DNA of 64,000 nt from a bacterium (GTDB taxonomy: Bacteria > UBP6 > UBA1177), in NCBI GenBank assembly GCA_017405875.1, contig JAFQZM010000030.1, positions 1 to 64,000 of the forward strand, in the 5' to 3' direction. Below the pieces are notes generated by a model, which was given only the letters and a program-made list of their open reading frames with translations, had not been told where the DNA came from and ran no database searches. The position numbers were made by a program, and so were the translations under genes. Each line of letters starts with the position of its first letter. Within the stretch, counting starts at the first letter, position 1. Shown piece by piece: positions 1 to 64,000 of this stretch.

Positions 1-824
1 AGACATATTACATTCGAGCTTATGCTACGAATTTGCAGGGAACTGCTTACGGCAACGAAGTAACATTGAATTTTAATGCTGTTCCAGCGGCTGTTACAAC
101 CAATAGTGTTTCAAATATAGATGCGACAACGGCAACATTGAGCGGCAATATTACTGCTATTGGAGATCCTGCTTATACTGAAAAAGGTTTTGTTTATAGC
201 AAGACTCCAAATCCGACTACCAGTAACAACAAAGTTAAAGTGTCAGGCAGCGGAAGCGGAACCTTTACATACAATTTAACAGGTTTGGAGACTCAGGTTA
301 CCTACTATGTAAAGGCTTATGTCATAAGTAATAACAATGTCAGATATGGAAGCGAGGTAAGTTTTTATACGGAGTCTCCTTATTATTATGTGTTAAAAGG
401 TGCCGGTCTTATGGTTCAAAAAAGTGATCTTTCAGCAGCAGCCAATAACTGGAATTCATCTAACACGATGGCTAATTCTTCTACGCTTGGAGGTTTTTCC
501 GACTGGAGATTGCCGACTGTTGACGAGCTGAGTATTTTGTATCAAAACAGAGATGTTATAGGTGGATTCCGAGTTGTGACCAATCTTAGCACATGTAATG
601 ATGAAGTGCCTATATACTGGTCTTCGACCGTAGGTTCTGAAAGTGGAAAATATAAGGTGGTATTCTTCAATGATTCAGGAGCAGTAGATGAGCTTGAAGC
701 CACAGAATCAGGTGCTATACTTCAACAGGGGTGTTGTGATTACGATATCTGGTCAGCTACATGTAAACGTTTTTTCTACATTAATTTTAGAAGTTATGCA
801 CGTGCTGTCAGGACAATACACTGA
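1..824 (+). CDS. Secreted FN3-like/DUF1566 protein, 5' end missing
   Basis: The reading frame is open from the left edge (first full codon at base 3), so the N-terminus lies outside the window. Visible are the end of one fibronectin-III-like repeat (TYYIRAYATNLQGTAYG), a complete second repeat of about 90 residues with the same ending (TYYVKAYVISNNNVRYG), and a C-terminal DUF1566/Lcl-C type domain with its usual marks (DWRLPTVDEL, then YWSST). Such proteins are normally exported surface proteins of unknown ligand. The family assignment is secure from motifs; the function is not known. A TTG at 33 is only an internal codon. Confidence 0.8.
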   Translation, partial: TYYIRAYATNLQGTAYGNEVTLNFNAVPAAVTTNSVSNIDATTATLSGNITAIGDPAYTEKGFVYSKTPNPTTSNNKVKVSGSGSGTFTYNLTGLETQVTYYVKAYVISNNNVRYGSEVSFYTESPYYYVLKGAGLMVQKSDLSAAANNWNSSNTMANSSTLGGFSDWRLPTVDELSILYQNRDVIGGFRVVTNLSTCNDEVPIYWSSTVGSESGKYKVVFFNDSGAVDELEATESGAILQQGCCDYDIWSATCKRFFYINFRSYARAVRTIH

Positions 825-912
825 TAAGCCAACAAATATGTTTTTATAGATGATTTCCAAATGAAACGAAGTCACCCGGTATCAAATCAATTCTCCCGTC
901 TTTCGGTCAAAT

Positions 913-933
913 AGACTTCTTTCTGTGAAGTCT
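913..933. other. Small hairpin after the DUF1566 gene
   Basis: AGACTTC and GAAGTCT form a perfect 7-bp stem with a 7-base loop about 90 bases after the stop codon. There is no T-run on either side, so it is at best a weak terminator. Confidence 0.25.
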
Positions 934-945
934 GAAACGCCTCAT

Positions 946-1022
946 TTATTCGCAGGTTAACCCGTCAACTTTCCCAAAAATCACAAAATTTACCGCTTTA
1001 ACAAGCAAATAACGCAAGTTTT
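946..1022 (-). repeat. Imperfect flanking repeat, copy A
   Basis: About 75 bases resembling 2305-2380 in the same orientation. Both contain TTATT(C/T)GCA(A/G)GTTAA near one end, then AAATCACAAAAT, TACCGCTTTAA and ATAACGCA. The two copies bracket the DUF4143 ATPase gene. Copy A lies against its stop codon, and its ends form an imperfect inverted repeat (TTATTCGCAGGTTAA against TTAACAAGCAAATAA). Confidence 0.6.
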
Positions 1023-1024
1023 GA

Positions 1025-2248
1025 TCAGAACATCATATTCTCTTTCATAAACAGCGGTATGTTGAAGTGCTTGATCCCGTTTCTGCGCTGAATCAGATCG
1101 TTTCTGGTTAAAAGGTATTTCGGATAGTTGTCTTTTATTTCTTCAAGCGGACGGTATTCCCGGTCTTCGGTCTTGATGTCGTTCATGATCGTCATGGAGA
1201 CCTGAACGTATGAATAATCATGGTTACGTTCCAAAATAAAGTCGCATTCCAGCTTGCCGATCCTGCCGACGCTGACTTCGTAGCCTTTCGACTTGGCATA
1301 AATGTAGACAATGTTTTCAAGTGCCGGACCGTAGTTTATGTGCTTGTTCGCGTTCACGGCAAAATAAAAACCCAAATCGGCGAGGTAATATTTCTGCTCT
1401 CCGGATATCGATTTTCTCGATTTCAGGTCGAACCGGTAGCACGGATAAATGATTTTTGCATCTTCAAGTATGGTCAGATAGCGTTTTAATGTTTCCCTTC
1501 TTACTGGACAGCCGTTTTTGGCGAGGTCGTTGAGAATGTTGGTGAGGCTTACGGTCGCGCCGAAATTGTTGATGATGTAACGCTGGACAGTCTCGAATAC
1601 TGAAATTTTTCTGACTTTAACACGTCTTTTAATGTCTTTTTGAAAAATTTCTTTAATGATTTCCTTGAGGTAAACATCTTTGTCCTCGCCTGAATACTGT
1701 ATCGTTCTCGGGAATCCTCCTTCTGAAATATAAGCGTCAAATTCGGCGGTGAGATCCGCACTGACATCTTTACCGAAAAACTTTTTCATTCCCAGATATT
1801 CTTCAAAACTCAGGGTGTAAAGCTCGAATTCGAGATAGCGTCCTGTCAGTTTGGTGGCAAGTTCGCCGCTTAAAAGATAGGAGTTCGAGCCTGTGATAAA
1901 GATCGAAAACTCCTCTTCTTCCCTGAAACCGTTGATAATTTCCTCAAAATTTCTGACGTTTTGGATCTCGTCGATAAACAGGTATTTGATCCCCGCTGCG
2001 CCGGACATTTCTTCAATCTTTGCATCAAGCTGGTCGGCTGTTTTTATGTTCCTGTATCCGCGTTTGTCCAAATTCAGGTAAATAATATTTTCTGATTTGA
2101 CACCGGATGCGAGAATTTCGTCAGCGATTGTTTGCATGAGGCATGATTTGCCGCATCTTCGGACACCGGTTATCACTTTGATCATATCTGTGTCGTGATA
2201 AAATCCGCGTATTTTCTTCAAGTAATTTTCGCGTTTGTAAAGTTTCAT
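1025..2248 (-). CDS. AAA_14/DUF4143 family ATPase
   Basis: 407 aa from the ATG at 2248, chosen because GGAGGTG lies just upstream; a start 10 codons earlier lacks a ribosome site. The N-terminal AAA domain has a Walker A of the form GVRRCGKSCLM (about residues 30-40) and Walker B YLFIDEIQN (about 90-98), followed by an ITGSNSYLLSGE sensor segment. The C-terminal half is the DUF4143 nuclease-like region (ECDFILE near residue 330). These ATPases are common, often horizontally acquired, and of unresolved role. It stands alone between two imperfect direct repeats, which suggests it moved in as a single-gene unit. Confidence 0.85.
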   Translation of the reverse strand: MKLYKRENYLKKIRGFYHDTDMIKVITGVRRCGKSCLMQTIADEILASGVKSENIIYLNLDKRGYRNIKTADQLDAKIEEMSGAAGIKYLFIDEIQNVRNFEEIINGFREEEEFSIFITGSNSYLLSGELATKLTGRYLEFELYTLSFEEYLGMKKFFGKDVSADLTAEFDAYISEGGFPRTIQYSGEDKDVYLKEIIKEIFQKDIKRRVKVRKISVFETVQRYIINNFGATVSLTNILNDLAKNGCPVRRETLKRYLTILEDAKIIYPCYRFDLKSRKSISGEQKYYLADLGFYFAVNANKHINYGPALENIVYIYAKSKGYEVSVGRIGKLECDFILERNHDYSYVQVSMTIMNDIKTEDREYRPLEEIKDNYPKYLLTRNDLIQRRNGIKHFNIPLFMKENMMF

Positions 2249-2304
2249 AAAAACACCTCCGAAGTCACCGTTCAACATCTTTCAGAGCATAAACAAAATC
2301 TTCG

Positions 2305-2380
2305 TTATTTGCAAGTTAAACCGTAAACTTTTTACAAAATCACAAAATCTACCGCTTTAAATGCCGGATAACGCAGTTTT
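2305..2380 (-). repeat. Imperfect flanking repeat, copy B
   Basis: Partner of 946-1022, upstream of the DUF4143 gene. Shared blocks are TTATTTGCAAGTTAAACCG, ACAAAATCACAAAATCTACC (matching 12 to 18 bases of copy A) and GATAACGCAGTTTT. Confidence 0.6.
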
Positions 2381-2426
2381 TCTCACGCCTCCCACAACTT
2401 GAAGTTATGTGGGATGCACACGTCCT

Positions 2427-2491
2427 CGTCGCTTGCTTCGACCAAGCTCAGCAACCGGAGACTGAGATTCTTTGCTACGCTCAGAATGACG
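2427..2491. repeat. Dispersed intergenic repeat, copy 1
   Basis: It contains TTGCTTCGACCAAGCTCAGC followed by AACCG, and CTACGCTCAGAATGAC. The first block recurs nearly unchanged at 36801-36824 (TTGCTTCGACAGACTCAGCA then ACCG). Elements of this style occur between genes in many unrelated bacteria. Confidence 0.5.
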
Positions 2492-2652
2492 ACCGCTTAT
2501 TCCTCGCCACACTGGAGAGGGACCAAGAGTGAGGTCAGAGACGGGAATAAAAGGGATGAGGTTTGTTTTTTATGCCAAAAAAATCCTGATTTCATTTGAA
2601 ACCGAGCTCCGTTTGTGCTATTTTGCCGCGGTTTTTGTGTGTTGAGGTTATT

Positions 2653-4191
2653 GTGCATAAAAATATTGTTTTTTTCTTTCTGATTTTTCTTGTTTTCAGC
2701 CTTTCAGCCGATATTTCGCAGGAGTTTGATTTTCTCCACAGCGCGTCATTTTCGTTCAGGAACAATGTTCCTTATATTCGGGTGCACGTCAAAAGTTACG
2801 AGAACGGTACAAAAATTGAAAATATAAAAAGTTTTGAGTGCGGAAGCAGCGAGATTGCGGCTAAATCATTCACTTTTTCGGTAAGCAAATTCTCTCCGGC
2901 AGTCGTGAAATACAGGATTGCTTTTCAGGAACTTGCGCAGAGTGAGCTTAGAAGTCATGCGGAAAAGGCGAAACTCTGGAGCATGAAAACCGGTATGGAG
3001 ACTGATATTTTCGTTCACGGCGCGATATTTTCGATAAACAAGTCAACTATTGACAACCGCGAATATTTCATCACTTCAAAAGAGCTTTTCACTAAAGATG
3101 AAAGTGAGAAACTTCTAAGTAAATTCAGAGAGTTGTTTCCTGATTACAATATCGTTTCGATTCCGGTGCATGAAAGCAATGCAAGTTCTATAATAAATGT
3201 GAAAACTGATGACGGAAAAAATTATAAGTGCCAGAATTTACTTCTTATCCACCCGAAAGCAGGATTCATGGCGGGAAACGATTCATATCCTGGGGATAAA
3301 AACTATTTTATAACTCCGCTTGCAGCTTCGAAAGGGGAGCTTGTGATAGAAGATTCAGTCGAAAACATCCTGCAGCGCATCCTTCCTGGAGAAATGTTTT
3401 TGTCAGCACCGCTTGAAACGCTCAAAGCGCAGGCTGTTGCAGCGAGGACGGACATTTTCATGCAGCTCGGCAAGCGCCATGTCTCGGAAATATGGCATAT
3501 CTGCAGCGAAGTCCACTGCCAGAAAGTTATCTGGAACGGAAAGGTCGATTCAAAGTTCGTTCAGGCGGTGAAAGAGACAGAGGGCGAAGTGCTTCTTTTC
3601 AACGGAACTCACGTTGCGCGGGCTCCTTACTGCTCAAGTGCGGGCGGCAGAACGGAAGATATCAGAAACGTCTGGTTTACCGCCGAAAAACCTTATCTTT
3701 CCGGAGTCTGGGACGGCGATGAACCGCTTCAACTCGACCTTTTGAAAGAAGAGGATCTTGCAAAATTCCTTCAGAGCGACTACGGCGAAGACAATATCAA
3801 AATGAATAAAAGGCACCGCTGGGAAGTCCGTTTTACGCAGGAAAAACTGAATTCTCTTGTCAATTCGCGCAAAAATATTGGAAACATCAACAAAATCAAT
3901 GCCTTGTCACGCGGCGTTTCCGGAAGGATATACAAAATCGAATTTGTCGGAAATTCGGGAAAACTCACGGTTTACGGTGAACTTAACATTAGAAGATTAT
4001 TGGATAATTTATACAGTTCTGCGTTTCTTGCTCAGAAAGAAGGCGATGAGTGGATTTTCAGCGGAATGGGCTGGGGGCACGGAGTCGGAATGAGCCAGAT
4101 GGGTGCTGTCTCGCTCGGCAGAAAAGGCAGAGATTTCCGCTTTATTTTGAAGAGATACTATCCGAAAACTGAAATATCAAAAATTTACTAG
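2653..4191 (+). CDS. SpoIID/LytB-domain exported protein
   Basis: 512 aa from the GTG at 2653. GAGG lies 5 bases upstream, and this start gives a clean signal peptide (HKNIVFFFLIFLVFSLSA); the open frame extends 19 codons further upstream but without those signs. The SpoIID signature runs from about residue 255: LETLKAQAVAART carries the Glu that is catalytic in SpoIID lytic transglycosylases, followed by paired Cys (ICSEVHCQ), YCSSAGGRTE and near the end GWGHGVGMSQMGA. The family cleaves peptidoglycan glycan strands stripped of peptide. Outside endospore formers the role is unknown; a cell-wall remodelling enzyme in the periplasm is likely. It lies 13 bases before gpmI. Confidence 0.85.
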   Translation: MHKNIVFFFLIFLVFSLSADISQEFDFLHSASFSFRNNVPYIRVHVKSYENGTKIENIKSFECGSSEIAAKSFTFSVSKFSPAVVKYRIAFQELAQSELRSHAEKAKLWSMKTGMETDIFVHGAIFSINKSTIDNREYFITSKELFTKDESEKLLSKFRELFPDYNIVSIPVHESNASSIINVKTDDGKNYKCQNLLLIHPKAGFMAGNDSYPGDKNYFITPLAASKGELVIEDSVENILQRILPGEMFLSAPLETLKAQAVAARTDIFMQLGKRHVSEIWHICSEVHCQKVIWNGKVDSKFVQAVKETEGEVLLFNGTHVARAPYCSSAGGRTEDIRNVWFTAEKPYLSGVWDGDEPLQLDLLKEEDLAKFLQSDYGEDNIKMNKRHRWEVRFTQEKLNSLVNSRKNIGNINKINALSRGVSGRIYKIEFVGNSGKLTVYGELNIRRLLDNLYSSAFLAQKEGDEWIFSGMGWGHGVGMSQMGAVSLGRKGRDFRFILKRYYPKTEISKIY

Positions 4192-4204
4192 AGGTGAATG
4201 AATT

Positions 4205-5725
4205 ATGGAAAACAAAAAAGTTATGCTCATGATTCTCGACGGGTTCGGGATCAGGGAAAGCAGCGATTTCAACGCGGTAAAAACGGCGAAAACGCCGAAT
4301 ATCGATAAACTTTTGTCTAATTCGCCGAAGTGTCAGCTCTCGGCGAGCGGGCTTGACGTCGGACTTCCGAAAGGTCAGATGGGAAACAGCGAAGTAGGTC
4401 ACACGAATATCGGCGCCGGAAGAGTCGTTTATCAGGATCTCACAAAGATCGACAGAGCTATCGAAGACGGCAGTTTTTTTGAAAATCCGGTGCTGAAAGA
4501 GACCGTGAAAGAGCTCAAGATCCACGGCGGAACGCTTCATCTCATGGGGCTTGTTTCTCCCGGCGGAGTCCACAGTTCGATGGAACACCTCTATGCGCTG
4601 CTTGAATTCGGAAAGCGCAACAAACTCGAAGTCGTCGTCCACTGCTTCCTTGACGGCAGGGATACTCCGCCTCAGAGCGCGATAAACTATATCCGTGAAC
4701 TTGATGAAAAGATGAAAAAAGAAGGTCTCGGTGAAATTGCGACAGTCATGGGCAGATTCTATGCGATGGATAGAGACAACCGCTGGGACAGGGTAGAGCA
4801 GGCTTACGACGCTCTGACGATGGGATTGGGACTGCGCGCCGAAACGCCGGTAGACGCGATTTTAAATTCTTACGCAAGAGGCGAATACGACGAATTCGTC
4901 AGACCGACGATAATCATGAACGACTGCGGCTTCCCGAAAGGTGTCATGCGCGACGAAGATGCCGTTATCTTCTTCAATTTCAGGGCAGACCGCGCTCGCG
5001 AGATCTCGATGGCGCTCAACTTCGACGAATTCAACGGTTTTATGAGAAAGCAGCGCGTCAACTTCAGCCAGTATGCGACGATGACACGCTACCGCGCCGA
5101 TTTTCCGTTCCCCGTACTTTTCGAGCATGAAGAACTCAAAAACATTCTCGGCGAAGTTGTTTCAAAGGCTGGAAAAACGCAGCTTCGTATTGCCGAGACT
5201 GAAAAATACGCTCACGTCACATTCTTTTTCAACGGCGGAAAAGAGACTGTTTTCGACGGTGAAGAGCGTATTCTGGTTCCGTCTCCGAAAGTTCAGACTT
5301 ACGATCTTAAACCTGAGATGAGTGCCTATGAAGTAACTGAACAACTTCTTGAAAATATTGAAAAATTCGATCTTGTAATACTCAATTTCGCAAATCCCGA
5401 CATGGTCGGTCACACGGGCGTCATGGAAGCTGCGGTCAAGGCGATCGAAGCGATTGACGAGTGCGTCGGAAAGATCATGGCGAAAGTCGAAAAAGAGGGT
5501 AGAGTGCTCATTCTCACAGCCGATCACGGCAACAGCGAGCAGATGTTCGACGAGACGACGAAGGCTCCGCACACCGCGCACACGACGAATCCCGTTCCTT
5601 TCGCGGTCTACAACTACGAAAACATCGAACTTCACAACGGAATTTTAGCCGACATTGCGCCGACGATACTCAAAATCATGGGACTTGAAATTCCTGCCGA
5701 AATGACGGGAAAAGAACTTTTCTAA
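4205..5725 (+). CDS. gpmI: 2,3-bisphosphoglycerate-independent phosphoglycerate mutase
   Basis: 506 aa, the normal length for the cofactor-independent, two-manganese enzyme that interconverts 3- and 2-phosphoglycerate in glycolysis. The start MLMILDGFGIRES has the first metal-binding Asp. GQMGNSEVGHTNIGAGR carries the phosphoserine nucleophile. HCFLDGRDTPP, DRDNRWDR, NPDMVGHTG and LTADHGNSEQM are the other conserved blocks, the last three giving metal ligands. GAGGTG precedes the ATG. It follows the SpoIID gene closely and may be co-transcribed. Coding is complete and unremarkable. Confidence 0.97.
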   Translation: MENKKVMLMILDGFGIRESSDFNAVKTAKTPNIDKLLSNSPKCQLSASGLDVGLPKGQMGNSEVGHTNIGAGRVVYQDLTKIDRAIEDGSFFENPVLKETVKELKIHGGTLHLMGLVSPGGVHSSMEHLYALLEFGKRNKLEVVVHCFLDGRDTPPQSAINYIRELDEKMKKEGLGEIATVMGRFYAMDRDNRWDRVEQAYDALTMGLGLRAETPVDAILNSYARGEYDEFVRPTIIMNDCGFPKGVMRDEDAVIFFNFRADRAREISMALNFDEFNGFMRKQRVNFSQYATMTRYRADFPFPVLFEHEELKNILGEVVSKAGKTQLRIAETEKYAHVTFFFNGGKETVFDGEERILVPSPKVQTYDLKPEMSAYEVTEQLLENIEKFDLVILNFANPDMVGHTGVMEAAVKAIEAIDECVGKIMAKVEKEGRVLILTADHGNSEQMFDETTKAPHTAHTTNPVPFAVYNYENIELHNGILADIAPTILKIMGLEIPAEMTGKELF

Positions 5726-5764
5726 AAACAAAAATTCCGGCTAAATATTTTATTTTCCAACTTT

Positions 5765-5793
5765 TTTACATTTTTCTGAAAAATAAGTAATAT
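5765..5793 (+). promoter_or_regulatory. Predicted promoter for gltX
   Basis: TTTACA (5765-5770), 17-base spacer, TAATAT (5788-5793), about 70 bases before the gltX start. Confidence 0.4.
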
Positions 5794-5860
5794 CCATGAC
5801 TGTTTTCGGGGAGCTTAAGTGCTCTCGTTTGATAACTGTTTGATTTTGCAGGAGAAATTC

Positions 5861-7324
5861 ATGAGCAGTGAAAAGGTAAGGACAAGATTCGCGCCGAGTC
5901 CGACCGGTTATATGCACGTCGGAAACTTGAGAACGGCTCTTTATGCGTGGCTTATTGCGAGAAAAAATCACGGAACTTTCGTTCTCCGAATTGAAGATAC
6001 CGACCAGGAAAGAAAGATCGAAGGAGCAGTCGATCTGATCTATCGCACTTTGGCTGAAACGGGGCTTGACCATGATGAAGGTCCCGATGTAGGCGGCGAT
6101 TACGGCCCTTACGTCCAGAGCGAAAGAATGGCTGCCGGAATTTATATGAAATACGCCGAAGAGCTCATTGAAAAAGGGTATGCCTATAGATGCTTCTGCA
6201 CGAAAGAGCGTCTTGACGATCTTCGCAAACACTGCGAAGAAAACCACGAGCAGACGAAGTACGACAGACACTGCCTCAGCCTTTCAAAAGAGGAGATCCG
6301 GAAAAATCTCGATGCCGGAATTCCTTATGTCATCAGGCAGAAAATGCCCGATTCGGGAACCACTTCGTTCCACGATGAAGTTTACGGCGACATCGAAGTC
6401 GAAAATTCGACGATGGACGATCTTATCTTAATAAAATCAGATGGTTATCCGACTTACAATTTCGCAAACGTAGTAGATGACCACCTCATGGGGATCACCC
6501 ACGTCGTCCGCGGAAGCGAATATCTGATCTCGACCCCGAAATACAACCTTCTTTACGACGCTTTCGGCTGGGAAAAGCCGCATTACGTCCACGTTTCGCC
6601 CGTCATGAGAGATGCTCAGCGCAAACTTTCGAAGCGTGACGGAGACGCAAGCTACGCCGATTTCATCAACAAAGGCTGCCTCAAGGACGCACTTCTCAAC
6701 TATGTTGCGCTTCTTGGCTGGAACCCCGGAAACGACCGCGAAATTTTCACCCTTCCTGAACTTATCGAAGCCTTTGACATAAAGGGAATAGGCAAATCTC
6801 CCGCTATTTTCGATGAAGTCAAACTCCGCTGGCTCAACAGTGAGTACATCCGTGCAATGTCTCAGGACGAATTTTTGAAACACGCGATGCCCTTCATCAA
6901 GCAGGCTGTAAAACGCGAAGACGTCAACTTCGACGTTATTGCTGCAGGTCTTCACAAGAGAACGGAATACTTCAGCGACGTTATCCCGCAGCTCGATTTC
7001 ATCGACGAACTGCCCGAATATTCGGCTGACCTTTACGTCAACAAAAAGATGAAGACCGACAAGGAAAATTCGCTTCAGGCGCTTCTTCTGCTGAAACCCG
7101 AACTTGAAAAATTCGAGGACTGGGATCACGAAAAACTTTACTACAAAGTCGTCGATATCGCTGAAAAAGCGGGGATAAACAAAAAAGTTCTGCTCTGGTC
7201 GATGCGCGTCGCACTCAGCGGAAAAGAACTCACTCCCGGCGGCGGAAGCGACATCGCTGCGATAATCGGCAAAGAGGATTCACTCAGAAGAATCGACAAA
7301 GGAATAGAGCTCCTTCAGAAGTAG
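5861..7324 (+). CDS. gltX: Glutamyl-tRNA synthetase
   Basis: 487 aa from the ATG at 5861 (AGGAG 6 bases upstream; a longer frame begins 14 codons earlier without a site). Class I synthetase that charges tRNA-Glu with glutamate. FAPSPTGYMHVGNLRTAL is the HIGH-type ATP-binding segment and KLSKRDGD the KMSKS-type loop. A Cys cluster (YRCFCTKE and later YDRHC) sits where the zinc-binding insert of many bacterial GltX enzymes lies. Only one GltX is seen here; whether it also charges tRNA-Gln cannot be told from this window. Confidence 0.96.
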   Translation: MSSEKVRTRFAPSPTGYMHVGNLRTALYAWLIARKNHGTFVLRIEDTDQERKIEGAVDLIYRTLAETGLDHDEGPDVGGDYGPYVQSERMAAGIYMKYAEELIEKGYAYRCFCTKERLDDLRKHCEENHEQTKYDRHCLSLSKEEIRKNLDAGIPYVIRQKMPDSGTTSFHDEVYGDIEVENSTMDDLILIKSDGYPTYNFANVVDDHLMGITHVVRGSEYLISTPKYNLLYDAFGWEKPHYVHVSPVMRDAQRKLSKRDGDASYADFINKGCLKDALLNYVALLGWNPGNDREIFTLPELIEAFDIKGIGKSPAIFDEVKLRWLNSEYIRAMSQDEFLKHAMPFIKQAVKREDVNFDVIAAGLHKRTEYFSDVIPQLDFIDELPEYSADLYVNKKMKTDKENSLQALLLLKPELEKFEDWDHEKLYYKVVDIAEKAGINKKVLLWSMRVALSGKELTPGGGSDIAAIIGKEDSLRRIDKGIELLQK

Positions 7325-7467
7325 TTTCTTATAATCCACACAACCCCAAATATTCTGTTTTTAAAATATCTTGATTTGTATTTGTGACATTTATATCTTG
7401 CGGAAACGATAGCGGCGCTGCTGTTCATATTTTATTTTTTACATTTAATTTTTTAGGAGATTTTATA

Positions 7468-8031
7468 ATGAATTACGGTGAAAAAATAAGAACAGTACGT
7501 GAAAAATTAAAAATCACACAAAAAGAAATGGCTAAAAGTTTAGGAATTTCACAGGCTTATCTTTGTGCTATCGAATCGGGTAAAATGCAGGCAAATGCAA
7601 AAGTGATCTTCGGACTTGAAAGGATTTACGGCGTGAAAACCGAATGGCTGGCGGAAAGCGAAGGCGATATTTTTGCCCAAAAACCGCCCGTTGTTGCTGA
7701 AAAAGGAAGCCGTTATATCGCTTCATTTATAGGCGAGATCGGTGCTTCAGTCGATGAAGGAAAACTGCTCCTTTTCAACGTGATAAGCGACAACATGGAA
7801 CCCTGCTTCCTCATCGGTGACGAAGTTCTGGTCGATGTAACGGAGACTCACCTGAAAAATCTGGGAGTCTATCTTTTCGAAATCGAATCAAAGACCGTGC
7901 TCAAACGCTTTATCGACGGAGAGTTCGGGAAACTGACCAATGACAAACCGGCGAAGAAAAACAACGACATCATTATGAACAGTTCGATAAAATGTATCGG
8001 GAGAGCAGTTTGGATCATAAGAAAGTTGTAG
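7468..8031 (+). CDS. XRE-HTH / S24-like repressor lacking the catalytic Ser
   Basis: 187 aa from the ATG at 7468 (AGGAGA upstream). Residues 1-60 are an XRE helix-turn-helix (KITQKEMAKSLGISQAYLC, IESGK). Residues about 90-187 resemble the LexA/CI peptidase fold: SDNMEPCFLIGDEVLVD and later TVLKRFIDGEFG. In LexA and CI the first motif reads GDSM, with Ser as nucleophile; here Asn stands at that place, while the Lys region looks kept. I infer a stable DNA-binding regulator that probably cannot cleave itself. It stands alone and faces the metal ABC genes; its target is unknown. Confidence 0.8.
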   Translation: MNYGEKIRTVREKLKITQKEMAKSLGISQAYLCAIESGKMQANAKVIFGLERIYGVKTEWLAESEGDIFAQKPPVVAEKGSRYIASFIGEIGASVDEGKLLLFNVISDNMEPCFLIGDEVLVDVTETHLKNLGVYLFEIESKTVLKRFIDGEFGKLTNDKPAKKNNDIIMNSSIKCIGRAVWIIRKL

Positions 8032-8050
8032 TTTAAAATTCTAAAAACAC

Positions 8051-8081
8051 GGCGGTAATTCCGGAAAATAGGGTTGCCGCC
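8051..8081. terminator. Hairpin after the S24-like gene
   Basis: GGCGGTAA pairs with TTGCCGCC (8 bp, one G-U) 20 bases after the stop. There is no T-run on the plus side, so termination is uncertain; on the minus strand it is followed by GTGTTTTTAG. Confidence 0.35.
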
Positions 8082-8144
8082 GAATTTCCGTGTGGATTTT
8101 CCCAAAATTTAGAGTATATTCGCGCCGAAAGTTTTTCGTTATAT

Positions 8145-8162
8145 CGTAATATCGTTATAACG
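8145..8162 (-). repeat. Dispersed CGTTATAACG repeat, copy 1
   Basis: Read on the minus strand this is CGTTATAACGATATTACG, identical over 18 bases to 63188-63205. It sits in the leader of the metal ABC operon, inside a larger imperfect inverted repeat (TTCGCGCCG at 8120-8128 against CGGCGGCGCGAA at 8169-8180). Confidence 0.65.
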
Positions 8163-8231
8163 AGATATCGGCGGCGCGAATTGTAATTGCGAAGCGGTGC
8201 AACGGCATAATGGCCGAAAACGGAGTTTGTT

Positions 8232-8972
8232 GTGAGCGGTCCTGAAGTCATAAATTTCGATAAGGTTTCGTTTTTTTACGGGAAGAACGAGATCCTGCGC
8301 GATGTCACCTTTTCGGTAAAAAAGGAGGATTTTTTCGCGATAATAGGTCCTAACGGCGGCGGAAAGACGACGATCCTCAGGCTCATGCTCGGTTTTATCA
8401 AGCCGACAAGCGGAAAGATCACGGTTTTCGGCGAAGAACCGGGCAAGAATTTTACGAAGATAGCGTCTGTTCCGCAGTTTTCTTCCCACGACAGGCTTTT
8501 TCCGATAACAGTTGAAGAGGTGGTTCTTCAAGGTTTGGTCAAATCGACTTCTTTCCTTCCTTTTTACAGCAAAGCTGAGAAGGCAAAAGCAGAAGACGCG
8601 ATGAAAAAACTGGGAATTTTAGACCGTGCAGATGCACGTTTCGGCGATCTGTCGGGCGGACTCAAACAGCGGACTCTTATTGCTAGGGCGATAGTGAGCG
8701 ATCCTGAAATTCTCCTTCTTGACGAGCCTGTCGCAAGTGTTGACAGCTCGGTCGAAAAGGATATTTACGAGATGCTTCTTGACATGAATAAGAAGATCAC
8801 AATCGTCATGGTTTCTCACGACATCGGTTTTGTTTCGAGTTTCGTAAACAAGATAGGCTGCGTGAACAAAATTTTCGTGGAACACGCTTCGAAAGACGAG
8901 ATGTGCTGCCTTGAAGAGCATCACGCATACAGCGGAAAAACAACGATGATTCACCATAAGTGCGGGATTTAA
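8232..8972 (+). CDS. Metal ABC transporter ATP-binding protein, ZnuC/MntB-like
   Basis: 246 aa starting at GTG 8232 (GGAG 6 bases upstream). All ABC motifs are intact: Walker A GPNGGGKTT, signature LSGGLKQR, Walker B LLLDEPVASVD, H-loop VMVSHD. The closest family by its permease partner is the ABC-3 class that imports zinc, manganese or iron. The C-terminus is His/Cys-containing (MCCLEEHHAY, MIHHKCG), which would suit metal sensing, though that is inference. The permease ATG follows the stop codon directly. No substrate-binding protein lies next to the pair. Confidence 0.88.
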   Translation: MSGPEVINFDKVSFFYGKNEILRDVTFSVKKEDFFAIIGPNGGGKTTILRLMLGFIKPTSGKITVFGEEPGKNFTKIASVPQFSSHDRLFPITVEEVVLQGLVKSTSFLPFYSKAEKAKAEDAMKKLGILDRADARFGDLSGGLKQRTLIARAIVSDPEILLLDEPVASVDSSVEKDIYEMLLDMNKKITIVMVSHDIGFVSSFVNKIGCVNKIFVEHASKDEMCCLEEHHAYSGKTTMIHHKCGI

Positions 8973-9785
8973 ATGGATTTTTTTAGTGCACTCTCGACAT
9001 ATTCATTTTTGCAGAATGCGGTTGTGGCTGCGCTTTTGGCGGCACTTTCATGCGGAATTTCGGGAACTTTCGTCCACATAAACCGCATAACTTTTATTGC
9101 TGGCGGAATTGCTCACGCGGTTTTGGGCGGAGTGGGTGCTGCGGTATTTTTCGGATTTTCGCCCTTTGCAGGGGCAATAGTTACGGCTCTTATTTTCGCG
9201 GTTCTGCTCGGTATAATCAGGCTTAAGGCGACGCAGCACGAAGACACGGTGATAGGAGCGATGTGGGCGTGCGGAATGTCGGCAGGTATAATTTTCATAT
9301 ATCTGACACCGGGTTATGCGGTAAATCTCAACAACTATCTTTTTGGAAATATTCTGCTCGTCTCTAAAAGCGACATAACGGCTCTTTCGGTGCTCGCAGC
9401 GCTTGTAATTCTGGTAAGTGCGCTCTTTTTCAGGCAGTTCAAGGCTGTTAGTTTTGATGAGGAAAATGCCGAGCTTCACGGTGTAAAAGCCTCGCTCGTC
9501 TATATTCTCATGCTTTCGGTCATTGCGCTCACAGTCGTTGTTCTGATGAAAGTTGTCGGTTTGATTCTCGTTATCGCTTTCATGACTCTGCCTGCTGCGA
9601 CATCGGCGGTTTTCTGCCGGAAAGTTGGTGCGATAATCGTGCTTTCGATAATTCTGAGCTTCGTTTTCAGCATGAGCGGACTTTTCGTTTCATACACATG
9701 GAACCTTCCGACCGGAGCGGTCATCACGCTTGTTTCGGGCGCGGTTTACGCCGCCTCTCTTGTGTTTTCAAAAATCAAAGGATAG
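8973..9785 (+). CDS. Metal ABC transporter permease, ZnuB-like (ABC-3 family)
   Basis: 270 aa inner-membrane protein with about eight hydrophobic segments. Typical ABC-3 features are visible: GTFVHINRITFIAGGIAHAV near the N-terminus, then GVKASLVYILML, the VVGLILVIAFMTLPAATS segment and a final GLFVSYTWNLPTGAVI block. It starts immediately after the ATPase stop codon, so translation is probably coupled. Zinc, manganese or iron are all possible substrates. Confidence 0.88.
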   Translation: MDFFSALSTYSFLQNAVVAALLAALSCGISGTFVHINRITFIAGGIAHAVLGGVGAAVFFGFSPFAGAIVTALIFAVLLGIIRLKATQHEDTVIGAMWACGMSAGIIFIYLTPGYAVNLNNYLFGNILLVSKSDITALSVLAALVILVSALFFRQFKAVSFDEENAELHGVKASLVYILMLSVIALTVVVLMKVVGLILVIAFMTLPAATSAVFCRKVGAIIVLSIILSFVFSMSGLFVSYTWNLPTGAVITLVSGAVYAASLVFSKIKG

Positions 9786-9790
9786 AGAAT

Positions 9791-10408
9791 TTATACGATT
9801 TTCGGCGTTATTTTTCCACCGGTTTTTTCGACCATTTCGGCGATGAATTTTTCGACGGAAGCAATCGGGATTTTTACTGTGACTGAGCTTCCTTTTTCGG
9901 TATAAGTTGTCGATTTTATTTCTAATCCTTCAAATCTGCCGATATAACTCATTGCGATTCCTGTGAAATCGAAAGGAATATCAAGAGTAAGTTCTTTTTT
10001 GATGATCACGGTTTCAATTTCACATGAATCAAGTGCCGCTCTCGCCGATGCGCCGTAAGTTCTGGTGAGTCCGCCCGTTCCGAGTTTGATTCCGCCGTAA
10101 TATCGGACACTTGTCACTAAAACATTGAAAAGTTCTTTACGCAGAATTTCGTTGTAGATCGGTAGTCCTGCCGTGCCGGAAGGTTCGCCGTCGTCGCTGT
10201 AGCGGAAAGTTGTGATCTCTCCTTCGCCTAAAAGGTAGGCAAAGCAGATGTGAGTGCAGTCGTAATGTATTTTCCAGAGTTTTTTGACGGTTTCTTCAGC
10301 ATCTTCTTTTGTCAAAACAGGAAAACACTGAGATATAAAACGGCTGTTTTTCTCTTTTATTTCAATTGGTTGAGTTGATTTAAAGATTGTTTTGTACAGC
10401 TCTATCAT
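9791..10408 (-). CDS. yigZ: YigZ/IMPACT family protein
   Basis: 205 aa, the usual length. The N-terminal UPF0029 domain shows SRFISQCFPV, HICFAYLLG, DDGEPSGTAGLPI and VRYYGGIKLGTGGLTRTYG, all diagnostic. The family is linked to translation regulation through similarity to eukaryotic IMPACT, but the bacterial role is unsettled. It overlaps the end of lgt by 29 bases and is the last gene of the lspA-lgt-yigZ operon. Confidence 0.92.
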   Translation of the reverse strand: MIELYKTIFKSTQPIEIKEKNSRFISQCFPVLTKEDAEETVKKLWKIHYDCTHICFAYLLGEGEITTFRYSDDGEPSGTAGLPIYNEILRKELFNVLVTSVRYYGGIKLGTGGLTRTYGASARAALDSCEIETVIIKKELTLDIPFDFTGIAMSYIGRFEGLEIKSTTYTEKGSSVTVKIPIASVEKFIAEMVEKTGGKITPKIV

Positions 10409-11231
10409 TATTCTTTTTTTCTTTTAAAGTCTCTTCCGACGGAAGAACGAGAATAAGCACTCCGATTGTGAAAGTTATGATCGCAACGAGCTGAGACGTC
10501 GAAAACAGGTTATTGAAGAAAAGTCCGCGGTCGTCAGCCCTGAAAAATTCGATTATGAAGCGGAAAGTGCCGTACATCGTGAGCCAGAGTCCCAGAAGTT
10601 CGCCGTCCTTTTTTTTGTGTTTGCGGAAGTAGAACCAGAGAACGAGAAAAATCGAAGATGTCACGAAAGTCGAGACTAACTGAGTCGGAAGGACGGGAAG
10701 GGGAAGATCCTTCAAATTAAGAAGAATGTCTCTTGCAAACTGGTTTTTTGCGCTTAAACCGTATCGGAGGAATGTTTCTGCAAACGGAGATGCCGAAATC
10801 TCGCCGAAGCAGCAGCCGTTGAGGTAGCATGCGGATCTGCCGAGTCCGAGCCCGAAAGCAAGACCTAAAATGTAGCAGTCCAGATATTTCATGAGCGGCG
10901 CTTTGTGCTTCGTGAACCACCAGACTGCGGTGGGGAGTCCGAAAATGACGGTTCCGTAAAACGCGAGTCCTCCTTTCCAGACCGCAAAAATCGCAAGCGG
11001 TTTCTGGATGTAAATGTCCAGAAATCCGTCAAAAACGATGTGCATGGCTCTTGCACCGAGATAACCCATTGTAGTAGTGATTACAGCACCTTGCAGTGCC
11101 ATTTTTATGTCGAGTTTATTGCGTCTGATTTCCCACCATGTCAGAAAATTTCCGACAATGACGCAGATAAAAACTACAAAATAGAAGGATGAAACAGAAA
11201 AATCACCGATCGAAAAAAGGGTGGGGCGCAT
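10380..11231 (-). CDS. lgt: Prolipoprotein diacylglyceryl transferase
   Basis: 283 aa polytopic inner-membrane enzyme that attaches diacylglycerol to the lipobox Cys of prolipoproteins, the first step of lipoprotein maturation. The Lgt signature is present (GLGLGRSACYLNGCCFGE), preceded by GGLAFYGTVIFGL and followed by PTQLVS. The ATG overlaps the lspA stop (TAATG). The pairing of both lipoprotein-processing enzymes in one operon fits the lipobox proteins encoded nearby. Confidence 0.95.
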   Translation of the reverse strand: MRPTLFSIGDFSVSSFYFVVFICVIVGNFLTWWEIRRNKLDIKMALQGAVITTTMGYLGARAMHIVFDGFLDIYIQKPLAIFAVWKGGLAFYGTVIFGLPTAVWWFTKHKAPLMKYLDCYILGLAFGLGLGRSACYLNGCCFGEISASPFAETFLRYGLSAKNQFARDILLNLKDLPLPVLPTQLVSTFVTSSIFLVLWFYFRKHKKKDGELLGLWLTMYGTFRFIIEFFRADDRGLFFNNLFSTSQLVAIITFTIGVLILVLPSEETLKEKKNNDRAVQNNL

Positions 11232-11755
11232 TATTTTGCCTCTTTTTTATTTTTTTCGCGCTTCGGCTGAAGGAAAAGAAGCTCAAAAGCAAGAAGGAAA
11301 ATCGCAACGACGATAGCGACATCGGCAATGTTGAAAGTCGGCCAGTGGTAGATTTCCCCTGCATGCCAGTCGATGAAGTCGATTACGGCAAAACCTCTGA
11401 AAAAGCGGTCGTAAAGGTTGCCGAACGCGCCGGCAAGGATAAGTCCGTAAATTATTTTCATGAATTTAGTTTCGGCGAAAGCGAGAAGAAGATAGAGCAC
11501 CAAAATTGTGATAAGTGACGAAAAACCCAAGAAAATCAGCTGCCTTACTGAATCAGGGAAGTTTGCGCCGAGCCCCCACAGAGCACCTTTGTTTTCGACG
11601 TAAATGAAGTTCCACCAGCTTTCAAAAACGACGATTCCTTCTTTTCCCTTGAGGGTTAAAGCCCAGTTTTTGGTGAAAAGATCAATGAGAAAGACCGGAA
11701 GAGTCACGGTGAGCAGATATATTGCGTTTTTCCAGTTGATTTTTGCGATTTTCAT
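11231..11755 (-). CDS. lspA: Lipoprotein signal peptidase (signal peptidase II)
   Basis: 174 aa inner-membrane aspartyl protease with four hydrophobic segments that cuts before the lipidated Cys. The two catalytic blocks are present: GAFGNLYDRFFRG and FNIADVAI. GAGGA precedes the ATG. It is the first gene of lspA-lgt-yigZ, divergent from the acidic lipoprotein at 11892. Confidence 0.95.
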   Translation of the reverse strand: MKIAKINWKNAIYLLTVTLPVFLIDLFTKNWALTLKGKEGIVVFESWWNFIYVENKGALWGLGANFPDSVRQLIFLGFSSLITILVLYLLLAFAETKFMKIIYGLILAGAFGNLYDRFFRGFAVIDFIDWHAGEIYHWPTFNIADVAIVVAIFLLAFELLFLQPKREKNKKEAK

Positions 11756-11837
11756 AAAGTCCTCATTTCAAAATGCCTCGCGGCTAAAACCGAAGTAATA
11801 TAATCGGATTTAAAGGTTATGCAAAAAAACTATTTTT

Positions 11838-11865
11838 TTGAAAAAAATTGCCGCATGAGTAAAAT
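11838..11865 (+). promoter_or_regulatory. Predicted promoter of the acidic lipoprotein
   Basis: TTGAAA (11838-11843), 16-base spacer, TAAAAT (11860-11865), followed by TATGCGCTTTTTG. It belongs to the recurrent promoter form of this window. Confidence 0.6.
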
Positions 11866-11891
11866 TATGCGCTTTTTGTGGAGGTGCTGAT

Positions 11892-13517
11892 ATGAGAAAA
11901 AGCTGTTTTTTTGTTTTTCTGGCGTTTTTGTTCGTTATTTCATGTTCTAACGGTGATGATCCTCTGATTCCATGTATAACTGTTGCAGACTGTCCTGACA
12001 CTTCATATTCCTGTTTTGACGGTTTTTGTGTTCATGCCGGTGCTGTAGTTGATCCTACCGATTCAGACAACGACAGTTCTTCCGGAAACACGGTTCCTGA
12101 TGATGGTCAGAATGATGATGAAAATTCTTCAGACGGAAACAACAATAATAACGATGGGGATTCGGAACGTCCTGATTCTGTAAACGATAACGAAAATTCT
12201 GAACCGTCTTCTGATGATAAAGACAATGAGGAAACTTCCGATTCTGACGGTGCTGAAAGCGGTGACAGTTCTGAAACTTCAGACGATACCGAAGAAAATG
12301 ACGGCGAAAATAATGACGGAAACAGCGGCGAAAACGATGCTGATTCAAATAATGAAGAAAATGATAATTCTTCAGAAAACAATGACGGCGATGCCGATTC
12401 CGATTCGAATGATTCGGAAAATCCCGATGTGGATGCCGATTCAGGGAACAGTGGCGATACAGACAATGATGCAGATGTTGATAATGATACGGATAACGAA
12501 GTTGAACTTCCGACTGAACCGGCAGCCTGCGCAGCTGCGATAGCGGCACTGCCTAACGGCGGAAAATATGACTGGGATGATGCTACAACTCAGGGATTTT
12601 CGACCAACAACTATTGGAATCTTGTTGAATCTTCGGTTCTTGCGGCAAGAAGCGGTTCCTACAGCTTCGGAAAATATTCCGCCAATAAAGGTTATTCTCA
12701 AAATATGGACTACACAGCGGCTTTGGGACCTGCCGATTTGTCTGCCTGCAAAACGTGCATGGTAAAGGCAACTTTTTATGCAAAGGGTAAAAATTATTTT
12801 TCGACATGCACAAATTCAAACCGCACTTTTATCCATCCGACCTGCAACGGTGAAGGAATCACAACTGCGACTAATGCGACCGGCGTTTCGTGGAGTCAGA
12901 CTCCGGCATCACCATGGGTATCAACGAAGGAAGATTCCGGCGTAGAGTTTTTGACATACGCTACAGGCTGCCGCTATACCTCAGATACTATTTGGGTCGA
13001 TGAATATCACAACAAACCTTTGATGTGGACAATTCCTGATACCTGCCTGACAGATGAGTTCGTTTTCGGCTTGAGGTTCAGAAGCGACACTTCTGTCGAA
13101 GGTCATGGTCTTGTTGTTGACGATCTGACGATTTACGCTACGACTAAAAATGAGCCCAAAGGCGAATTTGAATCGGCTGATGGCGGCGAAATCACAGGCT
13201 GGGCATGCGATCCCGACGCATATTCGGAAAAAGTTCCCGTCAAAGTCAGATACTACAAAAACAAAAATGAATCCGTCGTCGCGGCTGAACGCAGCGTCGA
13301 TGCAGAGTCGGAAAGAACCGACCTTACCCAGTGCAACGGAACATACAACCACGGTTTTGAGATTCCGTTTGACGATGAACTTGCTGCCGTTTTGGGCATA
13401 GGAACTCACAGTGCTGCTGTTTTTGCCGGCGACCTTCCGGCAGAGTGTGCAGGAAATTACAAACTGATAGGCAAAAAAGAGTTTCAGATAACCAGTTTGG
13501 ATCCTAAACAACAATAA
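11892..13517 (+). CDS. Lipoprotein with long acidic linker
   Basis: 541 aa with GGAGGTG before the ATG. A signal peptide ends in a lipobox (FLFVISC, Cys18). A short Cys module follows (CITVADCPD, CFDGFCV), shared in style with the lipoproteins at 45137 and 47326. Residues about 55-205 are almost only Asp, Asn, Glu and Ser. The C-terminal 330 residues are folded-looking, with several Cys (CKTCMVKATFYAKG) and a last segment GEITGWACDPDAYSEKVPV, which resembles carbohydrate-binding or beta-sandwich modules; I do not name a family. Likely surface-exposed, with the acidic linker acting as a spacer. Confidence 0.75.
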   Translation: MRKSCFFVFLAFLFVISCSNGDDPLIPCITVADCPDTSYSCFDGFCVHAGAVVDPTDSDNDSSSGNTVPDDGQNDDENSSDGNNNNNDGDSERPDSVNDNENSEPSSDDKDNEETSDSDGAESGDSSETSDDTEENDGENNDGNSGENDADSNNEENDNSSENNDGDADSDSNDSENPDVDADSGNSGDTDNDADVDNDTDNEVELPTEPAACAAAIAALPNGGKYDWDDATTQGFSTNNYWNLVESSVLAARSGSYSFGKYSANKGYSQNMDYTAALGPADLSACKTCMVKATFYAKGKNYFSTCTNSNRTFIHPTCNGEGITTATNATGVSWSQTPASPWVSTKEDSGVEFLTYATGCRYTSDTIWVDEYHNKPLMWTIPDTCLTDEFVFGLRFRSDTSVEGHGLVVDDLTIYATTKNEPKGEFESADGGEITGWACDPDAYSEKVPVKVRYYKNKNESVVAAERSVDAESERTDLTQCNGTYNHGFEIPFDDELAAVLGIGTHSAAVFAGDLPAECAGNYKLIGKKEFQITSLDPKQQ

Positions 13518-13533
13518 TTTTAAGGAGTTAAAA

Positions 13534-13884
13534 ATGTGTGACTGTATTTTCTGCAAAATTGTAAAAGGCGATATTCCTTCGCCGAGACTTTATGAAGACG
13601 AAAATTTCATTGTTATCCGCGACATAAATCCGCTTTGCAAGGTCCATGATCTCATCATCACGAAAAAGCACATTAAATCAGTGAACGAAATCGAAAAAGA
13701 TGATGAGAAGATTTTTGCGTCGCTTTTCACAGTTGCAAAAAAGATTGCGGCTACGGAAAACATGGCTGAAAGCGGCTACCGTGTAGTCGTAAATTCGGGC
13801 AAGGATTCGGGACAGGCTGTTCCTCACTTCCACGCACACGTTCTGGGCGGCGAAGACCTCAAAGGCAAACTTCAGGGAATGTAA
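13534..13884 (+). CDS. hinT: HIT-family nucleotide hydrolase (HinT-like)
   Basis: 116 aa, the full HinT length. CIFCKIVKGDIPS at the N-terminus and the catalytic histidine triad HFHAHVLGG at the C-terminus are diagnostic. The CxxC (CIFC) plus later residues may bind zinc as in some HIT proteins. The family hydrolyses purine nucleoside phosphoramidates. AAGGAG lies before the ATG, and the gene begins 16 bases after the lipoprotein stop. Confidence 0.93.
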   Translation: MCDCIFCKIVKGDIPSPRLYEDENFIVIRDINPLCKVHDLIITKKHIKSVNEIEKDDEKIFASLFTVAKKIAATENMAESGYRVVVNSGKDSGQAVPHFHAHVLGGEDLKGKLQGM

Positions 13885-13893
13885 TCCTAAAAA

Positions 13894-14598
13894 ATGAATA
13901 TTTTTCTAATCGGGCAGGGGAATGTAGGAACCGCCCTTTCAAATTTTCTTCAAGTTTCCGGAATTACTTATGAAATTCTTGAAAAAGTGCCGGAAAACAA
14001 AGACGGAATTCTGTTTTTGGCGGTTTCGGATTCTGCCGTAAAACAGCTTCTTGAAGAAACTTTGCGGAAAAATCCCGAAATTTTTGCGGTCCATTTTTCG
14101 GCGGCAACCCATTTTGAAAGCGAACGTGTTTTTCTGCTTCATCCGTATTCTTCAATAAACAAAAAAAGTGAGTTAAATCAAATACTTTTTACGCTTTGGG
14201 GCGAAAAGAATCCTGGTTTTGAAAAAATGCTGAAGAAAACAGGGCTTGATTTCGTTTACTGCGGCAGAAATCCCGGTCCGCTTTATCATGCGTCGGCTGT
14301 AATGAGCGGAAATTTCACGCAGTTTTTTGCCTTGAAAGCGCTAGAAATTCTCCAGTCGTCAGGCTTTTCAAAAGAAGTTTCAGAGAAACTCATCCGTCAG
14401 CTCATAAACTCATCTCTCGACAACATTTTCCGTGACGGAATCAAAGGAATCACAGGACCTGCAGTGCGCGGCGAGATTGATGTTTTGCTTAATGAAATCA
14501 ATGCGTTATCTGAAAAAGACAAGAAGCTTGCCGAACTCTTCAAAGCCGTGAATCAAGCCATTTCAGAGTCGTTTGCGGAAGCCGCAAAAAACAGATAA
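13894..14598 (+). CDS. Rossmann-fold protein with DUF2520-like C-terminus
   Basis: 234 aa. The N-terminus has a dinucleotide-binding glycine motif (IFLIGQGNVGTALSNFL). The C-terminal half begins YHASAVMSGNFTQFFALKA and ends in helices, as in the Rossmann-like/DUF2520 family related to 6-phosphogluconate and F420-dependent dehydrogenase folds. The substrate is unknown. It starts 9 bases after hinT, with only a weak ribosome site, and probably forms one transcript with it. Confidence 0.75.
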   Translation: MNIFLIGQGNVGTALSNFLQVSGITYEILEKVPENKDGILFLAVSDSAVKQLLEETLRKNPEIFAVHFSAATHFESERVFLLHPYSSINKKSELNQILFTLWGEKNPGFEKMLKKTGLDFVYCGRNPGPLYHASAVMSGNFTQFFALKALEILQSSGFSKEVSEKLIRQLINSSLDNIFRDGIKGITGPAVRGEIDVLLNEINALSEKDKKLAELFKAVNQAISESFAEAAKNR

Positions 14599-14601
14599 AA
14601 C

Positions 14602-14629
14602 TTGATTCTAAATGTTTTATCGCTATAAT
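14602..14629 (+). promoter_or_regulatory. Predicted promoter of greA-recG
   Basis: TTGATT (14602-14607), 16-base spacer, TATAAT (14624-14629), then ATTCCGCTTTT. A consensus -10 with the GC block/T-run seen at other promoters here. Confidence 0.65.
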
Positions 14630-14661
14630 ATTCCGCTTTTAGTTTTTTAGGAGGTTTTATT

Positions 14662-15132
14662 ATGTCTATTCCCATTACAAAAGGCGGTTACGAAAAAATA
14701 GTTGAAGAAGCAAGACACCTTAAAAAAGTCGAGCGTCCGGCGATAATTGCAAAAATAGCTGAGGCGAGAAGTCACGGCGATCTCAGTGAAAACGCGGAAT
14801 ACCACGCAGCACGCGAAAAACAGAGCTTCATTGAAGGAAGAATCGAATATTTGGACGGTGTAATTGCCGATGCCGAAGTCATTGATGTTGCAAAACTCAG
14901 CGGAGACAAAGTCCTTTTCGGCGCAACGGTAAAACTTCTTGACAACGATACTGATGAAGAAGTTGCCTACACGCTTGTCGGCGAAGTTGAAAGCGATCCT
15001 GAACACGGAAGAATTTCGATTGCAAGTCCTAAGGGACGTGCTCTGATCGGCAAAATGCTCGGTGATGACGTTGTCGTTCAGACTCCTGCCGGTGCGAGAG
15101 AATACGAGATCCTCGAAGTCAAGTATGTTTAA
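14662..15132 (+). CDS. greA: Transcription elongation factor GreA
   Basis: 156 aa, the normal length. The N-terminal coiled coil begins with MSIPITKGGYEKIVEE and carries the acidic tip (ARSHGDLSENAEYHAARE) that enters the RNA polymerase secondary channel and stimulates cleavage of backtracked RNA. The C-terminal domain ends with ASPKGRALIGKMLGD. AGGAGG precedes the ATG. Its last 8 bases overlap the recG start. Confidence 0.96.
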   Translation: MSIPITKGGYEKIVEEARHLKKVERPAIIAKIAEARSHGDLSENAEYHAAREKQSFIEGRIEYLDGVIADAEVIDVAKLSGDKVLFGATVKLLDNDTDEEVAYTLVGEVESDPEHGRISIASPKGRALIGKMLGDDVVVQTPAGAREYEILEVKYV

Positions 15133-17248
15133 TCCTTCGGAAAATTCCGATATATCCAAACTATTTTCTTTTTTGAGTCAGCCGCTTGAATCTGCGGTCG
15201 ATCTTTCAAAAACACAGCTGAAAAAAATTACAGCCGCTTTGGGAGGCAAAGTTTTCGATTTTTTAGTCGGAAATCTGCCGGAAAGTTACGAAACGCGCTT
15301 TCTCGTAACGAAATTTTCTGACTTCGAACGCGGCAGTATCGCCACTTTCAAAGCAAAGGTCGTCTCAGTGAAACGCGGTTTCGGCAAGATCCCGTCTTAT
15401 CTGAAAGTCGATCTTGCGGGATCACTTGTGACGATCACTTTTTTCGGCAAACTCGGAATGATCTACTGCAATCTCTACAAAGAAGGGGATGAAGTTCTCG
15501 TTTCGGGTGAAGTTAGCCCGAAATCTTTTGCGATAAACCTTGTAAATCCCGAAATCTTCAAGTTTGACGAAGGTTGGAAAACGCTTCTCAGCGGCTACAT
15601 TCCGGTTTACAAAAATATCGTCGGTGTTTCGCATCTTTTCATGCTGAGAACGGCGAAAATGCTCGTGAACATCCTCTCGGAACACCGCGGCGAGTGGCTG
15701 CCGGAAAGTCTGAAAAAAGAGTTTGACTTTCCCGATTTTGTCGAATCGCTGATGAACCTTCATTTTCCGCATTTGAGCGCCAATATTGATGAATTGAACG
15801 ATTTCAAAACGCGCTGGCACAAGCGCATAGCCTTTGACCAGCTTTTCTTTTTCCAGTTCGGCTCGCAGTTTTCGGCAATCGGGATGCGCACGGACAAAAA
15901 CCGCAGAATTAAAACCGCGTCAGATTTAAGTGTAAGTGTCGAAAAAAACATGGCTTTTGAACTGACCAAGGCGCAGAAACGAGTTCTTGGAGAAATCAGA
16001 AGCGACCTCTCTTCGATCTATCCGATGAATAGATTGCTTCAGGGCGATGTCGGCAGCGGAAAAACGGCGGTCATGGTGCTTGCAAGCCTTGATGTCATCG
16101 CGAGCGGATACAAAAGCGTGATAATGGCTCCGACCGAAATCCTGGCGGCGCAGCACTACAAAACTATATCAAATATGGTTCCCGAAAATATAAAGATCGA
16201 GCTTTTTTTAGGCGGGGTTACGGGCAAAAAAAAGAAAGCCGAGCGGCTTGAAAACGCGAAGAAAGCCGATTTTCTGATCGGTACCCACGCTCTTTTCGAG
16301 AATATGGAATTCATGGAGGATATCGGGCTCATCATAATCGACGAGCAGCACCGTTTCGGCGTTTCACAGCGGATGAAGTTACAATCGAAATCGATCCATC
16401 CCGATGTTCTCGTAGTCAGTGCGACTCCGATCCCGCGAACTCTTGCACTCACGGTTTACGGCTCGACAGAAATAAGTGTCATTGACGAGATGCCTCCCGG
16501 AAGGATCCCTGTCACGACGCGGCTCGTTCCTGCTGAAAATAGAGTAAAAGTCTTTGATTTTGTTACTGAAATCATTAAAAATAAAAACAAGAAAGGATAC
16601 TGGGTCTGCCCGCTTGTTGAAGAGAGTGAAAGTGAAGAACTGAAATCAGAAATGAAGCATGTCGAAGGTGTTTACGAGGAGTTTTCGCAAGTTCTGGGCG
16701 ACAAAGCGGCGCTTCTTCACGGCAGGATGAAAGGCGAGGAAAAGAGAATTATCATCGACAGGCTCAAAAATGGTGAAATCAATCTTCTCGTTTCTACGAT
16801 CGTTGTCGAAGTCGGTGTCGACGTTCCCGATGCGGTATTCATGGTTATCGAAAACGCAGAAAGGTTCGGGCTCGCCCAGCTTCACCAGCTCAGGGGCAGG
16901 GTAGGCAGAGGAAAAGAAAAGTCATTCTGCGCACTTATTGCAGGAAGCGATATCAGTGAAAAGGCTTTCAACCGCCTTGATTTTCTCTCAAAAACCGAAA
17001 ACGGCTTCAAAATAGCCGAATACGACCTCAAAACACGCGGTCCCGGAGCCTTGACCGGCCTCGAACAGAGCGGATTCAAGAATGATGCCTATTTCTTACT
17101 GGCTGTCCGCCACGGCGAACTCGTCGAAAAAGCGCGAATATTTACAAAAAATATCCTTGCATCAGGAGATGATGAATATATAAAATTCTGCAACAGAGTT
17201 TTTGAGCTCTTTTTTGCGGAACGCTTCAACCGCTTCCGCGCGAGTTAG
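15125..17248 (+). CDS. recG: ATP-dependent DNA helicase RecG
   Basis: 707 aa from the ATG at 15125, which overlaps the greA stop (ATGTTTAA). Upstream in-frame starts fall inside greA. The N-terminal wedge/OB region is followed by the SF2 core: Walker A QGDVGSGKTAV, APTEILAAQHY, DEQH box IIDEQHRFGVSQR, SATPIPRTLALTVYG, and the C-terminal motifs LLVSTIVVEVGVDVPDA and LRGRVGRG. RecG remodels stalled forks and branched DNA. Translation is probably coupled to greA. Confidence 0.96.
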   Translation: MFNPSENSDISKLFSFLSQPLESAVDLSKTQLKKITAALGGKVFDFLVGNLPESYETRFLVTKFSDFERGSIATFKAKVVSVKRGFGKIPSYLKVDLAGSLVTITFFGKLGMIYCNLYKEGDEVLVSGEVSPKSFAINLVNPEIFKFDEGWKTLLSGYIPVYKNIVGVSHLFMLRTAKMLVNILSEHRGEWLPESLKKEFDFPDFVESLMNLHFPHLSANIDELNDFKTRWHKRIAFDQLFFFQFGSQFSAIGMRTDKNRRIKTASDLSVSVEKNMAFELTKAQKRVLGEIRSDLSSIYPMNRLLQGDVGSGKTAVMVLASLDVIASGYKSVIMAPTEILAAQHYKTISNMVPENIKIELFLGGVTGKKKKAERLENAKKADFLIGTHALFENMEFMEDIGLIIIDEQHRFGVSQRMKLQSKSIHPDVLVVSATPIPRTLALTVYGSTEISVIDEMPPGRIPVTTRLVPAENRVKVFDFVTEIIKNKNKKGYWVCPLVEESESEELKSEMKHVEGVYEEFSQVLGDKAALLHGRMKGEEKRIIIDRLKNGEINLLVSTIVVEVGVDVPDAVFMVIENAERFGLAQLHQLRGRVGRGKEKSFCALIAGSDISEKAFNRLDFLSKTENGFKIAEYDLKTRGPGALTGLEQSGFKNDAYFLLAVRHGELVEKARIFTKNILASGDDEYIKFCNRVFELFFAERFNRFRAS

Positions 17249-17288
17249 GATTATTTTTTTGATTGCACTATATATCATCCAGAGTGGT

Positions 17289-17309
17289 GCTTTAACTTGC
17301 ATTTTTCAG
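17289..17309 (+). repeat. 21-bp direct repeat, left copy
   Basis: GCTTTAACTTGCATTTTTCA plus one more G, identical to 18548-18568. It lies 5 bases beyond the stop codon of the ORF6N gene. Confidence 0.8.
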
Positions 17310-17314
17310 GAAAA

Positions 17315-18334
17315 TCACAAATTCAGTTTCAGTTCTCTGTTTGAAAGCAGTGATTCAAGAGTGGTTCTGTAATCGGCGATTCCTTTGATTTCTAAGATTG
17401 TTGTGATTTTTCGTCCTGCGTCTTTGCTGGATGCGCCGCAGTGATAGAGTTTTTCGTTTTCTCTTCCGAAATCAATAGCGATATACCTGTCGTGGATTCG
17501 ACCAAGAGAAGCGATGAAATTTATTTTTACATCGGGATATTCCTTCAAAAAATCGTTGTATTCGGTGAGTTTCAATGGATTTTTTCCTTTATTGTCACTA
17601 ATTATAGTGATTTGAATCCCGCTTTTCGCACTTGCGAGATGGCGCAAAGTCTTTAATCCCAGATAATCATCAATTACAATGATGGAATGTTCTGCAGTTC
17701 CATAAATTTTCTGATAAGCGAAATCGGCTTTGAACGGTTCGCCGTCAAGAATCAGTATTTCCTCGTTTCTGATTCCCGTGTCGAAAAGTTTCATAAAATC
17801 TGACAATTCATCCTTTTTAACCATATTTTTTTCAATATCCTGAATTTTATCTGACAGTTTTTCCTGCTTGTTTTGAAGCAGTTTCAAATCTTCATAAGGC
17901 AGAAGCGGAGTGTTTTGCAAAATATAATGCGCTACTTCGACAAAAACTTCCATTATCAAAATGCTTGCTTCAATCGCTCTGTCCGTGTGCAGCACGGATG
18001 TCAGCATCGAAAGTCCGTGTTCGGTGTAGACATAAGGCAAATATTTTGAATACTTACCCTGTTCCAATTCTAAGATGCCAAATTGGCATCTTAGAATTTC
18101 GTGATACTCCTCTCTTGAAATTTGAAAGCAGAATTTGGGTGGAAATCGTTTGATATTTCGCTTCATTGCCCTGTTGAGAGCAGCTGTTTCAACTCCGAAA
18201 TAAGCAGCAATGTCGCTGTCAAGCATGACGCGAAGACCACGGACCTCATAAATCTGTGATTTTACTTTTTCCTTGTCGATCTGATCTAAGAGAATGATTT
18301 CTTTTTTGTCAATGATTTCAATTTTATCAGTCAT
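17315..18334 (-). CDS. ORF6N-domain protein with HKD-like C-terminal domain
   Basis: 339 aa. Residues about 15-110 form an ORF6N DNA-binding domain (GLRVMLDSDIAAYFGVET, KRFPPKFCFQ, YLPYVYTEHGLSML), typical of phage and mobile-element genes. A coiled segment follows (LKLLQNKQEKLSDKIQDIEK). The C-terminal part contains RIHDRYIAIDFG and LYHCGASSKDAG, which resembles one half of a phospholipase-D/HKD-type site, as seen in many ORF6N proteins; activity is unproven. The gene is bracketed by exact 21-bp direct repeats and contains a 33-base palindrome. Probably a mobile or defence-associated gene. Confidence 0.82.
   Translation of the reverse strand: MTDKIEIIDKKEIILLDQIDKEKVKSQIYEVRGLRVMLDSDIAAYFGVETAALNRAMKRNIKRFPPKFCFQISREEYHEILRCQFGILELEQGKYSKYLPYVYTEHGLSMLTSVLHTDRAIEASILIMEVFVEVAHYILQNTPLLPYEDLKLLQNKQEKLSDKIQDIEKNMVKKDELSDFMKLFDTGIRNEEILILDGEPFKADFAYQKIYGTAEHSIIVIDDYLGLKTLRHLASAKSGIQITIISDNKGKNPLKLTEYNDFLKEYPDVKINFIASLGRIHDRYIAIDFGRENEKLYHCGASSKDAGRKITTILEIKGIADYRTTLESLLSNRELKLNL
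18066..18098. repeat. 33-base palindrome inside the ORF6N gene
   Basis: AATTCTAAGATGCC, then AAATT, then the exact reverse complement GGCATCTTAGAATT; all pairs match apart from the single central base. It codes for part of LRCQFGILELE, where ORF6N proteins vary in sequence. Confidence 0.85.
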
Positions 18335-18618
18335 GTTTACACACTCATATTATACAATAAACACAAGATTATTATAGCATAAATTCTAAAAATATCAAAC
18401 TTAATAATAAATATTTCTCATCAATATATCAATAAAACGCTTGGAAAATTTAAAAAAATTAAGTTGTGTGATAGGATCGGCACAATTGGGCAAACTCTGT
18501 CTGCACAAATTCAAAAAAATCTCGCTGATTCTTTGCTTTAAATCGCCGCTTTAACTTGCATTTTTCAGCGAAATAAGGCAAAAATATCCGGCGAATGGAT
18601 ATAGGTGGGAACCCGACT
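18335..18618. other. Intergenic start of the restriction island
   Basis: An AT-rich gap between divergent genes. It holds the right-hand 21-bp repeat (18548-18568) and, on the plus strand, AGGTGG 10 bases before the chosen methyltransferase start. No small gene is evident. Confidence 0.4.
18548..18568 (+). repeat. 21-bp direct repeat, right copy
   Basis: Identical to 17289-17309. The following bases (TTTCAGCGAAAT) also partly match the left copy. The motif reads CGCTTTAACTTGC; its reverse complement resembles the GCAAGTTAAACCG of the repeats around the DUF4143 gene. Confidence 0.8.
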
Positions 18619-19602
18619 ATGCGAGAAATAAAAGTAGACATAAAAGAAAACGAGATTTTGAACTCTGATCCGAAACTTCTGGAGATTCTTCTCAAAGATA
18701 ATTCTTCCGGGAAAAACATTATCTGGGCAACAAACGATTACGCTTCAAACGGCGAAGGATTCAGCGCGGATGACCAGATTTTGCCTGATTTGATAACTGG
18801 TAAAAACGGAGAACTTATCAAACCGAGAACGGAAAAGACAAAGGAGGAAAAACTTGCCAGAATAAGGGACAAAGCGGAAGTTTTTACGCCTTCATGGATC
18901 TGCAACCAGATGAACAATCTTGTGGACGAAGCTTGGTTCGGGCGCAAGAACCCATTTAATGTCGAAGGTGACAAGAGTTGGAAAGCGAAAAGGGATAAAA
19001 TCAGGTTTCCGAAAGACAAAACCTGGCTGGATTATGTCAGGACTACTCGGCTTGAAATCACTTGTGGCGAAGCTCCGTTCCTTGTCAGCAGATACGATAC
19101 TGTTTCAGGAGAGATAATCCCGATCAAAGAGCGCATCGGACTTCTTGATAGAAAGCTCCGTGTTGTTTCGGAAAATGCAACCACTCAAAAACAATGGTAT
19201 TTTTGGGCAAAAGAAGCTGTAAAAAGTATTTATGGTTTCGAATGGCAGGGTGACAATGTTCTGCTTGCCAGAGAGAATCTGCTTTTCACATTTTGCGATT
19301 ATCACGAGAAAAAATTCAGGAGATATCCGAGCAAAGAACAATTCCGCAGAATAGCGGACATCATTTCGTGGAATATCTGGCAGATGGACGGATTGAAGTT
19401 CGTAATCCCGAACAGTTGTCACGAAGAACGCTCAATACAATCAGGCTTCTTTTTTGGTGCAGAAGAAGAAAAACTTCATCCTTGTGAAGGCTGTGAAAAG
19501 AATGATCCGAACAAACACAACGGTACTTACTGCTACATTATGGATTGGAAAGAAGGCAAAAAAGTTAAATTTGCGGATTCGTTTAACGGGAGGCAAAAAT
19601 GA
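18619..19602 (+). CDS. Methyltransferase N-terminal half, R-M system subunit M
   Basis: 327 aa from the ATG at 18619; an ATG at 18595 is possible. It carries the early motifs of an Eco57I-type N6-adenine methyltransferase: AEVFTPSWICNQM (motif X type), LEITCGEAPFLVSRYD (SAM-binding motif I, with CGEAP instead of the usual CGSG), and SIYGFEWQGDNVLLARENLL (motif II/III). The catalytic NPPY is absent. A Cys-rich tail (HPCEGCEKNDPNKHNGTYC) may bind zinc. Its stop overlaps the next start (ATGA), and that protein carries NPPY. I infer the two chains together make one methyltransferase. This family is often labelled 'restriction endonuclease subunit M'. Confidence 0.85.
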   Translation: MREIKVDIKENEILNSDPKLLEILLKDNSSGKNIIWATNDYASNGEGFSADDQILPDLITGKNGELIKPRTEKTKEEKLARIRDKAEVFTPSWICNQMNNLVDEAWFGRKNPFNVEGDKSWKAKRDKIRFPKDKTWLDYVRTTRLEITCGEAPFLVSRYDTVSGEIIPIKERIGLLDRKLRVVSENATTQKQWYFWAKEAVKSIYGFEWQGDNVLLARENLLFTFCDYHEKKFRRYPSKEQFRRIADIISWNIWQMDGLKFVIPNSCHEERSIQSGFFFGAEEEKLHPCEGCEKNDPNKHNGTYCYIMDWKEGKKVKFADSFNGRQK

Positions 19603-22600
19603 CATTTAATGCGGCTTTTAAGTATAAACTGATTTACATCTTTGCTATTCCTGATGAAGATCACAAAGGTCTGCTGAAAATAGGAGAGACAACTGTTTCG
19701 ACAGACAAAAATTTAGAAGAGCTTTCTCCAAATTCAAAAGAGTTAAACCAAGCTGCCAGGGAGCGTATAAGACAATATACCGGAACTGCGGCAATCGATT
19801 TCAGGGTGTTGCATACTGAATTGGCTGTTCGTTCTGAGTTAAACAGACTCATCGCTTTTTCAGATAAAGATGTCCATGCTGTTTTGAAGCGTTCGGGGAT
19901 TAAACCTCACAATTTCCCTGAAAATAAAGGAAGAGAATGGTTCAAAGTTGATCTGGAAACAGCCCAAAATGCTATCAAAGCTGTAAAAGAAGGAAGACAA
20001 TCCCTTCAAGGAGGCGAAATATTCGATGGAATGACCCCGATTGTTTTTCGTCCCGAACAGAGAAAAGCAATTGATGAGACAAAATTCCGCTTTGAAGTTA
20101 GTGACCACATGCTTTGGAACGCAAAAATGCGTTTCGGCAAAACATTGACAGCTCTGCAGCTTGTGAAAGAATGCGGGTTCCAGAAAACGATCATCATCAC
20201 TCACAGGCCTGTTGTAAACGAGAACTGGTTTGACGATTTTCATAAGATTTTTTATGATACTGATTATAAGTTCGGATCTAAAACCCAAGGCGAAACTATA
20301 GAAAAACTCATTGAAAAAGAGGATACAAAATTTGTCTATTTCGCTTCGATTCAGGATTTAAGAGGCTCTGAAGCAGCAGGCGGGAAGTATGATAAGAACA
20401 TTTACCAGTTTTTGATAGATTGGGATCTTGTAATTACTGATGAAGCACACGAAGGAACTCAGACGAAACTCGGACAAAGCGTTACAAATCTTTTGATTGA
20501 CCACAAAAAGAAGCCGAAACTGCTTGATTTGTCGGGGACGCCTTTCAATATTCTGAGCAAATACAGCAAAGACGAAGTTTATACTTGGGATTATGTAATG
20601 GAGCAGAGAGCTAAAACCGATTGGGAAAAATACCATTTCGGAGACAATAACCCTTATGCCGGACTGCCTAAATTACAGATTTACACATATAATCTCGACA
20701 AATTTCTTCCTGGCTATATTGATGCGGAAGATTCTGCTTTCAATTTCCATGAATTTTTCAGAGTTTGGACAGGGAACCCTGCAAAAGATTTCAAACAAAT
20801 GCCGTCAGATGCAAAAGTCGGTGATTTTATTCACGAAAAAGATGTCAGCAGATTCCTTGATCTCCTTTGCAAAAGTGCTGAGGAGAGCAATTATCCGTAT
20901 TCTACCGAAGAATTCCGCAATTATTTCAGGCACTCTCTATGGATAGTTCCAGGAGTTAAGGAAGCTAAGGCATTATCGGCGTTGCTTAGCAAACATCCGG
21001 TTTTTGGGAATTTCGAAAGAGCCAATGTTGCAGGAGACGGAGACGAAGAGGAGGAATACTCTGATGCAATGAAAAAAGTTCGCAACGCTTTCGGAGAAGA
21101 TCCGTCGGAAACATATTCAATCACTATTTCCTGCGGCAGACTGACTACCGGCGTGACTGTTCCTGAATGGACTGCTGTATTTATGCTTGCAGGAACATTC
21201 TCGACATCTGCTTCAAGTTATATGCAGACGATATTCCGCGTTCAGTCTCCGGCGAATATAAACGGAAAAATCAAAGAAAACTGCTATGTTTTTGACTTTG
21301 CTCCCGACAGAACTTTGAAAGTTGTTGCCGAAACCGCCCGCATTGCTTCGCGTCCGGGTGAAAACAACCCGAAAGACGAAGTTGTTTTAGGCGAGTTCCT
21401 GAATTTCTGTCCGATCATTTCGATGGAAGGCTCGAATATGAAGCCTTATGATGTGCCGAAATTGATGCAGCAGCTAAAGAAAGTGTATACGGAGAGAGTT
21501 GTCAAAAACGGTTTTGATGATCCGCATATTTACAATGAAAATTTGTTGCGTCTGGATGAAGTCGAAATCAAGGATTTTGAAGAACTTAAAAAAATCGTCG
21601 GAGTCTCAAAGCAAAGCAAGAAAACAGAGGAGATAGACATTAACGATCAGGGCTTTACCGATGAAGAATATGAAATAATAAAAAAGGCAGAAAATAAGCC
21701 GAAAAAGGAACGTTCCAAAGAGGAACTGGCTCTTCTTGAAGAAAAGAAGAAAAAACTGGAGACAAAACAAAAGGCAATTTCTATTCTTCGAGGAATTTCC
21801 ATCCGCATTCCGCTGTTGGTTTACGGTGCGGATGTTCCTTCAGATGAAGATATTACGGTAGAAAATTTTGCCTCTAAGATAGATCCGCAGTCATGGCAGG
21901 AATTTATGCCGAAAGATGTAACGAAAGAACTGTTCAAAAAGTTCACCAAATATTATGACAAAGATATTTTTGTGGCTGCCGGAAAACGGATCCGTCAACT
22001 TGCAAAAGCGGCAGACGGATTGCCGCCGACAGAGCGTGTTCAGAAAATCGCAGCACTTTTTGCGACATTCAAAAATCCAGACAAAGAAACAGTGCTCACC
22101 CCGTGGCGTGTAGTAAATATGCACATGAGCGAGTGTTTGGGCGGTTATGACTTTTTTGATGAATCGCATGAAGATGTGCTGGGCGAACCGCGTTTTGTCA
22201 ATCGCGGCGAAGTCACGGCAGAAACCTTGGCAAATACAAAAGCCCGGATTTTGGAAATCAATTCCAAAACTGGCCTGTATCCGCTTTATGTCACATACAG
22301 CATTTACCGCAAACGCTGTGAAGAATGCAAAGATGCACTTACACTTGAAAAACAAAAAGAGCTTTGGAATCAGACCATAAAAGACAATGTTTTTGTAATC
22401 TGCAAAACACCTATGGCAAAAAGCATAACAAAACGAACATTGGCAGGTTTTACCAATGCAAAAATCAATGCTCACTATTTCGAAGATTTGATCAATCAGT
22501 TAAAAAGCAAACCCGATCAATTCAGAGAGAAAGTAATCAAAGGAAGTTATTGGAATAGAGGAGATAAAGAAATGAAATTCAATGCAATAGTCGGAAACCC

Positions 22601-23636
22601 GCCGTATCAGGAAGAATCTGTTAAACAAATATCGTCAAAAAACGGACAAACGCCAAGAACAAATGTTTTTCATTATTTTCAAATAGCAGCAGACCAGCTT
22701 TCTTCTAAATTTGTTTCTTTAATTTATCCTGCTGGAAGATGGATTCATAGAAGTGGCAAAGGCCGGGGGTTAGCACAATTCGGGCTAGAACAAATAAATG
22801 ACAAGTCACTAGAAAAGATAGACTTTTATTTACATGCACAGGATATTTTTCAAGATGTGGACATTTTTGATGGAATTTCTATGGTTCTAAAAAATAAGGG
22901 TAAAACTTCGGATGGTTTTACATACATATATCACGAAAATGGATTTAGTTTTTCTACTCATTTGGATAATCCTGGTGACAGTTTAATGCCGCTTAATCCA
23001 AGGGATGGTCTTATTGTTGGTAAAATATCGCAGTTCGTAGAAAAACATAAGCTGCTCTATTTACACGACAGAATATTGCCTAGAAATTTATTTGGCATAG
23101 AAAGCAATTTTGTAGAAAGTAATCCGTCTGAAGTTAGGGAAGGATCTAAAAATTCTATAGTTGGTGAATCCGAGATAAAATTGTTTACCAATGACCGTGC
23201 TGGAAAAGCAGGACGGGCAAAATGGTATATTGCTAATCGTAATGTTATTAAAACAAACCAAGAATATATCAACGAATGGCAAGTAGTTGTTTCGAGCGCA
23301 AATGCTGGCGGGCAAAAGAGAGATAATCAAATTGAAATTATAGATAATCATTCTGCTTTTGGGCGTTCTCGTGTTGCGTTGGCTTCTTTTAAAACGGAAA
23401 TTGAGGCACAAAACTTCTATAGGTATGCAAATACATATTTAATTCGTTTTATGTTTTTAATGACAGACGAAGCTCTAACATCTCTTGGCAAGAAAGTTCC
23501 TGACATTATGGACTATACAAATACGAATAAGTTCCTTGATTTTTCGAAAGATTTGGACCAGCAATTATATGAGTTATTTGACTTGGATTCCGACGAAATA
23601 CGTTTCATCGAAAGCAAGGTGAGTGAGAGGGAGTAA
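19599..23636 (+). CDS. GIY-YIG nuclease-helicase-methyltransferase fusion
   Basis: 1345 aa, GGGAGG before the ATG. Residues 9-120 look like a T5orf172/GIY-YIG nuclease: KLIYIFAI, LLKIGETT, RIRQY, a Glu in AVRSELNRLI and GREWF. Residues about 150-600 are an SF2 helicase: AKMRFGKT (Walker A), VITDEAHEG (DEAH), LLDLSGTPFNI, and TISCGRLTTGVTVPEWTAV with MQTIFRVQSP. A charged helical stretch follows. From about residue 990, FNAIVGNPPYQEES supplies the catalytic motif IV of an Eco57I-like N6-adenine methyltransferase, then a likely target-recognition region. Motifs X and I-III sit in the upstream protein. A restriction-modification enzyme is the natural reading. Confidence 0.88.
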   Translation: MTFNAAFKYKLIYIFAIPDEDHKGLLKIGETTVSTDKNLEELSPNSKELNQAARERIRQYTGTAAIDFRVLHTELAVRSELNRLIAFSDKDVHAVLKRSGIKPHNFPENKGREWFKVDLETAQNAIKAVKEGRQSLQGGEIFDGMTPIVFRPEQRKAIDETKFRFEVSDHMLWNAKMRFGKTLTALQLVKECGFQKTIIITHRPVVNENWFDDFHKIFYDTDYKFGSKTQGETIEKLIEKEDTKFVYFASIQDLRGSEAAGGKYDKNIYQFLIDWDLVITDEAHEGTQTKLGQSVTNLLIDHKKKPKLLDLSGTPFNILSKYSKDEVYTWDYVMEQRAKTDWEKYHFGDNNPYAGLPKLQIYTYNLDKFLPGYIDAEDSAFNFHEFFRVWTGNPAKDFKQMPSDAKVGDFIHEKDVSRFLDLLCKSAEESNYPYSTEEFRNYFRHSLWIVPGVKEAKALSALLSKHPVFGNFERANVAGDGDEEEEYSDAMKKVRNAFGEDPSETYSITISCGRLTTGVTVPEWTAVFMLAGTFSTSASSYMQTIFRVQSPANINGKIKENCYVFDFAPDRTLKVVAETARIASRPGENNPKDEVVLGEFLNFCPIISMEGSNMKPYDVPKLMQQLKKVYTERVVKNGFDDPHIYNENLLRLDEVEIKDFEELKKIVGVSKQSKKTEEIDINDQGFTDEEYEIIKKAENKPKKERSKEELALLEEKKKKLETKQKAISILRGISIRIPLLVYGADVPSDEDITVENFASKIDPQSWQEFMPKDVTKELFKKFTKYYDKDIFVAAGKRIRQLAKAADGLPPTERVQKIAALFATFKNPDKETVLTPWRVVNMHMSECLGGYDFFDESHEDVLGEPRFVNRGEVTAETLANTKARILEINSKTGLYPLYVTYSIYRKRCEECKDALTLEKQKELWNQTIKDNVFVICKTPMAKSITKRTLAGFTNAKINAHYFEDLINQLKSKPDQFREKVIKGSYWNRGDKEMKFNAIVGNPPYQEESVKQISSKNGQTPRTNVFHYFQIAADQLSSKFVSLIYPAGRWIHRSGKGRGLAQFGLEQINDKSLEKIDFYLHAQDIFQDVDIFDGISMVLKNKGKTSDGFTYIYHENGFSFSTHLDNPGDSLMPLNPRDGLIVGKISQFVEKHKLLYLHDRILPRNLFGIESNFVESNPSEVREGSKNSIVGESEIKLFTNDRAGKAGRAKWYIANRNVIKTNQEYINEWQVVVSSANAGGQKRDNQIEIIDNHSAFGRSRVALASFKTEIEAQNFYRYANTYLIRFMFLMTDEALTSLGKKVPDIMDYTNTNKFLDFSKDLDQQLYELFDLDSDEIRFIESKVSERE

Positions 23637-23678
23637 AAGTTTGTGGATTAAGAACAACATTGTAGAGAGGAGAAAGAG

Positions 23679-26216
23679 ATGGTAAAAATTTTTGTGAGTT
23701 ATGCGCATACCGATGAGACATTTTTAACAGATAATTTAATTCCCATTTTAAATGAATTAAAGTCGGAAGGTGTTGCCGACTATTTTTATGACAGATTGAT
23801 AATGCCAGGTGAGGATTTGTTTAAGAAAATTGATGAAAACATGGATGAGTGTGATATATCAATATTATTACTTTCAGAAAGTTATTATCAATCAAATTCT
23901 TGTAAAAAAGAAAAATCGCGACTGCTAAACAGAAGAATTTTAGATGGAATTTATCTTTTACCTATGGTTGTATCTTCTTGTGATTGGGAAAGGGACGACG
24001 TCATAAAAAACAATTTGCTTTTAAATACTGATGCCAAAGAATTAGATCAATTATCTCCAAATGAATTAAAAACAGAGTTTGAAAAGATAAAGGAAAAATT
24101 ATCTTTGATTGCCAGGGATATAGAAACAATAAGTGCACTTGACTTTTCAAAATCATTTACAGATTTGCTTGAAGATACCGATGTTTTGAAAACATCTCAT
24201 CGTTTAAAAGATACTTTATTATTATCTGATGTGTTTATTTATCCTATATTGAAGAAAAATGTGCTTGATAATGAAAAAGAAGAAATAATTTCTTCAGATA
24301 TGTTTTTTGAAGATTCTAAGGATAGTCGATTCATTTTTATATCCGGGGATGATGTGTCAGGTAAGACTTCTTTAATAAAAAAATTCATCTGTGATATTAA
24401 AGAAAAAAATTTTATACCACTACTTTTTTCCTCAACAGATGACCTCGGCGGAGATTTTCTTACAAAAAGATTTAAAAAACAATTTGCTGTTGAAATGCCT
24501 GACAAAGAAATTAAAAGACTGCTTGGATCTAATAAAGAACGCATCATAATATTTGTTGATGACTACCATAAAATTAGCAACAGAAGTAAGTTTGTTAATA
24601 AGATCGATTCATGTTGTAAAATTGTATGCACCGTAGATTTAATATATTCTCTTGATTTGGAGATAGAAGAAATACATGAGAATATTTCAAGATATTCTAT
24701 AAAAGAACTTTCGCCTTCAAAGCGAAATGATTTGATACAGAAATGGTTAAGGCTTGGAGAAGATCCATTCCATTCAGATGATTTTTCTCGCGTAAAGGAA
24801 ATAGATAAAAAAACTGAATTAATAGAATCTATAACATATAAATCATTAAATGGCGGAATTATGCCGGCATACCCCTTTCTAATTTTGTCTATATTAAGCA
24901 ATTTCGAAACTTTAAATCGCCCACTTAATCAACAAGTAACCTCGTACGGCTATTGTTATGAAGCTTTAATAATTATAGCTTTAACAAAAGTTGGGTTAAA
25001 AAGTGATGATCAAATAGCAGGTGCAATAAATTTCTTGTCTAATTTCGCTTACGAACTTTATAAGTTAGGATATCACGAAATGGCCAACATGGATTTCCAA
25101 GTATTTCTCGATAATTATGAAAAGAAATTTTCTATACCTTTTAAAAAAGATATTTTTATAGATAAGCTTTTGACAAGCAGATTAATTATAAATAGTCTTG
25201 GCAACTATGGGTTTGATTATAAATATATTTATTATTTTTTTGTGGCCATATATTTCTCTAATAATTTTGACGAATTAAAAGAAGAGATAGCAAATATTTG
25301 CAAAAACATTCATAGAGATGAAAATGCTTATATAGCGATTTTCTTTTCTCACAATGCAAAATCAGAAGATTTCTATAATATGTTGCTGGAAGAGGCTAAT
25401 TCTCTTTATTCTAATATTGATATTGCAACTTTGGCAAAGGAAGATATGGGATTTTTTAATAATAGTTGTCAATGGTTGAAATTTACATTACCAAATGAAA
25501 GACACAATTATAAAATAGAACGAGCAAACGCTTTAAAACGACCAGAGAAAGAATACTCACATGATGAAGAGATACCTGACGAAACACACGATCAGTATAT
25601 GTTAAACTTGCGTAAATCAATAAAATTGACTGAAGCAATTGGAATTATTGCAAAAAACAGGTATACTGCTATTCAAAAATTACTTGTCAAGAAACTTTTG
25701 ACAGCTGCTATAGATTTAAGTTTAAGAGGATTAAATTCATTTTTTGATTTATTTAGAGAAACTAAAAGTCAAGAAAATATCATCAATTTTATTGCAGAGT
25801 TTATAAAACAGGAGGAAAACAAAAGGGGTCGAGTAATTAAAGATGAAGAATACCAAAGAATTGCCAATAAAATCTTTTGGAGACTGAATTTTTTTCAAAT
25901 ATATGTTGTGCTTACAAAAACTATTCGATCAATTGGTTCGGAGCATTTGATCCCTTTTGTTGATCAAATTACCAAAGAAAAAGAAACTCCATCATATCAA
26001 ATAATTTTAGAAGGAATGAAAATGACATATGAAAAGAATGTGGATACCAATAATCTCTCTAATTATATAAAAAAATCGAATAATTACTCTCTTATAGCAA
26101 AAAATATATTGCGAATGTTTGTTATAGATTATTGTAGAATGAATCCTGTGAGATTTAATGAAATACAAAAACTAAGCAATAGGTTAGAAATAAAAATAGA
26201 TAAGTTAAAAAAGTGA
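23679..26216 (+). CDS. TIR-STAND (NLR-like) defence protein
   Basis: 845 aa, strong ribosome site (GAGGAGA). Residues 1-130 are a TIR domain: KIFVSYAHTDE, YDRLIMPGEDLFKKI, ISILLLSESYYQS, and SCKKEKSRLL with the expected catalytic Glu of NAD-cleaving TIRs. From about residue 220 a P-loop NTPase of STAND/NACHT style follows: FISGDDVSGKTSLIKK (Walker A) and RIIIFVDDYHK (Walker B, near 288). The remaining 500 residues are helical, without a family I recognise, and are likely the sensor. The gene is far more AT-rich than the core genes, a sign of transfer. I infer an abortive-infection sensor that degrades NAD after detecting a phage component. Confidence 0.82.
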   Translation: MVKIFVSYAHTDETFLTDNLIPILNELKSEGVADYFYDRLIMPGEDLFKKIDENMDECDISILLLSESYYQSNSCKKEKSRLLNRRILDGIYLLPMVVSSCDWERDDVIKNNLLLNTDAKELDQLSPNELKTEFEKIKEKLSLIARDIETISALDFSKSFTDLLEDTDVLKTSHRLKDTLLLSDVFIYPILKKNVLDNEKEEIISSDMFFEDSKDSRFIFISGDDVSGKTSLIKKFICDIKEKNFIPLLFSSTDDLGGDFLTKRFKKQFAVEMPDKEIKRLLGSNKERIIIFVDDYHKISNRSKFVNKIDSCCKIVCTVDLIYSLDLEIEEIHENISRYSIKELSPSKRNDLIQKWLRLGEDPFHSDDFSRVKEIDKKTELIESITYKSLNGGIMPAYPFLILSILSNFETLNRPLNQQVTSYGYCYEALIIIALTKVGLKSDDQIAGAINFLSNFAYELYKLGYHEMANMDFQVFLDNYEKKFSIPFKKDIFIDKLLTSRLIINSLGNYGFDYKYIYYFFVAIYFSNNFDELKEEIANICKNIHRDENAYIAIFFSHNAKSEDFYNMLLEEANSLYSNIDIATLAKEDMGFFNNSCQWLKFTLPNERHNYKIERANALKRPEKEYSHDEEIPDETHDQYMLNLRKSIKLTEAIGIIAKNRYTAIQKLLVKKLLTAAIDLSLRGLNSFFDLFRETKSQENIINFIAEFIKQEENKRGRVIKDEEYQRIANKIFWRLNFFQIYVVLTKTIRSIGSEHLIPFVDQITKEKETPSYQIILEGMKMTYEKNVDTNNLSNYIKKSNNYSLIAKNILRMFVIDYCRMNPVRFNEIQKLSNRLEIKIDKLKK

Positions 26217-26221
26217 CCATG

Positions 26222-26249
26222 CAATGACCGCCATGAATGCTTGGAGGAA
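26222..26249 (+). repeat. Repeat of a gene leader, orphan copy
   Basis: 28 bases matching 27777-27804 at 24 positions, including the ribosome site GCTTGGAGGAA that serves the DUF1016 gene at 27811. Here no gene follows it, so it looks like the leftover leader of a lost DUF1016 copy. Confidence 0.7.
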
Positions 26250-26349
26250 TTTGTCAGACATGTCTAACAAATCTATAATAAATTCAATGATTATGAAAAA
26301 GTTGTGACATGTTGCAACAATTGATGTGTGATTATAGGGGTAGCAAACA
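26250..26349 (+). promoter_or_regulatory. Short palindromes before the AlbA_2 gene
   Basis: AGACATGTCT (within TTGTCAGACATGTCTAACAA) and TGTTGCAACA are perfect 10-base palindromes in the leader of the AlbA_2 gene. They may be operator sites; the AlbA_2 protein itself is a candidate ligand, but this is inference. Confidence 0.3.
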
Positions 26350-27768
26350 ATGACCTTACTCGATGAAATAAAATCCGGCGAGAGCCGAACCCTCGAATTT
26401 AAGCAGGAACTTCCGCAGGATGCACGAAAGTGGGTGAAGACAATTGTCGCTTTTGCTAACGGTGCGGGCGGCAAATTCGTGATCGGGGTGAACAATCAGC
26501 GTGAATTTGTCGGAATTCCGAAAAGTGTTGATCTGTTCGAGCTGAAAGACAACATTTCCGACACTATCGCCCATACTTGCGAACCGCAGATCATGTTTGA
26601 CATAACGGCTGAAAACATAGAAAACGCACAGCTTCTTGTTGTCACAGTTTTTCCTGGAAACACCACGCCGTATTATGTGAAATCGCAGGGAAAGGAAAAC
26701 GGAACCTATATCAGGCTCGGTGCGACGACACGCAATGCCGACTGGACTGCTTTGGATGAACTTGCAAACAGAGGCCGCCATGTTTATTATGACGAACTGC
26801 CGTTTACTTCGCTGAAAGTTGAAGCTGCTGATATCAACTATCTCTGCAAGGATTTTTCAGAACGCGCTGAGAGGAAGATCACAAAGAACGAATTGAAGAA
26901 TTTGAATCTTTTTACAGGAGTAAAGCAGAATGTAGCCACGAACGCTTATGCCATACTTCTTGGAAAACACGATTACACCTCGCGTATCCAGTGTGCAAGA
27001 TTCAGAGGGACTGAGCGCGTCGATTTTCTTGATAAAAAGGAATACGAAGGGCCGCTTTGCGAGCAGATAGACGGCGCATACAAATTTGTTCTAAACTATC
27101 TCAGCATGGCGGTAGAAATAAACGGTATTGTCCGCAAAGAAAGATACGAACTTCCGCCGAAAGCCATCCGCGAGCTGATCATAAATGCTGTGATTCATCG
27201 GAATTACCAGATGAGTTCCAGTGTTCAGGTCGCAGTTTATGACGACAGAGTAGAGATTTCTTCTCCCGGCAGCATATATGGTTCTTTGACACTGGAAGAA
27301 GCCTTGTCAGGCCGCTCTTCTGTCAGAAACAGGACGCTTGCACGCACTTTAGAAAAAATAGATGTTGTTGAAGGCTGGGGAACCGGATTTAAGCGCATTT
27401 TTTCTCAATGTGATGAATACGGCGTCAAAAGACCTGAGTTCTTAGAAATCGGCGATATGCTGCGGGTGAATTTTTATCGTCCCTCTTACACCAAAATCGG
27501 CGATAAATCGGCGATAAATACTGAAGTCGGCGATAAATCGGTGATAAATACTAAAATCGGCGATAAATCGGCGATAAAATTTAAAGATAAGATTCTGGAA
27601 TATCTAAAAGATAACACCGAGGCCAAAACACAGGATATTTCGCTGTATATCGGGCTTAAACTATCGAGAACAAAGGATTATCTTTCCGAACTTGTTGAAG
27701 AGGGAAAAATCGTAGCCAACGGTGCGAACAAGAACAGAACTTATTCACTGGTAAAAGAAAGAGAGTAA
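26350..27768 (+). CDS. AlbA_2 DNA-binding / ATPase-domain protein
   Basis: 472 aa. The N-terminal AlbA_2 (Schlafen-like) domain shows SRTLEFKQELP, FANGAGGKFVIGV, and PYYVKSQGKENGTYIRLG with TTRNAD. The middle holds an HATPase_c_4-type domain (PPKAIRELIINAVIHRNY, DDRVEISSPGSIYG, RNRTLARTLEKI, EGWGTGFKRI). Three 10-residue repeats (KIGDKSAINT type, residues 382-411) link to a winged-helix tail. Proteins of this build are often called RecG-like but lack the helicase; they are thought to be regulators and are frequent in R-M and defence islands. The ribosome site is weak. Its 5' end recurs as two fragments at 29200 and 29707. Confidence 0.85.
   Translation: MTLLDEIKSGESRTLEFKQELPQDARKWVKTIVAFANGAGGKFVIGVNNQREFVGIPKSVDLFELKDNISDTIAHTCEPQIMFDITAENIENAQLLVVTVFPGNTTPYYVKSQGKENGTYIRLGATTRNADWTALDELANRGRHVYYDELPFTSLKVEAADINYLCKDFSERAERKITKNELKNLNLFTGVKQNVATNAYAILLGKHDYTSRIQCARFRGTERVDFLDKKEYEGPLCEQIDGAYKFVLNYLSMAVEINGIVRKERYELPPKAIRELIINAVIHRNYQMSSSVQVAVYDDRVEISSPGSIYGSLTLEEALSGRSSVRNRTLARTLEKIDVVEGWGTGFKRIFSQCDEYGVKRPEFLEIGDMLRVNFYRPSYTKIGDKSAINTEVGDKSVINTKIGDKSAIKFKDKILEYLKDNTEAKTQDISLYIGLKLSRTKDYLSELVEEGKIVANGANKNRTYSLVKERE
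27493..27582 (+). repeat. Three 30-bp in-frame tandem repeats
   Basis: Units 27493-27522, 27523-27552 and 27553-27582 encode KIGDKSAINT, EVGDKSVINT and KIGDKSAIKF. ATCGGCGATAA repeats inside each unit. The copy number may vary between strains. Confidence 0.9.
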
Positions 27769-27776
27769 GCAAACCC

Positions 27777-27804
27777 CAATGACCACCACAAGTGCTTGGA
27801 GGAA
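27777..27804 (+). repeat. Repeat of a gene leader, functional copy
   Basis: Partner of 26222-26249. It supplies the GGAGG ribosome site of the DUF1016 gene starting at 27811. Confidence 0.7.
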
Positions 27805-27810
27805 ATATAA

Positions 27811-28836
27811 ATGAATAAAGAAATTGTAAAAAACGATGAAATTCAAACAAATGAAAGACTGAATGTTCTTGCCAATACTATTGTTGACGAAGTGAATCTC
27901 ACAAAATCGTGTCTTGCACTTAATATAAGTGCCGTCATGGTCAAGACTTATTGGTCTGTTGGACATCACATTGTCGAGTTCGAGCAGGACGGTGGAAAAA
28001 AGGCTAAATACGGAACTTCAATGCTGACAAATCTTGCTAAAATTCTGACAATGCGTTTGGGAAGAGGTTACAGCCGCCCAAATCTCAATAATATGCGGAA
28101 GTTTTACCTGCTATATCCACTTTGTCAGACTTCTGACAAATTAACATGGAGCCATATCTGCGAGTTAATAACAATAGACGATGATCTTGAACGTAGTTTT
28201 TACGAAAAAGAATGTGTGAAAGAAAACTGGGATGTCCGTTCCCTCCGCCGCCAGATGGATTCCGGTCTGTTTTTGAGACTTGCGGCAAGCAAAGACAAGG
28301 AAGGAATTCTTGAACTGGCAAAAACAGGCATTGAAATTCAAAAACCAATGGATGTCGTAAAAGACACATACATGCTTGAATTTCTTGGACTTCCTGAAAT
28401 GGAGCGTTATTCCGAAAGTGATCTGGAACAGCGGATTATTGATAATCTTCAAACCTTTCTGCTTGAACTCGGTAAAGGGTTCGCGTTCATCGGACGGCAG
28501 TATCCGATTACAATAAACAATGTTCATTATCATGTGGATTTGGTTTTTTATCACCGGATTTTGAAGTGCTTTGTGCTGATTGATTTAAAGAAAAATTCAG
28601 TAAAACACGAAGATATCGGGCAAATGAACATGTATATGGGCTATTTTGCAAAGGAAGAAAACGAACCGAACGACAATCCGCCTATAGGAATTATTCTGAG
28701 TCACAACAAAGATGAACTGCTTGTTGAGTATGCAACTTATGGAATGGACAGCAATCTGTTTGTCTCAAAATATGAACTGTATTTGCCAAACCGCGAGGAA
28801 CTGCGCAAATTGGTTAGCGGAATATTGTCAGAATGA
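27811..28836 (+). CDS. DUF1016 family PDDEXK nuclease-like protein (YhcG-like)
   Basis: 341 aa. The N-terminal DUF1016_N half has MVKTYWSVGHHIVEFEQ, KYGTSMLTNLAKIL and FSRPNLNNMRKFY-like text (YSRPNLNNMRKFYLLYP). The C-terminal half has the nuclease-type core (FAFIGRQYPI, HVDLVFYHRILKCFVLIDLK). The family is often found within type I and related restriction-modification loci, in keeping with its position here; the biochemical role is unproven. GGAGG precedes the ATG. It is followed by a short fragment gene and a truncated second DUF1016 copy. Confidence 0.88.
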   Translation: MNKEIVKNDEIQTNERLNVLANTIVDEVNLTKSCLALNISAVMVKTYWSVGHHIVEFEQDGGKKAKYGTSMLTNLAKILTMRLGRGYSRPNLNNMRKFYLLYPLCQTSDKLTWSHICELITIDDDLERSFYEKECVKENWDVRSLRRQMDSGLFLRLAASKDKEGILELAKTGIEIQKPMDVVKDTYMLEFLGLPEMERYSESDLEQRIIDNLQTFLLELGKGFAFIGRQYPITINNVHYHVDLVFYHRILKCFVLIDLKKNSVKHEDIGQMNMYMGYFAKEENEPNDNPPIGIILSHNKDELLVEYATYGMDSNLFVSKYELYLPNREELRKLVSGILSE

Positions 28837-28846
28837 GAGGAATGTT

Positions 28847-29182
28847 TTGAAAGCTGAATATTCTGCGAGCAATTACCGCAATCTCTTAAAACAGAAAGAA
28901 GAATTCATTTCGCATAGAAACGACCCTGTAAAGGAACAAGTAAAGGAACAAGTAAAATCGCTGATTCTTGTTTTAGATGGGGAAAAAAGTAAAAAAGAAT
29001 TAGTGGAATTGCTAAACTTGAAAGGTTTGAGAAATTTTTCAGAAAAGTATACTTCCCCAGCTCTGGAAGGTGGTTTTATAGAATTGACGCAACCGGATTC
29101 TCCGAACAGTCCTACGCAGAAGTATCGCTTAACGGCGAAGGGTTTGGCTTTAAAAAAGGAAATTCTGGAAATTACGAGATAA
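28847..29182 (+). pseudogene. C-terminal winged-helix fragment of an AlbA_2 or Fic-type protein
   Basis: 111 aa from a TTG at 28847 (GAGAGG 6 bases upstream, 10 bases after the DUF1016 stop). It contains a short repeat (VKEQVKEQVK) and the winged-helix tail common at the C-terminus of AlbA_2/RecG-like and Fic proteins (KKELVELLNLKG, YTSPALEGGFIELT, PTQKYRLTAKG). The expected N-terminal 300 or so residues are absent, so it is most likely the remnant of a longer gene, although the ribosome site may still allow a small protein. Confidence 0.65.
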
Positions 29183-29199
29183 CCACGGAGCCCAACCCA

Positions 29200-29310
29200 A
29201 TGCCCTCACTCAACAAACTCAAATCCGGCGCATTCACCCTTGAATTTAAGCGGGAATTGCCGCAGAATGCGGGGAAGATGGGGGACGGAGATAATTTGGA
29301 GGTAAGATAG
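29200..29310 (+). pseudogene. Truncated AlbA_2 5' end, copy 2
   Basis: 36 codons, MPSLNKLKSGAFTLEFKREL and a few more, clearly the start of an AlbA_2 gene (compare MTLLDEIKSGESRTLEFKQE at 26350) that soon runs into a stop. Its stop abuts the next ATG at 29311. Confidence 0.75.
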
Positions 29311-29664
29311 ATGGAAAAAGAACTTATTAGCGCGGTAGAAGCAATAAAAACAGCGATTTTGCAGTCGCAATATCAGGCGGCAAAAGATGTGAACCGTGTT
29401 CAGCTTATTCTGTATTTCTGTATCGGTCGCTTTCTTTCGTCGAAAAAGGGCAAGAAAACCTGGGGAACAGGCGTTCTTGAAACAATCAGTGCTCAGTTGA
29501 GGAAAGAACTGCCAGGTTTGCGTGGATTTTCTGCAGAAAGCCTGAAAAAGATGCGGCAATTCTATGAAAACTGGGCTTTCCTTGAAGATTCAAATTCGAC
29601 CGTCATAACGGACGAAACACCTGTAACGGCTGAAAAATCGGTAATTACAACTACCGATTTATGA
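29311..29664 (+). pseudogene. Truncated DUF1016 N-terminal domain
   Basis: 117 aa with GGAGG upstream (within TTTGGAGGTAAGATAG). It holds only the first part of a DUF1016_N domain (NRVQLILYFCIGRFLSSKKG, WGTGVLETISAQLRKELPGL, FSAESLKKMRQFYENW) and stops before the nuclease half. Full relatives are about 340 aa. It may be a broken gene; a free-standing domain with its own function cannot be excluded. Confidence 0.7.
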
Positions 29665-29706
29665 AAAAGATCCTTTGAATACGAATGTAAACACGGAGTC
29701 CAAACA

Positions 29707-29772
29707 ATGACCTTACTCGATGAAATCAAATCCGGCGACAAAGGCGGTCTTTGGGAAATTGTAAAATTGTAG
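29707..29772 (+). pseudogene. Truncated AlbA_2 5' end, copy 3
   Basis: 21 codons starting MTLLDEIKSGDKGG, identical in its first ten residues to the intact gene at 26350 and also sharing the leader (CAAACAATGACC). It ends at a stop after 21 residues. Confidence 0.75.
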
Positions 29773-29799
29773 AATTGTAGAATAAATTAGGAGGTAAAA

Positions 29800-30207
29800 A
29801 TGCTTGTTTGTCCTGTCTGCGGCTGTGACATGGCTGTTTTGGAACTTCACGGAATAGAGATCGATTACTGTTTTTCGTGCGGCGGCATCTGGCTCGATGC
29901 CGGAGAACTTGAATATCTCATGGGCGATTCCGAAAAATCAGCCGAAATTCTTAAGTCCTTTCAAGATGTTACGAATTCAAGCAAAGAGAAGAAACGCCCA
30001 TGTCCCATCTGCGGAAAAGCAATGAAAAAGGTGAGTGTTCCGACATCCGAAACAGAAATAATCATCGACAAATGCCCGAAAGAACACGGTATCTGGTTTG
30101 ACAAAGACGAACTTTACAGAATAATCAACGAACTCGGCGAATCGAAAAACATGAAAGTCGCAGAGTTTTTGAAGGATATGTTTCAGGGTGAATCGGAGAA
30201 AAAATGA
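29800..30207 (+). CDS. Double zinc-ribbon (TFIIB-type) protein
   Basis: 135 aa with AGGAGG before the ATG. Two zf-TFIIB-like modules: MLVCPVCGCDMAVLELHG ending YCFSCGGIWLDAGELEYL, and PCPICGKAMKKV ending DKCPKEHGIWFDKDELYRI (one Cys of the second module is replaced, CPKEHG). The family is widespread and of unknown function. It overlaps recN by ATGA and so marks the return to core genes after the island. Confidence 0.88.
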   Translation: MLVCPVCGCDMAVLELHGIEIDYCFSCGGIWLDAGELEYLMGDSEKSAEILKSFQDVTNSSKEKKRPCPICGKAMKKVSVPTSETEIIIDKCPKEHGIWFDKDELYRIINELGESKNMKVAEFLKDMFQGESEKK

Positions 30208-31835
30208 AAATAACGAACATATTTTTAAAGAATTTTCTCATAATAAAAAAGTCGAATATCGAATTATCTTCGGGGCTTACGACTGTTACCGGCGAGACCG
30301 GCAGCGGAAAGAGCCTCTTTGTTTCGGCGATGAAGGCTCTGCGCGGCGAAAGGCTTGCCAAAACCCTGCTCGGAAAGTGGGGCAAAAGCGGCGAGATCTG
30401 TGCCGAGATCGCTTTGGAGAGCAGGGATGACGAGATCAGAAGTCTTATTGCAGGCAACGACATCGAGCCTGAAAACGAACGTCTTCTTGTCCGTCGCGTA
30501 TTCGGTGACAAAAACGGCGTTTATCTGAATGATACTCCGGTAAGTTCGGCGTTTTTAGCTGCACTTTTAGGTGAAATGATAGAGATCGGAAGCCAGTTCG
30601 AGAACAGGGAACTTTTCAAAAAAGACTACCGGATGAAAATTGTTGACCTGAAGGCTGAAGATGCGGCGGTTTTGGCTGAATACAAAGAAATTTTCCATAA
30701 AATCCAGTCACTTAGAAAAACGATCGAAGAGCTTAAGGCAAAAGACGACATTTCAAAAAGGGATTATCTGGAATATCAGATCCGAGAAATTGAAAAAATC
30801 GAAACTTACGAAAATGAGGAAGCCGAGCTTCTTTCCAAAATAAAATTTGCCGAAAACCGCGTTAAAATCGTGAAATACAGCAGTGAACTTTTAAATTCGC
30901 TCAATTCTTCGCTTGATTTTCTGAACAGTGCCGATTCGTCAGCATCAGATCTTGCCGAACTTGATGATATCGGTGATATTCCGGCAAGAGTTTCTGCAGC
31001 CGCGATAGAGCTTGACGATATTGCAAAAACATCGGCCACTCTTTTTTCAAAATACGATGAACCAGTTGACGATATTGAAGAAATCCAGACGAAATTCGAC
31101 AAACTTTCTTCGCTTTTCATGAAGCACGGAGTAACTACCTCGGCTGATTTACTGAAAAAACTCGATACGCTTAATGAAGAGCTTTTCGAGATGAACAAGA
31201 TCCCGCGGAAAACCGAAGAAGCAGAAAAAGAACTTTCCGCAATGCTCAAAAAAGGGGAGAAACTGGCCGAAGATCTGCGTAAAAAGCGCCTCAAAGCAAT
31301 AAAGCCGCTTGAAGAAAATATTTTGAAATATCTCCTCAAATTCGGGATGAAAGGAGTCAAGTTCTCGATTCTGCTGAATAAACTTGAAGAACTCAATGAA
31401 ACCGGTCTCGATGAAGTCGTTTTCGAGATAAATACGATCGGAACCGAAAAAATGTTTGATATTTCATCACTTTCGGGAGGAGAACTTTCGCGGCTTCTGC
31501 TTGCTGTAAAACTTATTGATGACGAAGAAGGGAAGGTCATTCTTTTTGATGAGATCGATAGCTCTATCGGCGGAGAAACTGCCCGCAACGCAGCTCTTGA
31601 AATGAAAAAAAATTCTCAAAAAAATCAAATAGTTGTAATTACTCACTTCCCGCAGACGGCATCACTTGCAAACACTCACATCGTAGTCAGAAAAAGTGTC
31701 GGAGAAGGCGAAGTCGAAACTGAAATCTCTATTCTCGGCAAGGCGGGAAGAATCAAAGAACTTGCCAGAATGATGGGGCAGAGCGATTCATCCGATTTCT
31801 TAGCTGCCGCTGAAAAAATGATTGCGGAAGGGTAG
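30204..31835 (+). CDS. recN: DNA repair protein RecN
   Basis: 543 aa, normal size. An SMC-like ATPase for double-strand-break repair: Walker A VTGETGSGKSLFVSAM at the N-terminus, a long coiled-coil middle, and at the C-terminus the signature SSLSGGELSRLLLAVKL, Walker B VILFDEIDSSIGGETA and VVITHFPQTAS. It starts inside the stop of the zinc-ribbon gene and ends one base before the stop of the convergent topoisomerase gene. Confidence 0.95.
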   Translation: MKITNIFLKNFLIIKKSNIELSSGLTTVTGETGSGKSLFVSAMKALRGERLAKTLLGKWGKSGEICAEIALESRDDEIRSLIAGNDIEPENERLLVRRVFGDKNGVYLNDTPVSSAFLAALLGEMIEIGSQFENRELFKKDYRMKIVDLKAEDAAVLAEYKEIFHKIQSLRKTIEELKAKDDISKRDYLEYQIREIEKIETYENEEAELLSKIKFAENRVKIVKYSSELLNSLNSSLDFLNSADSSASDLAELDDIGDIPARVSAAAIELDDIAKTSATLFSKYDEPVDDIEEIQTKFDKLSSLFMKHGVTTSADLLKKLDTLNEELFEMNKIPRKTEEAEKELSAMLKKGEKLAEDLRKKRLKAIKPLEENILKYLLKFGMKGVKFSILLNKLEELNETGLDEVVFEINTIGTEKMFDISSLSGGELSRLLLAVKLIDDEEGKVILFDEIDSSIGGETARNAALEMKKNSQKNQIVVITHFPQTASLANTHIVVRKSVGEGEVETEISILGKAGRIKELARMMGQSDSSDFLAAAEKMIAEG

Positions 31836-33875
31836 TTATTTCGGCTGGTTTTTATTTCGCATCGACTCGAAAAATTCATCGATCCACTTGTTGCACTTTA
31901 CGAAATCGCCGTTTTGAAGGGCTTCCTTGATTTCAGCCGGAGCATTTTTTTCGATTACGGCGCGCTGTTTGTCTGAAAGTTTGTTGTAATCTTTTTTTAT
32001 CTGACTGGAGTTCGGATTGTTGAAAACATAGTTGTTGCGCCTTATTTTTTCGAAAACTTTTTTGAGGAAGACTTCGGTTTCGGCGATAATTTCAGTTTCG
32101 TTTTTCAACGCCTTTTTCTTAATAAATCCGGACAGCTCCTGCTCAAGATTGGCAGAAAAGTCGGGGATCGTGAGTTCTTCCGGAAGTATGTCGTAAAGTT
32201 TTATGCCGAGGTCTGTCGGGATATAGTTCCCGTCATCGGTTTTTATGATGTAGCCGCGTTTCATGAGAAGCGGAGGAAATGACGCTCTCGTCGCCGCAGT
32301 GCCGATTCCGTCAGCCTCTTTCAGCGCTTTTTTGAGCTGCGGATCTTTGATCTGGAGATGCGCTTTTTCCATAAGGGTGAGAAGCGAGGCGTCCTTGAAA
32401 AGTTTCGGCGGTTTCGTCATGTCTTCTTTCATTTCGATACGGCCGTCAAGCGAATCGTTTTTCTTGTAACTGACTGATATTATTTGATCTTCTTCGTCTG
32501 GAACAGATTTGTTCTCGTTATTGAGTTCCGCATCGTCGGTTGCTTTCTTTTTATCAGATTTGATAAATTCAAGATAACCTAAATCGGTATAATTCTTGAA
32601 TTTTGCAAGGAAAAGATATTCGTCGATTTTTCCGTGGAATTCGGTCGTGTCACCCTTCGCCGGATTGAGAAGAGTTGCACAGAATCTCTTTACGATGAGA
32701 TCAAAAATCAGTTTTTCGCCGCCGGAAAGTACCGGAACGGTGTTTTTGTCGTAGGAAAGAACCGGAATTATCGCGTAGTGACCTTCGAGTTTTCCGATGT
32801 ATTTTGAATTGAGTTCAAGGGTCGGATTCTGCGCTTTTACCGCCATTACGAGCGGTTTGTAGTTGTCAAAACGGTAAATCAGGTTCATCGCGTGGCGCAG
32901 CTCTTTTGCTTCCTGCTCGCTGAGAACGGAGCAGTCGGTTCTGGGATAACTTATTAAATCGTATTTTTCGTAAAGATTCTGAGCGTGTTTCAAAGTGTCA
33001 TCGGGCGAAATCCCGTAACGGGTTGCGGCATCTTTCTGGAGCGCTTTAAGGTCGTAAAGGCTGGGCGCGTACTCAACGAACTTTTTCTTCTTAATACTTG
33101 TAATCGTTAAGTTTTTGCCTTCCAAAGATGCTGCGATTCTGTCAGCTTCGGCAAGATCGGTCGTTTTGAAAATGCGGTCGTCCTCGTCAACCATCTGGAA
33201 AGCGACACCTTCTTTAGATAAAAATGTGAAAGTTCTGAAAGGCTCCGGTTTAAAATCACGGTTTTCAAAAAATCTCTTAATTATTTCAGCGAGTAACCAA
33301 GTCTGAACCCGCCCGATGCTTACCGGTTTTCCCGGAGTTCCGTATTTCACGCTGTAAAGAATCGTGAGCTGGATTCCGATGAGCCAGTCGACGATTTCGC
33401 GCGTTTTTGCCGCTTTGTAGTAACCTTCGTATTCGGTGTAGCTTTTTCTTGCTTCGAACGCCTTTTTTATTTCGGGCGCAGTCTCGCTGTGAAGCCAGAT
33501 TCTCGTGATTTTGTCAGTTGAAACAGAGCCGTTTTCCGTAGCGATTTCAAGGATGTTTCGGTGAATCAGTTCTCCTTCGCGGTCAGGGTCGGCACCCAGA
33601 ATGATTTCGGTCGCGTTTTTCAAAGCTCTTTCGATTTCGCCGAAAACCTGCTTGTTTGTCACCATGTGCCTGAAATCTTTGGGAATAAACGGCAGAAACT
33701 GTAAAAGATCACGCCAGAAGGGTTTCTTTCCGCTTTGAAAATGATCCTGAAGATAAAATTCAAGGTCTTGAAGCGATTCAATGTGACCGACGCTGGAAAC
33801 GACCTTGACTTCGCTGCCAAGTGCCGCCTCCATTTTGCGTTTCATGGAGGGTTTTTCGACAATCATTACTCTCAT
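31836..33875 (-). CDS. topB: Type IA DNA topoisomerase, TopB-like
   Basis: 679 aa from the ATG at 33875, which overlaps the meaB stop as ATGA; a TTG five codons earlier is less likely. The TOPRIM domain shows MIVEKPSMKRKM, SSVGHIESL and ILGADPDREGELIHRNI. YKAAKTREIVDWLIGIQLT and GRVQTWLLAEII follow. The active-site Tyr lies in YDLISYPRTDCSVL, the TopB (topoisomerase III) form rather than TopA's MRTDS. There are no C-terminal zinc fingers. It relaxes and decatenates single-strand-containing DNA. Last gene of the minus-strand operon from 36720. Confidence 0.92.
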   Translation of the reverse strand: MRVMIVEKPSMKRKMEAALGSEVKVVSSVGHIESLQDLEFYLQDHFQSGKKPFWRDLLQFLPFIPKDFRHMVTNKQVFGEIERALKNATEIILGADPDREGELIHRNILEIATENGSVSTDKITRIWLHSETAPEIKKAFEARKSYTEYEGYYKAAKTREIVDWLIGIQLTILYSVKYGTPGKPVSIGRVQTWLLAEIIKRFFENRDFKPEPFRTFTFLSKEGVAFQMVDEDDRIFKTTDLAEADRIAASLEGKNLTITSIKKKKFVEYAPSLYDLKALQKDAATRYGISPDDTLKHAQNLYEKYDLISYPRTDCSVLSEQEAKELRHAMNLIYRFDNYKPLVMAVKAQNPTLELNSKYIGKLEGHYAIIPVLSYDKNTVPVLSGGEKLIFDLIVKRFCATLLNPAKGDTTEFHGKIDEYLFLAKFKNYTDLGYLEFIKSDKKKATDDAELNNENKSVPDEEDQIISVSYKKNDSLDGRIEMKEDMTKPPKLFKDASLLTLMEKAHLQIKDPQLKKALKEADGIGTAATRASFPPLLMKRGYIIKTDDGNYIPTDLGIKLYDILPEELTIPDFSANLEQELSGFIKKKALKNETEIIAETEVFLKKVFEKIRRNNYVFNNPNSSQIKKDYNKLSDKQRAVIEKNAPAEIKEALQNGDFVKCNKWIDEFFESMRNKNQPK

Positions 33876-34813
33876 TTGTTGTTTTTCCAAATGATTTCAA
33901 GGTTTTTATCAAGTTCATGCATGGCGGAGTAGGGGTTTGTCCTGCCGTCAATGATTCCCTGCGTCCAGTCTTCGATTATGCCTTTTGAATTGAGCATGTT
34001 CATAATTTCATAACCGATTCTGTCCATCGCTTTATGCTTGAATTGATTGATGATTTTGTCTTTTTTGACATTCAAGCCGTTGTCTTTGAGCCATGAGTTT
34101 CTGTCAGAAATGGAATCCATAAGTCTGCCGATTCCCTGATTTTCGGTGGCAATAGTTTCAACTACCGGCGGGACCCACAGAAAACGGTGTTTGTTGAGAT
34201 TGATTATCATGTTTATTTCGGCGAGAAGTTTCTCTTTGCCGTCTTTGTCGGCTTTGTTTACGACGAAAATATCGGCAATTTCCATGATTCCGGCTTTCAA
34301 AGCCTGAATGTCATCGCCGAGTCCGGGAACTAAAACCAAAAGGACGGTGTCCGCGATGCTCATAACGTCGATTTCACTCTGTCCGACGCCGACGGTTTCA
34401 ACGATGAGAACGTCAAATCCGACACTTTTCATCAGATTGAGAACGTCAATCGTTGCCGGAGCGAGACCTCCCAGACTTCCGCGGCTTCCCATCGAGCGGA
34501 TGAAAACCCCAGGATCGGATGCATGATCGGACATTCTTATTCTGTCGCCAAGAATCGCGCCGCCCGAAAAAGGGGAGCTCGGGTCAACTGCTACTACTCC
34601 GACTGTTTTGCCTAAGTTTCTGTATTCTTTGATGATTCTGTCGGTAAGAGAACTTTTTCCTGCTCCGGGAGGACCGGTGATTCCGATTGTTACAGTTTCA
34701 GAGTTTTCTTTGTAGAGCGACATGAGGTCGTCTTCGTAACCGCTGCGGTTGTTTTCGATCTTTGAAATCAGTTTTGCCAAAGATCTGAAATCCATAATGA
34801 GATCACTGCTCAT
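33872..34813 (-). CDS. meaB: MeaB/ArgK-type G-protein chaperone
   Basis: 313 aa SIMIBI GTPase. Walker A ITGPPGAGKSSLTDRII, then VGVVAVDPSSPFSGGAILGD, RSMGSRGSLGGLAPAT, VETVGVGQSEIDV and VVNKAD (guanine specificity). MeaB loads or protects adenosylcobalamin in methylmalonyl-CoA mutase or related acyl-CoA mutases. No mutase gene is in this window. It overlaps the DciA-like gene by 11 bases and topB by 4. Confidence 0.93.
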   Translation of the reverse strand: MSSDLIMDFRSLAKLISKIENNRSGYEDDLMSLYKENSETVTIGITGPPGAGKSSLTDRIIKEYRNLGKTVGVVAVDPSSPFSGGAILGDRIRMSDHASDPGVFIRSMGSRGSLGGLAPATIDVLNLMKSVGFDVLIVETVGVGQSEIDVMSIADTVLLVLVPGLGDDIQALKAGIMEIADIFVVNKADKDGKEKLLAEINMIINLNKHRFLWVPPVVETIATENQGIGRLMDSISDRNSWLKDNGLNVKKDKIINQFKHKAMDRIGYEIMNMLNSKGIIEDWTQGIIDGRTNPYSAMHELDKNLEIIWKNNK

Positions 34814-35267
34814 TTTTTCCTCTTTTTATATTTAAAAGTTCTATTTTTGCGGCACATTCGGCGATATTTTCATCAAGGTTAAATTTTGCAATAAGTTCCT
34901 GTTTTTTTTGACAGATTTCTTCTTCTGAAATTTCAGGGACACACGGAGAAACATTCTTTTTTTCTGTTTTGGTCTTTTTGAAAAACTCCGGTTTTATTTC
35001 GAATTTCAGTTTAGAAACGCTCTCTGTTTCAAAGCAGAAATTAGTCTTGTTTATGATTACCGATGCAAATTTTGAGGCGATTGAAAGAACCATATTATTG
35101 GGAACGGCAATAGTCAGCATTTTCTGTTTCAGCTCTAACGGTATCATGTTCCTTGAATTGCTCTTTCCAACAATGTTTGGCCAATTCATCAATATTATTA
35201 AGATATTATTGTGAGAATCCGAGACTAGGGTTTTGATCGATTTTACCTGAGAAAACCGTTGTTTCAT
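34803..35267 (-). CDS. DUF721/DciA-like protein
   Basis: 154 aa from the ATG at 35267; a GTG one codon earlier is equally possible, and the ribosome site is weak. Residues 25-95 match the DUF721 pattern: a Trp-containing NWPNIVGKSNSRNMIP, then KQKMLTIAVPNNMVLSIASKF and LKFEIKP. The DciA family loads or recruits the replicative helicase in bacteria lacking DnaC/DnaI. The C-terminal third is charged and unique. The match is from pattern only, so the assignment is moderate. Confidence 0.6.
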   Translation of the reverse strand: MKQRFSQVKSIKTLVSDSHNNILIILMNWPNIVGKSNSRNMIPLELKQKMLTIAVPNNMVLSIASKFASVIINKTNFCFETESVSKLKFEIKPEFFKKTKTEKKNVSPCVPEISEEEICQKKQELIAKFNLDENIAECAAKIELLNIKRGKNEQ

Positions 35268-35273
35268 CACTGT

Positions 35274-36110
35274 TTACGCCTGATTTTTCTGGAGTTTTCT
35301 GCACTGGACAAGGTTGTGAAGCATCATCGCATTCGTGACTGTGCCGACTCCGCCGGGAACCGGAGAATAGTTGATTCTGCTTTCCTCATTTTCCTGATCT
35401 ATTATCATGTCGCCCACGACTTTGCCTTCTTCGGTGACGTGAATTCCGACATCAACAACGCTCGCGCCGTCTTTGATTTCGCTTGATTTTACTATTCCGC
35501 GTGTTCCGGCACAAACAGCAACAATGTCAGCGTTATGTATCAAATCTTTAAGGTTCGAAGTTCCTCTGTGAGCGACTGTCGGAGTGGCGTTTCTGTTCAA
35601 AAAGAGCTTGAAAAGGGGAAGTCCGACGATATAACTGCGCCCGATAACCAGCACATTTTTGCCGGCAAAATCGATTCGATAGTGCTCAAGCAGTTTTATA
35701 GAAGCGGCGGAAGTGCAGGGAATCAGGTCTTCATTCTTCGAAGTAAAGATTTTTCCCTGATTAAAATATGTGATTGCATCAACGTCTTTGAGCGGGTTTA
35801 TTCCGGTCAGAAGTTCATGCTCGGGAATTTTTATCGGCAGCGGAAGTTCGACCATGATTCCGGTTATCGAATCGTCTTTATTGAGTTGTTCGAGCCTTTT
35901 GAAAAAAGCGTCGTGAGTCATTTTTTCGTCAACCGGAACGACTTCGATTTTAGCGTTTATTTTTTTCAGCCATTTTTCCTTTGTTTTGAGATAACTTTCG
36001 GCTGCGCCGTCATTGAGCGGATGAAAAACCGCGAGAGTTAGACCTGTAAGATCTTCTTCTAAAAGTTTTGAAACTATTCCGTCAGCCGCGTCTTTACCTT
36101 TAAATAGCAT
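35274..36110 (-). CDS. folD: FolD, methylenetetrahydrofolate dehydrogenase/cyclohydrolase
   Basis: 278 aa, normal length, AAGGAG before the ATG. It makes 10-formyl-THF from methylene-THF. Tyr40 and Lys44 (SYLKTKEKW) match the catalytic pair, Asp111 lies in LKDVDAI, and GRSYIVGLPLFKLFL plus VVDVGIH and PVPGGVGTVT form the NADP site. Unusual: the almost invariant VQLPLP reads VELPLP (Gln to Glu88), and PCTP reads PCTS. It remains clearly FolD by overall pattern, but activity balance could differ. Confidence 0.9.
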   Translation of the reverse strand: MLFKGKDAADGIVSKLLEEDLTGLTLAVFHPLNDGAAESYLKTKEKWLKKINAKIEVVPVDEKMTHDAFFKRLEQLNKDDSITGIMVELPLPIKIPEHELLTGINPLKDVDAITYFNQGKIFTSKNEDLIPCTSAASIKLLEHYRIDFAGKNVLVIGRSYIVGLPLFKLFLNRNATPTVAHRGTSNLKDLIHNADIVAVCAGTRGIVKSSEIKDGASVVDVGIHVTEEGKVVGDMIIDQENEESRINYSPVPGGVGTVTNAMMLHNLVQCRKLQKNQA

Positions 36111-36123
36111 TTTAACTCCTTGA

Positions 36124-36720
36124 TTATTTTGACATTTTCATTATTTCCAATTCTTTTGCAATGGCATCCATCGCTGGTTTTTCCTCAACTAAAACTCCGT
36201 CAATGGTCGTTTTCAGAGTGTTGTTTGCCTTTTCGAGTTCTTTTGCGATCTCTTTCACATCCTTTTTTTCGAAAGCTTTGTTTCTGAGTTCGTTCCAGTC
36301 GTTGTAAGCCTGCTGCATTCCGAGTGAAAGTCTGTGAATATCCTGAACTTTTTTCCTGTCTTTCGCAAAAGTCGTCTCCTTCCACTCTTCATCCATATCG
36401 GCATAATGCGGTTTTGACCACTTTTGTTTAAGCATTTCAATGAGTTTTGTGTCTATGTCGTAGTATCTTTTGCATTTGCTCTGTATCGTTTTTACCAAAG
36501 TTGCGGCCTGGGAAAATACTTTGTTTTTGTGTTTTGAAGCGAGAACTTCCATGTCTCTGACAGTGTTTTTGTAAGTGTTGTCGTTCGGTCTGAATTCCTG
36601 ATAAAGCGTGTATCCGTCGTTGTGTAAAATGGCTACCTGAACAGGTTCCTTTGCCGAGAGAATGAATGTAAAGAGAGAAAAAAACAAGCTGAAAACTGAT
36701 AAAACAAAGAATCTTTTCAT
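36124..36720 (-). CDS. Exported helical protein of unknown function
   Basis: 198 aa from the ATG at 36720 (GGAGGTC upstream). A signal peptide (KRFFVLSVFSLFFSLFTFILSA) is followed by about 170 mostly charged, helical residues, with no Cys cluster or known motif. It is the first gene of the minus-strand run that continues into folD (13-base gap). I do not recognise a family; periplasmic location is the only supported statement. Confidence 0.7.
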   Translation of the reverse strand: MKRFFVLSVFSLFFSLFTFILSAKEPVQVAILHNDGYTLYQEFRPNDNTYKNTVRDMEVLASKHKNKVFSQAATLVKTIQSKCKRYYDIDTKLIEMLKQKWSKPHYADMDEEWKETTFAKDRKKVQDIHRLSLGMQQAYNDWNELRNKAFEKKDVKEIAKELEKANNTLKTTIDGVLVEEKPAMDAIAKELEIMKMSK

Positions 36721-36746
36721 TTTGACCTCCAAAAACGACGCGCGGG

Positions 36747-36773
36747 ATTATAGCGGATTGGAAATAAATTCAA
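36747..36773 (-). promoter_or_regulatory. Predicted promoter of the 36720-folD-topB operon
   Basis: On the minus strand TTGAAT (36773-36768), 15-base spacer (16 if TTTGAA is used), TATAAT (36752-36747), then CCCGCGCGTCGTTTTT. Confidence 0.6.
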
Positions 36774-36795
36774 ATAAAAAAATCGTTGTTCCTAT

Positions 36796-36850
36796 CGAAG
36801 TTGCTTCGACAGACTCAGCAACCGCTGTTACCGGTCATTGAGCTAAGTCG
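36796..36850. repeat. Dispersed intergenic repeat, copy 2
   Basis: Contains GTTGCTTCGACAGACTCAGC followed by AACCG, similar to 2432-2456, and then CCGGTCATTGAGCTAAGTCG. It lies between divergent promoters. Confidence 0.5.
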
Positions 36851-36871
36851 AAATGTTTTTTCTTATTCTTC

Positions 36872-36899
36872 TTGAATTCAGCGGGAAAATCGTTAAAAT
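36872..36899 (+). promoter_or_regulatory. Predicted promoter of the LysM-M23 gene
   Basis: TTGAAT (36872-36877), 16-base spacer, TAAAAT (36894-36899), then TCCGCGTTTTTTT. Confidence 0.65.
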
Positions 36900-36923
36900 T
36901 CCGCGTTTTTTTGTTGGAGAGAG

Positions 36924-37667
36924 ATGAAAAAGTTTTTTGTCATCATATTTTCGTTATTCGCGTTTCTGTCGTGTGCCGCTCCGTTCGGGGTCTATCACAA
37001 AGTGAAAAAGAACGAAACTCTCTACAGTATTGCACAGCTTTACGGAACGAGTGTTGACAATCTGGAGAAAAACAATAATATCCCCGACGCAAAAAAGATC
37101 ATGCCCGGAGATTACATCTTCGTTCCGGGTGTGGCTGCTCCGCTCGAAACAAGTGGAAAAGCGTCAGTTGCTCCTTCAAATGCGAAAAAAGAAGTTCATA
37201 AGGATGTAAAAACCGATAAACCGGCAGGCAAATCTGCTCCGAAGGCGAAAACCAATGCTCCTTCCAAGGCGGCGAAACCCGGAAAACCGAGCCAGTATAT
37301 CTGGCCGGTAAAAGGGGTGGTCACTTCAAAATTCGGGACCCGCTGGGGGAAAAAGCACAGCGGAATCGACATCGGATGCCCGGAAGGAACTCCGATTTAC
37401 GCCGCGGCTGACGGAAAGGTCGTTTTTTCCGGTGAAAAAAGCGGATACGGTCTGACAATCATAATTTTACATCCCGATAACAGTTTTACGATTTATGCGC
37501 ACAATTCGAAAAATCTCGTAAGTGAACAGAAGTCGGTCAGGAAAGGCGAGAAGATCGCTCTTGTCGGACAGACGGGAAAGGCAACCGGACCTCACCTTCA
37601 TTTCGAGATAAGAAAAGGATCGGAACCGGTTGATCCTTTGGAGAATTTGCCCAAGACGGTCCCATAG
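36924..37667 (+). CDS. LysM-M23 peptidase-family lipoprotein (NlpD/EnvC-like)
   Basis: 247 aa. The N-terminus is a signal peptide with a possible lipobox (FLSC, Cys17). LysM peptidoglycan-binding domain at about 27-68 (YHKVKKNETLYSIAQLYGTS, IMPGDYIFVP), a basic Ala/Lys/Pro linker, then an M23 domain with zinc-site motifs HSGIDIG and HLHFEIRKG. The upstream His-x3-Asp and the final HxH are kept, so it may be an active endopeptidase rather than a pure amidase activator. Its last 10 bases, including the TAG stop, lie inside the tRNA-Arg gene. Confidence 0.9.
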   Translation: MKKFFVIIFSLFAFLSCAAPFGVYHKVKKNETLYSIAQLYGTSVDNLEKNNNIPDAKKIMPGDYIFVPGVAAPLETSGKASVAPSNAKKEVHKDVKTDKPAGKSAPKAKTNAPSKAAKPGKPSQYIWPVKGVVTSKFGTRWGKKHSGIDIGCPEGTPIYAAADGKVVFSGEKSGYGLTIIILHPDNSFTIYAHNSKNLVSEQKSVRKGEKIALVGQTGKATGPHLHFEIRKGSEPVDPLENLPKTVP

Positions 37668-37734
37668 CTCAGACGGATAGAGCGGTCGCCTCCTAAGTGA
37701 CAGGTCACAGGTTCGACTCCTGTTGGGATCGCCA
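37658..37734 (+). tRNA. tRNA-Arg (anticodon CCU)
   Basis: A full cloverleaf folds: acceptor GGTCCCA/TGGGATC, D arm GCTC/GAGC, anticodon stem GTCGC/GTGAC around loop CTCCTAA (anticodon CCT), T arm ACAGG/CCTGT with TTCGACT, discriminator G and encoded CCA. It reads AGG. The 5' acceptor strand overlaps the end of the M23 gene. A T-run (ACTTTTTTTG) directly after CCA may end transcription. Confidence 0.95.
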
Positions 37735-37766
37735 CTTTTTTTGTTTGGTTTTTTCGCAGGTGATTG

Positions 37767-38261
37767 GTGAAAACTCTCTCTTTCAAATTTGTTTTTGAGC
37801 TGCTTCTTGCATTCGCGCTGTTTTCCTTCATTCTTTATTCTCTGGAAATTTCGCAGTTTCTTTTTCCTCACTTTCCGATAGTTGCAACAATTTTATACAC
37901 GGAAAAAAACACAAGAAAAAGAATAACTTACATGATTCTGGCGACGTTGATATATTCTCAGGCTGCAACTCCGCTGCCGTTTCTGTTTATTCTGACGGTC
38001 GCACTTCAGATCTACATTCTGACGGTCGCTTTTTTTGCTTCGACGGCGTTTGACTATTCTCTGACGGCACTTCTTAACGCTATACTTTCTTCATTGATGA
38101 TAAATTTCGACAAACTTCTCTATACTTACGTTTTCACCGGAGAATTTTCCGCTTTTTCATTCCTTTTCCCGTCAGCTTTTTCGGCATTCCTGCTGATTTT
38201 TCTGTTTGTCGTTTTCAAGCCGAAAGTCGACACTCTTTTTTATAAGGAGACTTGGCTGTGA
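37767..38261 (+). CDS. Small membrane protein in MreD position
   Basis: 164 aa from the GTG at 37767 (AGGTG just upstream; TTG 37764 also possible). Five or so hydrophobic segments, no soluble domain. Location directly before PBP2 with a GTGA overlap is the place of mreD in many bacteria, and the size fits; sequence similarity is too weak for me to assert it. If so, it would act with the rod-shape elongation machinery. Confidence 0.55.
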   Translation: MKTLSFKFVFELLLAFALFSFILYSLEISQFLFPHFPIVATILYTEKNTRKRITYMILATLIYSQAATPLPFLFILTVALQIYILTVAFFASTAFDYSLTALLNAILSSLMINFDKLLYTYVFTGEFSAFSFLFPSAFSAFLLIFLFVVFKPKVDTLFYKETWL

Positions 38262-40138
38262 GGATTCTCAATCAGGCGGATGAAGTCAAAAATATATGCC
38301 GGAAGACGCGCCCTTTGATTTATATAATATTTTTTTCGTTTCTGGCTCTTCTTGTCCGCGTTTTCGTTCTTCAGGTCATTCACGGAGACGAATTTTACGG
38401 CAGATCGCGCGACAATTTCATTCTGAGTGAGAAGATTTTCCCGGCGCGCGGTGAGATCCTTTTTTCTGACGGTGTTGTCATGGCTTCGACGGAGCCTTCA
38501 TTCAAAATATCGATCGTTCCCATATTTTTTGCCAAAAGCGACCAGATGGAAGAACAGGTCGACAGACTGAGTTCGCTGATAGAGCTTTCGAAAAATGAAA
38601 AAAAGCGTCTTCTTTCAAAGCTGGAAGGGTGCTACGGCAGATGCAAGTATCTTCCGATGCTTGTCAAAGACGAGATTCCCAAAAAGAAAATTCTTAGTTA
38701 TTCCGGATACTTGACTAATTTTACCGGAACGATTATTTCTTCTTCATACAGGCGTGTCTATCCTTACGGCGAAACGACGGCGCACATAACGGGATATGTC
38801 TCAAAGATAAACCAGTCGGAGCTTGAAACATATACGACGTACGATCCTGAAGATTCAACAGGAAAAACGGGACTTGAAAAGTGGTATGAAAACGAGCTTC
38901 ACGGCGGATACGGCGAAACTTTCCACGTCATTGACTATTTAGGGCGGAAAATCGAGCTTCCGGAAAACATTGACGGCGCCATTCCCGAGACGAAACACGC
39001 CTCAAAAGGCGATTCTGTGCGCACGACGGTTGTTTCTTACCTTCAGGAGACTGCCGCTTCAGCATTGGGTGAGCTCAGCGGCGCAGTCGTTCTTATGGAA
39101 GTAAAAACCGGAAGGATTTTAGCGCTTTACTCAGGTCCTTCCTACGATTCGAACCTTCTTTCGAGAAAGAGAATCCCTGAAAAAATCTGGCGCGAATACA
39201 GCCAGAGCATACTTCACCCGCTGCTCAACAAAGTAATCAGACAGACTTATTTCCCAGGTTCGACTTTCAAGATAATCCCTGCCGTGACGGGGCTTCACTA
39301 CAAAATGATCACGCCGAAATCGACTTATCTGTGCAGCGGATGCCTTTCTTTCGGACGCGATACCAAGTGCTGCTGGAGCAGAGGCGGGCACGGTTTTATG
39401 AACCTTTACCATTCACTGAAAGAGAGCTGCGATATTTATTACTACTATCTTTCGCAGGAATTGGGAATCGATAAAATGACCCGTTTTGCCGCTCTCTTCG
39501 GAGTCGGAACGGCGACAGGCATCGATCTTCCGGGCGAAGAAAACGGGATCCTGCCGACGCGAAGCTGGTTTGCGATGAATTATCCCGGAATGAGAATCAA
39601 CAACGGAATGCTGATGAACATGTCGATCGGGCAGGGCGACATCAGGATGACTCCGCTTCAGATTGCAGTCGCATACGCCGCTTTTGCAAACGGAGGAGTC
39701 ATCGTAAAGCCTAAAATCGTTGACGAAATCATTCACGAAGACGGCTCTTCCACCGAAATCGAAAACGAAATCGTCCGTGTTCTAGACATAAAACAGCAGC
39801 ACTTCAACGATGTGAACAAAGCTCTCTGGTCTGTCACGAACGAGCCGGGCGGAACAGCATTTCATCACGCCGATCACACAATTCCCGATGCAGCCGGAAA
39901 GACCGGAACAAGCCAGGTCGTCTCCAACGCTGAAAGAAGAAGTGTCGACCAGACTGAGGATGAAAAGAAATTCCTCATGCAGGATGACGCACTTTTCGCG
40001 GCATTTTTTCCGTACAAAAATCCCGAAGTCGTTGCCGTTGCCGTTGTTGAAAGCGGTGCTCACGGAGGCAGTACTGCGGCTCCGATCGTCTATAAAATGC
40101 TCAAATCATACCATCTGAAAGCTAAAGTCAGCGAGTGA
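38258..40138 (+). CDS. mrdA: Penicillin-binding protein 2
   Basis: 626 aa from the GTG at 38258 (AAGGAGA 7 bases upstream; overlaps the preceding stop). One N-terminal membrane anchor (IYIIFFSFLALLVRVFVLQV), the PBP dimerisation region starting FPARGEILFSDG, then the transpeptidase: PGSTFKIIPA (catalytic Ser-x-x-Lys), ESCDIYYY (Ser-x-Asp form typical of PBP2), GKTGTSQV (KTG). It cross-links peptidoglycan during elongation. RodA and MreB are not next to it. Confidence 0.93.
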   Translation: MRILNQADEVKNICRKTRPLIYIIFFSFLALLVRVFVLQVIHGDEFYGRSRDNFILSEKIFPARGEILFSDGVVMASTEPSFKISIVPIFFAKSDQMEEQVDRLSSLIELSKNEKKRLLSKLEGCYGRCKYLPMLVKDEIPKKKILSYSGYLTNFTGTIISSSYRRVYPYGETTAHITGYVSKINQSELETYTTYDPEDSTGKTGLEKWYENELHGGYGETFHVIDYLGRKIELPENIDGAIPETKHASKGDSVRTTVVSYLQETAASALGELSGAVVLMEVKTGRILALYSGPSYDSNLLSRKRIPEKIWREYSQSILHPLLNKVIRQTYFPGSTFKIIPAVTGLHYKMITPKSTYLCSGCLSFGRDTKCCWSRGGHGFMNLYHSLKESCDIYYYYLSQELGIDKMTRFAALFGVGTATGIDLPGEENGILPTRSWFAMNYPGMRINNGMLMNMSIGQGDIRMTPLQIAVAYAAFANGGVIVKPKIVDEIIHEDGSSTEIENEIVRVLDIKQQHFNDVNKALWSVTNEPGGTAFHHADHTIPDAAGKTGTSQVVSNAERRSVDQTEDEKKFLMQDDALFAAFFPYKNPEVVAVAVVESGAHGGSTAAPIVYKMLKSYHLKAKVSE

Positions 40139-40139
40139 T

Positions 40140-41540
40140 TTACTCCGGATATTCGATTTGGACTTTCGTTTTGCAGCGCTTGCAGACGACGTAAGTTCCG
40201 CGGAAAAGGGGAGAAAGCTGGAAAGTGAAATTTCCGCACTGACACGGGAAGGATTCCCACGAATTTTTGTTTTTCCTCTTGAAAACCAGTTCGTCTCCGC
40301 CGTTTCCGGTCGCTGCGGCGTTATTATCTCCTGAAACGGAAAGTTCTTTTCTGCAACGCGGGCAGACAACTTTCATGCGCAGATCACTCGGCGGGAGCTT
40401 GATTTTAAGGCCGCATTCGCAGGTTACGATTTTGAAACCTGTGTTTGCAAGAATAATATCGGCGACATCTGTTCTCGATTCTGTGAATTTTTCGGTGCTT
40501 TCGGCTCTGACTGCTTCCGATTTGTCAGATTCAAGCGTCGTTTTCGAGAAAAGTCCTGAAGTTGAAAGCTCTTTTTCATAAAGTTTCTGGTAATTTTCAA
40601 GCGAAACTTTGCCTCCGTGCTGAAGCTGCGTCAGAATGGCTATACGCTTGTAAATCGGCGGGTGGGTCGAGGCTGAAAAGAGCGAATCTTCGTCTACACC
40701 GGCAAAATGCGGGTTGACGATGAACATAGGAGCCGTGATCTTGCTGACGAAATCAACGGACGAGTGTTTTGCTATTTTCTCCAAAGCCGAAGCGAGTCCT
40801 ATTGGGTAGCGGGTGAGTCTTGCAGCTGATGCGTCGGCCAGGTATTCTCGTTTTTTAGAAATCGTGAAGTAGAAAATACGCGCTAAAATCGGAGCGACGA
40901 TCGCAAAAAGGAGTATTACGAGAATTACAACCGGATGCCCGCCCGAAAAACCTCCTTTTTTACGCGATCTTCTGTTGCTTGAATTTGCAGCAACAGTGCC
41001 TCTCAGCATGACGTTGGAAAGCATCGTGATCGTACCGAGCATTACTCCCGCAAAAGTCATGAAGAGAACGTCGCGGTTTAAAATGTGGCTCATTTCATGG
41101 GCAATTACGCCTTGGATTTCATCGCGGTTAAGGTTTTCCACAAGTCCTCTCGTGACGCAGATCGCAGTTTTTTCGCTCCTGATTCCAGTAGCAAAAGCGT
41201 TAAGACCGTGACTTTCGATTATGTAGATTTCCGGCATTACTGCAAGTCCTGCCGCGATTTTCATCTCTTCTACGATGTTGTAAAGCTGCGGATAGCTTTC
41301 GGGTGTAACGACGACCGCCATATTGAAGTGAAGAACGATGTCGTCTCCGGCAAAGTAGGCGACTGCCGACTGAACCGCCCAGAGAAGAACTCCGATAAGA
41401 GCCCCCCAGAGCATTCCCTTGACCCAGTCAATCGAGTAGAAACCCGCTCCGATGGCACCCGAAAGCGAGACCATGAGAATAAACATCAAAATCAGCACGA
41501 AAAGCGATTTACGCTTGTTTATTCTTATAAGTTCCCACAT
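40140..41540 (-). CDS. htpX: HtpX-like M48 membrane protease with two zinc ribbons
   Basis: 466 aa, about 170 longer than standard HtpX. Two N-terminal membrane spans, HGLNAFATG, the zinc-protease motif VIAHEMSHILNRDV, further spans, and YLADASAARLTRYP carrying the third ligand. The extra C-terminus has one zinc-ribbon pair (CECGLKIKL then CPRCRKELSV) and another (CQCGNFTFQL then CKRCKTKVQI). It faces lemA in the same operon, a conserved pairing, and abuts the PBP2 stop. Confidence 0.9.
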   Translation of the reverse strand: MWELIRINKRKSLFVLILMFILMVSLSGAIGAGFYSIDWVKGMLWGALIGVLLWAVQSAVAYFAGDDIVLHFNMAVVVTPESYPQLYNIVEEMKIAAGLAVMPEIYIIESHGLNAFATGIRSEKTAICVTRGLVENLNRDEIQGVIAHEMSHILNRDVLFMTFAGVMLGTITMLSNVMLRGTVAANSSNRRSRKKGGFSGGHPVVILVILLFAIVAPILARIFYFTISKKREYLADASAARLTRYPIGLASALEKIAKHSSVDFVSKITAPMFIVNPHFAGVDEDSLFSASTHPPIYKRIAILTQLQHGGKVSLENYQKLYEKELSTSGLFSKTTLESDKSEAVRAESTEKFTESRTDVADIILANTGFKIVTCECGLKIKLPPSDLRMKVVCPRCRKELSVSGDNNAAATGNGGDELVFKRKNKNSWESFPCQCGNFTFQLSPLFRGTYVVCKRCKTKVQIEYPE

Positions 41541-41556
41541 GAAAAAGCCTTAAATT

Positions 41557-42120
41557 TCAGAATGTTACCTTCGGAGCCTGTTTTTCTGCCTTATCTTCTA
41601 TCTCGAAGAAATCGGACTGTTTGAAGCTGAACATAGCGGCAACCATATTGGTCGGGAACATTTCAACAGCGTTGTTGTAGCCCATAACGGCGTCGTTGTA
41701 AGCCTGACGAGCAAAAGCGACCTTGTTTTCGGTCGAAGTAAGCTCTTCCTGAAGAGCGAGAAAGTTCTGATTTGCCTTGAGCTCGGGATAATTTTCGAAT
41801 GTGAGCATCATTTTTGCAAGAGCACTGTCGAGATTTGCAGCCGCAGCGCTGACTTCCTTGACGTCGCCTTTGTTTATTGCCGACATAGCCTGAGCGCGGG
41901 CTTCGGTAACTTTGATGAAAGTTTCGCTTTCGTGCTTCATATAGCCTTTCGCCGTTTCGACGAGGTTCGGAATGAGGTCAAAACGTCTTTTGAGCTGGAC
42001 GTCGATCTGACTCCACGAGTTGCGTACGATGTTCCTGAGCCCTATGAGCTTGTTGTACATCGCAAAAAGGGTAAATACGCAAACTGCGACAACTACTAAG
42101 AAAATAACAAGAAAAGTCAT
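41557..42120 (-). CDS. lemA: LemA family membrane protein
   Basis: 187 aa from the ATG at 42120 (AGGAGGGAACC upstream; a longer frame lacks a site). One N-terminal membrane segment, then the helical LemA core: NKLIGLRNIVRNSWSQIDVQ, LKRRFDLIPNLVET, VKGYMKHE-like text (AKGYMKHESETF) and QARQAYNDAV-like FARQAYNDAVMGYNN. Function unknown; it is consistently found beside HtpX-type proteases, as here. Confidence 0.92.
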   Translation of the reverse strand: MTFLVIFLVVVAVCVFTLFAMYNKLIGLRNIVRNSWSQIDVQLKRRFDLIPNLVETAKGYMKHESETFIKVTEARAQAMSAINKGDVKEVSAAAANLDSALAKMMLTFENYPELKANQNFLALQEELTSTENKVAFARQAYNDAVMGYNNAVEMFPTNMVAAMFSFKQSDFFEIEDKAEKQAPKVTF

Positions 42121-42222
42121 GGTTCCCTCCTGAAAAATAGCAGATAAATCAAACAAACGCGGAATTTTAGCCGAAAAAATTAAAATTGCACTATTTTTCT
42201 TATCTCCAACTTAAGCCGCAAC

Positions 42223-42250
42223 TTGACTTTAAAGCGAAAAAGACTACCAT
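42223..42250 (+). promoter_or_regulatory. Predicted promoter of ileS
   Basis: TTGACT (42223-42228), 16-base spacer, TACCAT (42245-42250), then TCCGCGTTTTTTTT. The divergent lemA side has TAAAAT (42169-42164, minus) followed by TCCGCGTTTG. Confidence 0.55.
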
Positions 42251-42291
42251 TCCGCGTTTTTTTTATGCTTATTTAATATGGAGTTTTTACT

Positions 42292-45048
42292 ATGGATTAC
42301 AGCAAAACGCTCAATCTGCCGCAGACCGATTTCCCGATGAAGGCGAATCTTCCGGTAAAAGAGGTCGAAATTTTGAAAAAATGGGAGGAAAACAAGATCT
42401 ATTCCAAGATTCTGGAGCAGAACGACGGAAAACCGACATTCGTTCTTCACGACGGACCTCCTTATGCAAACGGAAATCTCCACAACGGCCATATTCTCAA
42501 TAAAACTCTCAAGGATTTTGTCGTAAAGTTCAAAAATATGACGGGAAAATACACTCCGCTCATTCCGGGCTGGGACTGCCACGGTCTTCCGATCGAGCTC
42601 AAAACGGCTGAAAAGCTGGGCTCGAAGCGCAAAGAGATGACGAAAAGCCAGTTTCTGGAAGAATGCAAGAAGTTCGCGATGAACTGGGTGAATGTCCAGC
42701 GCGAAGGCTTCAAGCGAATCGGCGTCCTTGCAGACTGGGATCATCCTTATGTCACGCTTGATCCGAAGTATGAAGGCTGCATCGCCCACCAGTTCGCGAA
42801 AGTTGCAGAGTCAGGCGCACTTTTCAAGGCGAAAAAGCCCGTTTACTGGTGCACGAGCTGCGAAACTGCGCTTGCTGAAGCCGAGATCGAATACGACAAC
42901 CATCAGTCTCCTTCGATCTACGTAAAATTCCCGCTTATCGACAAACTTGAAGAGCTTGAAGGGGAGAAAGTGAACTTCGTTATCTGGACAACGACTCCGT
43001 GGACTCTTCCGGCTAACCTTGCTATCGCGCTCAACCCCGAATTCAAATACTCGGCTGTAAAATACAACGGCGAAGTCTTCATCGTCGCAAGCGTTCTTAA
43101 AGATTCGTTCATCAAGGCTGTAAGAGCCGAAAATCCCGAAGTCATCGCTGAATTCGACGCGATGAGATTTGAAGGAATGAAGGCAAAACACCCCTTCATC
43201 GACCGCGAATCGATAATCGTTTATGCCGACTATGTCACTGCCGATGCTGGTACGGGCTGCGTTCACACCGCTCCGGGACACGGCGCAGACGACTACGTTA
43301 CCGGTCTCAAATACGGTCTTGAGCCTTATGCTCCGGTCAACGGCAGCGGTATTATCGACGAAAACATCCCCGTAATCGGCGGAATGCACGTTTTCAAGGC
43401 AAACCCCGTCATCACGGAATACCTTTACAACACGGGATACCTTCTCAACAAACCGGGCGAAATGATAGATCACAGCTATCCGCACTGCTGGAGATGCCAC
43501 AAACCGGTCATTTTCAGAGCGACCGAACAGTGGTTCATTTCGATGGACGACACCGGACTTCGCAAAAAATGCTTAGATGAGATCGCAAAAGTCCGCATGG
43601 TTCCTGAGTGGGGAAGAAAGAGAATCGTTCCGATGCTCGAAAAAGCTCCGAACTGGTGCATTTCGCGTCAGAGAAGCTGGGGCGTTCCGATAATCGCTTT
43701 CTCATGCGACGACTGCGGTGAAAAGATAGTTGACGGAGCTATCGCACACAAAGTTGCAGACGAGATTTCCGAAAAGGGAATCCAGGTCTGGCACGACAAG
43801 ACTGCTGCGGAATTCCTTCCGGCAGGATTCAAATGCCCGAAATGCGGCGGCACGCACATCAGCAAGGAAAACGACATTCTTGACGTATGGTTCGACAGCG
43901 GCGTAAGCTGGGCGAAAGTTCTGAACGGTGAAAAAGGTTTCACTTTCCCGGCTGACCTTTACCTCGAAGGAAGCGACCAGCACAGAGGATGGTTCCAGTC
44001 TTCGCTCAAAATGAGCGTCCTCATCAACGGCAAAGCTCCCTACAAAAACCTCATCACGCACGGATTCATCGTTGACGAGAAAGGCGAAAAGATTTCGAAG
44101 AGCAAAGGAAACTTCATCGATCCGCAGGTCAAGATCAATAAATACGGTGCAGAAATACTCAGACTCTGGGTCGCATGTGAAGACTACAGCGACGACAACA
44201 GGATCGGAGACTCGATTATCGAAAGCTGCGCTACTGCATACAGAAAAATGAGAAATACGATCAGATTCATGTTCGGTTTCGTCAACGATTTCGACCCCGA
44301 AACGATGAGCTTTAAGAAAGAAGAACTCACTTCTCTCGACAGATGGGCTTATCTCACATGGCAGGAAAGGCTTAAAGATATCCGTGAATACTATGAAAAC
44401 TACGAGTTCCACCGCGTTTACCATGAAATGCTCGATTTCTTCACTATCCCGATGAGCGCAATTTACCTCGACATCATCAAAGACCGCTACACGATGCGTG
44501 CTGACGACAAGAGACGCAGAATGACTCAGAGCGTCGTTTATTCGATTCTTTCTGATGTCGTAAAAGCTCTTGCTCCGATACTCAGTTTCACCTGTGAAGA
44601 GGCTTACGGATATTTGAAAGGTGCCAAGAAGGAAAGCGTTTTCCTTGAGCAGTTCCCCGAATCAAATTTCAATGACGAAGACGCGAAATTCCTTGAAAAG
44701 TGGCAGACTGTTCTCGATACCAAAAACGCAGTTCAGAAAAAGCTCGAAGTTCTCCGCGCAGACAAGACGATCGGTCACTCGCTTGATGCAAAAGTCAGAA
44801 TTTACTACGAAAACAATCCTCTTCTTGATTCAGAGCTTGCCAACCTTGAATCGATTTTCATAGTTTCCGCTTTTGAAAAGGCGCAAACGGCAGAAGGTCT
44901 TGAAAAAGTCGAAGATATGGATCTCTGGATCGGCGTAACGACAGCTGAAGGCGAAAAATGCCCGCGCTGCTGGAAAAAGAGAGTGCTTCACGACTATTCC
45001 GAAGAGATGACCGGCATCTGCGAAAGCTGCTACGAAGCTATCAAATAG
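42292..45048 (+). CDS. ileS: Isoleucyl-tRNA synthetase
   Basis: 918 aa class I synthetase. HIGH-type segment DGPPYANGNLHNGHILNK, the CP1 editing domain (VIWTTTPWTLPANLAI, CVHTAPGHGADDY), catalytic WFDSGVSW and GSDQHRGWFQS, KMSKS-type loop EKISKSKGNF, and a C-terminal zinc finger (CPRCWKKR, CESCYEAIK). ATGGAG precedes the start. No T-box leader is visible in the 170-base intergenic region, as expected for a Gram-negative type organism. Confidence 0.97.
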   Translation: MDYSKTLNLPQTDFPMKANLPVKEVEILKKWEENKIYSKILEQNDGKPTFVLHDGPPYANGNLHNGHILNKTLKDFVVKFKNMTGKYTPLIPGWDCHGLPIELKTAEKLGSKRKEMTKSQFLEECKKFAMNWVNVQREGFKRIGVLADWDHPYVTLDPKYEGCIAHQFAKVAESGALFKAKKPVYWCTSCETALAEAEIEYDNHQSPSIYVKFPLIDKLEELEGEKVNFVIWTTTPWTLPANLAIALNPEFKYSAVKYNGEVFIVASVLKDSFIKAVRAENPEVIAEFDAMRFEGMKAKHPFIDRESIIVYADYVTADAGTGCVHTAPGHGADDYVTGLKYGLEPYAPVNGSGIIDENIPVIGGMHVFKANPVITEYLYNTGYLLNKPGEMIDHSYPHCWRCHKPVIFRATEQWFISMDDTGLRKKCLDEIAKVRMVPEWGRKRIVPMLEKAPNWCISRQRSWGVPIIAFSCDDCGEKIVDGAIAHKVADEISEKGIQVWHDKTAAEFLPAGFKCPKCGGTHISKENDILDVWFDSGVSWAKVLNGEKGFTFPADLYLEGSDQHRGWFQSSLKMSVLINGKAPYKNLITHGFIVDEKGEKISKSKGNFIDPQVKINKYGAEILRLWVACEDYSDDNRIGDSIIESCATAYRKMRNTIRFMFGFVNDFDPETMSFKKEELTSLDRWAYLTWQERLKDIREYYENYEFHRVYHEMLDFFTIPMSAIYLDIIKDRYTMRADDKRRRMTQSVVYSILSDVVKALAPILSFTCEEAYGYLKGAKKESVFLEQFPESNFNDEDAKFLEKWQTVLDTKNAVQKKLEVLRADKTIGHSLDAKVRIYYENNPLLDSELANLESIFIVSAFEKAQTAEGLEKVEDMDLWIGVTTAEGEKCPRCWKKRVLHDYSEEMTGICESCYEAIK

Positions 45049-45097
45049 TTTTTATCCTGAATTTTTCAAAAATACTTTTAAAAAATCTGATTTTGTA

Positions 45098-45103
45098 TAA
45101 AAT
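45098..45103 (+). promoter_or_regulatory. Predicted -10 of the first MopE-like lipoprotein
   Basis: TAAAAT followed by ACCGCGTCGC. The upstream stretch from AATACTTTTAAAAAATCTGA resembles the leader of the paralogue at 47262, so the promoter region seems duplicated together with the gene. Confidence 0.45.
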
Positions 45104-45136
45104 ACCGCGTCGCATTCTTTTAAGACGGAGGTTTCT

Positions 45137-47194
45137 ATGAAAAAGATCGTTTCTATTATGGTGTGTTTTTTAACTGCATTCATTTTGTCATGCGGTGATT
45201 CGGTGACTACTGACAGCACATCGTGCGTAACCGCCTTTGACTGTCCTGACGGTAAGATTTGTTCAGGCGGAATGTGTGTTGATCCTTCAGGAGATACATC
45301 TGAAAAAGGTGACAACGACGGCAGCAGCAGCGAACTTCCTGACGAAGGCGGCAATGTTCCCGGCGGTGATGATTCTGACACTTCGTCAAACGACACTCCG
45401 GAAAATCCGGACACTCCCGACACTCCGAATGACAACAATGACAACGATACAGAAACTCCGGAAACTCCGAGCGACAATGATGCTGAAAACACTGAAGATT
45501 CTGACAGCGTAAGCGACAACGATACAGAAACTCCTGAAAATCCGGGCGACAACGACACTGAAAACCCTGAAGGTTCCGACAGCGTTACAGATAACGACAT
45601 AAGCGATACATCAGATACTTCGGATACAACGGATACCTCAGACACATCTGACACGAGCGACACTTCAGATACCGCTGATACCACTGATACCACCGATACG
45701 GCAGACACCGATACAACGGACACAACTGATACCGGCACAGCCGATACGGGTGATACCACTGATACAACGACAGACACTGACACAGCTGACACGACAGACA
45801 CCGGTACACCTGAAGAGGTTTGTGAGTTCATTATGCACGAATGTATAAATCCTATCACCGATTTCGGCTGTCTTCCTGATATGGCAAGCGAAGCGGTAGA
45901 TTATGACGGTCATTATCTTTGTGACGGTCTCGACAATGACTGCGACGGCAAAGTTGATGAAGGCTGCGGCTGCAAGCCGGGTGAAACTCAGCCGTGTTTC
46001 GGAGGCAAACCGAATCAGAGAAATGTCGGAACCTGCCGCGACGGTATTCAGTCATGCGTTCCTGATGCCTACGGCAATTGGGGTTGGGGTGAGTGTACCG
46101 GAGGTATTCTTCCTCAGGATACAGATGTCTGTGACCTCGCCGACAACGACTGCAACGGCTGCATTGACGACGGTCTCTGCTGCAATCCGCCTATAAATTG
46201 TAATTACGATATCGGCACGGCTCAGCCTTTTAACGACAAGATAATTGACGGAAACCAGATTTACGATACCAGCCACTTGTTCAATGATGCCGCGACGGCA
46301 ACTTGGACATGGACTTTGACGAAAGGTCCCTGCGACCTGGTTCTCGGCACAACAAATTTCTTTATGAAAGGTGCAACGACAGCGGCTGGACTTGCAGGCG
46401 ACGGTACGAGGACAACTACTGTCAGCGGTGCAGGTCTTTCCTGGTTCAAGGTCAAATTCCTCCTTTCGGGAAGTTACAAACTTAAACTGAAAGTTACACG
46501 TACAAACGGCGAAGTTTACGAGTGCGAATGGATTTTGAGAGTTGTTTCCAACGGTCTCAGAATCGAGCTCTGCTGGGATACGGCAAATTCTGTTGATGTC
46601 GATCTGCATCTGGGTAAAAACGGGGTGACGACTGGATGGACCTCGGTAGAAGATTGGGCAGCAGGAGAAAGCAACTTGTCGGAATGTTTCTGGTACAATT
46701 GTGATACAAGCAGAACTTATAGGGGAACCAATCCTACTTGGGGATACGGTTCTACTATGAACTATGATGCGAACGGAAATTGGACATCAATGCCGAATCC
46801 GCGTCTAGATCTTGACAACAGAGCTGAAGGGTTGAAACCCGAAAACATCAACCTCGACAATCCGAATGACGGCGACATTTTCAGAGTTATGGTTCATCAT
46901 TTTACAGAACCTGAAGAAGAATGTGTTGATTGGGGATTTTTGGAGTTGTGGTGTGATGAATATGAGTATATTTATACTTATACACATCCTGTGGTAAATG
47001 TTTACTGCGGCGGTTCGCTCAAAGCAACTTATGGTGCCGATAGCGGAACACGCTTGTATGATTTTAAAGATCAAAATGATTCATGGAAAGTCGTTGAAAT
47101 CAAGTGGGTAGGCGATGTCACGAGTGACGAGTGTGAACTTACTCCGAATCTCGGTGTTGCTGACGGATATGTTCCGAATTACAGCAGCTGGTAA
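45137..47194 (+). CDS. MopE-like cysteine-rich lipoprotein, paralogue 1
   Basis: 685 aa, GGAGG before the ATG. Lipobox FILSC (Cys19), a short Cys module (CVTAFDCPDG, CSGGMCVDP), then a linker of about 180 residues made almost only of Asp, Thr, Ser, Asn, Glu and Pro, ending in Thr-Asp repeats (TDTTDT). Next comes the putative metal-binding motif block (CDGLDNDCDGKVDEGCGC, CDLADNDCNGCIDDGLCC) and a 330-residue C-terminal domain with CWDTANSVDVDLHLGKNG. Such proteins are surface lipoproteins of unknown ligand; calcium or copper binding is suggested by acidic and Cys residues only. Confidence 0.82.
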   Translation: MKKIVSIMVCFLTAFILSCGDSVTTDSTSCVTAFDCPDGKICSGGMCVDPSGDTSEKGDNDGSSSELPDEGGNVPGGDDSDTSSNDTPENPDTPDTPNDNNDNDTETPETPSDNDAENTEDSDSVSDNDTETPENPGDNDTENPEGSDSVTDNDISDTSDTSDTTDTSDTSDTSDTSDTADTTDTTDTADTDTTDTTDTGTADTGDTTDTTTDTDTADTTDTGTPEEVCEFIMHECINPITDFGCLPDMASEAVDYDGHYLCDGLDNDCDGKVDEGCGCKPGETQPCFGGKPNQRNVGTCRDGIQSCVPDAYGNWGWGECTGGILPQDTDVCDLADNDCNGCIDDGLCCNPPINCNYDIGTAQPFNDKIIDGNQIYDTSHLFNDAATATWTWTLTKGPCDLVLGTTNFFMKGATTAAGLAGDGTRTTTVSGAGLSWFKVKFLLSGSYKLKLKVTRTNGEVYECEWILRVVSNGLRIELCWDTANSVDVDLHLGKNGVTTGWTSVEDWAAGESNLSECFWYNCDTSRTYRGTNPTWGYGSTMNYDANGNWTSMPNPRLDLDNRAEGLKPENINLDNPNDGDIFRVMVHHFTEPEEECVDWGFLELWCDEYEYIYTYTHPVVNVYCGGSLKATYGADSGTRLYDFKDQNDSWKVVEIKWVGDVTSDECELTPNLGVADGYVPNYSSW
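45588..45810 (+). repeat. Low-complexity Thr/Asp-coding repeat
   Basis: Degenerate GAYACN repeats (such as GATACTTCGGATACAACGGA) encoding the TD-rich part of the linker. They are likely to vary in length by slippage. Confidence 0.75.
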
Positions 47195-47266
47195 AACTTC
47201 TTGAACTGATAGTCCTATCCTTCAATTTCCTGAAATTTCTAACGAATTGGAACTTACAAAAAATAC

Positions 47267-47294
47267 TTTAAAAAAATTTAATTATATGTATAAT
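47267..47294 (+). promoter_or_regulatory. Predicted promoter of the second MopE-like lipoprotein
   Basis: Consensus TATAAT (47289-47294) with TTTAAA 16 bases upstream (47267-47272). Here the GC block after the -10 is missing (AATGAGATTTTTTG), although the T-run is kept. Confidence 0.5.
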
Positions 47295-47325
47295 AATGAG
47301 ATTTTTTGTTGTTTAGGAGGCAACT

Positions 47326-49251
47326 ATGAAAAAACTCTTTTTTATTCTTATCTGTTTTTCAGCCGCATTCATTATGTCGTGCGGCGGCTCCGAAGGCGGC
47401 AGCGGTAAAGCATGTGAAAGCACTTTGGACTGCAATGTTGGAGAAGTATGCTCCAATGGAACATGCCGTTCAAAGAATTCTGCAAACGATGGTAGCGGAG
47501 AAGACGGTGAACTTCCAGACGGTGGAAACGGACACGGTTCCGGCGGCAACGATGGAGAAACAACCGATGACAGCGATCCGACAGGCAACAATGATGACCT
47601 GGCTGGAAACTGCAAACCCGGTGAAACAAAGGAATGCTCATATCAGGGTCCTGAGGAAACTAAAGATGTCGGACCTTGCAAGGCTGGTGTAAGCACATGT
47701 AAGGAAGACGGAAATTGGGGAAAATGCGAAGGTGCAGTAGAACCTGTTCTTGAAAACAATGAAGAGCTTTGCACCAACGGTATTGACGATGACTGTGACG
47801 GAACAGTCGATAACGGAATAAACAACGCTTGCAGTTACTGGCATGACGATGAGGTTTCAGATGCCGATGCCGACACAACAAGCGACCCCGGCATTATCGA
47901 TGTCGGTTACACGGGAGATTACAGCGATGCTTACCAGATTCCGTCTGATGCGCTTGAAACAGTATGCACGGATGAATGTATTCCTGAGAAAGCCGAGTGT
48001 CTTCCGAATAATATAGTCGAAGGTGAGGTCGATTCGGCTCTCTGCAACGGACTTGATGATGACTGTGACGGCGAGGTCGATGAAGGCTGTCCATGCTCTC
48101 CCGGTCAGACTCAGGCTTGTTTCCTTGGTCCGAAAAACTACAGAAACAAGGGAACATGTGCAGACGGTACTCAGACTTGCAAAGTCACGATGCGCGGCAC
48201 CAGATCTGTCGGAAGATGGGGTGAATGTGTAGGCGGAATCAGTCCGACACAGGATGTTTGTGATAATGCCGATAACAACTGCAACGGCTGTGATGATGAC
48301 AAACTCTGCTGTCAGCCGCCTATTGACTGCGCTTATAATCTCACAGCAGACGGAGATTTCCTTCCATTCAAATATAAGATAATCGACGGAAAGCAGATTT
48401 ACGATGCCGGTCACAAATTTAACGATGCAGACACGGCAACATGGACTTGGACTTTGACGAAAGGTCCCTGCGATGAAGTTCTTGGAAAAGTCAATTCTTA
48501 TGTTAAGGGCGGAAAAACTCTGGCAGAAGTCGGGGATGTTGACACGGATAACGGTACCCAAAACACTGTTGTCAGCGGAGTCGGTTTATCTCAGTTTAAA
48601 GTTAAATTCAGACTTTCCGGTAATTACAAACTTCACCTTAAAGTCGATCGAGGAAACGGCGAAATTTATGAGTGTGAATGGGTAATCAGAGTTGTTTCAG
48701 CCGGTCTAAGAATCGAGCTCTGCTGGGATACAAATAATACAGTAGATGTCGATCTTCACATGGGTAAAAATGGTAAAACCTCTGATTGGGCGTCTAGTAG
48801 TGCTTGTTACTTCAGCACCAAAAATCCTGATTGGGGATATCTGAAGACGGACAACTATAATAAAGATGGCGTTTGGACGCAAAATATGAATAACCCGCGT
48901 CTTGATATTGACAATGTTCATGCTGGTGCGATTCCGGAAAATATCAACATTGACAATCCTGAACCGAACGATGTCTTCAGAGTCGGAGCGCGTTATTATC
49001 CTTCTACCAGTCCTGATAATAAGGTCACACACCCTGTAATAAATGTTTACTGCGGTGGAACACTCAAAGCGACTTATGGTGTAGATCCTCAGGTCAACAA
49101 TTTCAAAAACAAAGATGATTTCTGGAAAGTTGTCGAGGTAAAATGGGTCGGTGATTACTCAAGCGATGCGTGTGAACTTACTCCAAAATGGGATGACTCT
49201 ACTGGCTATGTTGTAAACAAACAAGCAGTTCCTGGCTATTCCAGCTGGTAA
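47326..49251 (+). CDS. MopE-like cysteine-rich lipoprotein, paralogue 2
   Basis: 641 aa, AGGAGG before the ATG. Lipobox FIMSC (Cys19) and the Cys module CESTLDCNVGEVCSNGTC. The acidic linker is short (about 40 residues), but it has an extra Cys block (CKPGETKECSYQG, LCTNGIDDDCDGTVDNG) before the motifs shared with the gene upstream (CNGLDDDCDGEVDEGCPC, CDNADNNCNGCDDDKLCC). The C-terminal domains of the two are clearly paralogous (ATWTWTLTKGPCD, ECEW, LRIELCWDT, VDVDLH, VINVYCGG). A tandem duplication with diverged linkers. Followed by a strong terminator. Confidence 0.82.
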   Translation: MKKLFFILICFSAAFIMSCGGSEGGSGKACESTLDCNVGEVCSNGTCRSKNSANDGSGEDGELPDGGNGHGSGGNDGETTDDSDPTGNNDDLAGNCKPGETKECSYQGPEETKDVGPCKAGVSTCKEDGNWGKCEGAVEPVLENNEELCTNGIDDDCDGTVDNGINNACSYWHDDEVSDADADTTSDPGIIDVGYTGDYSDAYQIPSDALETVCTDECIPEKAECLPNNIVEGEVDSALCNGLDDDCDGEVDEGCPCSPGQTQACFLGPKNYRNKGTCADGTQTCKVTMRGTRSVGRWGECVGGISPTQDVCDNADNNCNGCDDDKLCCQPPIDCAYNLTADGDFLPFKYKIIDGKQIYDAGHKFNDADTATWTWTLTKGPCDEVLGKVNSYVKGGKTLAEVGDVDTDNGTQNTVVSGVGLSQFKVKFRLSGNYKLHLKVDRGNGEIYECEWVIRVVSAGLRIELCWDTNNTVDVDLHMGKNGKTSDWASSSACYFSTKNPDWGYLKTDNYNKDGVWTQNMNNPRLDIDNVHAGAIPENINIDNPEPNDVFRVGARYYPSTSPDNKVTHPVINVYCGGTLKATYGVDPQVNNFKNKDDFWKVVEVKWVGDYSSDACELTPKWDDSTGYVVNKQAVPGYSSW

Positions 49252-49280
49252 AAATCAATTAAAATCCTGAAAATTTTGAT

Positions 49281-49309
49281 GCCGCCGTTTCATAACGGCG
49301 GCATTTTTT
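49281..49309 (+). terminator. Rho-independent terminator
   Basis: GCCGCCGTT, loop TCAT, AACGGCGGC: a 9-bp GC-rich stem followed by ATTTTTTT, 30 bases after the lipoprotein stop. The clearest terminator in the window. Confidence 0.92.
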
Positions 49310-49310
49310 T

Positions 49311-49324
49311 ATCGTTATAACGAT
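49311..49324. repeat. Dispersed CGTTATAACG repeat, copy 2
   Basis: ATCGTTATAACGAT is a perfect 14-base palindrome sharing CGTTATAACGAT with the copies at 8145 and 63188. Next to it lie TTCGCGCCG, also near copy 1, and a GTAACGGCGTTAC inverted repeat. Confidence 0.6.
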
Positions 49325-49418
49325 TCGCGCCGTTCAATTTAATCGTTGACACATTCTATACGTAACGGCGTTACATCGTCACGTCGTTACGATAAGATTG
49401 AGATTATTGGGATTGGGA

Positions 49419-51962
49419 TTAATCGACTGTGATTGATTTGCTGACGTTTTTCGGAACGTCGGGGTGAACACCGTGGTTCTGGATTTCGGAGCGGTTGAGA
49501 TATTTCATTTTGGCAACGCTCATCTTGAGAGCGAGAAGCTGAAGGACAACAGCCGCTTCAAAGACGAAAATGTTTTTGTCGCCCGTTCTCGGAAGTTCGA
49601 TGAACTTCGACCAGTAGTTTTCCGCATTTGCCGGAACGCCGAGAGCCGCATTTTTAAGGTCTTCGTCGTCTTCGGCGATGAGAACGATGTCGGCACCGCG
49701 GATCTTGTGAGTATGGATCTGCGAAATAGTGATTCGTTTGTCTCTTTCATCAGGCGGGCAGACGAAAACAAGCGGGTAGTTCGAGAAAAAATCTTCGATG
49801 TTTACGCTGTCGTTGAAGAGGTCTGCAACCTGTTTTGTAAGAGCGCGTTCTTCCGATGAAGCAAACGATTTTTCGACAAAATCTTCAGTCATTCTACGGA
49901 ATTTCAGGTTTTTGGTCATGTTGATGACGTTGCGGATGATCTCTGAATTTCCCTCTTTTTCCGAGAAGAAGCCTTTCGAGAACATCTTTTCGCTCATTTC
50001 GATGAGGTTTCCGAGAAGTTTTTCCATGTCGGTAAGCGAATAAATCGTGTTTTTGCCAAGGATCGTGTTCGGGCCGTGCTTGAATTCAGCCGCGTCGTAA
50101 CCTTCTGTGTGGTTGAGGACGACTTCCCTGATTTTAAGCGCTCCTTCCTTTGCAATGCCGGTAAGCGAAGTTCCGAGAATGTGAATCGACGGTTTCATGA
50201 AAAGTTTGTATGCGACATCTCCCACCGGAACATCGATATTTTTAAGTGTAAAATCCATAAAGTATTTGATTTTACTAAGATTGTTCATAACTTTTTCTTC
50301 GCTGTTCTTTACGAGTGCCGCGAGAATGTAGAAAAGTGCGATCTGGCTTATGAACGATTTCGTTGCTGCGACTGCGATCTCGGAGCCGCACATGATCGGA
50401 AGGTAAAAATCGCTTTTTTCCTGTGGAAGAGTCGAATTTTCGTTGTTGACGATCGTGATGAGCGTTATTTTTTCGCTCATTTTTCTTACTTCGTTGAAAA
50501 TATCGACCAGATCTTTCGTTTCTCCGCTCTGGCTGACGCCGATAACGACGTCTTTGTCGGAAAGCGAATTTATGTAGCACGACCTGAAAGCGCCGGGATT
50601 CGATGTGATGAGCGAAATGTCGGTCATGTTGTTGAAGAAGTAGGCAGCGGTAAGCGATGCGTGATAGGAAGTTCCGCTTGCAATGAGGAAAATTCTTCCA
50701 CCGTTTTTCTTCGTAGCCTTGAGAGCGGCGACGAGTTTGTCACGGAATTTGATTATCATTCTTTTCTTTTTCCAGATGAGCATCGAATCGATGAGCCAGA
50801 GCTCTTTGAAAAATCCGCCGTCAGCCGAGTAAAGCTCTTCGAGAAGCGTTTTTTCTTCGGAGCGGAAGCTGAAATGACGCGGGTTCGGAGCGAAAGCAAG
50901 TGCTTTGTCGCAGATTTCGCGGAAAGTCGGAAGATTGCGGATTTTCTCGAATTCTGCCGAAAGCTCTTTTTTGTCGTAAAGGTCGTAAAGAGCAAGGAGA
51001 GAGTAGAGGATCTCACGCGCCGAGTCGCAGTTTTCTTCAAAAACGGAGTAAAGATCTTTTTCTTCCTTTGAATTGAAGTAGTAAAGCATCAGATTTTCGA
51101 TGTTTTTCGGGGAAGAGTAGATTTCCTGCTCCATGAAGAAGTGATATTTCGGCTGAAGCTGGATGTCAGCGATGTTGAGTCTGCTTCTGCTGAGTTTCGG
51201 AACCCATTCTCTGTTTTCTTCGAGTGAGAAAAGTTTGTAGTTTTCGCTGTCAAAGTAGATTCCTTCGCCTTCCGACATCGGAATGAGAAATCTTGTTTTC
51301 GAAAGGATCGAAGTGAGGTCGCTCGAAACAACGATGAAGTTGCCTGAAGCGTCTGAGCCTTTGCCGGCATAAAGCGATGAACCGGCCTTGATTGCGAAAA
51401 CGCCCGGAAGTTCGGGAAGAGTAACGCATGCCGCATAGCTTCCTTCAATCATTTTCTGAGCCTTTCTTATAGCCTTTATCATAACAGCGATTTTTTCGTC
51501 GTTGGTTTTCGGAGCTTTCTTTGCGGTAAGAGACGCATAGAAGTGCTCAACAAGGTGAACGACCATTTCTCCGTCGTTGTCGGAAAGGACGTCATGACCG
51601 TTTTCAGAAAGGAAAACCTTGAGTTTGTCTGTGTTGCTGACATTTCCGTTGTGTGCTCCGACCATGTGGACGAGACAGTTGACTTCATGCGGCTGCGCGT
51701 TGACGTCGGTTACTGCTCCGTAAGTCGCCCAGCGTACCTGACCGATGAATTTGAATCCGCCGTATTTTGCAAGTTCAAGCTGCTCGACGACTTTCGAAGG
51801 TGCGCCGACTTTTTTTCTCAGCGTGACCGAGCCGTCCTCTTTTATAAATGCCGCGCCTGTTGAGTCGTAACCGCGGTATTCAAGTTTTTTAAGCAAATTC
51901 GAAGCTTCGATTCCAAGATTGACGATATCGCCTGCATAGACGATTGAAACTACTCCGCACAT
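49419..51962 (-). CDS. glmS: Glucosamine-6-phosphate synthase with two insertions
   Basis: 847 aa, about 240 longer than usual, AGGAGAG before the ATG. Residues 1-290 are the glutaminase domain with nucleophile Cys2 (MCGVVSI), RWATYG and GAHNGNVSN. Residues 292-402 are an insertion, rich in helix-like acidic text, before the first SIS domain (IASGTSYHASL, GVSQSGETKD, ATKSF). The second SIS domain is interrupted at about 648-728 and ends with the usual VHPDVPKNVSKSITVD. Catalytic residues are present, so it should convert fructose-6-phosphate and glutamine to glucosamine-6-phosphate. No glmS ribozyme-sized leader is present. Confidence 0.92.
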   Translation of the reverse strand: MCGVVSIVYAGDIVNLGIEASNLLKKLEYRGYDSTGAAFIKEDGSVTLRKKVGAPSKVVEQLELAKYGGFKFIGQVRWATYGAVTDVNAQPHEVNCLVHMVGAHNGNVSNTDKLKVFLSENGHDVLSDNDGEMVVHLVEHFYASLTAKKAPKTNDEKIAVMIKAIRKAQKMIEGSYAACVTLPELPGVFAIKAGSSLYAGKGSDASGNFIVVSSDLTSILSKTRFLIPMSEGEGIYFDSENYKLFSLEENREWVPKLSRSRLNIADIQLQPKYHFFMEQEIYSSPKNIENLMLYYFNSKEEKDLYSVFEENCDSAREILYSLLALYDLYDKKELSAEFEKIRNLPTFREICDKALAFAPNPRHFSFRSEEKTLLEELYSADGGFFKELWLIDSMLIWKKKRMIIKFRDKLVAALKATKKNGGRIFLIASGTSYHASLTAAYFFNNMTDISLITSNPGAFRSCYINSLSDKDVVIGVSQSGETKDLVDIFNEVRKMSEKITLITIVNNENSTLPQEKSDFYLPIMCGSEIAVAATKSFISQIALFYILAALVKNSEEKVMNNLSKIKYFMDFTLKNIDVPVGDVAYKLFMKPSIHILGTSLTGIAKEGALKIREVVLNHTEGYDAAEFKHGPNTILGKNTIYSLTDMEKLLGNLIEMSEKMFSKGFFSEKEGNSEIIRNVINMTKNLKFRRMTEDFVEKSFASSEERALTKQVADLFNDSVNIEDFFSNYPLVFVCPPDERDKRITISQIHTHKIRGADIVLIAEDDEDLKNAALGVPANAENYWSKFIELPRTGDKNIFVFEAAVVLQLLALKMSVAKMKYLNRSEIQNHGVHPDVPKNVSKSITVD

Positions 51963-52036
51963 AAAAACTCTCCTAATTTATTAAAAAATAAAAAAAACAG
52001 TCAGAAGTTCGTTCAAAACGAAACTGCAACCGCGGA

Positions 52037-52064
52037 ATTTTGCAGATTTTTTGATTTTTTGCAA
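52037..52064 (-). promoter_or_regulatory. Predicted promoter of glmS
   Basis: On the minus strand TTGCAA (52064-52059), 16-base spacer, CAAAAT (52042-52037), then TCCGCGGTTGC. Leader to the start codon about 70 bases. Confidence 0.55.
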
Positions 52065-52115
52065 TTTTTATCTTTAATAATTCAATGTTTTGTTTTTATT
52101 GACGGGTTTTTTAGC

Positions 52116-52697
52116 GTGGATTTTTTCATTTTTTCACTTTTCAGGCGTTTCGAGGCGTTTTTGATCTGCGAAACTTCCGGCAGAAAACGGGCTGCAGGTC
52201 TTTTTCTCATCTTTGCCCTGATGATACCCGGTTCAATGAAATTCCTTTTTATTTTCGCGTTGTCCGCAAGACTTCTTCCGGCTCTTGTTGCTGAGAAAAA
52301 AATGAGATTTTTCCTCTCTCTTCCGTTTTCAAGGACAGAACTGTTTATCTATTCGTTTTTATTAGGTTTTTCACTCATTTTTACGACTAATGCGATAGGG
52401 TGGGCGCTTTTTGACAGCGGCAGTTCGCCCGAATTTCTGAAATATTTCATTTTTTATGCTTTTTATTTCGGCATGACGCTGATATACGCGCTTAAAATAG
52501 GCTCGATGATGCTTCTGCCGATGCTGACCCTTCTTTTTGACCTGATTTCTCCTTTCGTTGCAACGGAATTTTTTGCCGTATATTCGCAATTCAGCCCGAT
52601 TTATCAGCAGAATCAGCCGCTTGCTCTTGCGGTATCGGTTGCGGTGCTTGCAATTTCCTATGCCATGTTCGTTTTCGGAAGGGGCGAAAAATGGTGA
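52116..52697 (+). CDS. Membrane protein, ABC-2-permease-like position
   Basis: 193 aa if started at the GTG at 52116; the frame opens further upstream and the ribosome site is not clear. Five or six hydrophobic segments with motifs such as LSLPFSRTELFIYSFLLG, which resembles the ABC-2 permease pattern of short membrane components. It overlaps the ATG of the ABC ATPase-like gene (ATGGTGA), so the pair is probably one complex. Substrate unknown. Confidence 0.6.
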   Translation: MDFFIFSLFRRFEAFLICETSGRKRAAGLFLIFALMIPGSMKFLFIFALSARLLPALVAEKKMRFFLSLPFSRTELFIYSFLLGFSLIFTTNAIGWALFDSGSSPEFLKYFIFYAFYFGMTLIYALKIGSMMLLPMLTLLFDLISPFVATEFFAVYSQFSPIYQQNQPLALAVSVAVLAISYAMFVFGRGEKW

Positions 52698-53470
52698 TAT
52701 CTCTCGAAAACGCCGTCAAAATTTTCGGAAAAACCAGAGTGGTTGACGATGTCACCGTAAAATTCCGTTCAGGAAACATTTCGGTAGTGGTGGGCGATCA
52801 CGGAGCAGGGAAGAGGACTCTGCTCAGACTCCTTGCAGGCGAACTGAAGCCCGATTCAGGCAAAGTGATTGCAAAACCTGGAACTTCCAAAGGATTCTCC
52901 TATGAAAACGGCGATTTTTCTCCGAAATTGAAAACTGCAGATCTCTGCACGGTCTGGATGCTGCTTTACAAAAATTTCGATATAAAAATTTTCCGTTCAA
53001 TGCTGGCTGAAGGCGGAATCGCCGAAAACAGCAGATTTTCGCACCTTTCAAATGCCCAGAAAAGCTGGTTTTCCGCTTCTCTTCTTATTGCAAGCAATGC
53101 CGACATAATGATTTTCGACGAGCCTTTGAAGTATTTCGATTCCGAAATGAAAATCAGATTTTTAGAAATACTGGATAATGCGGCAAAACAGGATAAGACC
53201 GTCATTGTTAGTTCAAATGAAATAGTTGATTTTGAAAAGTCGGCAGGTTTTGTCGCCGCGCTGAGTAACGGAAATTTGGTACTTTCCGGAGAAACTGAAA
53301 CGCTGCTTGCCTCGCACAGACTCATGCCCGGTGCTTCAACGATTTCTCCCGATTTCAAAGTCATCGGCCCTGTTCTTAACGAAAGGCTTGTGGAAACGAC
53401 TGATGAAGTCGGAAGAAACGCGACTTTAAAAGAGATTGTTCTTGGATATGTAAACGGAAGCAGTTCTTAG
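52691..53470 (+). CDS. Degenerate ABC-type ATPase
   Basis: 259 aa. The overall ABC fold is recognisable, but the key motifs deviate. Walker A reads GDHGAGKRTLL, with Arg in place of the Ser/Thr after the Lys. The signature reads LSNAQKSW instead of LSGGQ, and the switch His appears replaced (VIVSSNE). Walker B is kept (ADIMIFDEP). It may bind nucleotide without hydrolysing it well, or may work only with a second ATPase. It follows the membrane protein at 52116. Confidence 0.75.
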   Translation: MVISLENAVKIFGKTRVVDDVTVKFRSGNISVVVGDHGAGKRTLLRLLAGELKPDSGKVIAKPGTSKGFSYENGDFSPKLKTADLCTVWMLLYKNFDIKIFRSMLAEGGIAENSRFSHLSNAQKSWFSASLLIASNADIMIFDEPLKYFDSEMKIRFLEILDNAAKQDKTVIVSSNEIVDFEKSAGFVAALSNGNLVLSGETETLLASHRLMPGASTISPDFKVIGPVLNERLVETTDEVGRNATLKEIVLGYVNGSSS

Positions 53471-53477
53471 ATTTTCT

Positions 53478-54224
53478 TTATTTGGATTCTTCCTGTTTCG
53501 GAGCTTTTTCAAAAGAAAGAAGTTCGACTTCGAAAATGAGTGCAGCGTTAGGACCGATTTTTTCTCCTGCGCCGCCTTCGCCGTAAGCGAGTTCAGACGG
53601 GATGAAGAATTTGTATTTAGCGCCTTTCTTCATAAGCTGAACGCCTTCAGTCCAGCCTTTGATAACTCTGTTGAGAGGGAATTTCGCCGGCTCGTTTCTT
53701 TTGTATGAGCTGTCGAATTCGGTGCCGTCGAGAAGTGTGCCGCGGTAGTGGACTTCAACGATGTCTTCAGCAGCGGGGCTTTCGCCTTCACCTTCTGTTT
53801 CAACGATGTACTGAAGACCAGATTCTGTCGTTTTTACGCCTTCTTTGGTTTTGTTTTCAGCAAGAAATTTATCTCCGGCTTCTTTGTTTTCGGCAGCCTT
53901 TTTGGTTCTTTCTTCCATCATTTTCGTGATCATTTCGGTCTGGAATTCCTGAAGAGCGGTACCGATTTCCTCTTCCGTCATTTTGGATTCAGCGCCTGTG
54001 AAAGCGGCTTTGAAACCAGCCAGAAATGCGTTGAGGTCAAAATCGAAATTCTGTCTCTTCAAGTTTCTGCCTACATCGCTTCCGAGTGCATAACCGTATT
54101 TTACCTGCTTGTCGGAATCGATTTTCTCTTTTGAGATTTCGCCGTTTCCGGAGCTGCTGCAATTTCCGCATGCGCAGAAAAACATCGAAACAGCCATAAT
54201 AGCGCAACAAATAACCTTTTTCAT
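53478..54224 (-). CDS. FKBP-type peptidyl-prolyl isomerase, lipoprotein
   Basis: 248 aa, AGGAGG before the ATG. A signal peptide with many Cys (ICCAIMAVSMFFCACGNC); Cys19 is the likely lipidation site. An N-terminal helical dimerisation region of the FkpA/Mip kind (YALGSDVGRNLKRQ, ALQEFQTEM) is followed by the FKBP domain (VEVHYRGTLLDGTEFDSSY, VIKGWTEGVQLM, IPSELAYGEGGAG, LIFEVELL). A periplasmic folding factor. Convergent with the ABC-like gene. Confidence 0.92.
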   Translation of the reverse strand: MKKVICCAIMAVSMFFCACGNCSSSGNGEISKEKIDSDKQVKYGYALGSDVGRNLKRQNFDFDLNAFLAGFKAAFTGAESKMTEEEIGTALQEFQTEMITKMMEERTKKAAENKEAGDKFLAENKTKEGVKTTESGLQYIVETEGEGESPAAEDIVEVHYRGTLLDGTEFDSSYKRNEPAKFPLNRVIKGWTEGVQLMKKGAKYKFFIPSELAYGEGGAGEKIGPNAALIFEVELLSFEKAPKQEESK

Positions 54225-54265
54225 TTTTCCTCCTAAAAAAACAAGTTAAAAAAACAAAGCCGCCG

Positions 54266-54293
54266 ATGTTATCAAAATTTATTGTAAAAGCAA
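54266..54293 (-). promoter_or_regulatory. Predicted promoter of the FKBP gene
   Basis: On the minus strand TTGCTT (54293-54288), 16-base spacer, TAACAT (54271-54266), then CGGCGGCTTTG. Confidence 0.5.
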
Positions 54294-54336
54294 CATATTA
54301 TTTTGAAAGAACTCGGAACGCAGTGGTTCAATGAGG

Positions 54337-54364
54337 TTGACATTCTTTTTGCCGCAATTAAAAT
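54337..54364 (+). promoter_or_regulatory. Predicted promoter of the nucleoside kinase gene
   Basis: Consensus TTGACA (54337-54342), 16-base spacer, TAAAAT (54359-54364), then TTCCCGCTTTTTG. The best -35/-10 pair in the window. Confidence 0.75.
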
Positions 54365-54402
54365 TTCCCGCTTTTTGTTTGTGTCCGTTATAGGAGAAAA
54401 TC

Positions 54403-56073
54403 ATGGCTAACGATTTGTTTTCATTGAAGATTGTTGTTCCGGAAGGTGTTCGAGAAGTTTCCGTTGCTGCAGGAACTAAATTTATCGATCTCGCTCCGGA
54501 ATATCAGGAAAACTACAAGTGCCGCATAATAGGCGCGGTTTTCAACAACGAACTCTGCGACCTCTGCAAAGAGATTCCCGGGGAAGGCAGAGTGGAATTT
54601 TTCACGATGCAGAACAAGGACGGCTACCTGTTTTATCTGAGAAGCATCCTTTTCGTGCTGATAAAGGCGAGCAAAGAGCTTTTTCCTCATGCGATACTGC
54701 ACATCGAATACAGCATAGGAAACGGTTATTACTGCTGGTTTGAAGGGCTTGACTGGCTCGAAGCCGGTGATGTAGAGCGTCTTTCGGCGAAAATGAGGGA
54801 AATGGTCGAAGCCGACATTCCTTTCGTAAGGCAGAATGTTCCGACCAGTCAGGCGATAGAAGAGTTCAAAAAGCAGGATCTCACCGACAAAGTTTCGCTT
54901 TTCAAAATAAGAAAACAGCCGCGGACGAATATTTACTGGCTCAACTCAACTATCGGATATTTCTCGGGTTATCTTCTTCCTTCGACTTCATACTGCGACA
55001 AATTCCAGCTTATACACTACAAAAACGGTATAGTTCTTCTAATTCCGACCGTCGCAGAACCTGACAAAGTTCCCGCATTTCAGGACAGTCCCAAATATTT
55101 CAACATCATTCAGGAGCACAACGAGTGGCTTGACGTTCTTGAACTTGATACCTGCGCGAAACTCAACGACTGGATAAGGCGTGGATTCAGCAACAAAATA
55201 ATTCTTCTGTGCGAAGCGCTGCATGAAAAGAAGCTGGCGAAGATCGCAGACGAAGTTTACAGACGCCGCAAAGTTGTGAAAATAGTTTCGATCGCCGGGC
55301 CGAGTTCGAGCGGAAAAACGACCACGGCAAACAGGCTCTGCGTGCAGCTTCGCGTGAACGGTCTTAAACCTTTCCTCATTTCGCTTGACGATTACTTTAT
55401 CGACCGCGATAAAACTCCGCTCGACGAGAAGGGCGAGCACGATTTCGAGTCGCTTTCGGCGATAAATATCGAGCTTTTCAACAAAAATCTGAACGATCTG
55501 ATGAGCGGGCGTGAAGTTACGCTTCCGAGATACGATTTCAAAACGGGGAAAAGCTGCACAGACGGTAAAACGATGGTACTTCCCGAAAACGGCGTTCTTG
55601 TTATCGAAGGAATCCACGGGCTTAATCCGAATCTTTACGCCGATGTTCCGTCTTACTGCATATACAAAATCTACGTCAGCGCGCTCACTGCTTTAAATAT
55701 CGATAATCACAACAGAATTCCGACAACTGACGGCAGGATCCTGCGCCGGATGGTGCGCGATTTCCAGTATCGCGGACATTCTCCGATAGAGACTTTAAAA
55801 CGCTGGGCTTCGGTCAGAAACGGAGAGGACAACAACATTTTCCCGTATCAGGAAAACGCCGACATCATGTTCAATTCGACTTTCGTTTATGAGTTCAGCG
55901 TCATGAAAAAATATGCAGAACCTCTTCTGAAACAGGTCCCGGCCGATATTCCCGAATACCGCGAAGTAAAAAGGCTTCTCAAATTCCTCTCGTTTTTTGA
56001 AGATATGGACGATTCAACGATTCCGCCGAATTCGATCCTTCGCGAATTTATCGGCAACAGTATCTTCCGGTAG
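54403..56073 (+). CDS. TGS-domain nucleoside (uridine kinase-like) kinase
   Basis: 556 aa, AGGAG before the ATG. Residues 1-65 look like a TGS domain, followed by a region akin to the second additional domain of threonyl-tRNA synthetase (HILHIEYSIGNGYYCWF-like AILHIEYSIGNGYYCW). The kinase of the phosphoribulokinase/uridine kinase family starts near residue 290: IAGPSSSGKTTTANRL (Walker A), SLDDYFIDR, GVLVIEGIHGLNP (Walker B), and RMVRDFQYRGH. Such three-part proteins are common in anaerobes and annotated as nucleoside kinase; the true substrate is uncertain. Confidence 0.9.
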   Translation: MANDLFSLKIVVPEGVREVSVAAGTKFIDLAPEYQENYKCRIIGAVFNNELCDLCKEIPGEGRVEFFTMQNKDGYLFYLRSILFVLIKASKELFPHAILHIEYSIGNGYYCWFEGLDWLEAGDVERLSAKMREMVEADIPFVRQNVPTSQAIEEFKKQDLTDKVSLFKIRKQPRTNIYWLNSTIGYFSGYLLPSTSYCDKFQLIHYKNGIVLLIPTVAEPDKVPAFQDSPKYFNIIQEHNEWLDVLELDTCAKLNDWIRRGFSNKIILLCEALHEKKLAKIADEVYRRRKVVKIVSIAGPSSSGKTTTANRLCVQLRVNGLKPFLISLDDYFIDRDKTPLDEKGEHDFESLSAINIELFNKNLNDLMSGREVTLPRYDFKTGKSCTDGKTMVLPENGVLVIEGIHGLNPNLYADVPSYCIYKIYVSALTALNIDNHNRIPTTDGRILRRMVRDFQYRGHSPIETLKRWASVRNGEDNNIFPYQENADIMFNSTFVYEFSVMKKYAEPLLKQVPADIPEYREVKRLLKFLSFFEDMDDSTIPPNSILREFIGNSIFR

Positions 56074-56094
56074 AGACGTTTCCTGAAACGTCTC
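56073..56094. terminator. Hairpin between convergent genes
   Basis: GAGACGTTTC, CT, GAAACGTCTC: 10-base arms starting at the kinase stop codon. No T-run, but its place between convergent genes suggests a bidirectional stop. Confidence 0.45.
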
Positions 56095-56109
56095 AAATGA
56101 CGTAATTCG

Positions 56110-57036
56110 TTAATCCAGATTGGATTCTTTCTGTTTTTCCATTTTCTTTTCGATGTTCTTCACGCGGTCTCTGATTGTCGGGAAGAACCTGTTGTGACGG
56201 TTTTCGCGCATCGACTGCTCGTAGAAGTTTTTCGCTCTTTCAAGCTGGTTCATCTTTTCGTAGCAGACGCCGAGCAGAAGTTCGGAACGGTCTTTAGGAA
56301 GATCTTTTTTCGTATTTATGAAAAGAAAACGCTCGAATGCGATAGCCGCCTTGTTGTAGTCTTTCATTCGGTAGTAGGAGAGGGCAGTGAGATAGAAAAG
56401 ATTTCCGATATGGTCGCCTGTTGAAGAAATATCAAGACTGTCTTTGAATCTGTCGATTGCCGCTTCGTAACTTTTGCGTTTGAAAAGCGTTTCGCCTTCC
56501 TCATACTTTTTAAGAGCCGCTTTCTGCTTGATCATGCTCGTTTCGTTGTCGATGATCGTTCTTTCAAGACGGGAAAGTGCAGAAAGGTTGAACTCGCCGT
56601 AAAGTTTGAAAGCGTTGTCGGGATCGCCTTCCTTCAGCGCGAGATAGAGGTTGTAAGCCTTGATATCGTTGTTTTCCATCGAGAAAATCTTGTCTTTCAG
56701 CTCTGAGACCTCTTTTTCGAGGTATTTGTTGTGCTCTTCGCGGATTCTGCTCTGGTTCGCGTAATTTGCCGCCTGCGACCTGAAATAGAAAAAGAACGAA
56801 AGAATGATGACTATGCCCAAAATAATGAAAGTGGCAAAATAACGTGTTGCCTGATTCTGTTCTTTTGTATTGACTTTGCGGTTGATCTCTTTTATCGCCG
56901 CATCGAGACTGCCCTGATTGTTCATTATGTGGGTCATCAGACGGCGCATCTCCTTGATGTCGTCAATGCCGTGAGGCTTCTCGTTTTTCGGTTGTTCCTG
57001 AATTTTATTTTCCTTATTTTCCTTGTTTTCGACCAT
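56110..57036 (-). CDS. Membrane-anchored TPR protein
   Basis: 308 aa, GAGG before the ATG. A charged cytoplasmic N-terminus, one membrane span (YFATFIILGIVIILSFFFYF, about 66-85), a coiled coil, then tetratricopeptide-like repeats (EGETLFKRKSYEAAIDRFKD, NLFYLTALSYYRMKDYNKAA, LLLGVCYEKMNQLERAKNFY). Probably a scaffold facing the periplasm; partners unknown. Divergent from the LD-carboxypeptidase gene. Confidence 0.78.
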   Translation of the reverse strand: MVENKENKENKIQEQPKNEKPHGIDDIKEMRRLMTHIMNNQGSLDAAIKEINRKVNTKEQNQATRYFATFIILGIVIILSFFFYFRSQAANYANQSRIREEHNKYLEKEVSELKDKIFSMENNDIKAYNLYLALKEGDPDNAFKLYGEFNLSALSRLERTIIDNETSMIKQKAALKKYEEGETLFKRKSYEAAIDRFKDSLDISSTGDHIGNLFYLTALSYYRMKDYNKAAIAFERFLFINTKKDLPKDRSELLLGVCYEKMNQLERAKNFYEQSMRENRHNRFFPTIRDRVKNIEKKMEKQKESNLD

Positions 57037-57154
57037 TTCAGCCTCGCAAAAAACGAGGGAGTCTAATTTATTTGCACGGAATTACAAAAAAAATAGGAAA
57101 AATAGATAATTTTGCTATCCTGCGTGCCGTATTTTTGGACTTTGGGAGATTGAA

Positions 57155-58072
57155 ATGAGTAATTCCTATTTTGAATTCAAACCGATAAGTTTCAGAGGCG
57201 AAGTTGCCGTCGTAGCACCTTCGTCGCCGTTTGAAAAAACCGTTTTCAATGCCGGTATAACCGAGCTTAAACTTAACAAAATCAAGCCTGTAATCGATAA
57301 AAACGCTTTTGCGAAAGAGAGTTTTCTTGCGGGAAGCGACGAACTGCGGGCAGAATCGCTTGTCAACGCTTTCACGAGCGAAAATATCGAGGCTGTCTGG
57401 ACTGCGCGCGGCGGTTACGGTTCTTTGAGGCTTCTTGAAAAACTGCAGGAAAACATTGATAAAATCAAGGCAAACCCGAAACTTTTCATAGGTTTCAGCG
57501 ATGTCACTGCACTTCATGCATGGCTTGTAGACAAATGCGGTTTCGTCACAATTCACGGACCGAACATAACCACTTTGAATTCTATCGACCGCTTTTCCAA
57601 GGCTCAGATTTTCGAACTTCTGCAGGGAAAAGACAGGGCTTTCACGATTTTCAACAAAAACATGAGAGCACTCAATCCGGGAAAAGCAAAAGGAGTCGTC
57701 AAAGGCGGCAATTTAACGACGCTCGTTTCGATGATCGGAACGCCGTTTGAGCCTGATTTCAAAGATTCGATACTTTTCATCGAAGAGGTGAACGAAGTGC
57801 CTTACCGCGTCGACAGACTGCTGACACAAATGCGTCTTGCCGGCAAATTCAAAGGGATAAAAGCTCTCATTTTCGGCGAATTTTCATACAGAGAGTTCAG
57901 GCCGCCGGCTGAAAAAAGCGTAAATCCGTTTGCGATGCTGGAAACGATCGGTTTGGACAAGTCGATCCCTGTTGTCTGCAACTTCCCGGCTGGTCACGGT
58001 CAGCAGAACATGGCTTTCATGCTCGGCGCGGTTGCGGAACTCGATACCGAAGCAAAAACGCTTAGATACTGA
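57155..58072 (+). CDS. ldcA: LD-carboxypeptidase, S66 family
   Basis: 305 aa, normal length, GGGAGA before the ATG. The Ser-Glu-His machinery is visible: nucleophile region FIGFSDVTALHAWL, Glu in FIEEVNEVPYRVDRLL, and His in FPAGHGQQNMAF. AVVAPSSPF and WTARGGYGSLRLL are the other S66 blocks. The enzyme trims the terminal D-Ala from murein tetrapeptides during recycling; MccF-like microcin immunity is the alternative in this family. First gene of a three-gene envelope operon. Confidence 0.92.
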   Translation: MSNSYFEFKPISFRGEVAVVAPSSPFEKTVFNAGITELKLNKIKPVIDKNAFAKESFLAGSDELRAESLVNAFTSENIEAVWTARGGYGSLRLLEKLQENIDKIKANPKLFIGFSDVTALHAWLVDKCGFVTIHGPNITTLNSIDRFSKAQIFELLQGKDRAFTIFNKNMRALNPGKAKGVVKGGNLTTLVSMIGTPFEPDFKDSILFIEEVNEVPYRVDRLLTQMRLAGKFKGIKALIFGEFSYREFRPPAEKSVNPFAMLETIGLDKSIPVVCNFPAGHGQQNMAFMLGAVAELDTEAKTLRY

Positions 58073-58087
58073 TTTTATTGGTAAATT

Positions 58088-58402
58088 ATGGCTGAAAAAC
58101 GAACAAAAGAAGAGATGATCTCTTTGGCTTATGATTTGCAGAACGCTATTACGGCATTCTGCGGTCACAGACCTTTGCGTATAACGACTAATAAGGATTT
58201 CAAGCTGTTACGGGTCGTATGGATGCGTGATTACGAGCGGAAAGATTGGTACAACGGTGTGGGGATGAAGATCCTGCTTTCCGCTTTTTCGGACAAACAT
58301 CACATTCAAGTACGTGAGATCACTGCCGAAGAGAGCAAAGAATCAGCGGTATGGCTCACAAAGGCTGAAAACGATCCTGAAAGACACGGAACGAATCGAT
58401 GA
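58088..58402 (+). CDS. Small protein of unknown function
   Basis: 104 aa, soluble and charged (MAEKRTKEEMISLAYDLQNA), no known motif. It lies 15 bases after ldcA, and its stop overlaps the Wzi-like start by ATGA, so it is very likely translated as part of that operon. No ribosome site of note. Confidence 0.7.
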   Translation: MAEKRTKEEMISLAYDLQNAITAFCGHRPLRITTNKDFKLLRVVWMRDYERKDWYNGVGMKILLSAFSDKHHIQVREITAEESKESAVWLTKAENDPERHGTNR

Positions 58403-60012
58403 TTTTTGTTTTTATTCTTGTTTTCCTTTTATTTTCAACTGAAATTTTTGCCGGAGAGTGTGACAATTCTTTTATTGTGCTTCCCAAGATTTATCAGAAG
58501 GAAGGAGAGGAAAATAAATGCAGGTTCAATCCGCTGCTTCACGTCAGCACCGATGACAGAAACGTTTACGACTATTTCGAAGCGCAGAATTCGGAACCCA
58601 AAGACTCTTTTTCGATTCTTCCGCGCGGTTTTTACGACACAAGAAATGATCTTAAATCGCTCTATCCGATCCTTCCTTTTGTAAACGGCGTGAAAAAGGA
58701 AGACCGTTGGAAAAACTCATGGCAGATCGTGTCAAAAGTAGGGGCGGGCTATTATTTTTCAAACAAAGACGGCAACTTCATATCAGGCGCCGGAGGGCGT
58801 AAATTCGACAAAGGTTCGACGATGATAACCAGTCAGAGCGGAAACGCCGTTTTTCTCGATTCGTGGGCGTTTTACTGGGAACTTGAGGAAAAAAACACTT
58901 TTAAATCAGGCAATTCCATAGCTTCGACCGATGTCGATTTCAGGCGTTTTTACGCAAAAATGAAAATGTGGAAATTCTCGATTATGGCGGGAAAGGACAC
59001 CGTTCATCTGGGACCTGGCGAATACGGTATGCTGATATCTTCCAACGCCGAACCGTTTTATATGGTCAAATTGCAGAATGAGCAGACTATCCATCTTGGC
59101 GGCGACTGGAACTTCATTGTTTTCAACGGCTGGCTCCGCGAAGAGCGCAACGATGTCTCCAATCCGCAACTTATGGCGATGAGGCTCACTTACAGACCTC
59201 CTAAAATGTTCAGCTTTTTCGAACTCGGAATGACTCGCAGCATGCTGTACGGCGGCAAAGGTATGCCGGAATATGTTTTGACAGATTATCCCTATCTGCT
59301 GACCGGCGCATCCGACAATGTTATGAACAGCAAGTGGGATGTCGACAGTTATGCGTCGATAGATTTCACTTTCAACATTCCTATGTACAAACTCAATCCG
59401 GCAATCAAAGTCTTTAAATTCTATATTCAGGAATCAGGTACCGACCTGGCGGCGATATGGCAGGTCGAAGACAAAATCGAACTGCTTCTCCCTTATGTAT
59501 TTTTCCGTTTTCTTGAAAGAGGTTATCTCATAGGACTTTTTGCAGCTACTGAAAAAGACGTTATGCGTCTCGAGTATACAAAAACGTCATTAACTTACTA
59601 TTACAACCATATCTATAACAAGGAAGGTTTTAGCTACCACGGACTTTCTTTAGGGCATCCGTTCGGAAGGAACCATCAGGCGATACGGTTCAACCACAGG
59701 CACTATTTCAGCAATGCATTTTCTTTCAAGTGGGAGATAGGTTTCTACCAGATGGGCTGTGCAACTTCAAAAGACGGCAATTCGAATATTACTGCAATCT
59801 ATCCGTTTTTCTCGCTCAGAGACGGGATTCTCAGGCGCGGATACGGAAACATCTGGTTTGACTGGATCTTCTACGGTCACTTGATCCGCGGCTACGTTTC
59901 AGTTGATGCCGGACCGAAAACGGACAAAAATCTTTCACCGATATTCCTTTCTGTTACTGACAAAGCTTCCGTTGATATTCTGACCGGCTTGTCAATTATA
60001 ATAAAGTTCTGA
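58399..60012 (+). CDS. Wzi-like outer-membrane beta-barrel
   Basis: 537 aa with a signal peptide (IFVFILVFLLFSTEIFAGEC). The body is rich in alternating aromatic and polar strands and ends in Phe (LSIIIKF), typical of outer-membrane barrels. The capsule-assembly Wzi pattern is visible (MAGKDTVHLGPGEYGMLISS, PFYMVKLQ). Wzi binds capsule polysaccharide at the surface, but many homologues lie in genomes without group 1 capsule, so the substrate is open. Confidence 0.8.
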   Translation: MIFVFILVFLLFSTEIFAGECDNSFIVLPKIYQKEGEENKCRFNPLLHVSTDDRNVYDYFEAQNSEPKDSFSILPRGFYDTRNDLKSLYPILPFVNGVKKEDRWKNSWQIVSKVGAGYYFSNKDGNFISGAGGRKFDKGSTMITSQSGNAVFLDSWAFYWELEEKNTFKSGNSIASTDVDFRRFYAKMKMWKFSIMAGKDTVHLGPGEYGMLISSNAEPFYMVKLQNEQTIHLGGDWNFIVFNGWLREERNDVSNPQLMAMRLTYRPPKMFSFFELGMTRSMLYGGKGMPEYVLTDYPYLLTGASDNVMNSKWDVDSYASIDFTFNIPMYKLNPAIKVFKFYIQESGTDLAAIWQVEDKIELLLPYVFFRFLERGYLIGLFAATEKDVMRLEYTKTSLTYYYNHIYNKEGFSYHGLSLGHPFGRNHQAIRFNHRHYFSNAFSFKWEIGFYQMGCATSKDGNSNITAIYPFFSLRDGILRRGYGNIWFDWIFYGHLIRGYVSVDAGPKTDKNLSPIFLSVTDKASVDILTGLSIIIKF

Positions 60013-60021
60013 TAAATTCGA

Positions 60022-61683
60022 TTAGTATTTCTGGCCTGCGAGGTTCTCTGCGACGTTGTGGTTCTCAGCGCTCATAGTGTTGAGATTGTTGAGAATGTCG
60101 ATAAACTGAATCGATGCGCTGCCGTCGCATATCTTCTCTTTGATTCTGTTGAAATGCTGGACTTTCGCATCTTTTATGAGCTTTTTGATCCTGATTCTGA
60201 TAACGAGAGCTTCATCGGCATAAACAGGGATATCCTCTCCGTTTTTGAAGATCGTGACCGACTTTTTGAAATGTTCGATATTCTCGTCAAGGATCTGGTT
60301 GATAGTTTCTATTGCCTCTGCTGAAAAAGTAGCGTTGTTTCTTTTCAGTTTGTCGATTATCTGGGAAATGTGTTCAACGCAGTCGGCAATCTTTTCAAAA
60401 TTGTGTGCCAGACCTATGCGGCTTGCAACGATCTTTGCATCACCGGGAGAGATCGCACGGACTGAAAGAGCGATGAGGAACTGAGTAAGCTGATACTGAT
60501 ATTTGTCGATCCTGTCTTCGTTCTTGGCAATTTCATCAGTTATTTCGGCAACTTGAACAGGGTCTTTCAAAGACATTTCACGCAGCATATCCAAGTTTTT
60601 GATAACGTAATCGGACATTGTGAGGAGTTCTTTTTCGCACTCCATAATGGCAATCGACGGCGTGCTGAACATACTTGTCTGAAGTTTGACGAGGTTTTCG
60701 GGCATCTCGATTTTGCCTTTGTCTTTGTTGGGAAATATTTTCTCGACAAGTTTTGCAAGCTGGCTGACGAACGGGATGCAGATGATAAGAGTCGTTACGT
60801 TGAATACAGTGTGACCCATCGCGATGTGGACGGTGAGCATCTCCTCGGGAGTTCCCGGAATCATAAGATCAACGATATCTTTATACGGACGGAAAACCAG
60901 AAGCAGGAGCGTAACTCCGATACATCTGAAAATGACCTGCGACAGAGCTGTTCTCTTTGCGTTTACCGTGCCTCCTACTGCAGCGAGAGCACCGGTCGAA
61001 CTTGCGCCGATGTTGCTTCCTAAAACGACTGCGAGCGCACCTTCGAAGTTGATGAGCCCCTGGCTAGCAAGTGCGATCACGATACCGACCATAGCGCTGC
61101 TCGACTGAGTGATGCAGGTGGTGATGATACCGACTAAAACGCCGAGGAGGATCGAAGCATAGGTCGAACCGTCGATGCTCTGGAACATCCTGACGAAAGT
61201 TTCGCTCTCTTTAAGCGGTGCAAAGCCGCTTTTCATAGTCTCCATTCCGAGGAAAAGGATACCGAAGCCGTAGATGAGCTCTCCGATATACTGCCATGAC
61301 TTGTTTTTAGAGAAAAGGCGCAGCATGACGCCGATACCGATGAGGGGCAGAGAGAAAGCCGAAACATTGAGCGTGACGATCCAGCCCGTGACCGTGGTTC
61401 CGATGCTGGCACCCAGACCGACACCTATTGCCTGCTGGACTGTCATTAGCCCGGCATTGACAAAACCTATAGTCATGACGGTCGTTGCACCGCTCGACTG
61501 AATTATTGCAGTGATGAGAAAACCGACAAAAGCACCGACGAAACGGTTCGAAGTGAGGACTTTGAGGATCTTTCTCAGTTTGTCGCCGGCCGCTTTCTGG
61601 ACACTTTCGCTCATCACTTTCATGCCCATGAAGAAAAGGCCCAGACCGCCGAGCGTGTGGAAAATTATGTAACTCCAGTTCAT
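60022..61683 (-). CDS. Na/Pi-cotransporter with PhoU-like domain
   Basis: 553 aa from the ATG at 61683 (GGAGAAAC upstream; a TTG five codons earlier is less likely). The membrane part has two inverted NptA repeats, each with the QSSGATT or TQSSSAM type signature (ITAIIQSSGATTVMTIGFV, CITQSSSAMVGIVIALAS), and GLGLFFMGMKVMSESV near the start. From about residue 340 a PhoU-like helical domain follows (IGLAHNFEKIADCVEHI). Takes up phosphate with sodium. Confidence 0.92.
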   Translation of the reverse strand: MNWSYIIFHTLGGLGLFFMGMKVMSESVQKAAGDKLRKILKVLTSNRFVGAFVGFLITAIIQSSGATTVMTIGFVNAGLMTVQQAIGVGLGASIGTTVTGWIVTLNVSAFSLPLIGIGVMLRLFSKNKSWQYIGELIYGFGILFLGMETMKSGFAPLKESETFVRMFQSIDGSTYASILLGVLVGIITTCITQSSSAMVGIVIALASQGLINFEGALAVVLGSNIGASSTGALAAVGGTVNAKRTALSQVIFRCIGVTLLLLVFRPYKDIVDLMIPGTPEEMLTVHIAMGHTVFNVTTLIICIPFVSQLAKLVEKIFPNKDKGKIEMPENLVKLQTSMFSTPSIAIMECEKELLTMSDYVIKNLDMLREMSLKDPVQVAEITDEIAKNEDRIDKYQYQLTQFLIALSVRAISPGDAKIVASRIGLAHNFEKIADCVEHISQIIDKLKRNNATFSAEAIETINQILDENIEHFKKSVTIFKNGEDIPVYADEALVIRIRIKKLIKDAKVQHFNRIKEKICDGSASIQFIDILNNLNTMSAENHNVAENLAGQKY

Positions 61684-61718
61684 AAAGAGTTTCTCCAAAA
61701 AATATCAAAAAACGGTGG

Positions 61719-61748
61719 ATTTTAACTTGAGAAAAAAGGCAAGGTCAA
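61719..61748 (-). promoter_or_regulatory. Predicted promoter of the Na/Pi gene
   Basis: On the minus strand TTGACC (61748-61743), 18-base spacer, TAAAAT (61724-61719), then CCACCGTTTTTT. It overlaps the end of the upstream gene by four bases. Confidence 0.5.
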
Positions 61749-62122
61749 GGTTTTTTTATAATCTGAAGCACCAAAAGCACGGCAAAATTCAAAAAATCGG
61801 CGTAAACAGTTTTTATTCCGAAAATTTCCGCGGGGAAAACGCGGGCACTTCCTCCGAATTTTATCCAGACAAACAGAAAATATGCTGAAATCATGAGTCC
61901 GACCGTGAATCCGGCAGAAGCCAGAAGACGCGAGAAAAACGATTTCTTGAGCAGTGCTGAAAGGATTATTGCAATGTAGGCGTTTCCGTAAACATAGCAG
62001 ATCGGAATATTGCTGAAAGTAGGAACCCTGAAAGGATTCAAGTGCAGTTGCGCCAGAAGGATAAAAGAGACCGAAAGACCGAAGATGGCAAGTGCGAAGA
62101 AGAGTTTTTCCTTGAAACTCAT
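61745..62122 (-). CDS. Small four-span membrane protein
   Basis: 125 aa from the ATG at 62122, which overlaps the stop of the AEC permease (ATGA). Four hydrophobic segments (LFFALAIFGLSVSFILLAQL, YVYGNAYIAIILSALL, and two more). No recognised family. Probably co-translated with the permease. Confidence 0.65.
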   Translation of the reverse strand: MSFKEKLFFALAIFGLSVSFILLAQLHLNPFRVPTFSNIPICYVYGNAYIAIILSALLKKSFFSRLLASAGFTVGLMISAYFLFVWIKFGGSARVFPAEIFGIKTVYADFLNFAVLLVLQIIKKP

Positions 62123-63081
62123 AATAGAGTACTCCATTTTTCGATCATAAAATACCAGAAGGGAAGGGTGACAAGCGAAAAAATCGTCGAAAAAGTGACG
62201 ATCCCGCTCACGACTTCCTTATCCGAATCGAGGAAATCGGCAAAAAAAGGAGAAGTCGCGGCACTCGGCATGACCGATTCCATGAGAATTACTTTTTTTG
62301 TAGTAATATCAACACCTTTAAAGCAGAAGGAAACGATTAAAAGTGTCACAATGCCGACTGCGATCCCGAAAATCGTGCGGAAAAAAGTTCCTGAAACGAC
62401 GGGGCGGATCGTCTCTTTTTTGAGCATTATAGAAAGTGAAAGTCCTACTGTGAAAAGTATCGCCGGAATGGTTATGTTTGCTATCGAATTTATGCTCTGC
62501 GTAAGCCACGCAGGAATCTTCACTCCGTAAAAATTCATCGCCATAGCCAGAAAAGCGGAAAGAACAGGCGGAATTGCATTTGATGTAAGTGCGTGAATTA
62601 TTTTGTCTTTTGAAGTCTGACCTGATGAAGTGCGCGATAAAAACCAGATCATTGTAAAACCGGTAGAGAGGACTGCCGGCCAGAAAAACATAGAGAAAAA
62701 TACGCCGCGGGTAAAGCCGCTTTCGCCGTAAAAATAGGAGAGGACGCCCCAGCCTAAATAACTGTAGTTGCCGACGAAACTTCCGACGCAGAAACTGTTG
62801 GAAACTTTTTTATCCGATGATGAAAGACCCCGCAGCGAAATGACAAGAACTGCTGAAATTACAAGTATCAGGCAGAGCGATGCTATCATCGGAAGCATCT
62901 GACTGAACTCTTTCGTATCTGCGTTGTAGAGGTTTCTGAAAATGAGGAACGGAACCGTGACTTTTATTACGAATTTCCGAAGAACTGCCGATTCCTTGTC
63001 GGGAAAAAGTTTGAGCTGTTTGAATATCCAGCCTAAAAATATCGGAAAATTTATCGTCAGAACCAGTTCAAGCAGCTTCAA
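62119..63081 (-). CDS. AEC (auxin efflux carrier) family permease
   Basis: 320 aa starting at a TTG with GAGG 5 bases upstream. About ten hydrophobic segments; FPIFLGWIFKQLKLFP and the conserved middle PAVLSTGFTMIW are typical, and the C-terminal half repeats the fold (NSIANITIPAILFTVGLSLS). Family members export or import organic acids such as malonate; the substrate is unknown. Confidence 0.85.
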   Translation of the reverse strand: MKLLELVLTINFPIFLGWIFKQLKLFPDKESAVLRKFVIKVTVPFLIFRNLYNADTKEFSQMLPMIASLCLILVISAVLVISLRGLSSSDKKVSNSFCVGSFVGNYSYLGWGVLSYFYGESGFTRGVFFSMFFWPAVLSTGFTMIWFLSRTSSGQTSKDKIIHALTSNAIPPVLSAFLAMAMNFYGVKIPAWLTQSINSIANITIPAILFTVGLSLSIMLKKETIRPVVSGTFFRTIFGIAVGIVTLLIVSFCFKGVDITTKKVILMESVMPSAATSPFFADFLDSDKEVVSGIVTFSTIFSLVTLPFWYFMIEKWSTLL

Positions 63082-63108
63082 GGCAGCCTCATTCCAAAAA
63101 AACGCGCA

Positions 63109-63136
63109 ATTTTAAAGAAAGTTCTTAAAAAAACAA
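63109..63136 (-). promoter_or_regulatory. Predicted promoter of the AEC permease operon
   Basis: On the minus strand TTGTTT (63136-63131), 16-base spacer, TAAAAT (63114-63109), then TGCGCGTTTTTTT. Confidence 0.6.
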
Positions 63137-63187
63137 GTTCCGTTGCCGTCGCAGTTCTTTTGCGCCGCAGTCGGAATCACGTAATTA

Positions 63188-63205
63188 CGTTATAACGATA
63201 TTACG
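63188..63205 (+). repeat. Dispersed CGTTATAACG repeat, copy 3
   Basis: CGTTATAACGATATTACG, an exact reverse-complement match to 8145-8162. It lies between the divergent AEC and serC promoters. Confidence 0.65.
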
Positions 63206-63236
63206 GTAAGATTTGCGGAGGCGGCAATTAAAAAAT

Positions 63237-63265
63237 TTGACAACTGCCTTTTTAATTGTTGTAGT
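63237..63265 (+). promoter_or_regulatory. Predicted promoter of serC
   Basis: TTGACA (63237-63242), 17-base spacer, TGTAGT (63260-63265), then TACCCGTTTTTTGG. Confidence 0.6.
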
Positions 63266-63314
63266 TACCCGTTTTTTGGCTTATTTAACAACCGATATTT
63301 TTATGGAGTAAAAC

Positions 63315-64000
63315 ATGGAAAACAGAGCTCACAACTTTTTTGCAGGTCCTGCAGCGCTTCCGCTTGAAGTTCTCAAGCAGGCTCAGGCAGAACTTCTCAA
63401 TTTCAGAGGCACAGGCGTTTCCGTTATGGAAATCAGCCACAGAGACAAAGCATTCATCGCTGTAACAGAAGAAGCTGAGGCAGATCTTAAAAAACTTCTC
63501 GGTCTCGGTGACGACTATGCCGTTCTTTTCCTCGGCGGCGGTGCAACGCATCAGTTTATTATGCTCCCGATGAACGTTCTCAACGAAGGCGACTGCGCTG
63601 ACTACGTTGATTCCGGTAACTGGGCACACAGAGCTTACGAAGAAGCATGCATCCAGGCTGACTGGGCGAAAGCAAAGGCTAACTGCGTAGCTTCGACAAG
63701 AGAGCTTGAGAAGAAATACTGCGTTCTTCCCGAAGCAAAACAGGAAAACATGAACCCGAACGCAAAATACCTTCATTTCTGCTCGAACAACACGATCTAC
63801 GGAACCCAGTTCTTCGAAAAGAACTATCCGAAACCTCTCCCGGGTGTTCCGCTCGTAGCTGATATGTCGAGCGGTTTCATGTCGCACAAATTCGATGCAA
63901 CGAAATTCGACATGATTTATGCAGGTGCTCAGAAAAACGTCGGCCCCGCTGGTGTAACCGTCGTTGTAATCAAAAAGTCATGGGCAGAAACCTTCAACAA
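63315..64000 (+). CDS. serC: Phosphoserine aminotransferase, 3' end missing
   Basis: 228 codons before the window ends, ATGGAG before the ATG. PLP-dependent class V aminotransferase making phosphoserine from 3-phosphohydroxypyruvate, in serine (and often vitamin B6) synthesis. The start MENRAHNFFAGPAALPLEVL, the SVMEISHR block, FLGGGATHQF, HFCSNNTIYGTQF and the PLP-lysine region YAGAQKNVGPAGVTVV are all present. The true end lies outside. Confidence 0.96.
   Translation, partial: MENRAHNFFAGPAALPLEVLKQAQAELLNFRGTGVSVMEISHRDKAFIAVTEEAEADLKKLLGLGDDYAVLFLGGGATHQFIMLPMNVLNEGDCADYVDSGNWAHRAYEEACIQADWAKAKANCVASTRELEKKYCVLPEAKQENMNPNAKYLHFCSNNTIYGTQFFEKNYPKPLPGVPLVADMSSGFMSHKFDATKFDMIYAGAQKNVGPAGVTVVVIKKSWAETFN

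What the first reader, a model, noticed from the sequence alone, without database searches (positions are those of the whole stretch)
18619..23636. Methyltransferase split across two genes and rejoined to a GIY-YIG nuclease and helicase
Seen: the first gene has the Eco57I-type motifs VFTP, CGEAPFL and YGFEWQGDN...LLARENLL but no NPPY. The second has a T5orf172/GIY-YIG-like N-terminus, a DEAH helicase and only then NPPYQ with a recognition region. The genes overlap by ATGA. Known: Eco57I-like enzymes carry all of these motifs in one chain in the order X-I-IV. Inference: the two chains form one SAM-binding and catalytic site, with the helicase-nuclease inserted between motif III and IV. I recall the family in databases but know of no biochemical description. 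The likely novelty is the nuclease assignment (GIY-YIG, not PD-(D/E)XK) and the obligate two-chain methyltransferase.
Basis: partly seen in the sequence, partly recalled or inferred. Interest (0 to 1): 0.82.

Follow-up and report, generated by a model that had tools for sequence, protein, structure and literature searches.

The report
Restriction system with shared half-methyltransferase
This is a bacterial anti-phage restriction-modification system whose DNA-methylating enzyme is split over two genes, and the larger protein carries a second, apparently dead copy of the missing half, so one DNA-reading, catalytic half seems able to join either a live or a dead partner; in relatives that half is swapped like a cassette to change which DNA is targeted.

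Summary
Gene 1 (P1) is a canonical N-terminal half of a gamma-class adenine methyltransferase (motifs X, I, II, III; no NPPY). Gene 2 (P2) is a T5orf172/GIY-YIG-like domain, helicase, helical linker, a SECOND N-half, then the C-half (NPPY plus recognition region). The second N-half keeps the Rossmann layout but has lost SAM features: LE[IM]NSK[ST]GLY in 51/51 relatives, no acid in motif II. So there are two N-halves and one C-half, not one enzyme with a helicase inserted. Relatives show the C-half fused to P1, fused to the dead N-half, or free. Two phages carry P1 plus C-half alone. Co-occurrence is complete wherever contigs allow the test. Models of both pairings give full methyltransferase folds, closest to CamA. 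The C-half is evolutionarily uncoupled from every other domain (rho 0.04-0.23 versus 0.66-0.89 among the others), and three relatives carry inverted C-half cassettes whose repeats lie on the NPPY codons. Best reading: an ATP-dependent RM system in which P1 and the C-half methylate, while the dead N-half and a C-half recognise sites for restriction. Partner exchange is inferred. No biochemistry was found in open literature.

The parts
18619..19602 (+). P1: free N-half of a gamma-class N6-adenine methyltransferase (motifs X, I, II, III; no motif IV). 327 aa from ATG 18619; the longest ORF starts at 18595.
   Evidence: (PDLC03390, 425 bits)
18874..18891 (+). P1 motif X, AEVFTP (invariant in 16 of 16 aligned relatives)
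19051..19083 (+). P1 motif I, LEITCGEAPFL (SAM loop, like the EPACAHGPFL type of M.TaqI)
19231..19257 (+). P1 motif II, YGFEWQGDN, keeping the acidic residue
19381..19392 (+). P1 motif III, QMDG
19599..23636 (+). P2: GIY-YIG-like nuclease, helicase, helical linker, degenerate methyltransferase N-half, C-half with recognition region (1345 aa). RBS GGGAGG just before its ATG; ATGA overlap with P1.
19599..20018 (+). T5orf172 / GIY-YIG-type domain; Tyr13, Lys27-Ile-Gly29, Arg56, Asp89, His93, Glu113 conserved in at least 65 of 66 relatives (Ile28 57 of 66)
20043..21473 (+). DEAH helicase (ResIII)
22092..22556 (+). Degenerate (pseudo) methyltransferase N-half: X' VLTPWRVVN 22092-22118, I' ILEINSKTGLYPLY 22248-22289, II' VFVICKTPMA 22389-22418
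22572..23633 (+). C-half: strand 4, catalytic NPPYQ (NPPY codons 22596-22607) and target-recognition region; the exchangeable cassette

Best explanation
An ATP-dependent restriction-modification system whose methyltransferase is divided at the motif III/IV boundary. P1 is the SAM-binding N-half. The C-half (NPPY catalytic loop plus recognition region) sits at the end of P2, behind a second N-half that has the fold but not the SAM site. P1 joined to a C-half is the modification enzyme. The pseudo-N-half joined to a C-half is a methylation-dead reader of the same DNA site that lets the attached helicase and GIY-YIG-type nuclease act on unmethylated DNA. One recognition cassette therefore serves both activities. 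Shown by sequence and models: the two N-halves and one C-half, loss of SAM motifs in the P2 N-half, natural fusions in both combinations, P1+C-half alone in phages, obligate co-occurrence, and cassette-like inheritance of the C-half. Inferred: that P1 displaces the pseudo-N-half (or pairs with another C-half copy), that the complex restricts DNA, and that the base modified is N6-adenine.
For: Motif integrity: P1 motifs I and II are kept almost throughout the relatives, while the pseudo-N has LE[IM]NSK[ST]GLY in 51 of 51 and two other subtypes have D-x-x-x-K-x-G-x-[YF/F]-like loops with no motif II acid; L021 (IAGTSGEY) is an exception to the Lys. Fusions: P1+C-half in L005, L090, L113, phage FNU4 and L138, and partly in L114; pseudo-N+C-half in the window and 68 other loci; the C-half as its own gene in L004, L014, L017, L020, L046, L119. 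C-halves fused to P1 are up to 50% identical to C-halves fused to the pseudo-N. AF2: P1+C-half fusion L090 pLDDT 92.5, pTM 0.89; window pseudo-N+C-half pLDDT 84.4, pTM 0.79; both match the adenine methyltransferase CamA best (E 2.8e-12 and 7.9e-15). Phages FNU4 and PTm1 keep P1+C-half without helicase or pseudo-N. Co-occurrence: among 151 genomes of one family, all 18 intact, non-edge P1 loci have an adjacent C-half and all 13 informative P2 loci have an adjacent P1; exceptions are fragments or contig ends. A distant second lineage repeats the scheme: a ~230 aa N-half with FLEPACGDGNFL next to a pseudo-N (KSGVFL)+C-half gene and a GIY-helicase gene.
Against: No biochemical, methylome or phage-plating data. 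The pseudo-N loop is too conserved to be a mere relic, so it may do something unaccounted for. In the two-gene form the pseudo-N is covalently attached to the C-half and would have to be displaced.
Confidence: 0.68

Rival explanations
1. P2 is a self-sufficient Type IIG/ISP-like enzyme whose unusual motif I still binds SAM; P1 is an accessory regulator or a second, partial methyltransferase.
For: P2 has the complete X'-I'-II'-IV-recognition layout and folds as a full methyltransferase. M.TaqI also lacks the canonical first glycine (general knowledge). The loop is extremely conserved.
Against: The motif II acid is gone in all pseudo-N subtypes and Lys replaces the first Gly in nearly all. P1 is obligate. 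Phage methyltransferases keep P1+C-half and drop the pseudo-N. P1, not the pseudo-N, has canonical SAM motifs in both lineages.
Confidence: 0.12
2. The complex is permanent and higher-order, like Type III Mod2: one P2 C-half stays with the pseudo-N and only reads DNA, while another C-half pairs with P1 and methylates. No partner exchange during the reaction.
For: Both pairings are predicted stable. In three-gene forms the C-half is a free subunit and could be present in two copies. The EcoP15I precedent of a dimeric methyltransferase methylating one strand (PMC4490356 abstract).
Against: In two-gene forms every C-half is covalently attached to a pseudo-N, so P1 must still replace one somewhere. 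No stoichiometry data.
Confidence: 0.15
3. The pseudo-N pocket has a new ligand (for example a nucleotide or a phosphate) and acts as a sensor that gates the helicase-nuclease.
For: Two loops that normally hold SAM carry invariant or near-invariant Lys residues (NSK[ST]G and CKTPMA) in this subtype.
Against: No ligand evidence; the CKTP lysine is absent from the two other subtypes; conservation could reflect contacts with the C-half or the helicase.
Confidence: 0.12
4. One reading: only one N-half exists (P1) and the helicase-nuclease is inserted between motif III and IV of a single enzyme.
For: The motif order across the two genes does read X-I-III, nuclease, helicase, IV.
Against: A second N-half with X'-I'-II'-III' precedes NPPY in P2 in all three subtypes and is predicted to complete the fold. 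In three-gene relatives the C-half gene starts right at NPPY with no helicase on it.
Confidence: 0.04

Closest known systems
REBASE/PADLOC 'MTase_II' PDLC03390 (P1 relatives), PDLC03375 (C-half relatives) and 'REase_MTase_IIG' PDLC03626 (P2 relatives)
   Same: Same protein families: P1 425 bits to PDLC03390, window P2 63 bits to PDLC03375; three-gene and fused relatives hit all three.
   Different: The database treats each as a methyltransferase in its own right; here the first two are complementary halves and the P2 family carries a second, degenerate N-half.
Type ISP enzymes LlaGI / LlaBIII
   Same: Nuclease, helicase, linker, gamma methyltransferase, recognition region in one polypeptide order; both appear in the structure hits.
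   Different: P2 has a T5orf172/GIY-YIG-type nuclease instead of PD-(D/E)XK (general knowledge for LlaGI), its methyltransferase N-half is degenerate, and a separate P1 supplies the SAM half.
DnmA-YeeB-YeeC cluster (PMC9973331)
   Same: Adenine methyltransferase plus superfamily II helicase plus T5orf172 protein in a conserved defence-associated cluster.
   Different: DnmA is a complete MmeI-like methyltransferase in one chain; no split or second N-half is described.
CamA (7lni and others)
   Same: Best structural match of both models, across N- and C-halves.
   Different: Orphan single-chain methyltransferase without helicase or nuclease.
R.Hpy188I (PMC2630997)
   Same: GIY-YIG nuclease with Lys instead of Tyr in the YIG half-motif, as in P2 (KIG, Lys27).
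   Different: Stand-alone Type IIP enzyme without ATP-dependent translocase.
Type I hsdS shufflons
   Same: Inversion among silent cassettes changes specificity (PMC4948785).
   Different: In the relatives here the exchanged unit is half of the methyltransferase catalytic domain plus the recognition region, with repeats on the NPPY codons.

Membership tests
Gamma-class N6-adenine methyltransferase | Motif order X-I-II-III-IV then recognition region | tested here: met
   Met over P1 plus the P2 C-half, and in one chain in the natural fusions L005, L090, L113
Gamma-class N6-adenine methyltransferase | NPP[YFW] catalytic motif | tested here: met
   GNPPYQ in the window; at least 90% conserved in C-halves
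Gamma-class N6-adenine methyltransferase | SAM-binding motif I and motif II acid in the same chain as NPPY | tested here: not met
   P2 has EINSKTGLY and VICKTP; the acid and GxG are only in P1
Type IIG (Eco57I-like) | R, M and S in one polypeptide, sufficient for modification | tested here: not met
   Active N-half is a separate gene; sufficiency of P2 itself not testable
Type IIG (Eco57I-like) | No ATP-dependent helicase | tested here: not met
   ResIII helicase, 60.5 bits
Type ISP (LlaGI/LlaBIII) | Single chain nuclease-helicase-linker-methyltransferase-recognition order | tested here: met
   Order in P2
Type ISP (LlaGI/LlaBIII) | PD-(D/E)XK nuclease and complete active methyltransferase in the same chain | tested here: not met
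   T5orf172 N-terminus and degenerate N-half
T5orf172 / GIY-YIG superfamily | Profile match above curated cut-off | tested here: met
   PF10544 29.0 bits, cut-off 20
T5orf172 / GIY-YIG superfamily | Active-site residues Tyr (GIY), Tyr or Lys (YIG), Arg, Glu | tested here: met
   Tyr13 66/66, Lys27 66/66, Arg56 65/66, Glu113 66/66; assignment of roles by analogy with Hpy188I
T5orf172 / GIY-YIG superfamily | DNA cleavage activity | not testable with these tools
   needs biochemistry
Phase-variable shufflon | Silent cassettes with inverted repeats and a recombinase | tested here: not met
   Not in the window genome (single C-half); present in relatives L064, L103, L136 (recombinase seen at L136 only)

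The most novel reading that the evidence does not exclude
One exchangeable half-methyltransferase (catalytic loop plus recognition region) is shared by two competing N-halves: a live one that methylates and a dead one that directs helicase-driven cleavage, so partner choice sets modification versus restriction; specificity is changed by inverting or swapping that half at the NPPY codons; and phages carry lone live N-halves to capture the host's C-half and turn restriction into self-methylation.
Probability: 0.3. Interest if true: 0.88.

Novelty: new variant of a known kind. Interest (0 to 1): 0.72.

Why it matters
If right, hundreds of genes now annotated as separate 'Type II methyltransferases' or 'restriction endonuclease subunit M' are half-enzymes that only work in pairs, which would explain failed assignments of methylation motifs when they are tested alone. 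It would be a new way to couple modification and restriction to one recognition unit, a new unit of specificity exchange (half a catalytic domain rather than an S subunit), and a candidate route of phage counter-defence by a lone half-enzyme. All of this is testable with small constructs.

Tried and rejected
Sequence search of solved structures with P1 and P2 C-terminal profiles gave nothing. A joint P1+P2 model was not possible (single chains only, no concatenation), so the natural fusion L090 was used as proxy. Rejected: a helicase inserted into one methyltransferase (a second N-half is there); P1 as a pseudogene fragment (conserved and co-occurring in Clostridia, Bacteroidales, Bacilli, Treponema and others); the KSG-type N-half as a counter-example of an active single-chain enzyme (each of six loci turned out to have its own canonical ~230 aa N-half gene nearby). 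Hits of the P2 C-terminal profile restricted to the C-half in ~500 aa proteins were first taken for P2 without P1 and then explained this way. Profile-profile comparison of the pseudo-N subtypes is uneven: some pairs are strong (PNb-KSG 99.4%), some weak (PN-PNb 13%), and part of the signal is the shared NPPY tail, so a common origin of all pseudo-N subtypes is likely but not proven. Literature searches for a split Eco57I/GIY-YIG/helicase system found no description; only open-access papers were searched.

Full report
WHAT IS THERE. P1 (18619-19602, alternative start 18595) and P2 (19599-23636) overlap by ATGA, and P2 has a strong ribosome-binding site inside the end of P1. P1 has no Pfam hit but a 425-bit hit to a PADLOC/REBASE 'MTase_II' model. 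P2 has T5orf172, ResIII helicase and Eco57I hits. The neighbours look like a defence island (TIR-NTPase, AlbA_2, YhcG nuclease, ORF6N protein). Within the small phylum searched (28 genomes) only the window genome and one congener carry P1, so it is accessory.

THE SECOND N-HALF. In an alignment of 42 P2 C-termini the stretch before NPPY contains TVLTPWRVVN (motif X position), LEINSK[ST]GLYPLY (motif I position) and CKTPMA (motif II position), more conserved than the recognition region. Two further P2 subtypes have the same layout with D-[IM]-[AS]-[GS]-K-x-[GA]-E-F or D-L-Y-[MVI]-K-S-G-[LMI]-[YF] in motif I (L021 lacks the Lys). In nearly all, the first glycine of GxG is replaced by Lys, and the motif II acid is missing. 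P1 keeps the SAM features: LE[IV][TSA]CGE[AG]P[YF] in most and Y-[GA]-[FY]-[ED]-[WYF]-Q-G-D in nearly all (the unmatched motif I entries in that regex count were not inspected one by one). So there is one live and one apparently dead N-half. That the dead one cannot bind SAM is inferred from motifs, not shown.

ONE C-HALF, TWO PARTNERS. Domain mapping of 122 loci gives: P1 next to GIY-helicase-pseudoN-C-half (69 loci, the window type); P1, C-half and helicase in three or more pieces (9); P1 fused to the C-half with a separate GIY-helicase-pseudoN gene (L005, L090, L113, and L114 with a late split); P1+C-half without helicase in phages FNU4 (fused) and PTm1 (two genes). Eleven more loci are cut by contig ends. 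L014 (Bifidobacterium longum) has its C-half gene interrupted by an IS256 element. C-halves fused to P1 are up to 50% identical to C-halves fused to a pseudo-N, and free C-halves up to 56% outside the cassettes, so the same family sits on both partners. By fusion logic, the C-half touches both N-halves.

STRUCTURE. AlphaFold2 on the natural P1+C-half fusion L090 (656 aa) gave pLDDT 92.5 and pTM 0.89. On the window's own P2 650-1345 it gave pLDDT 84.4 and pTM 0.79, with strands at motif I (235-238), motif II (282-286) and just before NPPY (345-350) of that segment. Both match CamA first, then BrxX/PglX, M.BseCI, M.TaqI, LlaGI or LlaBIII. The split lies between strand 3 and strand 4 of the Rossmann sheet (order 3-2-1-4-5-7-6, general knowledge), so each half is a contiguous half-sheet and a C-half can pair with only one N-half at a time. 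This last step is inference; coordinates could not be superposed.

CO-OCCURRENCE. In 151 genomes of one family (that of L064, a Prevotella), P1 was found in 22: 18 have an adjacent C-half or P2, and the other four are a fragment, a pseudogene with stops, or at contig ends (G072, G106, G150, G179). P2 with the pseudo-N was found in 16: 13 have adjacent P1 and three are truncated by the contig (G128, G143, G177).

A SECOND LINEAGE. Six Prevotellaceae loci (L128-L133) at first looked like P2 C-halves without P1: ~510 aa proteins with KSGVFLREI before NPPY. Each has a ~230 aa gene directly upstream with fully canonical EVFTAE, FLEPAC[GN]xGNFL, YG[IV][ED] and no NPPY, plus a GIY-helicase gene downstream. 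Its N-half is only distantly related to P1 (21-26 bits by HMM; profile-profile probability 96.5%), yet its C-halves are up to 66% identical to those of the window lineage (L131 with L052). The scheme is therefore old, and the C-half moves between lineages.

THE C-HALF AS A CASSETTE. In 47 two-gene loci, pairwise identities of P1, nuclease, helicase, linker and pseudo-N rise and fall together (Spearman 0.66-0.89). The C-half follows none of them (0.04-0.23), whether one takes its catalytic 95 residues or the recognition part, while these two parts follow each other (0.60). The pairs are not independent, so these are descriptive values. L064, L103 and L136 carry extra C-halves beside P2, and inverted repeats of 28-39 nt (92-97%) lie on the codons of AIIGNPPYQ. 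L136 has a tyrosine recombinase next to the cassettes and a transposase-like gene within them. The silent cassette of L064 (13026-14126) is 82% identical to the expressed C-half of L103, consistent with switching. The window genome has a single C-half.

NUCLEASE. The N-terminal domain keeps Tyr13, Lys27-Ile-Gly, Arg56 and Glu113 in 65-66 of 66 relatives. Lys in place of the YIG Tyr is known from R.Hpy188I (PMC2630997). Cleavage is plausible, not shown; T5orf172 domains can also merely bind DNA.

MECHANISM. Most likely P1 and a C-half methylate; the pseudo-N and a C-half read the same site for the helicase-nuclease; methylation of the site blocks that reading. Phages with P1+C-half alone fit self-protection. 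Seven viral contigs (L007, L009, L010, L011, L012, L111, L118) carry a lone P1-type gene with downstream room and no adjacent C-half. A C-half profile found none anywhere in the L007, L009, L011 and L012 records while recovering it in control records; in L118 it found only weak matches in other proteins. No bacterial locus of the 80 with sufficient room was of this kind, except two with broken downstream genes (L050, L089). A lone live N-half could hijack the host C-half; this is speculation.

KNOWN OR NEW. Closest in layout is Type ISP; closest in content is the DnmA-YeeB-YeeC cluster (PMC9973331), which has a complete single-chain methyltransferase. Database models treat the halves as separate enzymes. 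I found no description of the split, the dead N-half or the NPPY cassette exchange, with the limit that subscription papers and REBASE notes were not searchable. I rate it a new variant of a known kind, interest 0.72.

Noticed in passing
L064:11960-14126, L103:11924-14127, L136:7980-10546: Extra C-half cassettes beside P2, with inverted repeats on the NPPY codons; L136 also has a tyrosine recombinase (10510-11346) and a transposase-like gene (8958-10190). Looks like a specificity shufflon.
   Followed up: partly
L007:5929-6669, L009, L010, L011, L012, L111, L118: Viral contigs with a lone P1-type N-half keeping the SAM motifs and no adjacent C-half; in L007 it lies just upstream of terminase- and portal-like genes. 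Possible anti-restriction factor.
   Followed up: partly
L007:4420-5091: A second lone methyltransferase N-half of another family (phrog_1071 'DNA methyltransferase', N6_Mtase), with motif I (AAGTGG) but no NPPY, in the same phage.
   Followed up: partly
L128-L133: Three-gene relatives: ~230 aa canonical N-half, KSG-type pseudo-N plus C-half, GIY-helicase; C-halves up to 66% identical to those of the window lineage.
   Followed up: yes
window 23679-26216: TIR domain joined to a DS8-antiphage-like NTPase (NF053861 395 bits, below its cut-off of 790; PDC-S60).
   Followed up: no
window 17315-18334 and 26350-29182: ORF6N protein (PDC-S05), AlbA_2 protein, YhcG PD-(D/E)XK nuclease (PDC-S02) and a short Fic-like C-terminal protein: the system lies in a defence island.
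   Followed up: no
L014:7911-10367: Bifidobacterium longum plasmid: the free C-half gene is interrupted by an IS256 transposase gene.
   Followed up: partly
P2 residues 884-897 and 931-940 (window 22248-22289, 22389-22418): The dead SAM loops are among the most conserved parts of P2, with conserved Lys; the reason is unexplained.
   Followed up: no

Follow-up and report, generated by a model that had tools for sequence, protein, structure and literature searches.

The protein encoded at positions 23679–26216 of a 64,000-nucleotide stretch of contig JAFQZM010000030.1 (assembly GCA_017405875.1, from a bacterium of the GTDB lineage UBP6; UBA1177), here referred to as the window, is, as judged from its sequence, a TIR variant of the DS-8/PDC-S60 family in which the phosphatase of DS-8 has been replaced by a TIR domain. 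The favoured reading, to which we give a probability of roughly two in three, is that this TIR-STAND protein is a single-protein receptor of that family which would provide a NAD-consuming second layer of defence behind restriction–modification (R-M) genes. Its wider interest lies in showing that the DS-8 sensor core can do without a phosphatase: TIR and SEFIR-like effectors also occur on it, in many phyla and including archaeal metagenome bins.

Gene position, integrity and base composition

The TIR-STAND gene lies on the forward strand, encodes 845 amino acids and is preceded by a Shine–Dalgarno-like GAGAGGAG (23665–23672, forward strand) placed six bases 5' of the ATG. It begins exactly 42 bases past the stop of a 1345-aa R-M helicase-methyltransferase gene, as the first-pass annotation of this DNA had reported, and the forward strand of that gap contains no terminator-like site. 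Downstream, a promoter-like site (TTGTCA-17-TATAAT, 11/12; 26251–26279, forward strand) precedes the next gene, which encodes an AlbA-type protein, and the TIR-STAND transcription unit may end there, although promoter-like sites overall are not enriched (31 found versus 28.2 expected from shuffles). That the gene is real and intact follows from a 57%-identical full-length copy in Treponema together with dozens more relatives at 22–35%.

The G+C content of the gene is 28–30%, compared with about 41% in its surroundings, which bears out the earlier remark that it is much AT-richer than its neighbours. Within the adjoining 1345-aa R-M gene, G+C is 40.6% over the first three quarters and 35% over the last quarter. 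Since third codon positions, too, are poor in G+C (0.22 versus 0.39–0.46 for the neighbours), the low G+C of the TIR-STAND gene is not solely an amino-acid effect. High A+T was considered as a specific sign of recent foreign origin and dropped, as all 75 genes with the DS-8 core for which there was enough flank are AT-richer than their flanks, by a median of 12.6 points, and the window gene, at 13.2 points, sits near that median. High A+T is therefore a trait of the family and says little on the age of the window copy. The Avs4-like gene that occupies the corresponding position in a sister species (see below) is equally AT-rich (29.5% G+C).

Domain architecture and predicted fold

The AlphaFold2 model of the protein, built from 36 relatives (mean pLDDT 85.9, pTM 0.81), comprises a TIR domain, a helical linker, a NACHT domain, a helical and winged-helix region and an all-helical C-terminus. 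The TIR domain (residues 1–146; 23679–24116, forward strand) is matched by Pfam TIR_2 at residues 4–107 (E 6e-12), and in structural comparisons with VIA-align it resembles the TIR domains of plant RPP1 (7xoz; Z 15.8, rmsd 2.5, 136 aligned) and of SPARTA (8i87; Z 15.2, rmsd 2.8, 135 aligned). Within the sequence context S-x-S-C-x-x-E, the catalytic-type glutamate, Glu78 (codon 23910–23912), is a glutamate in 35 of 36 aligned relatives, so that both structural hallmarks of a TIR NADase, the fold and a conserved catalytic-type Glu, are present, as had been proposed for this protein from its letters.

The STAND/NACHT nucleotide-binding domain (residues about 182–345; 24222–24713, forward strand) carries a Walker A motif, GDDVSGKT (residues 223–230; 24345–24368), with Gly223 in 36/36 and Lys229 in 35/36 sequences, and a Walker B motif, IIIFVDD (residues 289–295; 24543–24563), with Asp294 in 36/36; the P-loop and STAND-type Walker B of the first-pass annotation are thus confirmed. 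It is followed by the helical and winged-helix region (residues 346–528; 24714–25262), where Pfam nSTAND_NTPase4 (PF24406) matches residues 467–522 at 28.0 bits against a cut-off of 27 and where Pro396, Pro399, Tyr514, Tyr516, Tyr519 and Phe521 are invariant. Structural matches of the model include NOD2 (5irm_C; VIA-align Z 14.9, rmsd 11.7, 393 aligned) and, by Foldseek, NLRC4 (4kxf, E 1.5e-9) and EfAvs5 (9jap, E 8.6e-7). Walker A, Walker B and a NACHT fold with winged helix, the features that define a STAND/NACHT protein, are all found. A second protein with nSTAND_NTPase4 occurs in the same genome (G000:C34:50212-50685; a 710-aa frame).

Residues 529–845 (25263–26213, forward strand), the presumed sensor, were also modelled separately (pLDDT 88.5, pTM 0.88). 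This model has no match in the PDB at E ≤0.001 and none in BFVD by Foldseek, and a sequence search for a relative of solved structure returned P-loop or short chance matches only. The best VIA-align rows are the karyopherin Kap121 (3w3x; Z 7.7, rmsd 5.2, 214 aligned) and then PP2A-A (6ef4; Z 7.3, rmsd 5.1, 178 aligned); both were rejected as structural relatives, their Z values being inside the chance range for helical arrays. Going by the model, the region is called an alpha-solenoid-like array and nothing closer, and the lack of a solved-structure match proves nothing on the novelty of its fold. Several of its charged or polar residues, namely His558, Arg615, Glu652, Arg661 and Arg683, are invariant in 36/36 sequences, suggestive of a conserved contact, either internal or with a ligand.

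Membership of the DS-8/PDC-S60 family

DS-8 is a metallophosphatase–NACHT protein that was validated as an Escherichia coli system in the DefensePredictor study; it guards E. coli against phage as a single cloned protein, and mutating its phosphatase or its NACHT residues abolishes protection (PMC13092281). The window protein is matched by the NCBIfam model NF053861 (DS8_antiphage) from residue 144 to 838, corresponding to model positions 297–994, which takes in the model's C-terminal end (395 bits, E 5.9e-118), and by the PADLOC PDC-S60 model PDLC05050 over residues 152–843 (172 bits, E 4.5e-51). The earlier view that about 500 helical residues belong to no nameable family, with a sensor region that is new, consequently does not hold; by sequence the region is the core of DS-8/PDC-S60, matched over its whole length. 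The structure search that had been proposed for it, run here with residues 529–845, yielded no solved relative for a region whose sequence family is known.

The likeness to DS-8 lies in a STAND/NACHT ATPase and helical C-terminus that are homologous over about 690 residues and in the single-gene design, whereas the difference lies at the effector end, where no metallophosphatase is found at the N-terminus of the window protein and TIR_2 stands instead. Identity to a DS-8 equivalog is 22%, and the 395 bits fall under the 790-bit cut-off that NCBI sets for DS-8 equivalogs in NF053861. Two metallophosphatase members, from loci L006 (1101 bits) and L080 (977 bits), pass this cut-off, while the TIR members tested fail; these two equivalogs fall in the same core alignment as the window protein and differ from it in the effector end. 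Likewise, the first 187 positions of PDLC05050 are unaligned to the window TIR, and PDLC05051, which describes a phosphatase-type N-terminus, matches only phosphatase members among those tested. With the core homologous and TIR members below the cut-off, the window protein is placed as a variant of the family and not as a DS-8 equivalog. Literature searches on PDC-S60 and, by those words, on TIR-STAND with NAD found no paper.

A profile search with the core yielded 71 loci in GTDB genomes and a further 12 in viral contigs (IMG/VR), and the phage collection contained no phage-encoded copy of the core. The closest relative, from a sheep-gut Treponema, is 57% identical over its full length and 56% over the core, and has an hsdS gene 8 bases upstream. 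N-termini of the relatives are either TIR (about 150–200 aa) or metallophosphatase (about 305–350 aa), with a SEFIR-like version in Streptococcaceae; on the one core there are 47 TIR, 24 metallophosphatase and 8 short members. In the core tree the effector label changes 8 times, versus 28 in shuffles, and TIR members cluster together, apart from deeper phosphatase members. The TIR version would offer a simple read-out for finding the trigger of the DS-8 family, NAD loss being easily measured.

Several relatives depart from the usual layout. At L089, L098, L099 and L069 the TIR and the STAND core are on two consecutive ORFs, which could be two-gene versions or frameshifts. In Halomonas and Vreelandella (L056, L058, L060), the TIR-STAND gene is preceded, at a distance of 0–23 bases, by a second, free-standing TIR ORF of 146–156 aa. 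In a cyanobacterial member that lacks TIR, a small 168-aa coiled-coil-looking protein is encoded 47 bases upstream (L077:7426-7929), perhaps an adaptor that replaces the effector.

Linkage to restriction–modification genes

Upstream of the TIR-STAND gene in the window is a pair of R-M genes. The first (18595–19602, forward strand; 335 aa) encodes the first half of a split methyltransferase (PADLOC MTase_II, E 3e-128), with a motif I-like ITCGEAPFL, and overlaps by 4 bases with the second (19599–23636, forward strand; 1345 aa; Pfam T5orf172, ResIII and Eco57I), whose product combines a GIY-YIG-type (T5orf172) domain, a ResIII/SF2 helicase, an Eco57I-type methyltransferase with NPPY and a C-terminal specificity region. 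Upstream of the pair, at 17315–18334 on the reverse strand, lies an ORF6N-domain gene (PADLOC PDC-S05), a homologue of which adjoins a DS-8-type gene in Nitrospira (L061), where a YhcG gene is present as well.

The first-pass annotation had joined the TIR-STAND gene with this split pair in a layered defence. The 1345-aa protein, however, is matched in 86 plasmid records, in 48 of them over most of its length, and the pair is common without the TIR-STAND gene, even standing beside a different STAND gene in the sister species. Among all family loci, a homologue of the window R-M gene occurs only at that of a Paenisporosarcina plasmid (L006), where it lies upstream, at a distance of 1 kb, of a true DS-8, the phosphatase version. 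A conserved unit of TIR-STAND gene and split pair was therefore dropped, as the two occur together only in the window and, loosely, on this plasmid.

R-M genes of other kinds are frequent. Based on R-M detection from eight query proteins, R-M genes lie within 8 kb at 21 of the 67 family loci with enough flank, versus none of 40 arbitrary 16-kb stretches (Fisher p 2e-5), a control that consists of arbitrary genome stretches and not of other defence genes, in a test that counts related loci as independent. At 12 of the 67 loci an R-M gene is directly adjacent on the same strand, and R-M genes are within reach for both effector classes (TIR 14/47, phosphatase 9/26). Their types number at least four, namely type I, type IIG, Dpn-like and split helicase-methyltransferase. 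In two unrelated phyla the gene order is hsdM–hsdS–[STAND]–hsdR, with a phosphatase version between hsdS and hsdR in Ca. Mcinerneyibacterium (L049; gaps of 5 and 8 bases) and a TIR version in that position in Gilvimarinus (L064; gaps of 17 and 48 bases). Within the window's own genus, a bin from yak reticulum (G004, on the same contig as locus L040) has the complete set hsdM–hsdS–hsdR and then a TIR-STAND gene. In about two thirds of family members no R-M gene was detected within 8 kb, which indicates that R-M is not required. The R-M link is thus real for the family and not for the window's particular pair, so that a check of gene order in other genomes, as first proposed, went against the split pair, its one other association being the loose one on the plasmid, and in favour of R-M genes in general.

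A variable slot in related genomes

On the downstream side, the TIR-STAND gene is bordered by an SLFN/AlbA_2 plus RecG-C-like gene (26350–27768, forward strand; 97% identical in genomes G010 and G003) and by the latter's conserved neighbour in both genomes, a YhcG PD-(D/E)XK nuclease gene (PADLOC PDC-S02; 27811–28836, forward strand). The sister species (G010) carries the window's R-M genes, at 88% DNA identity up to window position 22616 and with no similarity from there through the specificity region; the second R-M protein is 73% identical to its sister-species copy, the divergence being mostly past residue about 1004. Beginning 34 bases after these R-M genes, in the slot of the TIR-STAND gene, is a gene for a 1482-aa Avs4-like STAND protein (L124:6537-10985), and the same AlbA and YhcG genes then follow at 97% DNA identity. 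The first 245 residues of the 1482-aa protein match Avs4 (PADLOC 207 bits, NCBIfam 197 bits). The remainder matches no model, and the protein may combine a new sensor with the effector end of Avs4. That the two slot occupants are homologous was rejected, as hhalign aligns the P-loop only (probability 1.6). In G003 a type IIG R-M gene alone precedes the AlbA gene, and in G008 a type IIG R-M gene does so together with a gene for a 626-aa ATPase whose matches are PtuA/OLD-like and Toprim-like.

The contents of the slot in these three genomes indicate that the genus swaps R-M genes and a second, infection-sensing gene upstream of a conserved AlbA–YhcG pair. Together with the relatives, the sister species suggests that sensors of this kind serve as a swappable second line of defence for R-M systems. 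With the same R-M genes beside an exchanged STAND gene, and with the insertions between hsdS and hsdR, a coupling between immunity and suicide becomes directly testable with one locus.

Two further observations concern the edges of the slot. Between the sister species, the specificity region (window 22617–23636 versus L124:5519-6502) has been replaced along with the downstream STAND gene, and despite this swap the last R-M residues (FIESKVxExE) are alike in both. An element of about 100 bases (ATGCCCYCACTCAACAAACTCAAATCCGGCGC...) that is similar to the AlbA gene's 5' end is found at window positions 29199–29301 and 29706–29738, at L124:10997-11101 and, on the reverse strand, at L181:10253-10348. 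Of 15 genomes of the genus, 10 have it near AlbA genes, with 18 matches in all; in G010 and G008 it stands directly before the intact AlbA gene. It may mark recombination edges of the slot.

Proposed mechanism and alternatives

TIR domains of this class cleave NAD, and STAND receptors oligomerise upon ligand binding. On that background, the resting TIR-STAND protein would be monomeric, bound to ADP and folded in the manner of NOD2 or NLRC4, until an infection cue binds the helical C-terminus and ATP-driven oligomerisation brings the TIR domains together; these would then consume NAD or produce a NAD-derived signal, and the cell would stop, by suicide or dormancy. Of these outcomes, NAD loss and suicide are inferred from TIR homology. 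The R-M enzymes would cut incoming DNA first, the STAND protein acting when restriction fails, and the slot behind the R-M genes would be a place of exchange for different second-line defence genes. Such a layered defence had been suggested at first for the window's own R-M pair; the idea gains comparative support from the frequency and adjacency of R-M genes across the family and from the slot swaps, and loses the pair itself as a specific partner.

Defence genes cluster in genomes anyway, and the TIR-STAND protein might act alone, with R-M genes adjoining it simply through the clustering and joint travel of defence genes. This we hold to be nearly an even chance, given that the R-M pair is widespread without the TIR-STAND gene and that, for most family members, no R-M gene was detected in the vicinity. 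TgvAB of Vibrio cholerae, which is embedded in a type I R-M locus, protects without HsdR activity (PMC11411939), and DS-8 protects as a lone cloned protein (PMC13092281). Loose clustering is nonetheless surpassed in tightness by the same-strand adjacency at 12 loci and by the copies that, in two unrelated phyla, are inserted between hsdS and hsdR and leave gaps of only 5–48 bases. These hsd-locus insertions resemble the placement of prrC and raise the reverse idea, that an R-M complex keeps the STAND protein inactive until phage anti-restriction proteins release it, much as EcoprrI keeps PrrC silent until the T4 peptide Stp activates it (PMC2610378); the general idea that R-M and suicide genes are coupled was published in 2012 (PMC3506569). 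We consider such a guard arrangement improbable, for R-M partners of at least four types are hard to fit to one binding interface, R-M genes are lacking in the vicinity of many members, and placement relative to the hsd genes varies. The variety of partners argues for independence or for the sensing of something general, e.g. a phage product. Slightly more doubtful still is the broader proposal in which the DS-8 core serves R-M systems as an interchangeable guard, held off by the neighbouring R-M enzyme or watching its products, and firing its TIR or phosphatase when a phage anti-restriction protein disables R-M; if true, bacteria would have a guard mechanism of the NLR type in which the R-M complex is the partner under guard.

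Another possibility concerns the output of the TIR domain, which might make a signal molecule for an unlinked effector elsewhere in the genome, as in Thoeris, and not deplete NAD directly. In PADLOC, the TIR part indeed scores best against ThsB (59.6 bits, and 174.8 bits for the Marinobacter member L048), but no ThsA-like protein was found among the nine neighbours scanned, and the relatives are self-contained single genes; this, too, appears unlikely, to about the degree of a PrrC-like arrangement.

Comparison with other defence and immune receptors

The receptor of the favoured reading shares features with several known systems. Its layout of effector, STAND and helical sensor is that of Avs proteins, among which EfAvs5 is a structural match, and in the sister species its slot is taken by an Avs4-like gene. 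Its sensor lacks the match that would be expected of an Avs protein, and no Avs model of PADLOC or NCBIfam matches the window protein at E ≤0.001; by these models, close resemblance of the C-terminal region to an Avs sensor, which had been raised beforehand as a counter-indication to the first reading, was not found, and the separate C-terminal model has no clear match of solved structure (best Z 7.7). The likeness to PrrC–EcoprrI is that of a second-line gene linked to, and sometimes inserted in, R-M operons, although PrrC is an ABC-type anticodon nuclease with no homology to TIR-STAND. With plant TIR-NLRs such as RPP1 the protein shares the TIR fold, and with the animal NLRs NOD2 and NLRC4 the NACHT fold; unlike in NLRs, its C-terminus is not LRR but an irregular helical array of its own family.
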